In this document: in pieces, positions 1 to 37,654 of the stretch
Layout of the letters: every line of letters begins with the position of its first letter
Numbering within the stretch: the first letter of the stretch is position 1
Assembly: GCA_947074185.1 (NCBI GenBank)
Contig: CAMTOO010000011.1
Coordinates: forward strand, 1-37,654
Direction of reading: 5' to 3'
DNA from: an uncultured Negativicutes bacterium
Lineage (GTDB): Bacteria; Bacillota; Negativicutes; Acidaminococcales; Acidaminococcaceae
Length of the DNA stretch: 37,654 bases
Made by a program: the position numbers and the translations under genes
The notes under the pieces: model-generated
Database searches by the model: none
What the model was told of the DNA's origin: nothing
The model's input: the letters and a program-made list of their open reading frames with translations, nothing else

Positions 1-1
1 T

Positions 2-35
2 GTGACTGGAGTTCAGACGTGTGCTATTCAGATCT
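2..35 (+). other. Residual Illumina TruSeq read-2 adapter (sequencing artefact)
   Basis: Bases 2-25 are identical to the first 24 bases of the 34-nt TruSeq read-2 adapter (begins GTGACTGGAGTTCAGACGTG). Bases 26-35 match the rest with two C-to-A mismatches at 26 and 30. This is library sequence at a contig end, not genome. It creates the apparent stop codon of the adjoining folK fragment (TGA on the minus strand at 28-30). Confidence 0.95.
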
Positions 36-294
36 GGTTTAGTTGAGAATTGGGCAAAGTGAGTAGAGGGGCAATTTCTAAAAGTGGAATAAGAACGAAA
101 GCCCTTTCGGTCATACGAGGGTGGGGAAGGATAAGGCTTGGGCTTTGCATGATAAAATTGCCCCATAAAAGGATATCAAGATCTATATTGCGTGGCCCAA
201 AACGGCGTAAAGGATCACGTGTACGTCCCATAATATTTTCAATGTTTAATAAACAATCTAACAAATTATGCGCAAAAATATCAAACTCTTTTTT
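36..294 (-). pseudogene. folK: folK fragment (HPPK), truncated at both ends
   Basis: This is the C-terminal part of 6-hydroxymethyl-7,8-dihydropterin pyrophosphokinase of folate synthesis. The family signature RFGPRNIDLDILL, with the Mg-binding Asp pair, is followed by PHPRM.ERAFVLIPL.EIAP. Readable homology begins near base 285 (LLDCLLNIENIMGR), roughly residue 60 of a normal enzyme of about 160 residues. Upstream the frame closes with TAA at 295-297, and no HPPK N-terminus (GLGSNLG-type motif) is present in any frame. The C-terminus runs into the adapter, so its last residues and stop are artificial. The 5' truncation may be a real deletion or a chimeric join. The apparent TTG start at 264 lies inside the domain and is not a true start. 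Confidence 0.85.
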
Positions 295-320
295 TTATTT
301 CCTCTTATGATTGAACTTAG

Positions 321-1298
321 ATTAGAAAAGAGGAATATTTCATTATGGCTGTTGAACTTTTTAATTTTCCTATAGATGATTTGAAAATTATAGACAAAGA
401 CTTGGAAAATATCGTAATTAAAATCCGTCAAGGGAAAGCACATGAAATATCTGAAGGTGATACCCTTTATTTAGGTGCCTGTACTAAAGGCGCAAATGCT
501 AAATCTCTTAGAGAACAGCCTTTTTCAAGTATTAAAGCTAAACAAAGAGCTTTTTCTTTGAAACAGTCTTATATGACGTATGTTATAAACAATTATATAT
601 TTAAAGTTGGACATGATGAAAAAATAATAAAAGATGTTAATAAATTAGCAAAACAAAGTTTTGAAGATTATATAATTTCTAAAGTAAAACCATTTTTTGG
701 AAAACCACAAAAAGAACTTTTAAAGCGATTTAAGGTAAATACAACTGCTAAAAATATTAATGAGTTACTTTTAGGAAAAATGTTAGGGATAAAGGGTAAG
801 ATATCTGCTACAGCGGAATTTCAAAAAGCTAATATTGTGCCAAAAACAATAAGGGTGAATCGTAATGGAAGTATAACTGAAAGTATGTCTTTTCCTACAT
901 TTAAATTTACGGAAATAATAAAACAAGAGTGGGAAAATAGTGATTTTTGTAATATGTTAGAACAAACAAAATTTTTATTTGTTATTTTTAGACGTAATGA
1001 AAATGATGACTTGATTTTTGATAATATCAAATTTTGGAATATGCCAGAAGTTGATATTAAAGAAGCACAAAAAGTTTGGGAAAGAACAGTAGAGATTATT
1101 AAAGAAGGCGTTGTGTTAACTCCAACAGAAAAATGTATACGTAACAATTTACCTAAAGCAACTGAAAGTAGAGTAGCTCACGTTAGACCTCATGCACGTG
1201 ATAAGAACGATACATACGAATTGCCAGACGGTAGGAAAATGCCTAAACAATGCTTTTGGTTAAATAATACATATATAAGAGAACAGATAGAAAAATAA
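321..1298 (+). pseudogene. Sau3AI-like GATC restriction endonuclease, 5'-truncated (C-terminal part only)
   Basis: The reading frame matches the Sau3AI/MutH family from about residue 128 to the end: AVELFNFPIDDLKII, GKAHEISEGDTLYLGACTKG, KAKQRAFSLKQSYMT, and the terminal HVRPHA and KQCFWLNNTYI blocks. Sau3AI has 489 residues. Here only about 320 codons remain, and the N-terminal MutH-like catalytic domain with its D...E-x-K motif is absent. In-frame homology (EEYFIMAVELF) extends upstream of the ATG at 345 to the stop at 318-320, so that ATG is internal and lacks a good ribosome site. By analogy with Sau3AI the remaining half is the allosteric DNA-binding domain. No cognate GATC methyltransferase is visible. 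It is probably a remnant or an assembly-truncated gene, not a working nuclease. Confidence 0.85.
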
Positions 1299-1300
1299 CA

Positions 1301-1327
1301 AAAAACCCATCCAATGGATGGGTTTTT
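1301..1327. terminator. Bidirectional rho-independent terminator
   Basis: Stem CCCATCC/GGATGGG with a 3-nt loop, flanked by A5 and T5, lies between two convergent genes and can serve both strands. Confidence 0.9.
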
Positions 1328-1346
1328 ACTTTTCTTTTCATTTATC

Positions 1347-1565
1347 CTAATCCCACTTTTTTAACAATTCATCAAGATTAGGTTTTTTATCTTTCTTTTT
1401 CTTTTCAGAAGTTCTAAAGTTATTATCTTTTTTATCAGTAGAGTAGTCTGCATAGTCAAAGTCGTCATAGCCTTTGTCATAGCTTCTATTGTAGTCTCCT
1501 TTGCCGTCATCAAGGCGAAAGGTTAGGTCTATATAGTTACTCTGTTCGTATCTAATTTGTAGCAT
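1347..1565 (-). CDS. Small charged Tyr/Asp-rich protein of unknown function
   Basis: This 72-residue protein starts at ATG 1565 behind a good ribosome site (AAAGGA on the minus strand, about 7 nt upstream). The N-terminal third resembles a beta-rich stretch (IRYEQSNYIDLTFRL). Residues about 22-43 are dense in Asp, Tyr and Gly (DYNRSYDKGYDDFDYADYS), and the tail is a lysine block (EKKKKDKK) followed by LDELLKKW. There is no signal peptide or membrane segment. It faces the Sau3AI-like gene across a shared terminator. I do not recognise a family. The ribosome site and sensible composition make it a probable real gene. Confidence 0.65.
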   Translation of the reverse strand: MLQIRYEQSNYIDLTFRLDDGKGDYNRSYDKGYDDFDYADYSTDKKDNNFRTSEKKKKDKKPNLDELLKKWD

Positions 1566-1631
1566 TTTAGGATCCTTTCAAACTTTTTTTATATTTTAGC
1601 ATATTATTACTTTATTTTCTATGCCATTTAA

Positions 1632-1664
1632 TGTTAAAATATAAAGGAATTTTTTAAAGAGGTG
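1632..1664 (+). promoter_or_regulatory. Extended -10 promoter and SD of the L,D-transpeptidase gene
   Basis: TGTTAAAAT at 1632-1640 is an extended -10 element with no convincing -35. AAAGAGGTG at 1656-1664 is the ribosome site, 4 nt before ATG 1669. Confidence 0.5.
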
Positions 1665-1668
1665 AATT

Positions 1669-2397
1669 ATGAATAACGAAAACGGATCTATTAAAGATAA
1701 ATTTAGAGAAAAGAGCGAAGCTCGCAAGAAGAAGCAAAAGAAGTATGCTATTATAGGTGGTATTGCTGGAGCTGTGATGCTTGTGTTAGCAATCTTTACT
1801 TTCTATGGTGATGTGCTTATGCCTATGATATCTCCGCCGCCTGTTGATGCTCGTGCGGAAAGGCAAAGAGTAGAAGAGGAAGCTAAACAAAAGGCTATAG
1901 ATGAAGCTGCTGCTAAGGCCGAGGCGGAACAAAAGGCAGCGGATTGGGCACAAAAGCGTAGAGAAGGTTTTGCTAATGGCGATCCTGCTAAATACAGACT
2001 TGTAATGGATAAAAGTGATTATAAACTCTATCTATATGAAAAAGGTATTGAAGAGCCTATTAAAGTTTATTCTATTGCGGTAGGTAAGAACCCTGGGCAA
2101 AAGGAAAAAGAAGGGGATATGAAAACTCCTACTGGTGACTTTAAAGTTGAAGAAATATTTGCTTCACAATCTTGGACTCATGACTTTGGTGATGGTAAGG
2201 GTGAAATCAAGGGTGCTTATGGCCCTTACTTTATATCTTTAAAGACTGATTGGGATGGTATTGGTATCCATGGTACTCATGCTCCTGAATCTATTGGCAC
2301 AATGGCTTCTGAAGGTTGCGTGCGCATGACAAATAGCGACCTTGAGGATCTTATGGCATTTATCCGTATTGGGATGGATGTTAAGTTCCAAGAATAA
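1669..2397 (+). CDS. Membrane-anchored L,D-transpeptidase (YkuD domain)
   Basis: This 242-residue enzyme is predicted to cross-link or modify peptidoglycan stem peptides outside the membrane. Residues 1-25 are a basic cytoplasmic segment and about 26-46 a single membrane helix. About 58-97 is an Ala/Glu/Lys-rich coiled coil acting as a spacer. The YkuD domain begins near residue 108 (YRLVMDKSDYKLYLYEKG). The signature HGTHAPESIGTMASEGCVRM is present with His201 and the nucleophile Cys217. It has its own promoter, and no terminator separates it from the transporter gene downstream. A sporulation-specific role cannot be told from sequence; general wall maintenance is the default reading. Confidence 0.93.
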   Translation: MNNENGSIKDKFREKSEARKKKQKKYAIIGGIAGAVMLVLAIFTFYGDVLMPMISPPPVDARAERQRVEEEAKQKAIDEAAAKAEAEQKAADWAQKRREGFANGDPAKYRLVMDKSDYKLYLYEKGIEEPIKVYSIAVGKNPGQKEKEGDMKTPTGDFKVEEIFASQSWTHDFGDGKGEIKGAYGPYFISLKTDWDGIGIHGTHAPESIGTMASEGCVRMTNSDLEDLMAFIRIGMDVKFQE

Positions 2398-2477
2398 TAA
2401 AATTGTAACAGTTCTTGAAAAAAATAAAAATATTGTGTTCAAAACTGTATAAAAACGCCAAAAAAAAGTGTAAATAT

Positions 2478-2506
2478 TTGACTATGTATACATTATCCAT
2501 TAAAAT
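2478..2506 (+). promoter_or_regulatory. Sigma-70/A promoter of the YaaH-family transporter
   Basis: TTGACT at 2478-2483, a 17-nt spacer, and TAAAAT at 2501-2506 predict a start near 2513 and a 5' leader of about 53 nt. The leader ends in a strong SD, AAAGGAGG (2551-2558), 7 nt from ATG 2566. An out-of-frame ATG at 2562 opens only a 5-codon frame. Confidence 0.75.
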
Positions 2507-2565
2507 ATTAAGTGGAATAATTAATCCATATTAAAAAATTTTTAAGGGAAAAAGGAGGAGTATGA

Positions 2566-3189
2566 ATGAGTACAGATAATTCATCTCAACACGTTCAAAT
2601 TGCTGTTGCGGATCCTACGCCGCTTGGTCTTTTTGGACTCGCAATCGTAACTTTCGTTGCTTCAATGCAAAAACTTGGTATCGTTTCTGATGTTTCTTGG
2701 GTAATTCCTTGGGCTTTAGTATGCGGTTCCTTCGCACAACTAGTTGCTTCCTATTTTGACTATTGTCACAAAAACATTTTCGGAGCAACAATCTTTGGTG
2801 CTTTTGGCTTCTTCTGGTCCGGAGTTGCTATGAGCTGGATGATTAAAGCAGGCGTTTTCGGTGCTGGCCTTCAAGCTGGTGTTGATGCAAAAGCTTTAGG
2901 TTTCGCTTTCTTAGGTTATTTCGTATTTGCTGTAATCGGCACAATTGCTGCTGCTGAAGCAAACACATTCCTTTTTGTTGATATGCTCTTAATCGACGTA
3001 TTATTACTTTGCCTTGCTCTTGATACTCTTGGTATCGGCGGTCACTGGGCACACGGCGTTGCAGCTTATTCTGAGCTCTTAATCGCTATGTTATCCATGT
3101 ACGGTGCAGGTGCAACATTCTTAAATGGTTTCTATGGCAGAGTTTTCTGGCCACTTGGCAAACCTTTAGGAATCTGGAAAAAAGGTTAA
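2566..3189 (+). CDS. Acetate/succinate uptake transporter, YaaH/SatP (GPR1/FUN34) family
   Basis: This 207-residue membrane protein has six predicted helices and the family signature near the N-terminus (DPTPLGLFGLA, residues 16-26, for the usual NPxPLGL). SatP-type proteins move acetate and/or succinate across the cytoplasmic membrane. The strong promoter, near-consensus SD and dedicated terminator suggest high, monocistronic expression. In a Negativicutes-like anaerobe a monocarboxylate or succinate channel would fit succinate-to-propionate or acetate metabolism, but the substrate cannot be read from sequence. GC is slightly higher than in neighbours, consistent with a highly expressed gene. 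Confidence 0.9.
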   Translation: MSTDNSSQHVQIAVADPTPLGLFGLAIVTFVASMQKLGIVSDVSWVIPWALVCGSFAQLVASYFDYCHKNIFGATIFGAFGFFWSGVAMSWMIKAGVFGAGLQAGVDAKALGFAFLGYFVFAVIGTIAAAEANTFLFVDMLLIDVLLLCLALDTLGIGGHWAHGVAAYSELLIAMLSMYGAGATFLNGFYGRVFWPLGKPLGIWKKG

Positions 3190-3200
3190 TTTATACTCTA

Positions 3201-3234
3201 AAGACTTACAACATTTTGTTGTAAGTCTTTTTTT
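3201..3234 (+). terminator. Rho-independent terminator
   Basis: A 13-bp stem (AAGACTTACAACA with its complement at 3217-3229) with a TTT loop is followed by a run of seven T. Confidence 0.93.
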
Positions 3235-3235
3235 G

Positions 3236-3264
3236 TTGTAAGAAAGTGGGATATATATTATACT
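3236..3264 (+). promoter_or_regulatory. Promoter of the thioesterase operon
   Basis: TTGTAA at 3236-3241, a 17-nt spacer, and TATACT at 3259-3264 start immediately after the preceding terminator T-run. The SD AGGTG (3290-3294) sits 5 nt before ATG 3300. Confidence 0.65.
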
Positions 3265-3299
3265 ATTAGTGTTGATTATATAAGAAACTAGGTGCGAAT

Positions 3300-3764
3300 A
3301 TGGATGATAACAAAGTTACCTCTAATAAGTATGTAGAAGATGTTCCGGCTTATATTCAAGCAGTGTATAGAAATAATAACTTTATGGCTAAGTTTTTTGA
3401 TGTTTGCATTGATGAAATTCATTGCGGCGGAGCAACTGTTAGCTTGGATATTGATCCAGAAAAACATATGAATCACAGAGGCGTTGTGCATGGTGGTGTT
3501 TTAACTGCGCTTGCAGATGCTGTTCTTGGTGTTACTTGTGCAAGTGTTGGCGAAAAAGTTGCTACACTTAATTCAAACATGAATTTTATCAGGAATGTTA
3601 ATAAGCCTTGTAAAATACTTGTTAAAAGCACTATTAAACATCACGGTCATACTACAATGGTAGTTTATGCAGAGATGTTTAATGAAAATGACGAACTTAT
3701 GGCAACTGTTTTAAATACAATGTTTGTTGTAGATCATTTTGAAGAAATTCCGCGTAAGTGGTAA
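3300..3764 (+). CDS. Hotdog-fold thioesterase, PaaI family
   Basis: This 154-residue hotdog protein carries the PaaI-type signature HRGVVHGGVLTALADAVLG (residues 59-77). His64-Gly65-Gly66 and Asp73 are at the positions used for acyl-thioester hydrolysis in the family. Length is normal for one hotdog domain, and the protein is presumably cytosolic and oligomeric. The substrate is an unknown acyl-CoA. It is the first gene of a tight unit: the aminotransferase-like gene follows after 18 nt and the membrane protein overlaps that one. A cleavage role on a small acyl-CoA coupled to those genes is inference. Confidence 0.88.
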   Translation: MDDNKVTSNKYVEDVPAYIQAVYRNNNFMAKFFDVCIDEIHCGGATVSLDIDPEKHMNHRGVVHGGVLTALADAVLGVTCASVGEKVATLNSNMNFIRNVNKPCKILVKSTIKHHGHTTMVVYAEMFNENDELMATVLNTMFVVDHFEEIPRKW

Positions 3765-3782
3765 AAATATTTGGAGGCATTG

Positions 3783-4649
3783 ATGAAAAAATTAGTTTTA
3801 GTAAATGGTGAAATTCTAGAGTGGGGGCAAGAGTCTATTAGCGTAGCAGATAGAGGTCATCAATTTGGCGATGGCGTTTTTGAAGTTGTGCCGGTATATA
3901 ATGGACGTGCATTTGCTATTTTACCGCACATGGATAATTTACTTGAAGATGCGATTAAAGTTAAAATTCCAGCAATCTATACAGTTGAGGAATTAGTAGA
4001 ATTCCACGAAGCTCTTATTGCTGAGTCTGGTGTTAGCGATTGCGAAATTTATACGCAAATTACTCGTGGCGCAGGGGATTATATCTTATCTTTCCCTGAA
4101 TTAAGTGTTCCACAACTTACTATGTATATTATTCCTGTAGACCGCGAAGCTCTTGAAGAAAAACGTGCTAAAGGCGTAAATATCATTACCGAAGTAGATG
4201 AACGCTGGGCTAAATGCGATGTAAATACTTTGAATCGTTTGCCGGAAGTGCTTGCAAGACAAAAAGCTCGTGAAAGTCGCGCTTTTGATAATCTTTTCAT
4301 CCGTGATGGAAAAGTTACTGAAAGTACTGAATCTACTTTCATGGTAGTAAAAGATGAAATGCTTTGGACTCATCCAGAAAACAAGTTTATTCATAAAAAC
4401 ATTACTAGACGTCTTATTAAAGAGCGTTTAGCTGCTGATTTAGATATGCAAGTTATTGAAAAAGCTTTTGATATGGAATTTGTATTAAAAGCTGATGAAG
4501 CGTTCTTATGCGGACCTAGAGTAGGTATCATGCCTGTTACTAAAATCGATCGTACTCACGTTGGGGATGGTCATGTTGGGGCAGTAGTACCGAAATTAAT
4601 TGCTGCTTATAATGCTTTTGTAGAGAGGGAATGTCCTAAAAAATCATGA
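3783..4649 (+). CDS. Class IV aminotransferase (D-amino acid aminotransferase-like) lacking catalytic residues
   Basis: 288 residues. ATG 3783 is chosen because GGAGG (3773-3777) lies 5 nt upstream, inside the longer TTG-started frame. It aligns along its whole length with D-amino acid aminotransferase: DRGHQFGDGVFEVV (23-36), ERWAKCDVNTLN (140-151), KVTESTEST (177-185). The PLP-binding lysine of the CDIKSLN motif is Asn148. The phosphate-binding Arg of HIDRL is Asn52. The carboxylate-binding Arg and His after TRG are Tyr100 and Leu102. The Tyr of GDGVYE is Phe33, and the Ser/Thr phosphate loop reads CGPRVG (243-248). Only the pyridine-contact Glu180 is kept. The frame is intact and well translated. 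It is likely a pseudoenzyme or repurposed fold, not an aminotransferase. It overlaps the next gene by 4 nt (ATGA). Confidence 0.88.
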   Translation: MKKLVLVNGEILEWGQESISVADRGHQFGDGVFEVVPVYNGRAFAILPHMDNLLEDAIKVKIPAIYTVEELVEFHEALIAESGVSDCEIYTQITRGAGDYILSFPELSVPQLTMYIIPVDREALEEKRAKGVNIITEVDERWAKCDVNTLNRLPEVLARQKARESRAFDNLFIRDGKVTESTESTFMVVKDEMLWTHPENKFIHKNITRRLIKERLAADLDMQVIEKAFDMEFVLKADEAFLCGPRVGIMPVTKIDRTHVGDGHVGAVVPKLIAAYNAFVERECPKKS

Positions 4650-5149
4650 AAATAAACAATCTAACTAGAGCGGGGTTATTATTAGCACTTGCAATAGTTA
4701 TTCAATCAATAAGATTTATACTTCCGTTTCCAGGCGTGATGACAATGTTTTTAATAGGTTCGTTAATTAATATGATCCTAGTAATTGTTGTAAAAATTTC
4801 TGGAATAAAAGCAGGCGCAATATTTTCCCTTGTTTTACCTATAGTTGCTTATATGCAAGGACAGTTGGTATTAGCACCTTTGATAGGTGTAGTATTTTTA
4901 GGGAATTTAGCGTTAGTAATAGTTGCTTCTAGACTTGATGGTTTGAAAGAACTATTTGTAGGTCCAGCGCTTAAAACTTGTGCAATGTGGGCAAGTTGTG
5001 GTATTGTTCTACATCTTCTTAAAACACCTAAAGTGCTTGCAAATGGGCTTATGCTTATGATGAGCTGGCCACAGTTTATAACAGCGTTTGTAGGTATTTT
5101 GCTTGCGAGTTTTTTGTTGAAAAGATTTAAGTTTTTATATAACGAGTAG
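4646..5149 (+). CDS. Multi-pass membrane protein, possible ECF-type S component
   Basis: This 167-residue, very hydrophobic protein has about five to six membrane helices. Examples are residues 7-25 (AGLLLALAIVIQSIRFILP), 31-51, 57-75, 77-95, 107-125 and 138-157. Size and the N-terminal small-residue helix resemble substrate-binding S components of energy-coupling-factor transporters, but no substrate class is recognisable and no EcfA/EcfT gene is nearby. Its ATG overlaps the stop of the aminotransferase-like gene (ATGA), suggesting translational coupling. An orphan S component sharing a common ECF module encoded elsewhere is a reasonable reading; another small membrane family is possible. 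Confidence 0.7.
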   Translation: MKINNLTRAGLLLALAIVIQSIRFILPFPGVMTMFLIGSLINMILVIVVKISGIKAGAIFSLVLPIVAYMQGQLVLAPLIGVVFLGNLALVIVASRLDGLKELFVGPALKTCAMWASCGIVLHLLKTPKVLANGLMLMMSWPQFITAFVGILLASFLLKRFKFLYNE

Positions 5150-5158
5150 GAGATTTTT

Positions 5159-5665
5159 ATGAAAAGAATTTTGCTATTAACAATGACAACACTTATGCTA
5201 CTTACTTCAAGCGCATTTGCCTATTCTGAAAAAGTGCTTAAAGACGTGAATGCAGACTTAGTTATGCGTATTGTGCACTGGCAATTAACTGCTAATAATA
5301 CTCTTATTAATGGCAGGACAAGAACTGCAGCAGAAGTTATGAGTGTTTGTTTGAATGATAAGAAAAATGAAACATATATTATGTCTAGAAGTAAAAATAA
5401 GATAAAAGCAGCTACTTTCTACCCAGAACCTGGCTGGATCTTAGAATGTCAATATGATATAAGAGCAAAGCAACAAGGCAATGACACTCTTTTAAGTATT
5501 GATGACCTTTGGATTTATGTTAGTATGTACGAGAAGAAATCTGAAAAGAAAAAAAATTGGAATCTTGAAGGGGAAAGAAGATATTTAGAGAGAATTCAAG
5601 GTTATATTGATCGCTATAGAGCAGATGGATCTCTAGAGACAAGATTCCCAGCAGAAAACAAGTAA
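5159..5665 (+). CDS. Secreted protein of unknown function
   Basis: This 168-residue protein has a clear signal peptide: basic MKR, hydrophobic core LLLTMTTLMLLTSS, likely cleavage after AFA at residue 21. The mature part is highly charged and has no internal membrane segment. Residues about 119-140 are a helical segment rich in Lys and Glu. SD TAGGAGA (5146-5152) overlaps the stop of the membrane protein, so it is in the same operon. I do not recognise the family. No terminator is visible between this gene and the tRNA promoter. Confidence 0.8.
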   Translation: MKRILLLTMTTLMLLTSSAFAYSEKVLKDVNADLVMRIVHWQLTANNTLINGRTRTAAEVMSVCLNDKKNETYIMSRSKNKIKAATFYPEPGWILECQYDIRAKQQGNDTLLSIDDLWIYVSMYEKKSEKKKNWNLEGERRYLERIQGYIDRYRADGSLETRFPAENK

Positions 5666-5671
5666 AATATC

Positions 5672-5700
5672 TTGACAACAAGGCTTAAATACTGTAATAT
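5672..5700 (+). promoter_or_regulatory. Promoter of tRNA-Leu
   Basis: Consensus TTGACA (5672-5677), a 17-nt spacer, and TAATAT (5695-5700) predict a start near 5707, about 22 nt before the mature tRNA. Confidence 0.75.
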
Positions 5701-5728
5701 TACTATTGTTCCGTTAGGAAGCTCACAT

Positions 5729-5813
5729 GCCGGAGTGGCGGAATTGGCAGACGCACTTGACTCAAAATCAAGCGCTTCACGGCGTGCCGGTTCGAGTCCG
5801 GCCTTCGGCACCA
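5729..5813 (+). tRNA. tRNA-Leu (anticodon CAA)
   Basis: The 85-nt class II tRNA has acceptor stem GCCGGAG/CTTCGGC, anticodon stem CTTGA/TCAAG with loop CTCAAAA (anticodon CAA, reading UUG), a long variable arm, T arm GCCGGTTCGAGTCCGGC, discriminator A and encoded CCA (5811-5813). The long variable arm agrees with leucine identity. A dedicated promoter precedes it and a terminator follows 8 nt after the CCA. Confidence 0.97.
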
Positions 5814-5820
5814 AACAAAG

Positions 5821-5848
5821 AAAACACCTACATTTGTAGGTGTTTTTT
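5821..5848 (+). terminator. Terminator of tRNA-Leu (copy 1 of a repeated hairpin)
   Basis: An 11-bp stem, AAAACACCTAC with its complement, encloses the loop ATTT and is followed by T6. The identical 28-nt sequence recurs at 6464-6491. Confidence 0.93.
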
Positions 5849-5900
5849 GCTATACATCTAATGTTTCTTGTGTTATAACTATAAAAAGGGGGGATAAACA

Positions 5901-6455
5901 ATGGGGAATAAAAACAATTTCTTATTGGTTTTAGGGGGCTTGCTTTGTGCTGTTGGTATTGTTGTACCAATGTTTATGCCAAAAATAGTTTTGGGACCAA
6001 TGTCGTTTACGTTAGCTAGCCATGTGGCAATTTTTTTGGCGATGTTTATTTCTCCGAAACTTGCTGTGATGGTTTGTATTGGAACTACTATAGGTTTTTT
6101 CTTAACTACACCACTTATAATTGCTTTGCGTGCAGCAAGTCATATTGTGTTTGCGGTAATTGGAGCTATAATTATTAAGCGAAATCAAAAATGTTTAGAT
6201 GTATTATTTTATATTATATCTCTAAATGTTATTTTAGCAATTATTCATGCAGTAGCTGAAGTTGCAGTTGTATCACCGTTTTTCTTTGCAGGGATTATGT
6301 TTAGTCCGGAACAGTTAAGTGGTGGTTATATTACTAGTGTTTTAGTGCTAGTGGGTGGTGGGACATTTATACATTCTCTTGTAGATTTTATGCTTGCACT
6401 GTGTATCTGGAAACCACTATCTTCTGTGATAACTCCATTAAAAGAATTAAGATAA
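5901..6455 (+). CDS. ECF transporter S component-like membrane protein
   Basis: This 184-residue protein has about five to six membrane helices. The segment MPKIVLGPMSFTLASHVAIF (27-46), followed by MFISPKLAVM, then GFFLTTP and ALRAASHIVFAVIGA, is typical of small vitamin-transporter S components in Bacillota. SD AAAGGGGGG is about 8 nt upstream of ATG 5901. It is monocistronic: a tRNA terminator lies before it and a bidirectional terminator after it. No EcfA or EcfT lies nearby, so it would depend on a shared module. The substrate is not assignable; a niacin- or other vitamin-type substrate is only a guess. Confidence 0.7.
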   Translation: MGNKNNFLLVLGGLLCAVGIVVPMFMPKIVLGPMSFTLASHVAIFLAMFISPKLAVMVCIGTTIGFFLTTPLIIALRAASHIVFAVIGAIIIKRNQKCLDVLFYIISLNVILAIIHAVAEVAVVSPFFFAGIMFSPEQLSGGYITSVLVLVGGGTFIHSLVDFMLALCIWKPLSSVITPLKELR

Positions 6456-6463
6456 AACAAACA

Positions 6464-6491
6464 AAAACACCTACATTTGTAGGTGTTTTTT
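6464..6491. terminator. Bidirectional terminator (copy 2 of a repeated hairpin)
   Basis: This is an exact 28-nt copy of the hairpin at 5821-5848. Here it lies between convergent genes (5901-6455 plus, 6503-7027 minus), with A and T tracts allowing use on both strands. Confidence 0.92.
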
Positions 6492-6502
6492 ATATGCAAA
6501 TT

Positions 6503-7027
6503 TTATTTTAGTCCGTAATCGTAACCAATTGCTTTGTAGAGCTTTGTATCTTCTATAACTGGCCACTCTTTTGAGCGTGACATAATCATTGTATTATCTA
6601 CTGTGATCATAGAAGTGTTCATATTGTTTTTAGGACGAGATAATTCGATATAGTATTGAGTGTTACCAAAGAAGTCTGAGTTGTTGCTAAAGGAATAAGT
6701 ATTTGTTGCATAAGGTTTTAATTGTTTTACAACATCTTGGAATGCAAAACGTGTAGTTTCTTTGCCATCAAAAACGTAGAAAGTTATGTAAATAGGGTTG
6801 TTACGTTCGGACATTTTACTTGCGTACCATTCTTCTTGTACGCCTTGGAAAGATTTTCTGCCTGTTGGTTTTACTTCGAAACCTTGTGCAATAGCTGCTT
6901 CTTTAAATTGTTCTAAAGTAATTGGTGTGTTTGTAATTGCATTGTATTTAAAGAATGCAATTAGTGCTGCTGCAAGTCCGAAAAATATCACTGCAATTAT
7001 TAATAAAGTTTTAAAAAATTTGTTCAT
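6503..7027 (-). CDS. Membrane-anchored protein of unknown function
   Basis: This 174-residue protein has a single N-terminal membrane helix (residues about 6-26, TLLIIAVIFFGLAAALIAFF), which is not followed by a cleavage site. The extracytoplasmic domain looks alpha/beta: ITLEQFKEAAIAQGFEV resembles a helix opening a small domain, and a central beta-like part YITFYVFDG follows. SD AGGAG lies about 6 nt before ATG 7027 on the minus strand. It is transcribed alone, away from nfo, and ends at the shared terminator. No family is recognised. Confidence 0.75.
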   Translation of the reverse strand: MNKFFKTLLIIAVIFFGLAAALIAFFKYNAITNTPITLEQFKEAAIAQGFEVKPTGRKSFQGVQEEWYASKMSERNNPIYITFYVFDGKETTRFAFQDVVKQLKPYATNTYSFSNNSDFFGNTQYYIELSRPKNNMNTSMITVDNTMIMSRSKEWPVIEDTKLYKAIGYDYGLK

Positions 7028-7103
7028 GGTAAAACTCCTGTCTGTGTCTTAAATGTAAATGTGAAATTAGTATAGTATATTATCGCTACATTTGCAAGAA
7101 AGT

Positions 7104-7132
7104 TTGCTGGTAAGAGCTTTGAATGTTATAAT
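7104..7132 (+). promoter_or_regulatory. Promoter of nfo
   Basis: TTGCTG (7104-7109), a 17-nt spacer, and TATAAT (7127-7132), with the extended -10 element TGTTATAAT. Confidence 0.75.
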
Positions 7133-7167
7133 TATATTCATAAAATAGAGAAAATCGAGGTACTAAC

Positions 7168-7998
7168 ATGTTAAATATAGGTTGTCATTTATCTTCTAGC
7201 AAGGGCTTTCTTGATATGGGGAAGACTGCTTTAAAAATAGGTGCGAATACATTTCAGTTTTTCACAAGAAATCCGCGTGGTGGTGCAGCAAAAGCTATTG
7301 ATCCAGCGGATGCGAAAGCTTTAATGGAGCTTATGGAAGCAAATGATTTTGCTAAGATTTTGGCTCATGCTCCATATACACTTAATCCTTGTTCTGCAAA
7401 ACCAGAACTTAGAGAATTTGCTCTCATGACTATGAAGGATGATTTATCTCGTATGGAATATACGCCTCACCAGCTTTATAATTTCCATCCTGGTAGTCAT
7501 ACAGGTCAAGGTCTAGAGATTGGTATTAGTCAAATCGTTGAGCTCTTAAACGAAGTTTTGAGGCCTGAGCAGACTACTACTGTTTTGCTTGAAACTATGG
7601 CTGGTAAAGGTAGTGAAGTAGGTAGTAAGTTTGAGGAATTAAAAGCAATTATTGACGGAGTTAAACTTAAAGATAAAATGGGCGTTTGTCTTGATACTTG
7701 TCATGTTTTTGATGGTGGTTATGACATTGTAAATGACCTTGACGGTGTTTTGGTTGAATTTGATAAAGTAGTTGGTCTTAAGTATTTAAAAGCTATTCAT
7801 ATTAACGATAGCTTAAATGACATGGGTAGTCACAAGGATCGTCATGCTTGTATTGGTGCTGGCAAAATTGGTCTTGAAGCTATGAAACGCATCATTAATC
7901 ACAAGGATCTCAAGGCTTTACCTTTCTATCTAGAAACCCCTAATGAATTAGACGGATACCAAAAGGAAATAGAACTTCTTAGAAGTTTTGCAAAATAA
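7168..7998 (+). CDS. nfo: Endonuclease IV (AP endonuclease)
   Basis: This 276-residue base-excision-repair enzyme cleaves DNA 5' of abasic sites. All trinuclear zinc ligands are visible: His67 (HAPY), His107 (NFHPGSH), Glu142 (LETMAGKG), Asp176 and His179 ([11 protein letters not shown]), His211 (IHINDS), Asp224 and His226 (DRHACIGAG), Glu256 (LETP). Length matches the family (about 280). It starts with [13 protein letters not shown] behind an SD GAGG. It has its own extended -10 promoter and a UUCG terminator, so it is monocistronic. Confidence 0.97.
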
Positions 7999-8002
7999 AA
8001 TT

Positions 8003-8025
8003 AGCCATCTTCGGATGGCTTTTTA
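8003..8025 (+). terminator. Terminator of nfo (UUCG tetraloop)
   Basis: Stem AGCCATC/GATGGCT is closed by the stable C(TTCG)G loop and followed by a T-run. Confidence 0.93.
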
Positions 8026-8031
8026 TTACTC

Positions 8032-8062
8032 TTGACCTTGAGTGAACTCTAAGTTGTATAAT
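8032..8062 (+). promoter_or_regulatory. Promoter of the aldo/keto reductase gene
   Basis: TTGACC (8032-8037), a 19-nt spacer, and perfect TATAAT (8057-8062). The predicted start near 8069 excludes the upstream TTG at 8067 as a start codon. Confidence 0.6.
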
Positions 8063-8093
8063 TAATTTGGATGAAAGAGAGGAAGCTGATACT

Positions 8094-9215
8094 ATGAATA
8101 AATATTTTGCAGAGATGAAGAAAAACTTTGGTTTTGGTTGTATGCGCCTTCCTATGAATGGGGCGAAAGTTAATAACGAAGAATTCTCAAAAATGATTGA
8201 AGCGTATTTTGCTGCAGGTTTTAACTATTTTGATACTGCTCATGGCTATTTAAATGGCGAAAGCGAATTAGCATTAAAAGAGTGCCTAACTAGTAAATAT
8301 CCTCGTGAAGATTATTTACTTACTAATAAATTAACTACTTTTTATTTTGAAAAAGAAGAGGATATTCGTCCGTTTTTCGCGCAACAACTTGAGTGGTGTG
8401 GCGTTGAGTATTTTGATTTTTATTTAATGCACGCTCAAAGTGAGGCAATTTTTGCTAAGTTTAAAAAATGCCGCGCTTATGAAACTGCTTTTGCTTTGAA
8501 AGAAGAAGGGAAGATTAAGCACGTAGGTATTTCTTTCCATGATAAAGCGGCTGTTCTAGATAAAATCCTTACTGAATATCCACAAATTGAAGTTGTGCAA
8601 ATTCAATTTAACTATCTAGATTATGAAGATCCTTCTGTAGAAAGCAGAAAGTGTTATGAAGTATGTAGAAAGCACAACAAGCCTATAATCGTAATGGAAC
8701 CTTTAAAAGGTGGTAATATTATTAAACTTCCAGAAAATGCAGAAGCCATTATTAAAGCTCTTAATGGTGGAACTATCGTAGATTATGCTTTGCGTTTTGC
8801 AGCAAGTTACGAAGGTATGGCAATGGTGCTTTCTGGTATGAGCAGTTTAGAACAAATGGAATACAACATAAATGTGATGAAGGATTTTGAGCCTCTTAAC
8901 CCTAAGGAAATGCTTGCTATTGCTGAAGTTAGAGAAATATTCAAGGAGCTTAATTTGATTCCTTGTACTGCTTGTCGTTATTGCGAAGAGCATTGTCCTG
9001 TACATATTAGAATTCCTGATTTGTTTGCTTGCATGAATGAACGTCAACGTTATACTGATTGGAACGCTGATTATTACTACAACGAAGTGCATACGAAGAA
9101 TGCTGGTAAAGCTTCTGATTGTTTAAAATGCGGTAAATGCGAAGCAAGTTGTCCGCAACATTTAGATATTAGGGGTCTATTAGTAGAAGTAGCAAAAGAA
9201 TTCGAAAAGAAATAA
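8094..9215 (+). CDS. Aldo/keto reductase with C-terminal [4Fe-4S] ferredoxin domain
   Basis: 373 residues from ATG 8094. SD GAGAGGA is at 8077-8083, and the longer TTG frame would begin inside the promoter. The N-terminal TIM barrel keeps the AKR tetrad Asp47, Tyr52, Lys79, His113 (FDTAHGY, TNKL, YFDFYLMHAQ). The C-terminal domain has two cysteine clusters: Cys291-294-297-301 (CTACRYCEEHCP) and Cys343-346-349-353 (CLKCGKCEASCP), consistent with two [4Fe-4S] clusters. This arrangement is common in anaerobes, where ferredoxin-linked electrons may replace or supplement NADPH. It is a single-gene unit; the substrate is unknown. Confidence 0.93.
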   Translation: MNKYFAEMKKNFGFGCMRLPMNGAKVNNEEFSKMIEAYFAAGFNYFDTAHGYLNGESELALKECLTSKYPREDYLLTNKLTTFYFEKEEDIRPFFAQQLEWCGVEYFDFYLMHAQSEAIFAKFKKCRAYETAFALKEEGKIKHVGISFHDKAAVLDKILTEYPQIEVVQIQFNYLDYEDPSVESRKCYEVCRKHNKPIIVMEPLKGGNIIKLPENAEAIIKALNGGTIVDYALRFAASYEGMAMVLSGMSSLEQMEYNINVMKDFEPLNPKEMLAIAEVREIFKELNLIPCTACRYCEEHCPVHIRIPDLFACMNERQRYTDWNADYYYNEVHTKNAGKASDCLKCGKCEASCPQHLDIRGLLVEVAKEFEKK

Positions 9216-9239
9216 TTGTATTATTTAAATCGATATTAG

Positions 9240-9272
9240 AGAGTAACATTCTTGTGATGTTACTCTTTTTTT
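9240..9272 (+). terminator. Rho-independent terminator
   Basis: A 10-bp stem, AGAGTAACAT with its complement ending at 9266, has a 7-nt loop and is followed by a T-run. Confidence 0.9.
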
Positions 9273-9326
9273 ATTTGTAATAACTTTGTGAACAGTATTG
9301 TTAAAGCGGTTTTTTGCTAGGTAATA

Positions 9327-9335
9327 TGCTATAAT
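9327..9335 (+). promoter_or_regulatory. Extended -10 promoter of the c-di-GMP gene
   Basis: A perfect TGCTATAAT extended -10 has no recognisable -35 at the right distance. The SD GGAGGAG (9384-9390) precedes ATG 9394. Confidence 0.65.
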
Positions 9336-9393
9336 TACTTTAAATAATTAAAATCAGATTCGGGAAAAGTTAATTTGCTTTTTGGAGGAGAAT

Positions 9394-12300
9394 ATGGTTT
9401 CGATAACAATATTGTATCAAGATGTTGAGCAAATTGAGAGCTATATTGAAAAGGGTACATTAAACAGGCACAAGGAGTGTCTTATTCGTATACATGCAGC
9501 GGGAATATCTAATACGGATATAGAAGCTAAAATAGAGCAAATAATCAAGGTGGTACCTCTAGCTAAGATTATTGGTTGTTCTTCGTCTGGGATTATTTAT
9601 GAAGGTGAACAGTATGAAACGGGCATATTAGTTTCTATTTTTCAATTTGAGAAAATAGAAATTAAAACAACTATGGTTTCTTTCGCTGGATTAGAACCAG
9701 CAGATATTGCAAAAAAAGTTAAAGAAAACATTGGTGATTCCAATCCGGAAATGATGTTTGTTTTTGCAGGTGATTTATATCTTGGAATTAATCAATTGAC
9801 ATATTCTCTTGTTGAAAATTTTCACAACACACAGCTTGTTGGTGGCATGGCTGGCTATGCTAGACCTGATGGGGAAATAGATAGTTATGTTATTAATGGT
9901 ACAAGAACAGCTTATAATGCAGTGGCTGTAGCGGCTTTAATAGGAAATGGGCTTAATGTTTATACCAATGTAATTATAGGGCACGAACCTATTAGTGATG
10001 TTTATACTTTTAATAAAGTAAATCAAGATTATATAGAAGAAATTGAAGGAACGGACGCAGCAGCATGGATTCAAGCAGAGTTAGGCCTTACAAATATTGA
10101 AGGACGTAATAACTGGAGTATGATGGCTGCAACAGATCTTTTAACTAATTTTCCTCTCGTATTAGAAGATCGAAATGGAGCAGGGCGTTTTCTTCGCTAT
10201 GAACCTGAAGGAAATAGGATGCGGTTATATTTTTCTAAGCTTGATAAAGGGGAAAGATTTAGAATTGGTTATTTAAGTCCTCTTAAAAGTGCTGAAGAGT
10301 GGCAAGGGGTTTATAAAGATTTAGAAGTAAATAATGCTGATACTGTATTTGTGTATTCTTGTTTATTCCGAAAGCTTTATTTAGGGGAATGTTCCCAGTG
10401 GGAAGTTAGTCCTTTTAAACACAAAGGTATTCATGGAGCCTTTATGTTTGGGGAAATTGGTTCTGTAAACAAAAAGGTTGATTATCACAATGGTTGTTGC
10501 AGTTTTTGCGCTTTAGGCGAGAATTCAAAAGATTATGTATTACCGAATAGAACTAATTTAGACCATTTTTATAAAATTCAAGATGACAATAAAGAACTTT
10601 TAAATCAAGTATTAAAAATTCAAAGTGATAGCATCTATCGTTACAATCAAGAATTGATGCGAACTTTATTAGAGCAGGAAAAAATAATAAAAGATAGACT
10701 CTTTATAGATGAAACTTTTGGCCTAGAGAATATGGCGAAATTTAATCAAGACAGAGAGTCTTTTAAGCATGAAAAAATCTGTTTTGTTGGATTAGAAAAT
10801 TCACGTCAACTTTTTGCTGTAATGGGTGCTGGCAGATATAAAATTTTGGCAAGAGAGAATTTAAATAAGATAAAATCAATTATTGAAAGTGAATACCCAC
10901 GACTTCAAATTAAGTTTTATAGTTATGATTTTTCTTCTTTCTTTTTTGTAGTGCAAGAGGAAATTAGACAGGATGTATTTTTAGATTTAACTAGATATAT
11001 CTATTCTAAATTGAGAATAGGAAATTACTTAGACAATAGAGTAACTTGTAGTAACCGTTTTGTTGTAACCTTGAGCGGAGCTGATCCAAACGAGTTAATG
11101 AATATGGCTCTCGTAAAAGATGAAACATCACAAGATAGCGGTTATCAAATATGTGGACCTAATTATGATTCATCTAAAACTCTAAAGAAAGAATTAGATA
11201 CTATTGCAATATTAAATAATGTTATTAACAACAATGCAGTTGAACCATATTTCCAAGGCATATATGATAACGAAACAGGAGAGTTATTTGCTTATGAAGC
11301 ACTTATGCGTATTAAGGATAATGATGGCAATGTTTTAACTCCGTATGCTTTTATGGATATTGCTAAAAAATATCATCTTTATTTGCCACTTAGTCAGTGC
11401 ATGATTAAAAAGGTGTTTGAATTATTTAATGATAGGGACGAAAAAGTAAGTATAAATTTGTCCATGTATGACGTAACATCAGAAACAACCAATAAATTAA
11501 TTTTTGATTTATTAAAACAAGCAAAACATCCTGAAAATTTTATTTTCGAAATTTTAGAAAGTGAACAATTCGTAGATTTAGATAAGTTGCGTGTTTTTAT
11601 TCGCAACGTTAAAAGATATGGGGTTAAGATTGCAGTAGATGATTTTGGTACTGGTTATTCTAATTTCCTCGAGATAGGAAATATGGAAATTGATTATGTT
11701 AAAATCACAGGGTCTCTAGTAAGTGCCATAGGTACAGATGCCACTTATGACAAAATAATTAATAGTATTATGTATCTAAGTGAAAAAATTGGCGTAGATG
11801 TTATTGCGGAACAGGTAGAAAATGAGCAAATTCAAAAATATGTTTTGCAATGCGGAATAAAATATTCACAAGGTTATCTATTCTTTAAACCAGTTCCATT
11901 TGATGAAATTTCACCGATACCAATTACTCAAAAAAGAGAAACTATTGGCAAAATAAAAAAGAGTAATAGTTATTATACTAGATATATGGAATATGGAAGA
12001 AATCTTATTACAGCCGCTAACGTTTTGTTAGTTGTTGCGATAGTCTCGGCCGTAATGATTTTCGCTGATGTTAATAGAAAACAAGTAGAATCCACACATG
12101 ATACTTATTTATTAGAAATAACTACAGGTATGGCAGACAAAATATCCATGAAGCTCGATGATTCTATGGCGAAGTTAAACATTTTTAGTGATGCAATTAG
12201 TTATATGCCTGGGGATTCTGCCGCTATAAAAAATTTCCTAGAAAAAACCTATACTGATGTAATGTTTGACAATATGTATGCGTCAATTAATGGTGGTGAA

Positions 12301-13485
12301 TTAATAGCTCTTAGGGGTGATTATTCTAATATCAAGCTTGATGATTTTTACAAGGGGGGAGATCAAGCCCGATATATTAGCTCACCAGTAGCAAATCCGA
12401 TAACTAAAGAGAAAGTTTTCCTTATGGGAGTTACTCATAAGACGGAACGCGGAAATGTTAAAGTGATTGGTGAATTTAACATTAATAATTTATATAATAT
12501 CCTAGATTTAAAAAGTTTTGGGGGTAGAGCGTTCTTCCACATAAATGAAGTAAGTGGTACACCGATTCTTATTAGTAGTAATAATAACAATCTTTTTGCT
12601 ATGGACAATATGTATGATTTTATCGGAACCTTGGATATTAAAAATGGCTATACCCCAGAAATCATAAAAATTGAAATGAAAAGAGGTCGTAGCTGTTTAC
12701 TTAAATATAATATTAACGGTCAATCTAGGTCTGCTGTAATGATTCCTGTTCCAGGGACGCAGTGGTGTTTAGTAAGTATTATTACTGATGAAATTAATGA
12801 AAGGTTTGTTGGTACGATTAATCGTGAAACAATGTTTTTTGTTGGATTTATTCTATTAGCCTTTTTAAGTTATGTTTTAATTAATTTTATGATTACTAGA
12901 AGGGCTAAAAAAGATTTAATTCATGCGCTAGAGCAAAGTAACTATTTAGCTGGTAACTTGCAATTAAGTGTTGCGACAGATGCTCTTACAAAGGTGTATT
13001 CACGTGCGATGGTTCAAACTAAAATTGCAGATGCTATTGAAAAATCTAAAACCTCAGGAGCTGTACATGCAATACTAGAGCTAGATGTAGATAATTTTAA
13101 AGGTATTAATGATACTTATGGGCATCAAGTTGGAGATTTATATTTAACAGAATTAGCTACTACAGTTAAAAGTTGTTTACGAATAGGTGATATTATCGGT
13201 AGATTAGGTGGAGATGAATTTATAATTTTATTAGATAATATTGAATCTGAGGAAAAAGCTATAGATATCATTAATGATATTATGGAGAATTGCAAAGAGA
13301 TTGTTATTGATGGTGTCAATCTAGAAAATGTTACAGTTAGTATAGGCTTTGCAATGTGCCCTCAAGATTCTGATGATTATGAAACCTTAATCTACAAAGC
13401 AGATCACGCATTATATCAAGCAAAAGGCCAAGGGAAAAATTGCTACATACAATATAAAGATGAAGAGAGCTTTAGAGAGATTTAA
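9394..13485 (+). CDS. Hybrid c-di-GMP protein: FIST - degenerate GGDEF - EAL - TM - Cache-like - TM - GGDEF
   Basis: 1363 residues from ATG 9394; the SD GGAGGAG lies inside the longer TTG frame. Residues about 1-390 are a FIST ligand-sensor domain (IIGCSSSGIIYEG). About 430-560 resembles a GGDEF fold whose signature has decayed to SYDFS (510-514). The EAL domain follows, with Glu635 (YEALMRI), Asn688, Glu719, Asp749-Asp750 (DDFGTGYSN), Lys770 and Glu806 present, so it should hydrolyse c-di-GMP. Membrane helices at about 872-894 and 1146-1166 bracket a 250-residue Cache-like extracytoplasmic sensor. The C-terminal GGDEF is intact (1272-1276) and carries an RIGD inhibitory site (1263-1266) five residues before it. 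It thus has both synthase and phosphodiesterase potential under two sensors. It is a single-gene unit with no pilus or cellulose genes nearby. Confidence 0.92.
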   Translation: MVSITILYQDVEQIESYIEKGTLNRHKECLIRIHAAGISNTDIEAKIEQIIKVVPLAKIIGCSSSGIIYEGEQYETGILVSIFQFEKIEIKTTMVSFAGLEPADIAKKVKENIGDSNPEMMFVFAGDLYLGINQLTYSLVENFHNTQLVGGMAGYARPDGEIDSYVINGTRTAYNAVAVAALIGNGLNVYTNVIIGHEPISDVYTFNKVNQDYIEEIEGTDAAAWIQAELGLTNIEGRNNWSMMAATDLLTNFPLVLEDRNGAGRFLRYEPEGNRMRLYFSKLDKGERFRIGYLSPLKSAEEWQGVYKDLEVNNADTVFVYSCLFRKLYLGECSQWEVSPFKHKGIHGAFMFGEIGSVNKKVDYHNGCCSFCALGENSKDYVLPNRTNLDHFYKIQDDNKELLNQVLKIQSDSIYRYNQELMRTLLEQEKIIKDRLFIDETFGLENMAKFNQDRESFKHEKICFVGLENSRQLFAVMGAGRYKILARENLNKIKSIIESEYPRLQIKFYSYDFSSFFFVVQEEIRQDVFLDLTRYIYSKLRIGNYLDNRVTCSNRFVVTLSGADPNELMNMALVKDETSQDSGYQICGPNYDSSKTLKKELDTIAILNNVINNNAVEPYFQGIYDNETGELFAYEALMRIKDNDGNVLTPYAFMDIAKKYHLYLPLSQCMIKKVFELFNDRDEKVSINLSMYDVTSETTNKLIFDLLKQAKHPENFIFEILESEQFVDLDKLRVFIRNVKRYGVKIAVDDFGTGYSNFLEIGNMEIDYVKITGSLVSAIGTDATYDKIINSIMYLSEKIGVDVIAEQVENEQIQKYVLQCGIKYSQGYLFFKPVPFDEISPIPITQKRETIGKIKKSNSYYTRYMEYGRNLITAANVLLVVAIVSAVMIFADVNRKQVESTHDTYLLEITTGMADKISMKLDDSMAKLNIFSDAISYMPGDSAAIKNFLEKTYTDVMFDNMYASINGGELIALRGDYSNIKLDDFYKGGDQARYISSPVANPITKEKVFLMGVTHKTERGNVKVIGEFNINNLYNILDLKSFGGRAFFHINEVSGTPILISSNNNNLFAMDNMYDFIGTLDIKNGYTPEIIKIEMKRGRSCLLKYNINGQSRSAVMIPVPGTQWCLVSIITDEINERFVGTINRETMFFVGFILLAFLSYVLINFMITRRAKKDLIHALEQSNYLAGNLQLSVATDALTKVYSRAMVQTKIADAIEKSKTSGAVHAILELDVDNFKGINDTYGHQVGDLYLTELATTVKSCLRIGDIIGRLGGDEFIILLDNIESEEKAIDIINDIMENCKEIVIDGVNLENVTVSIGFAMCPQDSDDYETLIYKADHALYQAKGQGKNCYIQYKDEESFREI

Positions 13486-13510
13486 ATATTGTTTTCTTTA
13501 AAAATTTCTT

Positions 13511-13550
13511 AAAGAGCAACAACTTAAAAGTTGTTGCTCTTTGTATTTTT
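13511..13550 (+). terminator. Rho-independent terminator
   Basis: A 15-bp stem, AAAGAGCAACAACTT with its complement at 13528-13542, is followed by a T-rich tract. Confidence 0.92.
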
Positions 13551-13684
13551 TTTGAAAATTTACAATATATTAGTAGAAAATAGAGGAATTTTTTTGAAAC
13601 TTAGCGAATATATAAGGTTATAAATAAAAAAGAAGTGGGGTAGAAGATAGCTTATTTTAGGAGATCTTCTTTATTAGCGTAGAT

Positions 13685-16033
13685 ATGAGAAAATATAAGA
13701 TTTGGAAACTTAAAGAATTTAATAAGGAGCAGGCTGAAAACATCGCTAGGGAGTTAAACATTTCTATAATGTTAGCTAGTATTTTACTTACTCGAGGACT
13801 TAGTGACCTTGAAGAAATTAGAGAATTTCTATGGGGCAGCAAAAATGTTTATCACGAACCTCTTTTGATGAAGGATATGCAAAAAGCTAGCGAACGTATT
13901 TTACAGGCTGTTAAATCTGGTGAGAAAATCACTGTGTATGGTGACTATGATGTGGATGGTATTACATCTACGTCCTTAGTTTATTTGTTTTTAAAAGAGC
14001 AAGGTGCTAATATTGATTCTTATATCCCTAAACGTAAAGGTGAAGGCTATGGTCTTAACACAGATGCATTAAAGACTATTCATGAAAATGGAACTAGGCT
14101 TATTATTACAGTTGACTGTGGTATAAGTGCCGTTGATGAAGTGGCTAATGCGCCCGCTGACATGGACATTATTATTACGGATCATCATTGCGCGCCAGAG
14201 GTTCTACCTGCGGCTTATGCTATTGTTAATCCAAAACAACCTGGCTGCGAATATCCATATAAGCATTTAGCTGGTGTTGGGGTTGCTTTAAAACTTTGCC
14301 AAGCTATTTACCAAATGGAACATTTACAAGAACCTTTATGGGAAGGCTATATAGAACTCGTTGCTTTAGGAACTGTAGCAGACATTGTTCCTTTACGTGG
14401 TGAAAATAGAGAGATTGTTAAAAGAGGGTTAAAAGCTCTTGAAACTACAAAAATCCTTGGCTTGCAAAAGTTAATGGAAGTTAGCAATTGCCCTAAAGTG
14501 AATATAACTTCAGAAAATATAGGTTTCATGCTAGCGCCACGTTTAAATGCTGTAGGTCGTTTAGAACATGCACAAAGTGCTGTTGGTCTTCTAACTACAA
14601 ATGATGTAATAGTTGCAAAAGACGTTGCAGAAACTTTAAATAAAGAAAATTATTTACGTCAAGAAATAAGTCATAAAATTTATCTAGAAGCAGAGGCGCT
14701 TATTGCGAAAATCCCTCGTTTAGAAAATGCTATTGTACTTGCTAATGCAGATTGGCATGCAGGTGTTATTGGTATAGTTGCTTCAAGACTGGTAGATAAA
14801 TATAATTTGCCAACAATTCTTTTAAGTATAGATGGTGATACGGCTAAAGGTTCTTGCAGAAGCATACCAGCCTTAGATTTATATGATGTTTTAAATGAAT
14901 GCTCTGATTATTTAGTTCAGTTTGGTGGACATCATCAAGCGGCCGGTCTTACTATTAAGACTAATCGTTTAGAAGGTTTTGTTGATAAGTTCAAAGCTAT
15001 TATAAAAGGACGCTTAAGTCCCGAAGATTTTAAACCGAAGCTTGCTATTGATGCACTTTTAACTGATGCTGACAGAATAGATATGCAGTTAATGAATGAA
15101 ATCTCTTTGTTAGAGCCTTATGGCGCAGAAAATCCAGCACCTCTATTAGCTTTAAAGGATGCAAAGATTTGCAATCCTCGAACTTTTGGTAAAGATCAAA
15201 ATCATTTAAGATTTTTCGTTGAGCATGATAAAAATAGTTTCCATAGCATTATGTGGAATGGGAACACCGCTTTAGCTTGTTTATATAATGACGCTATTGC
15301 AGATATTGCCTTTATGCCAAAGATTAACATTTGGAATGGCGCAGCTTCTATTAATTTGCAAGTTGTAGCTTTTGATCAAACTCATGAAATTTATGATTAT
15401 CGTAATGAAGTGTTTTCTAAAAAAGCTCTTTTGAGAAAGATTTTACAGCTCAAAGATAACGTTACGGTATTTTTAAATGAACGCTCTGTTTTAGATCCAG
15501 AGTTTGATGCTTATACTGATTTGAAGGTTCGTTACTATGGAACCAAAGATCCAGTGACTTCTTCAATCGTAGTATTTTATGATTTGCCTAAGTTAGATAT
15601 TTTTACGGAAGAAAGCTTTCCGTTAGATAGTAAGCCAGGCAGAACTCTTATTATTCTTTTTAATAGGGATGACTACAATTGGAATAAAGAAGATTTAGGA
15701 AATATATATCCTGATCGTTATCATTTGGAAAAAGTTTATAAACATATAATGTGTGTATTAAGAAAGCAGGCTATTGCTGATGTTGAAAGCCTTAAAGCAT
15801 CTGCGAAAGCTTTAAGCATAGAACTTAGTGATAATGATTTAAAAATCTTTGAAGAATTAGGCTTCATAAAAAATGAGTGCAAGCACATTAGTTGTGGCTC
15901 TATCGCCAAAAGCGACTTATCTAATTCAGAAACTTATAATAAATTAAATCAAAAGGGTTGTGATTTACGCAAAGCTTTTGATAATAGTATAAATATTTCC
16001 CGTGGTGAAATAAGCGCAATCTGGGAAAAATAA
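13685..16033 (+). CDS. recJ: Single-stranded-DNA-specific exonuclease RecJ
   Basis: This 782-residue 5'-3' ssDNA exonuclease acts in recombination and repair. The DHH domain shows GDYDVDGITSTS (86-97), TVDCGIS and ITDHH, and the DHHA1 domain shows FGGHHQAAG. A C-terminal extension typical of Bacillota RecJ follows. The start is unusual: no SD lies just before ATG 13685. The best candidate, TAGGAG at 13658-13663, is 21 nt away, beyond a small inverted repeat (AGAAGAT 13642, ATCTTCT 13664). An in-frame ATT at 13673 would fit that SD better, but the protein beginning MRKYKIWKLKE matches RecJ N-termini. It starts the operon recJ-rel-dtd-hydrolase-permease. Confidence 0.96.
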   Translation: MRKYKIWKLKEFNKEQAENIARELNISIMLASILLTRGLSDLEEIREFLWGSKNVYHEPLLMKDMQKASERILQAVKSGEKITVYGDYDVDGITSTSLVYLFLKEQGANIDSYIPKRKGEGYGLNTDALKTIHENGTRLIITVDCGISAVDEVANAPADMDIIITDHHCAPEVLPAAYAIVNPKQPGCEYPYKHLAGVGVALKLCQAIYQMEHLQEPLWEGYIELVALGTVADIVPLRGENREIVKRGLKALETTKILGLQKLMEVSNCPKVNITSENIGFMLAPRLNAVGRLEHAQSAVGLLTTNDVIVAKDVAETLNKENYLRQEISHKIYLEAEALIAKIPRLENAIVLANADWHAGVIGIVASRLVDKYNLPTILLSIDGDTAKGSCRSIPALDLYDVLNECSDYLVQFGGHHQAAGLTIKTNRLEGFVDKFKAIIKGRLSPEDFKPKLAIDALLTDADRIDMQLMNEISLLEPYGAENPAPLLALKDAKICNPRTFGKDQNHLRFFVEHDKNSFHSIMWNGNTALACLYNDAIADIAFMPKINIWNGAASINLQVVAFDQTHEIYDYRNEVFSKKALLRKILQLKDNVTVFLNERSVLDPEFDAYTDLKVRYYGTKDPVTSSIVVFYDLPKLDIFTEESFPLDSKPGRTLIILFNRDDYNWNKEDLGNIYPDRYHLEKVYKHIMCVLRKQAIADVESLKASAKALSIELSDNDLKIFEELGFIKNECKHISCGSIAKSDLSNSETYNKLNQKGCDLRKAFDNSINISRGEISAIWEK

Positions 16034-16048
16034 ACGGAGGGGATCAAG

Positions 16049-18280
16049 ATGCCTGTAGATGAACATAATGTAAGCATCGAAGAGTTTTTTGAAAAAGCGT
16101 CTAGCTATTTATCACAAGAACAAATAGATTTCGTCCGTAAAGCTTATGATTTTGCTGCGGTTGCTCATGCTGGGCAAACTCGCAAATCCGGAGAACCTTA
16201 TATTATTCATCCTATTGGTGTAGCATACATTTTGACTCAGCTACAAATGGATGAACTTACTTTGGCTGCAGCGTTTTTGCATGATGTTGTTGAAGATACT
16301 GATGTTACTTTAGAAAAAATTACTGAGCTTTTTGGTAATAACGTAGCAACTCTTGTAAATGGCGTAACTAAATTAGGTAAGATTGAATATATCTCTAAAG
16401 AAGAACAACAAATGGAAAACTATCGCAAGATGTTTTTGTCTATGGCAAAAGATATTAGGGTAGTAATTATTAAACTAGCTGACCGTTTGCACAATATGCG
16501 GACTATGCGTCATATGCCTGTTTATAAGCAACAATCTATTTCTCAAGAAACAATGGAGATTTATGCTCCGCTTGCACATAGATTAGGTATCTATACTATC
16601 AAATGGGAATTGGAAGATCTTTCTTTCCGCTATATGGAACCAGAGATTTACTATGATTTGGTAGAACAAGTAAAAATCAAACGTCGTGAACGTGAAGCTA
16701 TGATTCAAGAGGCTATGGGCCAAATGAATGATGAGCTTGGGAAACTTAATATTAAATGCGAAATTCAAGGTAGGCCAAAGAATTTCTACAGTATCTACAA
16801 GAAGATGCTTAGAGATCATAAAGAATTAGGTGAAATTTATGACCTTTTAGCTATTCGTATTTTAGTTGATTCTGTTAAAGATTGTTATGGTGCTTTAGGT
16901 ATCGTGCATAGCTTGTGGCGTCCAATTCCTGGACGTTTTAAAGATTATGTTGCTGTGCCTAAATCTAATATGTATCAATCACTTCATACAACTGTAGTTT
17001 CTAATAGTGGGCAACCACTTGAAATACAAATTCGTACTTTTGAGATGCATCGCATTAGTGAGTATGGTATCGCTGCACATTGGCGCTATAAAGAAGGTGG
17101 CGGACAACAAGGTGGAGGTAGCGGTAAAGGTTTTGATGCAAAACTTTCTTGGTTGCGTCAACTTTTAGAATGGCATCAAGATATGAGTGATACTAAAGAC
17201 TTCGTTGATTCTGTAAAAATGGATGTATTTGCAGATGAAGTATTTGTATTTACTCCTCGTGGTGATGTGTTTGATTTGCCGATGGGCGCTGTGCCTATCG
17301 ATTTTGCTTATCGCATTCATACTGATGTTGGTAATCGTTGTGTAGGTGCTAAGGTTAACGGCCGTATTGTACCTCTTGATTCTAAACTTAGTAATGGTGA
17401 TATAGTTGAAATTATCACTTCTAAACAAGCAGCTGGTCCAAGTCGCGATTGGATTAATATAGTTGGTTCTTCTGATACTAAAAATAAAATTCGTTCTTGG
17501 TTTAAGAAGGAAAAGAAAGAAGAAAATATTATCAAGGGCCGCGAAATTCTTGAAAAAGAGTGTAAGCGTCTTGGTTATGAAGTTAAATCTTTTGCTAAGG
17601 CTGAAAAGCTTAAGGAAGTTGCGTCTAAGTTGCGTTTAGATGATGAAGATGGCATGCTTGCTGCAATTGGTTATGGCGGTGTAACTATCAACAGTGTAAT
17701 TTCTAAACTGGTTGATATCTACAAAAGTGAGCAAAAGCTTTCTGAAAACAAAAATCTTACTCAAATGCTTGCGGAAATGAAACCTCGTAGTTCTCGTGCT
17801 AAGGCAAGTCACGGTATCTTAGTTAAGGGCGAAGGCGGAATCATGGTTAAGCTTGCTCGTTGTTGTAATCCTATTCCTGGTGATCCTGTTGTAGGGTATA
17901 TTACGCGTGGTAGCGGGATTTCTGTTCATAGGGGAGATTGCCCTAATGTTTTAGTTAATAATCCGGAGGAACAAAGTCGTTTGATTGAAGTTACTTGGGA
18001 TTTAAATACGGATTCTGTTTACAAAGGTAGTATCATAGTTAACTCTGTTGATAAACCTGGTATGATGGCAGAAATCATGATGATTGTTAGTGAGATGAAG
18101 CTAAATCTCAATGCTGCAACTTGCAGAACTGACAAAAAGAAAATCGCTGTTATAACTCTTGGTTTAGATATCACTAATCTTAATCAGTTAGAAACAGTAA
18201 TTAATAGAATTAAGCGCATTAAAGGTGTTTATACTGTTGAACGCCAAATAGCAAATGCGGTTGTAACTGGAGGAGAATAA
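16049..18280 (+). CDS. rel: Bifunctional (p)ppGpp synthetase/hydrolase (Rel/RelA/SpoT)
   Basis: This 743-residue stringent-response enzyme has full length and all expected domains. The HD hydrolase has His40, His54 and His78-Asp79 ([24 protein letters not shown]). The synthetase has [24 protein letters not shown] and [13 protein letters not shown] ([12 protein letters not shown]) is followed by a zinc-finger/RIS-type region ([16 protein letters not shown]) and a C-terminal ACT domain ([11 protein letters not shown]). Both catalytic sites look intact, so it can make and degrade (p)ppGpp. SD CGGAGGGG is 6 nt before ATG 16049. It follows recJ by 15 nt and overlaps dtd by one base. Confidence 0.97.
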
Positions 18281-18729
18281 TGCGCGCAGTAGTTCAAAGA
18301 GTAAGTAATGCTTCTGTAGATGTTGAGGGCAAGGAAATCGGTGCGATTAAGCAGGGTTTACTAGTTTTTCTCGGCGTTGAAAAAGGCGATACTGATAAAG
18401 ATTTAGAGTATATTGTTAACAAAGTTTCTGGTTTAAGAGTTTTTGAAGATGCTGATGGAAAGCTGAATTTATCTGTGGTAGATGTAGCGGGCGAAATCCT
18501 TGCTGTTTCCCAGTTCACTATTTGTGGTGACTGTAAAAAAGGCAAAAGGCCTTCTTTTGACAATGCAGCACCAGCAGAAGTAGGTAATGAATACTACGAA
18601 AAATTTATTGCAGCTTTGCGAGCTGAAAATATTAAAGTTGCAACTGGTCAATTTCAGGCTCATATGTATGTTAGCCTAGTAAATGATGGACCTGTAACAA
18701 TTTTATTAGATAGTAAAAAAACATTTTAA
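18280..18729 (+). CDS. dtd: D-aminoacyl-tRNA deacylase
   Basis: This 149-residue enzyme hydrolyses D-aminoacyl-tRNAs, and Gly-tRNA(Ala) in the family. It has the N-terminal [13 protein letters not shown], the catalytic SQFT (77-80), and NDGPVT (135-140) containing the cross-subunit Gly-cisPro pair. Length is exact for Dtd. ATG overlaps the rel stop by one base (TAATG) with SD GGAGGA. The rel-dtd order is widely conserved in Bacillota. Confidence 0.97.
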
Positions 18730-18748
18730 TATAATCTAGGAGGATTAC

Positions 18749-19369
18749 ATGAAAATATTACAATTACAAGTTGGTGCCTTAGGCACAAATTGCTATATTG
18801 CATTTAACGAGGAGACGAAGCACGGGATCGTAGTTGATCCAGGTGCTGATGGAGATCAAATCGTTAAAGCTATTAATGAATATGGTCTCACTATTGATGC
18901 GATTTTCTTAACTCATGGTCATAGCGACCATATTATGGGACTTGCAGAAGTTCGAGAAGCAACTAAAGCTAAAGTATATATTCACGAAGCTGATGCTGAG
19001 TGTTTAACTAAGGCTAGTGCTAACTTATCTATTTATATGGGACCTGGCACAGAGTTTGATGCAGCAGATGTATTCTTTAAAGATGGCGACGTAGTTGATG
19101 CTGCTGGGATGGAATTTGAAATCCTAACAACTCCAGGGCATACAAAGGGTAGTGTTTGTATCAAGTGCGGTGATGTAGTATTCTGTGGTGACACAGTATT
19201 TGCAGAATCTATTGGTAGAACAGATCTTCCTGGTGGTTCTTATAAAGAAATTATTGATTCTATTAAAACTAAAATTTTAACTTTAGATGAGAAAACACAT
19301 TTATTGCCAGGTCATGGACCAGCAACTAATGTAGATTGGGAGAAACGCAGGAATCCATTCTTGCAATAA
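18749..19369 (+). CDS. Metallo-beta-lactamase-fold hydrolase (GloB-like)
   Basis: This 206-residue protein has the binuclear metal motif THGHSDH (55-61), a later TPGHTKGSV, FCGDTVF and the terminal LLPGHGPAT. Length and motifs fit the small YcbL/GloB-like branch of the MBL superfamily; the substrate could be a glutathione- or other thiol-derived thioester. SD AGGAGG lies 6 nt before ATG 18749. It is co-transcribed with dtd, and the next gene begins 3 nt after its stop. Confidence 0.9.
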   Translation: MKILQLQVGALGTNCYIAFNEETKHGIVVDPGADGDQIVKAINEYGLTIDAIFLTHGHSDHIMGLAEVREATKAKVYIHEADAECLTKASANLSIYMGPGTEFDAADVFFKDGDVVDAAGMEFEILTTPGHTKGSVCIKCGDVVFCGDTVFAESIGRTDLPGGSYKEIIDSIKTKILTLDEKTHLLPGHGPATNVDWEKRRNPFLQ

Positions 19370-19372
19370 ATT

Positions 19373-20464
19373 ATGAAAAATTATATTAGCAACATTCACG
19401 AACATACAATTGCAAAATTAGGTATTACGGTAGCTGTATCCTATGTGTTTTACATATTGGGAGCTTTCTTATTCCCAGTATTTTTAGCCATAGGGCTTGC
19501 TTTTGCTTTGCATCCGCTTACTAATCTTTTTGCAAAGATTTCTTTTGGTAAGCAGGGATGGCATGCTTCTAGAGTAGTAGCAATCCTTTTAGCGTTTTGT
19601 GTATTAGGTGTATTTTTATTTTTTGTTGGCTCAACAGTTGTGTTCCCACTTTTTGGACAGATTAATGAGCTTTTGGCAAAAATGCCTGAATACTCTAGTC
19701 GTGTACATAATAGTGAACAACTAGGTTGGATTTTAGGTGGCGATGCAAATAGTGCTTTACCATCTACTTTAAATGCATTAGTTGCTGATGGTCTTGATTG
19801 GTTATTTAATTTCGTGCAAGATATCATGAAAAATTTATTCCAATCAACACTCGCAATTGTTGTTAATATGCTTGGATTAATAGTTGTGCCATTTTTATCT
19901 TTCTATTTCTTGAAAGATTGGCGTGATTTAAAAGCGATGGCAATTAATGCTTTCCCAAAAAGAAATCGTGAGAAAGTAGAACATATTATAGAGTCTTTAG
20001 GTGTAGCATTAAGTAGTTATTTCATGGGGCTTTGGAAAGTTGCACTTATTTCTGGTTCTGCAGTTGGTATTGCTTTAATGGTATTTGGCGTTAAATATGT
20101 TTTGGTATTTGCTTTCTTTGCGTCACTATCAGAGCTTATTCCTATCGTTGGACCTATTTTGGCAGCAATACCTGCTATTTTCATTACCTATCGTGAAGAT
20201 CCGCAGGTTGCTATGTATTTACTAATTTTCTATATAGTTTACTATACATTTAACAGTAAGGTTATTATTCCAGAAGTTATGGGTAAAAAACTTGATTTGC
20301 ATCCAGTTATTATTGTAGTGGCACTCTTTGTTGGTGCAAAACTTTTCGGGCTTATGGGTATGGTTTTTGCTGTTCCTATTGCTGCTGTTTATAGAGTTTT
20401 CTATAAAGAGTTATGGCATTATAAAGGTGAAGAAGATAATAATAAAAGCATTGAACAAATATAG
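19373..20464 (+). CDS. AI-2E family (PerM-like) permease
   Basis: This 363-residue membrane protein has about seven to eight helices. Two N-terminal helices (15-50) are followed by a soluble segment of about 100 residues, then a C-terminal membrane half with ELIPIVGPILAAIPA, a signature of the AI-2E/PerM family. Members include AI-2 exporters and Na/H antiporters, so the substrate is unknown. There is no obvious SD before ATG 19373, only 3 nt after the upstream stop, so translation is probably coupled to the hydrolase gene. Confidence 0.9.
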   Translation: MKNYISNIHEHTIAKLGITVAVSYVFYILGAFLFPVFLAIGLAFALHPLTNLFAKISFGKQGWHASRVVAILLAFCVLGVFLFFVGSTVVFPLFGQINELLAKMPEYSSRVHNSEQLGWILGGDANSALPSTLNALVADGLDWLFNFVQDIMKNLFQSTLAIVVNMLGLIVVPFLSFYFLKDWRDLKAMAINAFPKRNREKVEHIIESLGVALSSYFMGLWKVALISGSAVGIALMVFGVKYVLVFAFFASLSELIPIVGPILAAIPAIFITYREDPQVAMYLLIFYIVYYTFNSKVIIPEVMGKKLDLHPVIIVVALFVGAKLFGLMGMVFAVPIAAVYRVFYKELWHYKGEEDNNKSIEQI

Positions 20465-20468
20465 TGCT

Positions 20469-20496
20469 TTGTGGTAAAATATTTTGTATGTATAAA
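20469..20496 (+). promoter_or_regulatory. Possible promoter of hisS-aspS
   Basis: TTGTGG (20469-20474), a 16-nt spacer, and TATAAA (20491-20496). The leader to the TTG start at 20529 is short, with SD AGAGGGGG (20513-20520). No T-box fits here. Confidence 0.4.
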
Positions 20497-20528
20497 AATA
20501 TCTTCGAAGTAATAGAGGGGGAACTGTC

Positions 20529-21800
20529 TTGTTAACAACAGTACCAAGAGGAACTAAAGATATACTTCCAGCAGATATAGGTGCTTGGCGCTATCTTGAA
20601 AATACTATGCGTGACATTTGCGCACGTTTTGGATATGAAGAGATTAGAACGCCGATTTTCGAACATACAGAACTTTTTCAACGTGGTATTGGTGATACAA
20701 CAGATGTGGTTGAAAAGGAAATGTATACTTTCACTGATAGAGGTGAGAGAAGTCTTACTTTAAGACCAGAAAATACAGCATCTGTAGTTCGTGCTTATGT
20801 TGAACATAAGTTATATGCTGAAAATTCTCCGACTAAACTTTTCTATATTGGACCGATGTTTAGATACGATAGACCGCAAGCTGGTCGTTATCGTCAATTT
20901 CATCAGTTTGGGGTAGAGGCGTTAGGAGCTGTAGGACCAAATATTGATGCAGAAATCATCATTTTGGCAGTTACAGTACTTCAATCTTTAGGGCTAAAAG
21001 ATTTAAAACTAAAAATAAATTCAGTTGGTTGTCCAAAGTGTCGTCCTGAACATAGAAATCGCTTACAGGAATTCTTTAAACCTAAATTTAATGAATTGTG
21101 TAAAGATTGTCAGTCTCGTTTTGATCGTAATCCGCTTAGGATTTTAGATTGCAAAGTTCCTCATTGTGGTGAACTTTCTGTAGGGGCTCCTAGTTTAGGC
21201 GAATGCTTATGTGAAGAATGTAGTAGTCACTTTGAGAAATTAAAGGAACTATTAACTTCTGCTGGGCTTACCTATGAAGTTGATACTAATCTTGTACGTG
21301 GTTTAGATTATTACACTAGAACTGCGTTTGAGATTCAATATACTCCGCTTGGCGCACAAAGTGCTGTTTGTGGTGGTGGGCGTTATGATGGACTCGTTAA
21401 AGAAGTTGGCGGTCCTGAAACTCCTGGTATAGGCTTTGCAATGGGAATGGAAAGAATTCTCCTAGCTCTTGAAAGCCAAAATCTTATTCCTGATACTAAT
21501 TTCAGTACGGATGTATATGCAATTTGTACTAACGAAGAAAATTTTTCTTTAACATTTAAAACTGTTATTGATCTTAGACGTGAAGGCTTAAAGGCAGAGT
21601 TTGATTTTAATGGTAGAAGCATGAAAGCTCAAATGAAGCAAGCTAATCGTTATAATGCTAAGTATGTTTTAATATTTGGCGAAGACGAAGTTAAAAATGG
21701 TAAAGTAGTTTTAAGAGATATGTTAAACAGTGATCAAAAAGAAATTGATCTCAAAGATATAACAACAATTTTGAAGGCAGAGGTGCAAAATAATGAGTAA
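20529..21800 (+). CDS. hisS: Histidyl-tRNA synthetase
   Basis: This 423-residue class II synthetase uses a TTG start, supported by SD AGAGGGGG 8 nt upstream and by the conserved N-terminus PRGTKDILP. Motif 2 region TLRPENTASVVRAYVEH, FRYDRPQAGRYRQFHQFG, the histidine-specific RGLDYYTRTAFE and CGGGRYDGL are all present, followed by the C-terminal anticodon-binding domain (DVYAI...). It overlaps aspS by 8 nt; the hisS-aspS pair is standard in Bacillota. Confidence 0.97.
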   Translation: MLTTVPRGTKDILPADIGAWRYLENTMRDICARFGYEEIRTPIFEHTELFQRGIGDTTDVVEKEMYTFTDRGERSLTLRPENTASVVRAYVEHKLYAENSPTKLFYIGPMFRYDRPQAGRYRQFHQFGVEALGAVGPNIDAEIIILAVTVLQSLGLKDLKLKINSVGCPKCRPEHRNRLQEFFKPKFNELCKDCQSRFDRNPLRILDCKVPHCGELSVGAPSLGECLCEECSSHFEKLKELLTSAGLTYEVDTNLVRGLDYYTRTAFEIQYTPLGAQSAVCGGGRYDGLVKEVGGPETPGIGFAMGMERILLALESQNLIPDTNFSTDVYAICTNEENFSLTFKTVIDLRREGLKAEFDFNGRSMKAQMKQANRYNAKYVLIFGEDEVKNGKVVLRDMLNSDQKEIDLKDITTILKAEVQNNE

Positions 21801-23592
21801 TAAGTTTCAGCGAGACCATCGCTGCGGTCTCTTGACTAAGGAAAATGCTGGTCAAGAAGTAGCATTATGTGGCTGGGTTTCTAAAAGACGCGATCATGGT
21901 GGATTGATTTTTATCGATTTACGTGACCGTTCTGGTATTGTACAAGTAGTGATTAATCCAGAAGCAGGCGAAAGCTTCAAAGTTGCAGAGGCAGTACGTA
22001 ATGAGTATGTAATTCAAGCCATCGGCAAAGTAAGCTTACGTAGTGCTGAGACTATTAATCCAAATATTGGCACTGGCGAAGTTGAAGTTTTAGTAAGCGA
22101 ATTGAAAATCTTAAATAGCGCTAAAACTCCTCCTTTCTATATTCAAGATGATATTGATACTGATGAAAATTTACGTTTAAAATATCGCTATTTGGACCTT
22201 CGTCGTCCAGAAATGCAATACAATCTTATTTTGCGTCATAAAGTAGCAAAATTAATGCGTGATTATTTAGATCAAAAAGACTTCCTTGAAATTGAAACTC
22301 CTATGTTGTGCAAAAGCACTCCAGAAGGCGCACGTGACTACTTAGTTCCAAGTCGTGTTAATCCTGGTAAATTCTATGCACTTCCACAATCACCACAAAT
22401 TTTCAAACAAATTTTGATGGTTGCTGGTATGGAAAGATATTTCCAAATTGCTCGTTGCTTCCGTGATGAAGATTTACGTGCTGATCGTCAACCTGAATTC
22501 ACTCAATTAGACCTTGAAATGTCTTTTGTTGAAGTTGATGATATTTTAGAAATGATGGAAGGTTTAGTAACACATATTTTCGAAGGTGCTTTAGGCAAGA
22601 AAATTGTTACGCCTTTCCAACGTATTACTTGGGATGATGCTATGGATTTATATGGTAGCGACAAACCAGATTTACGTTTTGATATGAAACTTATTGATAT
22701 GGTTCCTGCTGTATCTAATTCTGATTTTAAAGTATTTAACGATGTTATTGCTTCTGGCGGAATTGTAAAAGCTCTTAATGTTAAAGGATATGCAAATATT
22801 CCTCGTCGTGAAGTAGATGGCTTAGTTGATTTCGTGGCTATTTACGGTGCTAAAGGTCTTGCTTGGATTCAAGTTCAAGAAGATGGCACTATGAAATCTC
22901 CTATTTCTAAATTCTTCAGCAATGCACATTTAGATAAAATCACAGAAGCAGCTAATGCTGAACCAGGAGATTTAATTCTCTTTGTTGCAGATAAACCAAA
23001 AGTTGTTGCTGCTGCTCTTGGCGCATTGCGTCTTGAAATGGCAAAACGTCGTGGTCTTATTGATCCAGATGAATTAGCATTTGCTTGGGTTGTTGATTTC
23101 CCAATGTTCGAATATGATGAAGAAGAAAAACGTTACTTCGCAATGCACCATCCGTTCACTGCTCCACGTGATGAAGATTTACAATACTTAACTAGCGATC
23201 CTGGTAAAGTATATGCTAAAGCTTATGACATGGTTCTTAATGGTAGTGAAATCGGTGGTGGTTCAATCCGTATTCACCGTAAAGATGTTCAAAAAGAAGT
23301 ATTTGCTTCTCTTGGACTCAGTGATGAAGAAGCTAAAGAAAAATTTGGCTTCATGATGGACGCTTTTGAATATGGCGCTCCTCCACATGGTGGACTTGCT
23401 TTCGGTCTTGATCGTATGATCATGATTATGGCAAAACGTGATTCTATCCGTGATGTAATTGCTTTCCCTAAAACTCAAAGTGCAAGCTGTCTCATGACAC
23501 AAGCTCCTGATGAAGTTTCTGAAAAACAATTACGTGAGCTTCACATTAGACCAAGTCTATTAGTAAAGAAGGATAATCTTCCAAAAGAATAG
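21793..23592 (+). CDS. aspS: Aspartyl-tRNA synthetase (bacterial type)
   Basis: This 599-residue enzyme has an N-terminal OB anticodon-binding domain (VALCGWVSKRRDHGGLIFIDLRD split over 24-46). Class II motif 2 is FRDEDLRADRQPEFTQLD. The bacterial GAD insertion follows in the middle, and motif 3 is GLAFGLDRM near the C-terminus. Length fits the bacterial type (about 590). Whether it also charges tRNA-Asn is not readable by eye. ATG lies inside the hisS end, with SD GAGGTG about 8 nt upstream. A strong terminator follows. Confidence 0.97.
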   Translation: MSNKFQRDHRCGLLTKENAGQEVALCGWVSKRRDHGGLIFIDLRDRSGIVQVVINPEAGESFKVAEAVRNEYVIQAIGKVSLRSAETINPNIGTGEVEVLVSELKILNSAKTPPFYIQDDIDTDENLRLKYRYLDLRRPEMQYNLILRHKVAKLMRDYLDQKDFLEIETPMLCKSTPEGARDYLVPSRVNPGKFYALPQSPQIFKQILMVAGMERYFQIARCFRDEDLRADRQPEFTQLDLEMSFVEVDDILEMMEGLVTHIFEGALGKKIVTPFQRITWDDAMDLYGSDKPDLRFDMKLIDMVPAVSNSDFKVFNDVIASGGIVKALNVKGYANIPRREVDGLVDFVAIYGAKGLAWIQVQEDGTMKSPISKFFSNAHLDKITEAANAEPGDLILFVADKPKVVAAALGALRLEMAKRRGLIDPDELAFAWVVDFPMFEYDEEEKRYFAMHHPFTAPRDEDLQYLTSDPGKVYAKAYDMVLNGSEIGGGSIRIHRKDVQKEVFASLGLSDEEAKEKFGFMMDAFEYGAPPHGGLAFGLDRMIMIMAKRDSIRDVIAFPKTQSASCLMTQAPDEVSEKQLRELHIRPSLLVKKDNLPKE

Positions 23593-23603
23593 TTTATAAA
23601 AAT

Positions 23604-23635
23604 AAACCGAGTCATTGAAAAATGACTCGGTTTTT
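23604..23635 (+). terminator. Terminator of hisS-aspS, overlapping the 6S RNA promoter
   Basis: A 13-bp stem, AAACCGAGTCATT with its complement at 23621-23633, has a GAAA loop and a T5 tail. The -35 box of the next transcript (TTGAAA, 23615-23620) consists of the stem top and the loop. Confidence 0.93.
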
Positions 23636-23643
23636 GTTATAAT
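23615..23643 (+). promoter_or_regulatory. Promoter of 6S RNA
   Basis: TTGAAA (23615-23620), a 17-nt spacer, and perfect TATAAT (23638-23643); predicted start near 23650. It is embedded in the aspS terminator. Confidence 0.75.
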
Positions 23644-23649
23644 ATAACC

Positions 23650-23860
23650 ATAGAAACAAGCTATTTTAACCCTGCGATGTACGTTCGCTTCGCCTCTATG
23701 TTTTGAGCCAACACTCATACATAGGGAGCTTGAATGCCTAACTATCAAAATAATGCCTCCTTCAGAGTGGACTATTGCGACTGTTAGTATAGCACCCACC
23801 TGCACAAGCAGGTTCAAAACTCTGAGGGTGGACGGCATTGTGGGGAAAAATATATAGTAT
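23650..23860 (+). ncRNA. ssrS: 6S RNA (SsrS/BsrB type)
   Basis: This region of about 200 nt between aspS and tcdA lacks a credible ORF but has a 6S-like layout. An 11-bp closing helix pairs CCCTGCGATGT (23670-23680) with ATTGTGGGG and flanking bases ending at 23845. A long irregular rod follows, with opposing unpaired strands in the middle and a small hairpin ACCTGC-ACAA-GCAGGT on the 3' side of the bubble. The aspS-tcdA interval is, from memory, the locus of a 6S RNA in Bacillus (bsrB). 6S RNA binds housekeeping RNA polymerase by mimicking an open promoter. It has its own consensus promoter; the ends are approximate. Confidence 0.82.
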
Positions 23861-23872
23861 AAGAGGCATATT

Positions 23873-24559
23873 GTGGATTTAACTCGCGTAGAAATGCTTA
23901 TTGGAAATAATAAAATAGATAAACTCAAAGCGGCACGTGTTGCTATTATTGGGTTGGGTGGTGTAGGCTCTTATGTAGCTGAGGCTTTATGTCGCAGCGG
24001 GGTAGGTAGCCTTCTTTTAATTGACGCAGATGTGGTTTCTCCAAGCAATATTAATAGACAACTTCCAGCTTTGACAACTACAATAGATAAATTAAAAACA
24101 GAAGTTGTGGCAGCAAGACTAAAAAAAATTAATCCTGATTGCAATATCGAGATAATTTCTAAGTTCTATGAGCCAGATGATTTTGAAGAGTTTTTTCAAG
24201 GTGAATTTGATTATTTAGCGGATGCAATAGATTCAACCGCTTCTAAAATAGATGTTTTAATAAATGCTAAGACTAGGAATATTCCTATAATCTCAGCGAT
24301 GGGTACAGGTAATAAATTAGACCCTTCTAAATTACAAGTATGTGATATTTCAAAGACTACCATGTGTCCTCTTGCTAAAAGCGTAAGAAAACGTTTGAAA
24401 GATCAAGGTATTACTAAGGGGATTGATGTAGTATTTTCTTTAGAAGAGCCTCAATATGCTAACAAAGGAGATGTTCCTGGTAGCATGGTGTTTGTTCCTG
24501 CAAGTGCAGGTCTACTTATGGCTTCCTATATAGTTCGTAAATTGATTGAACAGGAGTAG
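23873..24559 (+). CDS. tcdA: tRNA threonylcarbamoyladenosine dehydratase (TcdA/CsdL)
   Basis: This 228-residue E1/ThiF-like enzyme converts t6A to cyclic ct6A at position 37 of tRNAs. The nucleotide-binding GLGGVGS is at 27-33, followed by LIDADVVSPSNINRQ, and FVPASAGL near the end. The start is GTG 23873 behind SD AAGAGG (23861-23866), just downstream of the 6S RNA. Length fits the Bacillota form. It is the first gene of a three-gene overlapping unit with rarA and asparaginase. Confidence 0.94.
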   Translation: MDLTRVEMLIGNNKIDKLKAARVAIIGLGGVGSYVAEALCRSGVGSLLLIDADVVSPSNINRQLPALTTTIDKLKTEVVAARLKKINPDCNIEIISKFYEPDDFEEFFQGEFDYLADAIDSTASKIDVLINAKTRNIPIISAMGTGNKLDPSKLQVCDISKTTMCPLAKSVRKRLKDQGITKGIDVVFSLEEPQYANKGDVPGSMVFVPASAGLLMASYIVRKLIEQE

Positions 24560-24563
24560 TTCT

Positions 24564-25835
24564 ATGGATAGTTTATTTCAAAAACAAGTACATAAACCTT
24601 TAGCAGATAAAATGCGCCCACAACATCTTGATGAGTTTTTTGGTCAGGAAAAAGCTGTAGGTGCTACTAGTCCTTTGCGCCGCATGATTGAAAGAGATAA
24701 TTTGCAATCTATTCTTTTCTATGGGCCACCAGGAACTGGCAAAACTACTTTAGCGCAAGTTATTGCTCAAATGACAGGGGATAAATTCATTGCTATTAAC
24801 GCAGTTTCTTCTGGGGTACCAGAACTTCGCAAACTTATTGCTAAAGCGCAAGAAGACCGTTTAGGTGGAACTAGAACAATAGTATTTATCGATGAAATAC
24901 ATCGTTTTAATAAGGCTCAGCAAGATGTTTTATTGCCTTATGTAGAAAATGGAACGATTGTGCTTATTGGTGCAACTACTGAAAATCCTTTTTTTGAAAT
25001 TAATTCTCCTTTATTATCTCGAATGAAAATCATTCGTCTTGAAAAGTTAACTACAGAGCATATTAGCGGAATTATAAAACGTGCTCTTACTAATAAAGAA
25101 GTAGGGTATGGTGAGAAAAACATTACTATTTCACCTGAAGCCTTAGAAATTCTCTCAGATTTTGCAGGTGGAGATGCAAGGACTTCTTTAAATCTTCTAG
25201 AACAAGCAGAATTTATGTTAGAGGACGGCAAAACAGAAATTGATACAGATGTTCTTAAAGAGATTTTAGGAACGGCTATGCAACGTTATGACAAGAAGGG
25301 CGATGCTCATTATGATATCGTTAGTGCTTTTATAAAAAGTATGCGTGGTAGTGATGCAGATGCAGCTTTGCACTACCTTGCTCGTATGATAGAAGGCGGT
25401 GAAGATTTACGCTTTATCGCAAGACGTATTGTTATTTGCGCAGCTGAAGATGTTGGTACTGCTGATCCAATGGCACTTGTAGTTGCTAATGCAGCAGCAC
25501 AAGCTTCAGATTTTGTAGGTTTTCCGGAAGCGCAAATTATTTTATCTGAAGCTGTTTGTTATATAGCAAAAGCACCAAAGAGCAATAGTTGTTGTGTTGG
25601 TATCTTTGATGCACGTGCTGATGTACGAAATATAAATTGTGGCAGTGTTCCTAAACATTTGCGTGATGCTCATTATCCTGGGGCTAAAGCTTTAGGACAT
25701 GGCATCGGTTATAAATATCCTCATGATTTTGTAGGTGGATATGTAAAGCAACAATATTTACCTGATGAAATTGTGGATAAAAAATATTATCAGCCTAAAA
25801 AAATTGGGGCAGAAAAGAAATATTTGGAGGACTAA
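24564..25835 (+). CDS. rarA: Replication-associated recombination AAA ATPase RarA (MgsA)
   Basis: 423 residues from ATG 24564. SD AGGAG (24552-24556) overlaps the tcdA stop; the longer TTG frame has no SD. N-terminal PLADKMRP is characteristic. Walker A is GPPGTGKTT (54-62) and Walker B is VFIDEIHRF. Sensor and lid regions precede the C-terminal tetramerisation domain (CAAEDVGTADP). RarA acts at stalled replication forks together with the sliding clamp and SSB. It overlaps the asparaginase gene by one base. Confidence 0.96.
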   Translation: MDSLFQKQVHKPLADKMRPQHLDEFFGQEKAVGATSPLRRMIERDNLQSILFYGPPGTGKTTLAQVIAQMTGDKFIAINAVSSGVPELRKLIAKAQEDRLGGTRTIVFIDEIHRFNKAQQDVLLPYVENGTIVLIGATTENPFFEINSPLLSRMKIIRLEKLTTEHISGIIKRALTNKEVGYGEKNITISPEALEILSDFAGGDARTSLNLLEQAEFMLEDGKTEIDTDVLKEILGTAMQRYDKKGDAHYDIVSAFIKSMRGSDADAALHYLARMIEGGEDLRFIARRIVICAAEDVGTADPMALVVANAAAQASDFVGFPEAQIILSEAVCYIAKAPKSNSCCVGIFDARADVRNINCGSVPKHLRDAHYPGAKALGHGIGYKYPHDFVGGYVKQQYLPDEIVDKKYYQPKKIGAEKKYLED

Positions 25836-26785
25836 TGAAACGTATATTAATGATTACAACAGGCGGTACTATTGCAAGTGTTGCTACAAGCGATGGCTTT
25901 ACGCCAGGTATTGATGGAACTTCTTTGTTAAAAATGGTACCGGTTTTAACTGGAAAATGCGATATAACTTGTAGTGAAATATTTAACATTGATAGTAGCA
26001 ATATCACGCCACGTCATTGGCAAATGATTGCTAAAACTATTGATGAAGTTTATTTTGATTATGATGGTTTTGTAATTAGTCATGGCACAGATACAATGGC
26101 GTATACAGCAGCGGCTCTAAGCTGGATGCTTAAAAATCCTGCGAAACCAATCGTACTTACAGGTGCGCAAGTGCCGATTACTCTTGAAGGCACAGATGCT
26201 AAAGACAATCTTATAAATGCGTTTGAAGTTGCTTGTAGCGGTGTAGAAGGTGTATGTATTGTATTTGGCAATCAAGTTATTAGTGGCTTACATGCTAAAA
26301 AACTTTGTTCTGAAGACTTTAATGGTTTCTCAAGTATTAACGCTAAGCCTTGGGCAACTATTGATGAAACCGGCATTCATTGGCAAAAATCTATTTTAGA
26401 TCGCATGCAAACTAAAGACGAATCTGTTCGTATGGGTTTTAGAGTTATGCCAAACTTAGAGGAAAAAGTAGTCGTTCTTAAAGTTATTCCTGGTATGAAA
26501 CCAGACGTTTTGGAATACTACTATAATAAAGGTTTTAAAGGAATTGTTATTGAAAGTTTTGGTGCAGGTGGTGTGCCTAACGAAGATAATAACTGGCTTC
26601 CTGCTTTAGAATGGGCGATAAATTCTGGAATGACTGTAGTTTGTTCTACTCAATGTATTTATGATGGTGTAAATTTACGTAAATATCCAATTGGCGTTTT
26701 AGCAGAACGTTTAGGTGCTAAATCTGCTGGTTTACAAACCATAGAAGCTACTGTAACTAAGCTTATGTGGGATTTGGCAAATTAA
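25835..26785 (+). CDS. L-asparaginase (cytoplasmic type I-like)
   Basis: This 316-residue enzyme hydrolyses asparagine to aspartate and ammonia. The first active-site Thr motif is TTGGTIAS (8-15), and the second motif HGTDTMAYTA (83-92) contains the Thr-Asp pair. VLTGAQVP follows. There is no signal peptide, in line with a cytosolic enzyme. It starts at ATG overlapping the rarA stop (TAATG) with SD TTGGAGG. It is the last gene of tcdA-rarA-asparaginase; no hairpin terminator is visible before the aquaporin promoter. Confidence 0.93.
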   Translation: MKRILMITTGGTIASVATSDGFTPGIDGTSLLKMVPVLTGKCDITCSEIFNIDSSNITPRHWQMIAKTIDEVYFDYDGFVISHGTDTMAYTAAALSWMLKNPAKPIVLTGAQVPITLEGTDAKDNLINAFEVACSGVEGVCIVFGNQVISGLHAKKLCSEDFNGFSSINAKPWATIDETGIHWQKSILDRMQTKDESVRMGFRVMPNLEEKVVVLKVIPGMKPDVLEYYYNKGFKGIVIESFGAGGVPNEDNNWLPALEWAINSGMTVVCSTQCIYDGVNLRKYPIGVLAERLGAKSAGLQTIEATVTKLMWDLAN

Positions 26786-26797
26786 CCAAAATTTATA

Positions 26798-26826
26798 GTG
26801 ACAAAATTGTGAACAAATGTTATAAT
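26798..26826 (+). promoter_or_regulatory. Promoter of the aquaporin gene
   Basis: GTGACA (26798-26803), a 17-nt spacer, and TATAAT (26821-26826) with extended -10 TGTTATAAT. Confidence 0.75.
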
Positions 26827-26862
26827 ATTTTGGACTAATGAGTCAAAGGGAGGGTATTGAAA

Positions 26863-27534
26863 ATGAAAAAGTATTTAGCAGAATTTATTGGTACGGCAGT
26901 TTTAGTATTGGTTGCTTGTGGTGTTGCAGCAGTAACAGGTTGTAGCGGAAAACCAGATGCATCTTATATTTTAACAGCACTTGCTTTTGGTCTTACAATT
27001 GTAGCAATGGCTTATAGTATTGGTAATATTTCTGGTTGCCATATTAATCCAGCTGTTTCTATGGGTGTATTTTTAAACAAAGGCATGAGTGGTAAAGATT
27101 TCGCTGGTTATGTAATTGCTCAATTTGCTGGTGCTATCGCTGGTGCAGGCGTTCTGATGTATTTGATTGGTACAGACATGGGCCTTGGTGCAAATGGTCT
27201 TTATCAAGACAGCATTGCTAAAACTATGGTTGTAGAAATTATTCTTACTGGCATATTTGTACTTGCTATTTTAGGTGTTACTAGTAAAGTTGAAAATGCT
27301 AATGTTGCAGGTCTTGTAATTGGTGGATCTTTGACTTTAGTACATTTATTTGGTATTTACTTTACCGGTACAAGCGTAAATCCAGCTCGTTCTTTTGGGC
27401 CAGCTCTTCTCTTAGGCGGAGATGCTTTAACAAACGTATGGGTATTTATCGTAAGCGGTTTCATTGGTGGTGCTCTTGCAGCTATCATCTGGAAATGCTT
27501 GAACTGTGATAAAGATTGCGATTGCTGTAAATAA
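26863..27534 (+). CDS. aqpZ: AqpZ-type aquaporin with cysteine-rich C-terminal tail
   Basis: 223 residues from ATG 26863; SD GGGAGGG (26848-26854) is too close to the upstream TTG at 26857. It has six helices and two half-helix NPA motifs (GCHINPAVSMG, TSVNPARSFGPAL). The selectivity filter is of the water-specific kind: Phe in AFGLTIVAMAYSIG, His in LVHLFGI, Thr and Arg in TGTSVNPAR. The C-terminus is odd: after the last helix the sequence is KCLNCDKDCDCCK, with cysteines at 212, 215, 219, 221 and 222, a possible metal- or redox-sensitive tail. It is monocistronic. Confidence 0.94.
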   Translation: MKKYLAEFIGTAVLVLVACGVAAVTGCSGKPDASYILTALAFGLTIVAMAYSIGNISGCHINPAVSMGVFLNKGMSGKDFAGYVIAQFAGAIAGAGVLMYLIGTDMGLGANGLYQDSIAKTMVVEIILTGIFVLAILGVTSKVENANVAGLVIGGSLTLVHLFGIYFTGTSVNPARSFGPALLLGGDALTNVWVFIVSGFIGGALAAIIWKCLNCDKDCDCCK

Positions 27535-27542
27535 TTAAAAAT

Positions 27543-27576
27543 AAAAGCTGTTAGCATTTAGCTAACAGCTTTTTTA
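27543..27576. terminator. Bidirectional terminator
   Basis: A 13-bp stem, AAAAGCTGTTAGC with its complement, has the loop ATTTA and a T-run. It lies between aqpZ (plus) and an unknown minus-strand gene. Confidence 0.92.
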
Positions 27577-27586
27577 TTTTGTTTAA

Positions 27587-27847
27587 TTAGAGATGATTGA
27601 TGTTGCCTCGTAAATCAGTAAAGATTACAGAAGCTTCTTCTAAAGTAAAAATTTTAGGTGGGTGATTTTGTAAATCTTCAGCACGCCAGTTTGGATTTTC
27701 CTCTAAAAGTTTTGCAATTGCTTCCTCAATTGAGTTAGCCGCTACTATAGCAATAGCATCTAAATAGAAATCTGAGTTAAGACAAGGTTCTTGAATCATG
27801 CTATGGCTATGATAAGTTTTGTTATGTCGCCAAAAGTAGATTTTCAT
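27587..27847 (-). CDS. Small protein of unknown function
   Basis: 86 residues from ATG 27847: AAAAGGTG on the minus strand gives 6-nt spacing, whereas the ATG at 27853 and GTG at 27856 touch or overlap the SD. It begins MKIYFWRHNKTYHSHSM and has a central helix-rich SIEEAIAKLLEENPNWRAEDL, a pattern seen in small proteins with a crossed alpha/beta layout. No signal peptide. It lies 18 bases downstream of the DUF3298-type gene and is probably co-transcribed with it. Family not recognised. Confidence 0.7.
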   Translation of the reverse strand: MKIYFWRHNKTYHSHSMIQEPCLNSDFYLDAIAIVAANSIEEAIAKLLEENPNWRAEDLQNHPPKIFTLEEASVIFTDLRGNINHL

Positions 27848-27865
27848 TGTCATCACCTTTTACTT

Positions 27866-28519
27866 TTAAAATTTAATATTTGTATCAATGTCTATGATTC
27901 CTACAGCATAAGGAGCAATTTCATATTGTTGGAAAACAAGATGGATGTTTTTATTTGCTGCTATATAGTAGTTTGTTGGATAATCTTTTAATCCTTTGAA
28001 ATCTTTATAGAAAGCATTTTGTCTGCCAGGAGGACTAGCAGCTAACATTTGATTAATACCATTTACAGAGAAGCGTGGGCCAGTAGGACCAGAGATAACT
28101 GCAGTGAATGGAATGAAATTACCAGATTTTACATTAAAGTTAAGACCTAATTTAGAACTAGATGGGTGGGCAGCACCTTTATAATTGCGATAAGAGTCTC
28201 TAATGATAGATAAGTTATCTCCGTCATTAAAGGATACTTCGTAGTTGATATCTAAAACATAGCGATCATTTGCTGCTACATCTTTTGGAAATTTATTTGC
28301 AACAGACATTACATCATTTAGGATGTGTGTGTTAATTGCAATAATGCCAGGCAGTCCTTTTGGATTTAATAGTCGTGGATATTTGATAGATAAATTAGCA
28401 TCTTCATAAGAAGATGGAATATTAATAGATTCTTGAACTACACTTACTGGTTTAGCCTGTGCAACTCCTAGTGGTACTAAAAATACTAAGAATAAAATTG
28501 CGAGAAATTTTTTAAACAT
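27866..28519 (-). CDS. Secreted DUF3298/DUF4163 (RsiV-like fold) protein
   Basis: This 217-residue protein has a signal peptide (MFKKFLAILFLVFLVPLGVA, cleavage after AQA near residue 22). The C-terminal hallmark FQQYEIAPYAVG is typical of DUF3298, the domain also found in the lysozyme-binding anti-sigma factor RsiV. No transmembrane anchor or sigma factor accompanies it, so it is an exported periplasmic or wall protein, not an obvious anti-sigma factor. SD GGAGG (28526-28530 on the minus strand) is 6 nt from ATG 28519, and a TATAAT-like -10 lies at 28541-28536. It is divergent from alaS. Confidence 0.85.
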   Translation of the reverse strand: MFKKFLAILFLVFLVPLGVAQAKPVSVVQESINIPSSYEDANLSIKYPRLLNPKGLPGIIAINTHILNDVMSVANKFPKDVAANDRYVLDINYEVSFNDGDNLSIIRDSYRNYKGAAHPSSSKLGLNFNVKSGNFIPFTAVISGPTGPRFSVNGINQMLAASPPGRQNAFYKDFKGLKDYPTNYYIAANKNIHLVFQQYEIAPYAVGIIDIDTNIKF

Positions 28520-28626
28520 AACATACCTCCAAATTATTATAAAAGCTTATATAATAATTTTATCATTTTAAAATTTTTTTGTATATAAATATCTTGATTA
28601 AAATCTTGTATACATTAGCTAAATAA

Positions 28627-28655
28627 TTGACTTTAAAGTGTAAATTTTATATAAT
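28627..28655 (+). promoter_or_regulatory. Promoter of alaS
   Basis: TTGACT (28627-28632), a 17-nt spacer, and TATAAT (28650-28655); the SD AAGGAGAG is at 28673-28680. The leader is about 25 nt, so no T-box. Confidence 0.8.
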
Positions 28656-28686
28656 TTTTGTATTGCAATATTAAGGAGAGAATAAA

Positions 28687-31308
28687 ATGAATTATATGAC
28701 TGGTAATGAACTAAGGGAAAAATTCATAAAGTTTTTTGAAGATAGACAGCATTTAATGCTTCCAAGCGCGTCGCTGATTCCACAAGATGATCCGACGTTA
28801 CTTTTGATTGGTGCAGGTATGGCTCCATTTAAACCGTTTTTCACTGGAAAAATGAAACCACCAGCGCCAAGAATTACAACTTGTCAAAAATGCGTGCGTA
28901 CAGGCGATATTGAAAATGTTGGCCGTACTGCTCGTCATCATACATACTTTGAAATGTTAGGAAACTTTTCTTTTGGTGATTATTTCAAAAAAGAAATTAT
29001 TCCTTGGAGCTGGGAGTTTTTAACTGTTGAGCTCGGACTTCCTGCTGATAAACTTTGGATTACTATTCATACAGATGATGATGAAGCATACGATATTTGG
29101 TTAAATGACGTAGGTATTCCTGCTGAACGTATTGTTCGTATGGAAGAAAACTTCTGGGAAATTGGTAGTGGTCCTTGTGGTCCTTGTTCTGAAATCCACA
29201 TCGATTTAGGCGAAGAACGTGGTTGCGGTCCTGATTGCAAAATCGGATGCGAATGCGATCGTTATTTAGAACTTTGGAATCTTGTATTTACTCAATACAA
29301 TCAAAACGAAGATGGAACTTATACTCCTCTTGCTAGTAAAAACATTGATACTGGTGCAGGTTTAGAACGTCTTGCTTCTGTTATTCAAGGTAAGCCTTCT
29401 AATTTTGAAACTGATTTAATGTTCCCAATTATTGAATACGCTGCTAAAATAGCTGACATAGAATATGGTAAAAATGAAAAAACTGATATCTCTTTAAAAG
29501 TTATTGGTGATCATGTTCGTAGTATGACATTTATGATTGGCGATGGTATTTTACCTTCTAATGAAGGTAGAGGATATATTTTGCGTCGCATTTTGCGCCG
29601 TGCAATTAGACATGGACGTTTAATCGGTATTGATAAAATGTTCCTTGATGGTGCAGTAGATGTTGTTATTAATATGTTTGGTAAAGCATATCCAAACTTA
29701 GTTGAAAAAAGCGACTACATTAAAAAAGTTGTTGAAATGGAAGAAACTAGCTTCTTACGTACTTTACGTGCAGGTAGCGAACTTTTAAACGAAGAAATCG
29801 ACAAATTAAAAGCTGAAGGTAAAACTGTTCTTGACGGTAATACTGCTTTTAAATTAAATGATACTTTTGGTTTCCCTTGGGAACTTACTGCAGAAATCCT
29901 TGAAGAAAATGGCATGACTATGGACAAAGATGCTTTTGATGCAGCTCTTGAAGTGCAACGTAAAATGGCACGTGAAGCGCGTGACGATAAAGCAGGTAGA
30001 CCAGTTGTTTATAACACTACTAGTCTTGATGTACCTAGTTTAAAAGTTGATGAAACAGCTAAAGCTGGTAAAATTCTTGCAATTTATCCTGCAGATAGTG
30101 AACAACCTATTGAAAGTGCTAGTGATGGTGCTGATGTAGCAGTTATTTTAGATGTTACAGCTTTCCATGCTGAAGGTGGCGGACAATTAGGTGATGTTGG
30201 AACTATTATGGCTCCAACTGGTATTATCGAAGTTAATGTTACTAAAAAATTGCCTGATGGTGCAACTATCCAAATTGGTAAAGTTACTGAAGGCGTGATT
30301 AATCTAAATGATGAAATCACTTATAGCGTTAATTACGTGCGCAAAAGTGAAATCGCTCGCAATCATACTGCTACACATCTTTTACATGCAGCACTTAAAA
30401 CAGTTTTAGGTGATCACGTAAACCAAGCAGGTAGTTATGTTGGCGCAGATAGACTTCGTTTTGACTTCTCTCATTTCTCTCAAGTTACTGATGTAGAGCT
30501 TAAAGAGGTTGAGACTATCGTTAATGACGAAATTTTAAAAGCTAAAAATGTTATTGTAGAAGAACTTCCTATTGAAGAAGCTAGAGAAAGAGGCGCAATG
30601 GCTCTTTTCGGTGAAAAATATGGTGATGTTGTTCGTGTTGTAAGTATTCCGGAGTTCTCTATGGAATTCTGTGGTGGTAGCCATGTTACTAACACAGCAC
30701 AAATTGGTTTGTTCAAAATTGTTAGTGAATCTTCTACTGGCGCTGGTGTAAGACGTATTGAAGCAGTTACAGGACATGGTGCTTTAGAATATGTAAATGA
30801 TATGGAAAAAACTCTTAAAGATATCGCTGGCGAGCTTCGTTGCCGTGTGGTAGATGCAAAAGCTAGATTGGAAACTTTGATTAGCGATGCAAAAGAAGAT
30901 AGCCAAAAAATCAAAGCTCTAGAAGCTCAAATGGCAAAAGCCCAAGTAAGTGATGTAGATGATCAAATTCGCGAAATTAAAGGCATTAAAACTTTAGTGC
31001 AAAAAGTTAGCGTTGAAAATATCGAAGCATTGCGTAATCTTGGCGATCAAATGCGTGATAAAGTTGGTGGTGTAGTTGTTTTAGCATCTGTTTTAGGTGA
31101 TGATAAAATTAACATCTTGGCAATGGCAACGAAAGACGCTGTGGCACAAGGCATCCACGCTGGTAATATCGTTAAAGAAGTTGCAGGTCTCTGCGGCGGT
31201 GGCGGCGGTGGTCGCCCTGATATGGCGCAGGCTGGAGCAAAAGATGCAAGCAAACTTGATGCGGCACTTGAAGCAGCTTGGTCTGTAGTGGAAAATCAAA
31301 TTAAATAA
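28687..31308 (+). CDS. alaS: Alanyl-tRNA synthetase
   Basis: This 873-residue class II enzyme is of full length. The N-terminal catalytic domain (LIPQDDPTLLLIGAGMAPFK, TCQKCVRTGDIENVG, HHTYFEMLGNFSFGDY) is followed by the tRNA-binding region (GRGYILRRILRRAIRHG). The editing domain has zinc ligands His560 and His564 (HTATHLLH) and Cys662 and His666 (CGGSH). The C-Ala domain ends with LCGGGGGGRPDMAQAG. ATG 28687 is followed in frame by another ATG four codons on; the first has the better SD spacing. Monocistronic. Confidence 0.98.
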   Translation: MNYMTGNELREKFIKFFEDRQHLMLPSASLIPQDDPTLLLIGAGMAPFKPFFTGKMKPPAPRITTCQKCVRTGDIENVGRTARHHTYFEMLGNFSFGDYFKKEIIPWSWEFLTVELGLPADKLWITIHTDDDEAYDIWLNDVGIPAERIVRMEENFWEIGSGPCGPCSEIHIDLGEERGCGPDCKIGCECDRYLELWNLVFTQYNQNEDGTYTPLASKNIDTGAGLERLASVIQGKPSNFETDLMFPIIEYAAKIADIEYGKNEKTDISLKVIGDHVRSMTFMIGDGILPSNEGRGYILRRILRRAIRHGRLIGIDKMFLDGAVDVVINMFGKAYPNLVEKSDYIKKVVEMEETSFLRTLRAGSELLNEEIDKLKAEGKTVLDGNTAFKLNDTFGFPWELTAEILEENGMTMDKDAFDAALEVQRKMAREARDDKAGRPVVYNTTSLDVPSLKVDETAKAGKILAIYPADSEQPIESASDGADVAVILDVTAFHAEGGGQLGDVGTIMAPTGIIEVNVTKKLPDGATIQIGKVTEGVINLNDEITYSVNYVRKSEIARNHTATHLLHAALKTVLGDHVNQAGSYVGADRLRFDFSHFSQVTDVELKEVETIVNDEILKAKNVIVEELPIEEARERGAMALFGEKYGDVVRVVSIPEFSMEFCGGSHVTNTAQIGLFKIVSESSTGAGVRRIEAVTGHGALEYVNDMEKTLKDIAGELRCRVVDAKARLETLISDAKEDSQKIKALEAQMAKAQVSDVDDQIREIKGIKTLVQKVSVENIEALRNLGDQMRDKVGGVVVLASVLGDDKINILAMATKDAVAQGIHAGNIVKEVAGLCGGGGGGRPDMAQAGAKDASKLDAALEAAWSVVENQIK

Positions 31309-31313
31309 TTAGC

Positions 31314-31352
31314 AAGTACCTTAAACATTACGGTGTTTAAGGTACTTTTTTC
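31314..31352 (+). terminator. Terminator of alaS
   Basis: A 14-bp stem, AAGTACCTTAAACA with its complement at 31334-31347, has a 6-nt loop and a T-run. Confidence 0.93.
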
Positions 31353-31391
31353 TTTACGAATTTTTTAGAATAGAATATAATAGAGTATAAT
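31353..31391 (+). promoter_or_regulatory. Promoter region with tandem -10 boxes
   Basis: TTTACG (31353-31358), a 17-nt spacer, and TATAAT (31376-31381), with a second TATAAT at 31386-31391 ten bases downstream. The SD TAGGAGTG (31417-31424) precedes ATG 31431. Confidence 0.55.
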
Positions 31392-31430
31392 GAAAGTGAG
31401 CATAAATTATGCAGATTAGGAGTGATTTTA

Positions 31431-32906
31431 ATGTATTTAGCAGATGATCATAAAATATTAGCTTGTAGAGGTAGCAAAGATGTATATTTAGTTCCAAAAA
31501 TGGCAAATAGACATGGTTTAATTGCTGGTGCTACTGGTACTGGTAAAACAGTAACTTTAAAGATTTTAGCTGAAAGCTTTAGTGAAATGGGCGTTCCGGT
31601 ATTCATGGCTGACATTAAAGGTGACGTTTCTGGTATGTGTAAAGCAGGCGTTATGAGTGAAGGCTTCCAAAAACGTTTAGATAAATTAGGCGTGAAAGAT
31701 TTTAAACTAGATGGATTCCCAGTACGATTTTTTGATGTATATGGTAAAAAAGGTCATCCTGTAAGAACTACTATTTCTGAAATGGGACCAGATTTACTTA
31801 GTCGTCTTTTAGAACTTAATGCTACTCAAAGTGGTGTAATGAATATAATTTTCAAAATTGCTGATGATCGTGGATTATTACTTTTGGATTTAAAAGATTT
31901 ACGTTCTATGGTGCAATTTGTAGGTGATAATGCTTCAGAATTTAAAACTAATTATGGTAATGTTTCTGGACAAACTGTAGGCACTATTCAACGTGCTTTA
32001 CTTAAACTGGAACAACAAGGCGGAGATATTTTCTTCGGCGAGCCAGCACTTGACATTAAGGATTGGTTTGCAGTTGCAGAAGATGGTCGTGGATATATAA
32101 ATATTTTGCATTGTGTAGAATTATTCCAATCACCACTTTTATATTCTACATTCCTCTTGTGGATGCTTTCAGACCTTTATGATATGCTTCCTGAAGCAGG
32201 GGATTTAGATAAACCGAAGATGGTATTCTTCTTTGATGAAGCCCATTTGATTTTTAAAGATGCTCCAAAAAGCTTGTTGGATAAAATCGAACAAATTGTA
32301 AGATTAATTCGTTCGAAAGGTGTTGGTGTTTATTTCATAACTCAACAACCATCAGATATTCCTGATACAGTTTTATCTCAACTTGGTAATAAATTCCAAC
32401 ATGCATTACGTGCCTACACTCCAAAAGATCAAAAGGGTATTAAGGCAGCAGCTCAGTCTTTTAGAGCTAACAAAGATTTAGATACAGTTGCTGTATTGCA
32501 AGAACTTGGTACAGGTGAAGTATTAGTATCCGTATTAGATGAAGATGGTGTACCAACTGTTGTTGAGCGTGCGTTTGTAATGCCGCCAAGAACATATCTT
32601 GGTGCGGTTGAAGATAATTTAAGAAATCAAATTATTGCTTCAAGTCCTTTATATTCAAAATATACAGATATGATTGATCGTGAATCTGCTTATGAAATTT
32701 TGACCGCTAAGGCGCAACAAGACAATGAAGAAGCAGAACTCAAAAAAGAAATGGCTAGTGAAAAAACTGCTTCAAAAAAAGCAGCGGCAGCTCCAAAAGA
32801 AGCGCCTAGCATGTTTGATAAATTATTATCTAAAACTAGCACTCGTGTTGAAAATAAAATCGCAGATGTTATCGTAAGAAGTATTTTTAACTGCTTGAAG
32901 AAGTAA
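31431..32906 (+). CDS. HerA-like ATPase (DUF853/YjgR family)
   Basis: 491 residues from ATG 31431; the GTG at 31422 lies inside the SD. Walker A is GATGTGKT (33-40), the Walker B-like strand is [12 protein letters not shown], and [15 protein letters not shown] is the conserved glutamine region of the HerA/FtsK superfamily. Closest in kind to the YjgR/DUF853 proteins of about 500 residues. The C-terminal 60 residues are an Ala/Lys/Glu-rich linker and an amphipathic end. A role in DNA translocation or repair is likely by fold but unproven. fluC follows after 15 nt. Confidence 0.9.
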
Positions 32907-32921
32907 TAGTGGAGGAATAAA

Positions 32922-33290
32922 ATGTTTTTAAATATAGTTGCAGTAGCTATAGGCGGTGCAGCAGGTTCCTTGGTGCGTTACCTTATTTCTTCATTTGTTA
33001 GTGAAAGTATAGCAGCAAGGTTTCCTTTTGGAACCTTTGTAGTTAATATGATTGGCTGTTTGTTGATTGGACTAGCAGCAGGTTATTTTTTGAAACGGCC
33101 TGAAATACCAATCTATTATAGGCTATTTGTTATAACAGGGTTATTAGGAGGCTTAACCACATTCTCTACTTTTGGTTTTGAAACTTTTAATTTATTGCTA
33201 GATTCACCATGGATGGGCATAGTAAATATTCTGTTAAGTGTTTGTGCGGGATTAATTCTAATTAGTTTTGGTATAAAAATTTCTGCATGA
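32922..33290 (+). CDS. crcB: Fluoride exporter FluC (CrcB)
   Basis: This 122-residue four-helix protein forms a dual-topology dimeric F- channel. The family motif GTFVVNMIG (37-45) includes Asn42, and GGLTTFSTFGFE (76-87) carries the phenylalanine box. Many Bacillota have two adjacent crcB genes; here there is one. No fluoride riboswitch can fit in the 15-nt gap, so expression depends on the operon promoter upstream of the ATPase gene. SD TGGAGGA lies 7 nt upstream. Confidence 0.95.
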   Translation: MFLNIVAVAIGGAAGSLVRYLISSFVSESIAARFPFGTFVVNMIGCLLIGLAAGYFLKRPEIPIYYRLFVITGLLGGLTTFSTFGFETFNLLLDSPWMGIVNILLSVCAGLILISFGIKISA

Positions 33291-33308
33291 AATTATGGAG
33301 GTAATTAA

Positions 33309-34031
33309 ATGACTAGAAAATATTTAGTAACATTTTTTGTAATTTGCTTAATGGCTTTTTCACAAATTAGTTTTGCGGCTAATAATGAAAATCAAGGAAT
33401 TTCAGTGACTGGTACAGCTACAACAACTGTAGAACCTGACATGGCAACAATGAGTTTACAAATTTCTGCTAGAGGTGCTACTAGTGCTGAAGCTACGCAA
33501 AAACTTGCAGTGAAATTACAAGAGGTTAAGAGAAATCTTTTAGTATTTGCAATTACTGAAAAAGATGTAAAAACAACTGGTTATAGTGTTGAACCTTTCT
33601 ATGTGCGCGAAGATAATAAAAGCAAACAAAGAGGTATGATTGCGAAATCAAATATTTCTATAACTGTTAATGAAATTAGTAAAACAGGAGAAATTATTGA
33701 TCGCTGTACTAATATTGAAGCAGTAAGCTTTGAACGAGTAAATTTTGCTCTTAAGAATAGAAATCTTATTGAAAGAGGTTTATTAGATGATGCGGTGGCT
33801 AATGCTAAAGAAAAAGCAGCTATCGTAGCTCGTGCTGGTGGAAGACAATTAGGTCATTTACTTAGTGCTAATATAGGTGCAGTAGGTGGAGCAAGAATGA
33901 ATTCTTATGCCGCTGATGAGTTTATGGCAACGAAAGCTATGGCTAATGATAGTGCATATGTTCCAACAACTGTCTTTGCAGGAACTATTGATGTTTCTGT
34001 ATCTGTTTATACATTATTTAGTTTATATTAA
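33309..34031 (+). CDS. Secreted SIMPL-domain (DUF541) protein
   Basis: This 240-residue protein has a signal peptide (MTRKYLVTFFVICLMAFSQI, cleavage after SFA near 24). The SIMPL domain begins ISVTGTATTTVEPDMATMSLQI and ends TIDVSVSVYTLFSL, with the helical NAKEKAAIVARAGG typical of the family. These proteins are exported and of uncertain function; an oxidative-stress role is reported for some. It is third in the unit with the ATPase and fluC genes; SD TGGAGG lies before ATG 33309. Confidence 0.92.
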   Translation: MTRKYLVTFFVICLMAFSQISFAANNENQGISVTGTATTTVEPDMATMSLQISARGATSAEATQKLAVKLQEVKRNLLVFAITEKDVKTTGYSVEPFYVREDNKSKQRGMIAKSNISITVNEISKTGEIIDRCTNIEAVSFERVNFALKNRNLIERGLLDDAVANAKEKAAIVARAGGRQLGHLLSANIGAVGGARMNSYAADEFMATKAMANDSAYVPTTVFAGTIDVSVSVYTLFSLY

Positions 34032-34034
34032 CAA

Positions 34035-34078
34035 AAAAGGTATCTTAGAAATTATCTAAGATACCTTTTATTTTTTTG
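34035..34078. terminator. Bidirectional terminator
   Basis: A 15-bp stem, AAAAGGTATCTTAGA with its complement at 34055-34069, has a 5-nt loop and lies between convergent genes. Confidence 0.92.
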
Positions 34079-34080
34079 TT

Positions 34081-34389
34081 TTATTTTAAACCTTTTGAAG
34101 AATTCTTTAAAGCTTCTAAAAGCTCTCCTGTACATTCGGTTTTGCCTTGGCATACCTTTTCAAGCGCAGCAAAGTTTTTGAATTCGCTACCCCAGATAAA
34201 TGAGTCACGTGAGTCGTAGCAAGCAAGGATAAGCCCTTTAGTTTTATCTAAAGGAGTTTTACCAGCATCATCAGTGATGATAATGTAAGTGCCGTCCTCA
34301 AAGTCCATTCCAAAGACTTCGATTTTATCTTCTTCTGTTATGTCTTTCCAAAAACCTAATTTTTCAAAATTAGTATCAAAATCTTGCAT
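34081..34389 (-). CDS. Small acidic protein of unknown function
   Basis: This 102-residue cytosolic protein starts at ATG 34389 with SD AAGGAGTG on the minus strand. It has an acidic beta-rich middle (EVFGMDFEDGTYIIITDDAG) and a C-terminal helix (ELLEALKNSS). The layout suggests a small alpha/beta domain with no membrane segments. It diverges from the zinc-ribbon gene, sharing the 34390-34497 region. Family not recognised. Confidence 0.75.
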   Translation of the reverse strand: MQDFDTNFEKLGFWKDITEEDKIEVFGMDFEDGTYIIITDDAGKTPLDKTKGLILACYDSRDSFIWGSEFKNFAALEKVCQGKTECTGELLEALKNSSKGLK

Positions 34390-34440
34390 GTTATCACTCC
34401 TTAATATTTAAAATATCTATCTATAGAATAGACTTTTTAA

Positions 34441-34469
34441 TTGTTTTTGTCCAGCAATAATGGTAAAAT
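34441..34469 (+). promoter_or_regulatory. Promoter of the zinc-ribbon mini-protein
   Basis: TTGTTT (34441-34446), a 17-nt spacer, and TAAAAT (34464-34469) with an extended TGG element. SD GAAAGGGG (34482-34489) lies 8 nt before ATG 34498. Confidence 0.6.
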
Positions 34470-34497
34470 ATATATATACTTGAAAGGGGCAAATGTA

Positions 34498-34698
34498 ATG
34501 AAAAAGAAACAAAAAACAGAAGTAGCAATGCAGATAGAATTCATTTGTCCTAAATGTAATACTCATCTAGCTTGGGCGCTTCCTTCTGCAGAGATAAGTT
34601 GTCCTAAGTGTGGTAAATGGGTCACAAAGAAAAATAGTAAACGGGAAAGTGAACTTTATCTACCTCTAAATGATGATCAACTAAGTTTATTTAAATAA
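34498..34698 (+). CDS. 66-residue zinc-ribbon protein with C-terminal sliding-clamp binding motif
   Basis: The start ATG 34498 has a well-placed SD. The longer TTG frame from 34441 starts inside the promoter, and the ATG at 34493 is followed at once by a stop. After a basic N-terminus, Cys17-x2-Cys20 and Cys35-x2-Cys38 (CPKC twice) form a probable zinc ribbon. A basic linker (KKNSKRE) leads to the C-terminus DDQLSLFK. QLSLF at 61-65 is an exact match to the bacterial beta-clamp (DnaN) binding consensus QL[S/D]LF. The combination suggests a small replication- or repair-associated clamp partner, but function is inferred only from motifs. I recognise no described family with this layout. Confidence 0.82.
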   Translation: MKKKQKTEVAMQIEFICPKCNTHLAWALPSAEISCPKCGKWVTKKNSKRESELYLPLNDDQLSLFK

Positions 34699-34722
34699 AA
34701 TTAACATAAAAGGAGATTTAAA

Positions 34723-36024
34723 ATGGAAAAAATATTAGAACAGGCAAAAGCGCTACAAGCAGAACTAGTAGAACGTAGAAGAGATTTACATATGCATCCT
34801 GAAACAGGCTGGACAGAATTTAGAACTGCATCAATGGTTATCAAAGAACTTCAAGCATTAGGTTACGAAGTTTCTTATGGCGATGATGTTATTGTTGAAG
34901 CTGAAATGATGGGATTACCATCAGAAGATGTTTTAGAAAAAGCTATGGAACGTGCGATTAACGATGGTGCGGACCCTAAACTCGTTGAAGCAATGAGTGG
35001 TGGTAAAACAGCTGTTATGGGTGTTATGAGATTTGCTAACCCTGGTAAAACAATTGGTATGCGTTTTGATATGGATTGTAATGATGTTGGTGAAGATCAA
35101 AGTCCTGAACATTTACCAGCTAAAGAGGGCTTCTGTTCTAAATATCCTAATGCAATGCATGCTTGTGGACATGATGGACACGTTTCTGTAGGTCTTGCAG
35201 TTGCAAAACTTGTAGCAGAAAATAAAGAAAGCATGTCTGGTGCTTTTAAAATATACTTCCAACCAGCAGAAGAAGGTGTGCGTGGTGCACGTGCAATGGT
35301 TGCTAAAGGTATTGTAGATGATGTTGACTACTTCTTTGGTGGACATATTGGATTTAAAGCAGATAAAGAAAATAGTTTAATCTGTGTAACTGGCGGGTTA
35401 CTTGCTACTACTAAACTAGATGCAAACTTCAAAGGTCGCTCTAGTCATGCAGGCCTTGCGCCTCAAGATGGTAAGAATGCACTTTTAGCATCTGCTGCAG
35501 CAAGTGTTGCTTTACATTCTATTTCTAGACATGGTGCTGGTGCATCTCGTATTAATGTGGGTGTATTACAAGCTGGTACTGGTCGTAATGTGTTGCCAGA
35601 TGTAGCAGTTATGAAGTTAGAAACTCGTGGTGCTAATACAGAAATTAATGAATATATGGTTACAGAAGCAAAACGCATGATTAATGCAGCTTCTATGATG
35701 TATAATACGGAAGTTGTTATTAGCGAAGCTGGCGGCGCACCTGCTTGTGAAGTTGATATGGAATTAGGTGCAGAAGTTGGTAAAATTGCTAAAGCAACTG
35801 GTATTTATGAAGAAGTTATACCATTTGTTGATTTTGGTGGTAGTGAAGATTGCTCTTACTTTATGGAAAGAGTTCAACAAAAAGGTGGACGTGCAATTTA
35901 TATGGGTTATGGAACTTCTATAAAAGCAGGTCACCATAATAAAAGTTTTGACTTTGATGAGTCATGTATGTGGGAAACAGTTGGTTTCTTAACAAAAGTA
36001 GTAGAAGAATTTGGTAAAAAATAA
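34723..36024 (+). CDS. M20 family amidohydrolase, AbgA-like (p-aminobenzoyl-glutamate hydrolase subunit A-like)
   Basis: This 433-residue metallopeptidase is close to AbgA. The insertion AEMMGLPSEDVLEKAMERA and the phrases GGKTAVMGV, FQPAEEGVRGARAMVAKGIVDDVDYF, RINVGVLQAGTGRNV and the late IKAGHHNKSFDFDES all match that subfamily. Metal ligands are visible: Cys148 and His150 (HACGHDGH), Glu183-Glu184, His208, and a His in GHHN. AbgA normally pairs with AbgB, but no second M20 gene is present. It would release p-aminobenzoate and glutamate, or act on another aminoacyl amide. SD AAAGGAG precedes ATG 34723. Confidence 0.9.
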   Translation: MEKILEQAKALQAELVERRRDLHMHPETGWTEFRTASMVIKELQALGYEVSYGDDVIVEAEMMGLPSEDVLEKAMERAINDGADPKLVEAMSGGKTAVMGVMRFANPGKTIGMRFDMDCNDVGEDQSPEHLPAKEGFCSKYPNAMHACGHDGHVSVGLAVAKLVAENKESMSGAFKIYFQPAEEGVRGARAMVAKGIVDDVDYFFGGHIGFKADKENSLICVTGGLLATTKLDANFKGRSSHAGLAPQDGKNALLASAAASVALHSISRHGAGASRINVGVLQAGTGRNVLPDVAVMKLETRGANTEINEYMVTEAKRMINAASMMYNTEVVISEAGGAPACEVDMELGAEVGKIAKATGIYEEVIPFVDFGGSEDCSYFMERVQQKGGRAIYMGYGTSIKAGHHNKSFDFDESCMWETVGFLTKVVEEFGKK

Positions 36025-36049
36025 TTAAGCGAATGGAGATACGATTATT

Positions 36050-36895
36050 GTGAAAAAATTATTTGGTATGATTCTGTTAGGGGTCTGTTTAATGGCTACT
36101 ACAGCATTTGCAGAATCAGAAAAAGTAAAAGAAGCTGCTCCAGAAACAGTTGAGGTAATAATTGAAACTCTTGAAAAGCCAGAAAATAAAGAGTTTGATG
36201 CTGTGGAAATTGCAGATGATGTTATGGAAGAAGGTAAAGCTAATAGAGAGGATGAGCCAGTTCATCAAAAGTCTAAAGATGAAAAAGAATATCCTAATCC
36301 AGTTCGCGATATGATGGCGACTTTTGGCGTACTCACTCGTTTAGACGATGACCAAGTATCTGTTAAAGGTGAAGGTAATTTTCCTGAAGTAGTTTGCAAT
36401 ATTACTGATCAAACATATCTTATTGATGGTAGTGATGGTGAAATACTTAATATGGGTTCTGTTCGTGATGGTAGACGTGTGACTGCTTTTTATTCTAGCA
36501 AAATGACACGTAGCATTCCGCCTCAATCTAATGCTTATGCAATTGTGTTTGGGGATGCTTCAGTAGGTCTTGGCAAATTTATGAAAGTAAGTAGAGTAGA
36601 ACCATTTGAAGATGGTGGCGAAGGCATTGTTGCCGTAAACTCTAATCGCGATATTGAAATTAGAATTCGTAAAGAAATTTTTGAAGATTATAAAGAAATA
36701 AAAAAAGGCGATGCGTTAATGGTTTGGTATTCTATGATTAGTATGAGTTTACCAGCTAAGACAACAGCTGAAAAAGTAGTTCTTTTACCTAGACACGAAG
36801 TAGAAGAGGAAGTGCAACCTAAGGTTGATGAAGCCGAAGGTAATATAGAAGCGCAAGCAGAAACAACTGCTGAAGTTGCAGAAATAAAAGAATAA
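36050..36895 (+). CDS. Secreted acidic protein with an internal duplicated domain
   Basis: 281 residues from GTG 36050; SD TGGAG (36034-36038) is 11 nt away. Signal peptide [22 protein letters not shown] Glu/Lys/Asp-rich, probably disordered segment runs to about residue 85. Two repeats of about 80 residues follow. The first contains [20 protein letters not shown] and the second, at the same spacing, [20 protein letters not shown]. The tail is Glu-rich ([15 protein letters not shown]). Similar repeats occur in exported Bacillota proteins of unknown function; I do not assign a role. It lies between the AbgA-like and transaldolase genes on the same strand with short gaps. Confidence 0.8.
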
Positions 36896-36909
36896 ATGGT
36901 GGTAATAAT

Positions 36910-37554
36910 ATGAAAATTTTTATGGATACAGCTGATGTAACTGAAATAGCTGAATTTGCCAATTTAGGCATTGTGTATGGTGTTACAACAAATCCTAGCT
37001 TGATTGCGAAAACTGGTAAATCTCAAGCAGAGGTAATTCCAGAAATTAGCAAACTTGTAGAAGGTCCTGTAAGTGCCGAAGTTATAGCAATTGATTGCGA
37101 CAACATGGTTAAAGAAGCACGAGAATTAGTAAAGATTTCTTCTAACATTGTTATTAAGATTCCTTGCATTCCTGAAGGGTTAAAGGCAGTTAAAATTTTG
37201 ACTACTGAAGGAATTCAAACTAATGTAACATTAGTATTTAGCTTATCTCAAGCACTACTTGCTGCAAGAGCAGGTGCAACTTATGTTAGTCCATTTATTG
37301 GCCGCTTAGATGATATTGGTGTGGATGGCGTTAAACTTGTTGCTGATATGGTAAAAGTATTTAAAACTTATGGTTTAAGTACAGAGATTATTGCTGCAAG
37401 TGTTAGAAATATGGCTCATGTAGATGCTGTTATGCTTGCTGGTGCTCATATTGCAACTATTCCAACGAATGTTTTAAAAGAAATGCCAAATCATCAATTA
37501 ACAGATGCTGGGCTTAAAAAATACTTAGAAGATTACCAAAATAGCATTAAATAA
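36910..37554 (+). CDS. tal: Transaldolase, small TalC/YwjH type (FSA-like)
   Basis: This 214-residue class I aldolase has a TIM-barrel fold. [13 protein letters not shown] and [12 protein letters not shown] are at the N-terminus, with the Schiff-base Lys83 in [15 protein letters not shown]. In E. coli fructose-6-phosphate aldolase (FSA) the position after VAP is Tyr131; here the equivalent SPFIGRLDD has Phe129, as in transaldolases such as B. subtilis YwjH. Transaldolase activity linking pentose phosphates and glycolysis is therefore more likely than FSA activity. ATG 36910 is preceded by SD TGGTGG. No clear terminator is visible before the window end. Confidence 0.93.
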
Positions 37555-37615
37555 TGAATTTAACTAATCACTTCTATAGAGCTCTAAAGGATGGATTATA
37601 AATACGTAGAAGGGG

Positions 37616-37636
37616 TATAATATGAAAAAACAATAA
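37616..37636 (+). other. Possible 4-codon leader ORF (MKKQ) at window end
   Basis: A GAAGGGG ribosome-like site (37609-37615) and TATAAT (37616-37621) precede ATG AAA AAA CAA TAA (37622-37636). A further SD-like GAGGA lies near the last bases, suggesting the next gene starts just beyond the window. It could be a leader peptide, a frameshifted gene start, or chance. Confidence 0.25.
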
Positions 37637-37654
37637 ACAAGTATGAGGACATAA

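Follow-up and report, generated by a model that had tools for sequence, protein, structure and literature searches.

A D-amino-acid aminotransferase homologue without its catalytic lysine, maintained beside an ECF S-component-like gene in the Acidaminococcaceae

Bacteria of the family Acidaminococcaceae maintain a homologue of D-amino-acid aminotransferase (DAAT) in which the lysine that binds pyridoxal phosphate (PLP) has been replaced by asparagine and the surrounding pocket has been changed and then conserved. The gene described here, at 3783-4649, lies in the window, the whole 37,654-nucleotide stretch of DNA that was analysed, which comes from an uncultured Negativicutes bacterium (genome G000, 1.57 Mb) placed in the Acidaminococcaceae near Phascolarctobacterium. 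Its product is very probably not a Schiff-base aminotransferase, and its role very probably lies outside transamination. The best reading, to which we give slightly better than even weight, is a non-transaminase that selection maintains, with a link to a probable importer and a pocket rebuilt to hold a predicted ligand independently of PLP.

Phascolarctobacterium and Succiniclasticum are common in the gut and rumen, and in most relatives the lysine-less gene is the sole class IV "aminotransferase". Metabolic models that trust the annotation therefore assign a reaction that is probably absent. Repeated loss of the lysine within one enzyme lineage, alongside lysine-bearing sisters and a changed but conserved pocket, also offers a natural experiment in the repurposing of PLP enzymes. 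The coupling of the gene to an orphan ECF S component opens a route toward the ligand.

An aminotransferase fold with a remodelled pocket

The 3783-4649 protein matches PF01063 (Aminotran_4) with an E-value of 1.2e-29 and 104.2 bits, against a curated cutoff of 28.5. Its AlphaFold2 model, computed with the family alignment as input (pLDDT 92.4), superposes on the DAAT of Bacillus sp. YM-1 (bsDAAT, 1a0g) with a Z-score of 39.3 and a deviation of 1.1 Å over 279 residues. Domain score and predicted structure thus both place the protein in fold type IV, and the model predicts an unchanged fold. The top NCBIfam models are likewise DAAT models, which agrees with the expectation of the first-pass annotation that automatic tools would label the product an aminotransferase; the TIGR01121 score (226.6 bits), however, falls below the equivalog cutoff of 277.45, so that a cautious pipeline would say just "aminotransferase class IV".

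Pocket residues were assigned by alignment to bsDAAT, and 17 positions of the PLP, O- and P-pockets were tracked. This alignment bore out the substitutions that had been read from the sequence at first pass: K145 corresponds to N148, R50 to N52, R98 to Y100, H100 to L102 and Y31 to F33, with Glu180 intact. Two of these early observations needed qualification. Phe33 is present in the window protein but is not universal, as most of the Succiniclasticum group retains Tyr; and the phosphate loop is indeed altered (S240/T241/T242 to G244/P245/R246), but glycine at the Ser240 position is not specific, being found in 45% of lysine-bearing Negativicutes. In addition, the PLP-pocket residue Leu201 is His204 in the window clade, and Thr208, the counterpart of Thr205, is kept in 76% of the family at a position that drifts.

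Measured against what characterizes the DAATs of TIGR01121, the protein has Asn148 for the PLP lysine, Asn52 and Pro245 at sites of the Arg50 and Thr205/Thr241 phosphate grip, and Phe33/Tyr100/Leu102 for the Tyr31/Arg98/His100 carboxylate trap; the glutamate that contacts the pyridine nitrogen (Glu177) is present as Glu180. What these residues do in active DAATs has been described (PMC8401098, PMC10003956), and the same studies indicate that the canonical trap is also missing from some active enzymes, so its loss alone is not decisive.

The pocket has been rebuilt and not just emptied, since it combines new fixed residues, elevated conservation and the lack of Arg at position 52. In the window clade, identities reach 100% at N148, L102 and E180, 98% at P37, 95% at R152 and G244, 90% at P245, 89% at E183 (otherwise Asp), 86% at H204 and 84% at R246. 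Two of the new residues, Arg152 and Glu183, occupy the sites of bsDAAT L149 and S180, which belong to the O-pocket (PMC8401098). Weighted conservation over the 17 pocket positions is 0.84, compared with 0.733 over all sites of the clade (P 0.006). Table 1 gives the coordinates of these features.

Table 1. Features in and around the lysine-less gene (coordinates in the window)
Feature	Coordinates	Strand	Remarks
Hotdog-fold thioesterase, upstream neighbour	3300..3764	+	PF03061, 5.9e-14
Ribosome-binding site GGAGG (for ATG 3783)	3773..3777	+	read from sequence
Lysine-less D-amino-acid aminotransferase homologue (fold type IV)	3783..4649	+	288 aa, ATG 3783
Asn52 codon, PLP-phosphate Arg position (bsDAAT R50)	3936..3938	+	Arg absent family-wide
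Tyr100-Ile-Leu102, in place of carboxylate-trap Arg98/His100	4080..4088	+	Leu102 100%, Tyr/Phe100 90%
Asn148 codon AAT, PLP-lysine position (bsDAAT K145)	4224..4226	+	Asn in 44/44 family sequences covering the site
Arg152 codon, new O-pocket residue (bsDAAT L149)	4236..4238	+	95-98% family-wide; all lysine-bearing relatives have Leu
Glu180 codon, kept pyridine-N Glu (bsDAAT E177)	4320..4322	+	invariant everywhere
Glu183 codon, new O-pocket residue (bsDAAT S180)	4329..4331	+	Glu/Asp 100% family-wide; lysine-bearing relatives have Ser/Thr
CGPRVG in place of Ser/Thr phosphate loop	4509..4526	+	CGPRCE in most relatives
ECF-transporter S-component-like membrane protein	4646..5149	+	AF2 pLDDT 93.9; ATG overlaps the stop of the 3783-4649 gene

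Distribution, selection and repeated loss of the lysine

Orthologues occur in 45 of 59 genomes of the family, spread over 14 of 18 genera at roughly 50-75% identity; the window protein shares 75% with Phascolarctobacterium faecium and 53% with Succiniclasticum ruminis. Among these 59 genomes, the orthologue is absent from nine of one genus (g2) and from the sole genome of another (g3). Every copy that covers the site carries the asparagine, so Asn148 is neither chance nor a sequencing error. Reading frames are full-length in all family copies except those ending at a contig edge, and the median dN/dS (YN00) is 0.049 over 43 pairs of the window clade, next to 0.053 in a second lysine-less clade from family f20 and 0.064 in lysine-bearing relatives. 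With a ratio near 0.05 the gene is not decaying. A catalytic residue has thus been lost throughout a clade in which the gene is under purifying selection, as in a maintained pseudoenzyme, and together with the conserved but different pocket this supports the initial suggestion of either a maintained pseudoenzyme or a PLP-independent enzyme.

In other families of the Negativicutes, most orthologues sampled retain the lysine, and the gene descends from the DAAT of this class. In a tree built without the active-site columns, the window's family contributes 39 lysine-less rows, and these all form a single clade with support of 100. The f20 lysine-less clade, where the site holds Ala, Gly or Asn, is nested among lysine-bearing f20 sequences and has a lysine-bearing sister (support 98), and in one further genome (G088) the lysine is replaced by Arg. 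Three changes are required on this tree, and the lysine has been lost at least three times among Negativicutes DAATs. A topology constrained to hold every lysine-less row in one clade is worse by 74 log-likelihood units (AU p 0.0011), and one that joins only the window clade and f20 is worse by 53 (AU p 0.010); a single origin of all lysine-less forms is rejected by these AU tests (p 0.001-0.01).

Several features of the other lineages deserve record. The f20 lysine-less genes were located at L108 1576-2607, L105 3022-3924, L111 3060-3977 and L126 1483-2415, and their serine loop is often acidic (GEDANF). Downstream of two of them, at L105 4093-5466 and L111 4134-5501, lies a gene for a carboxylase/oxaloacetate-decarboxylase alpha-type protein, a call based on HMGL-like and PYC_OADA matches for L105 and on sequence likeness for L111. 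The G088 gene (L082 3046-3924) reads CDIRTTN, with Arg for the PLP lysine, and ADGTYE for GDGVYE, and keeps R50 and R98. In genome G313, two lysine-bearing DAAT genes stand in tandem (L094 2985-4879), the second forming a long branch.

The downstream membrane protein and the genomic neighbourhood

The gene that follows encodes a membrane protein whose predicted structure resembles the S components of ECF transporters: ranks 1-14 of the VIA-align search are all ECF S-component chains, with Z-scores from 15.2 (TmRibU) to 10.5. PF12822 (ECF_trnsprt) is reached by one orthologue (31.2 against a cutoff of 30.7) and gives no match to the 4646-5149 product. The window genome also holds three PF02361 (CbiQ family) matches above cutoff, that is, T components. 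On this structural modelling, the 4646-5149 product is probably the S component of a probable vitamin-type importer.

An S-component orthologue lies directly downstream of the lysine-less gene in 39 of the 45 family genomes, often overlapping it, which lends weight to the partnership with the adjoining membrane protein that had been proposed at first pass. The same gene also adjoins many lysine-bearing DAATs, or lies up to about 2 kb downstream of them. The two genes were therefore neighbours before the lysine was lost, and their adjacency need not account for a new function. What ties the two proteins together is gene order, and a shared ligand may be envisaged from it.

The partnership proposed with the thioesterase has fared less well. 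The hotdog gene is upstream solely in the window's genus and in a Succiniclasticum-like genus, and as a general partner it was rejected on these grounds. Elsewhere in the window, a GPR1/FUN34/YaaH gene (succinate/acetate permease family; 2566-3189) stands two genes upstream of the lysine-less gene; the named members of this lineage, Phascolarctobacterium and Succiniclasticum, are known succinate fermenters. Somewhat downstream of the S-component gene, 5901-6455 encodes a second small hydrophobic membrane protein (184 aa, probably polytopic) that has no Pfam or NCBIfam match, and 9382-13485 encodes a single chain of 1367 aa that joins FIST sensor, EAL and GGDEF domains.

Neither the window genome nor most family genomes hold another PF01063 protein. 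Glutamate racemase (MurI) is present in nearly all genomes of the family, which makes D-glutamate independent of the lysine-less protein; an essential role in D-Glu supply was rejected accordingly.

Possible functions and comparison with known systems

The gene derives from a Negativicutes DAAT. Lys145 changed to Asn in the ancestral lineage of this part of the Acidaminococcaceae, the phosphate Arg and carboxylate trap were lost, and Arg152, Glu183, His204, Pro245 and Arg246 became fixed in the pocket. According to the preferred reading, the dimer would be retained, and the pocket may bind a small ligand with no covalent PLP involved; the simplest candidate would be a carboxylated or amino-acid-like compound gripped by Arg152 and Arg246. 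The cytoplasmic protein could then act on what the S component imports, or serve as its acceptor or sensor. We regard it as moderately probable that the pocket serves ligand binding or a reaction independently of PLP, and is not a non-covalent B6 site. The full picture, in which a whole clade of fold type IV proteins has dropped PLP, turned the cofactor cavity into a new ligand site or a PLP-independent active site, and works in the cytosol together with an ECF importer of common succinate-fermenting gut bacteria, the lysine having been lost repeatedly in the same enzyme lineage, is offered only tentatively. The age of the S-component adjacency weighs against the preferred reading, as does the invariant glutamate at the E177 position, a binder of the PLP ring nitrogen whose retention would be surprising in a protein that never bound PLP. 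This invariance, together with the predicted unchanged fold and a vitamin-type transporter component next door, speaks for an alternative of lesser but real weight, namely that PLP or PMP is still bound non-covalently, with slow or partial chemistry through direct formation of the external aldimine, or that the protein stores or senses B6 vitamers, in partnership with an S component that imports B6. A K145N DAAT has reportedly been made, with partial reactions retained. The f20 lysine-less clade keeps Thr205, Thr241 and often Arg50, as though PLP were still bound there, and a laboratory K145Q DAAT has been examined kinetically (Bhatia 1993, the title being cited in PMC8105722), from which title weak PLP chemistry without the lysine would seem possible. 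In the window clade, however, no member has the phosphate Arg, Thr241 has become Pro, Thr205 drifts and Leu201 is His, all of which disfavours a B6 site. Rather unlikely, in our estimate, is a new PLP-independent enzyme with Asn148, Arg152, Glu183 and His204 as acid-base and binding residues; a conserved polar cluster does stand where the cofactor site was, and the hotdog thioesterase neighbours hint, in two genera, at acyl-CoA metabolism, but the same residues might merely bind a ligand.

The other explanations are improbable to differing degrees. Were the protein an active aminotransferase working through another lysine, it could draw on Lys190 and Lys254, both strongly conserved across the family, yet the family alignment has no Lys replacing Lys145 and none gained at or beside position 148, and the substrate and phosphate residues were lost along with the lysine. 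Lys144, whose placement in the catalytic pocket would have told against the first-pass reading, aligns with bsDAAT R141; relatives carry R, K, H, Q or F there, and for want of conservation it is rejected as a substitute. There is equally little to recommend a decaying relic without a function of its own, kept by operon polarity for the downstream gene: the overlap of start and stop codons would allow such translational coupling, but dN/dS near 0.05 across many genera, full-length frames and a conserved pocket with new charged residues tell against it. The slightest chance falls to a regulatory subunit paired with a catalytic class IV paralogue, analogous to LCB1 for serine palmitoyltransferase. 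Fold type IV transaminases are dimers whose active sites take residues from both subunits (PMC12429042), but most genomes lack a second PF01063 protein to act as the active class IV partner, so such a heterodimer is rejected and largely refuted.

Compared with known systems, the lysine-less protein shares with bsDAAT (PDB 1daa, 1a0g; TIGR01121) its entire fold, length and ancestry, 35% identity, the N-terminal DRGxxFGDG motif and Glu177, and differs from it at Lys145, Arg50, Arg98, His100, Leu149, Ser180, Leu201 and Thr241, all changed. The f20 and G088 homologues arose from the same parent enzyme by loss of the same lysine, f20 also being under purifying selection, but these losses are independent of that in the window clade. 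Unlike the latter, the f20 clade keeps Arg98, Thr205 and Thr241, with Arg50 in many members; its pocket conservation is not above average, and an S-component neighbour was not found beside its genes at the loci examined. These sequence differences suggest that the f20 clade had a different fate. The 4646-5149 model, in turn, has the fold of the ECF S components TmRibU, ThiT, PanT and FolT (PF12822; Z 9-15), though most of its family scores under the Pfam cutoff.

A parallel to the missing lysine comes from Variovorax paradoxus, whose aminotransferase-like protein is PDB 7z79, with an N174K mutant deposited as 9j32. A literature search for class IV aminotransferases that lack the lysine, and for the Variovorax structure, found no paper on either. 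With an Asn-bearing query, 7z79 scores 66.3 bits and 9j32 64.7; with a Lys-bearing query, the order is reversed (9j32 116.0, 7z79 113.8). From this swap and from the entry titles and numbering, an indirect form of residue correspondence, residue 174 is very probably the PLP-lysine position. Although distant from the window protein (24% identity), 7z79 thus very probably has a natural Asn at the same site, and probably provides a solved precedent for a lysine-less fold type IV protein.

Follow-up and report, generated by a model that had tools for sequence, protein, structure and literature searches.

A small zinc-ribbon protein of the Acidaminococcaceae with a conserved C-terminal tail, a candidate ligand of the clamp DnaN

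An uncultured Negativicutes bacterium of the family Acidaminococcaceae encodes a 66-residue zinc-ribbon protein that ends in QLSLFK, a tail that matches the printed consensus for peptides that bind the clamp, DnaN. That this is a clamp-interacting protein, as an earlier note on the same DNA had proposed, is well supported by sequence: the tail is kept in 36 of 36 homologues in the family and in 18 of 29 retrieved from the wider class, and the homologues that lack it group together on a tree of the ribbon core. Going by sequence, we lean towards a DnaN-tethered zinc-ribbon adaptor or traffic regulator that would act at replication sites.

The window, that is, the whole stretch of 37,654 nucleotides that was analysed, is contig C11 of an assembly that totals 1.57 Mb and comprises 82 contigs. 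The gene lies at 34498..34698 on the forward strand, as its translation and its homologues in the family indicate, and reads MKKKQKTEVAMQIEFICPKCNTHLAWALPSAEISCPKCGKWVTKKNSKRESELYLPLNDDQLSLFK followed by a stop. The translation bears out the open reading frame of 66 residues described earlier, with CPKC pairs at C17/C20 and C35/C38 and QLSLF one residue from the end. The zinc-ribbon core from C17 to C38 (CPKC ... CPKC) occupies 34546..34611 (+), and its four cysteines are present in all rows of our alignments A1 and A2; the candidate clamp-binding pentapeptide, residues 61-65, occupies 34678..34692 (+) and is marked out by the conservation of Q, L and F. The well-placed Shine-Dalgarno (SD) sequence claimed for the gene is present, with GAAAGGGG shortly 5′ of the ATG, and SD-like runs also precede the starts of relatives (21 rows examined, our own locus counted twice). 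A likely promoter with the extended -10 that had likewise been claimed was found by eye at 34441..34469 (+); it reads TTGTTT-17-TAAAAT, with TGgTAAAAT at 34461-34469 and TTGTTT 17 nt upstream. It is absent from the output of a consensus promoter scan because its -35 element matches at only three of six positions; upstream of the gene in relatives, a TATAAT was seen by eye in 14 of the 14 examined. A spurious open reading frame was rejected on the homologues, the SD-like runs of the relatives and the conservation of the protein with varying codons. The gene is probably co-transcribed with the M20 peptidase gene downstream (34723..36024, +; Pfam PF01546), which in many relatives is replaced by a different gene.

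A homologue is present in 36 of 59 genomes of the family, including Phascolarctobacterium, Succiniclasticum and other Acidaminococcaceae, and one more genome of the order, G060, brings the count to 37 of 63. The raw count for the order was 39, including weak matches in G029 and G040 (one a 458-residue frame, one spanning a stop), both of which were left out. The G060 gene appears as a pair (C4:3547-3705 and 30684-30842; L083 and L084) whose members are identical and lie as mirror images around the midpoint of a contig of 34,388 bases, and which is therefore probably one gene and an assembly artefact. Scanning the genome contigs with the 66-residue protein as a single sequence gave no matches, and scanning them with alignment A1 gave 34 loci; L081 and L082 among these, from Aminicenantes, were rejected as different, longer proteins that lack the tail. 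The gene is missing from 26 of the 63 order genomes, some of them nearly complete, which indicates that it is dispensable.

All 36 family homologues keep both CxxC pairs and the Q, L and F of a C-terminal QxxLF (QTVLF in 13, QLTLF in 12, QMVLF and QLVLF in four each, QLSLF, QLRLF and QVVLF in one each). The earlier note had set its proposal against homologues that keep the zinc ribbon and vary at the C-terminus; within the family this is not what is seen, since tail and cysteines are retained together throughout. Across the homologues Q and F are each written with two different codons and L with six, and it is therefore the protein, not the DNA, that is conserved. The distance from the last cysteine to the Q is 22 or 23 residues in every case, despite the variable sequence between them, and the three residues before the Q are DSD, DDD, DSE, NDD, DSN or GSD, with at least one acidic residue in all 36. 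Among 473 neighbouring ORFs of at least 80 residues, none carries Q[LMIVTA]x[LMI]F, or even the looser Qxx[LMI]F, in its last 13 residues, and the motif occurs anywhere only five times in their 130,044 residues; a chance motif was rejected on the conservation and on these control ORFs.

The consensus printed for clamp peptides is QL[S/D]LF or QxxLF, with positions 1, 4 and 5 critical, in the portion of PMC12309361 available to us, which also gives QLSLF as the PolC motif of B. subtilis, with a Kd of 3.8 uM for its DnaN; to call the peptide 'perfect', as was done before, is thus fair. The flanks of clamp motifs are mostly acidic, according to the accessible part of PMC11139829. The host's own PolC ends in ETAQISLF and its DnaE contains QMGLF, and the tail therefore has the look of a true DnaN ligand. 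The MutS of the host lacks a QxxLF close to its C-terminus, so that one usual client is no guide in this host. Several observations count against a clamp ligand, among them the T at motif position 2 in the 13 family members with QTVLF and the 11 motif-less proteins among the 29 distant homologues. Another concerns the sole dnaN found in the assembly, which lies outside the window (G000:C41:195-1295, reverse strand; L172) and has an in-frame TAG about two thirds of the way through. Short motifs are easily mimicked, and the tail could bind another partner, for instance RNA polymerase or a protease adaptor, and merely resemble a clamp motif, as the tail-less distant ribbons might also suggest. 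We consider this quite improbable in view of the residues that the tail allows (Q fixed; L/M/V/I/T; free; L/M/I; F fixed), which match the clamp rules in the printed passages at hand, of the acidic flank, which also fits, and of the motifs of the same kind in the host PolC and DnaE.

In the wider class the comparison of ribbon and C-terminus gives a divided answer. From 380 class genomes searched, 29 small-ORF matches outside the order were retrieved; the linker cannot be aligned among them, and the motif is kept in 18 (as QLLLF, QLQLF, QVQLF, QLKMF, QLILF, QLKLF, QLTIF, QMELF, QLELF, QIAMF or QMAMF) and absent in the other 11, which cluster on the core tree. In that tree, built with the tail left out, the motif label needs two changes, against a mean of 9.8 when labels are shuffled, and none of 500 shuffles gave a value as low; the motif is therefore a stable property of subfamilies, on a tree of 32 chosen cores and 48 columns that is poorly resolved, with 17 of 29 inner branches open. 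The counts given here use all 29 retrieved class loci and not alignment A2, which holds motif-bearing rows only and in which the invariant Q and F are by choice. Since 11 of the 29 lack the motif, the ribbon must be useful without the clamp in some lineages, and we take the motif-less small zinc ribbons (L090, L091, L095, L100, L102, L104, L111, L113, L114, L115 and L118) to be a sister group with another task. Several of them begin TQPLLVPF and end ITA, L118 sits among phage-like genes, and one genome, G078, carries one motif-bearing and one motif-less copy.

Outside the 29 stand weak small-ORF matches of the class in G316:C246, G238 and G296:C71, the last with no motif in its translation, and long-frame matches of about 360-540 residues, mostly from one class family, which were taken as other zinc-ribbon proteins and left out. 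In a sample of the phylum, 31 of 398 genomes, our own included, match A2; the motif ending was found in none of the 26 loci with a translation examined, of 30 foreign matches. A common theme among the neighbours of the distant class copies was sought and not found.

In an AF2 model from 19 sequences the core is ordered, with block means of 81-86 pLDDT (residues 11-40), falling to 65 for residues 51-60 and 54 for residues 61-66, with the motif at the very C-terminus; the low values of the tail (54-65) suggest that it may be flexible. The protein has a pI of 9.2; its first 50 residues carry a net charge of +7 and its final 16 one of -2, and the basic core would suit contact with nucleic acid. 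A named zinc-ribbon family was rejected: no curated cut-off was reached in Pfam (best Zn_ribbon_Top1, 22.9 against 32 bits) or in NCBIfam (best the YnfU family, 21.2 against 36), and the members of A2 match many zinc-ribbon models, weakly. The best PHROG match, phrog_4875 (1.2e-6), covers the ribbon only (residues 6-50) and is of unknown function; PADLOC gave one weak match, HEC-08 (E 0.0049), Rfam gave none, and no family library searched recognised an enzymatic domain. Fold searches with the protein found no PDB match at E <= 0.001 and a best E of 0.033 against viral models, and the best VIA match, Z 4.2 (rmsd 3.5, 52 aligned), leads to archaeal ribosomal zinc ribbons and MCM zinc domains, that is, to a common ribbon. 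A literature search, covering openly licensed papers only, found no zinc-ribbon clamp binder of this kind. The description of the protein as undescribed fits these results, as no curated family, fold match or paper describing it was found.

Taken as a clamp ligand, the protein would dock its C-terminal QLSLF in the protein-binding pocket of DnaN, and the variable linker of about 22 residues would leave the basic ribbon able to contact DNA, RNA or a further protein of the fork next to the clamp. With a motif of the same kind as those of PolC and DnaE, it would have to share the clamp or compete for it, and for that reason it would most likely serve as a non-essential adaptor of the clamp, or regulator of its traffic, where DNA is replicated or repaired. 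Known DnaN clients (PolC, DnaE, Pol II, Pol IV and Hda) have, in the sources as available, the same pentapeptide with an acidic flank, placed at the C-terminus in PolC as it is here; they are polymerases or AAA+ proteins, in contrast to a protein of 66 residues with no recognised enzymatic domain. YabA, a zinc-binding initiation regulator of low-GC Gram-positives, is likewise small, zinc-binding and linked to DnaN. According to the accessible text of PMC4705661, YabA has an HCCC site, H-x-C-x11-C-x2-C, and a helical tetramer domain at its N-terminus, and it lacks the clamp pentapeptide, in contrast to the CxxC...CxxC and QLSLF found here. An orthologue of YabA was rejected on the different cysteine site and on its profile, PF06156, which matches none of the 63 order genomes, our own included, and does match the controls B. 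subtilis and L. lactis. In archaea, TIP is a 64-residue PCNA-binding regulator of one lineage, and Nre/NreA combine a Cys4 domain with a C-terminal PCNA motif (PMC4929162, in part); clamp, motif and folds are all different, and the likeness is one of design only.

Two phage-borne relatives keep the tail, as QLILF and QMILF. One, in G298, is flanked by a primase-helicase-like gene and, on the other side, by terminase-like genes (labels assigned by eye), on a stretch that is viral contig L207; the other, 56% identical, occupies the same position on viral contig L208 and ends in QMILF. Neither matches PHROG at 0.01, and searches of phage and plasmid collections gave no convincing match. Viral contigs searched with A1 gave no match, and with three other single proteins either none or the known contig again plus one non-relative. 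These relatives raise the question of a clamp inhibitor of phage origin, in which the tail would block the DnaN pocket, restraining replication or other clients, and the ribbon would be no more than a stable carrier. Phages do target DnaN (PMC3594737, as far as the text at hand goes), and archaeal TIP inhibits PCNA, in the available part of PMC4929162; Gp168 of phage Twort is also a phage protein that targets DnaN, but according to PMC11139829 (seen in part) it binds the DNA channel and not the pocket, in which our tail would dock. Yet in the family the gene is chromosomal, in a fairly fixed place and with its own promoter, the ribbon is conserved as much as the tail, beyond the need of a carrier, and inspection by eye showed no phage genes around most of the class copies retrieved. 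An inhibitor therefore seems unlikely, and an adaptor or regulator remains our preferred reading.

Divergent from the zinc-ribbon gene lies a linked gene for an acidic 102-residue protein of unknown family (34081..34389, reverse strand), which the earlier note had not picked out and which is linked by co-occurrence. Of the 63 order genomes, 41 have the partner, namely 37 of 37 with the zinc-ribbon gene and 4 of 26 without it (G011, G012, G020 and G061), a Fisher p of about 3e-13 that ignores shared ancestry. In all 37 the two genes point away from each other, and in 36 of these fewer than 300 nt lie between them (about 1.7 kb in G034); in G061 the partner faces an M20 gene with no zinc-ribbon gene between. 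The partner has a pI of 4.5 and a fairly confident AF2 model with a mean pLDDT of 83.8; searches found no family, and the best fold match is weak (4o6g, Z 5.1, rmsd 3.3, 71 aligned). Between the partner gene and a SIMPL-domain gene lies a perfect hairpin of 15 bp, flanked on either side by T tracts (34035-34069), likely a bidirectional terminator.

A linked function of the two proteins is possible, but part of the correlation comes from shared ancestry and synteny, and some of the 26 genomes without the zinc-ribbon gene are incomplete; that the partner belongs to a module with the zinc-ribbon gene is put forward only as a hypothesis. In its fullest form, a basic zinc-ribbon protein and a divergent acidic protein would regulate each other, and one of the two would contact the clamp, as the co-occurrence, the divergent arrangement and the opposite charges would allow. 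We think this very doubtful, as no copy of the partner was found close to the 29 distant homologues of the class, and it occurs alone in four genomes, and synteny within one order could give the same picture.

A wider reading, which we offer as a long shot, is that this is a bacterial equivalent of the small clamp regulators of archaea: a zinc-ribbon switch, tethered to the clamp, that with the acidic partner would decide which proteins use DnaN, or link DnaN to replication initiation, in a lineage without YabA, and that would have passed between chromosomes and phages. DnaN binding itself is directly testable, since cultured strains carry the gene (Succiniclasticum ruminis DSM 9236 and Phascolarctobacterium faecium DSM 14760). 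Were it confirmed, this bacterial class would gain a clamp partner that has gone unannotated and that, at only 60-80 residues, is below the size to which routine annotation gives a name. It would provide a compact natural tool for studying how partners use the clamp, and a candidate for the control of replication in the absence of YabA.
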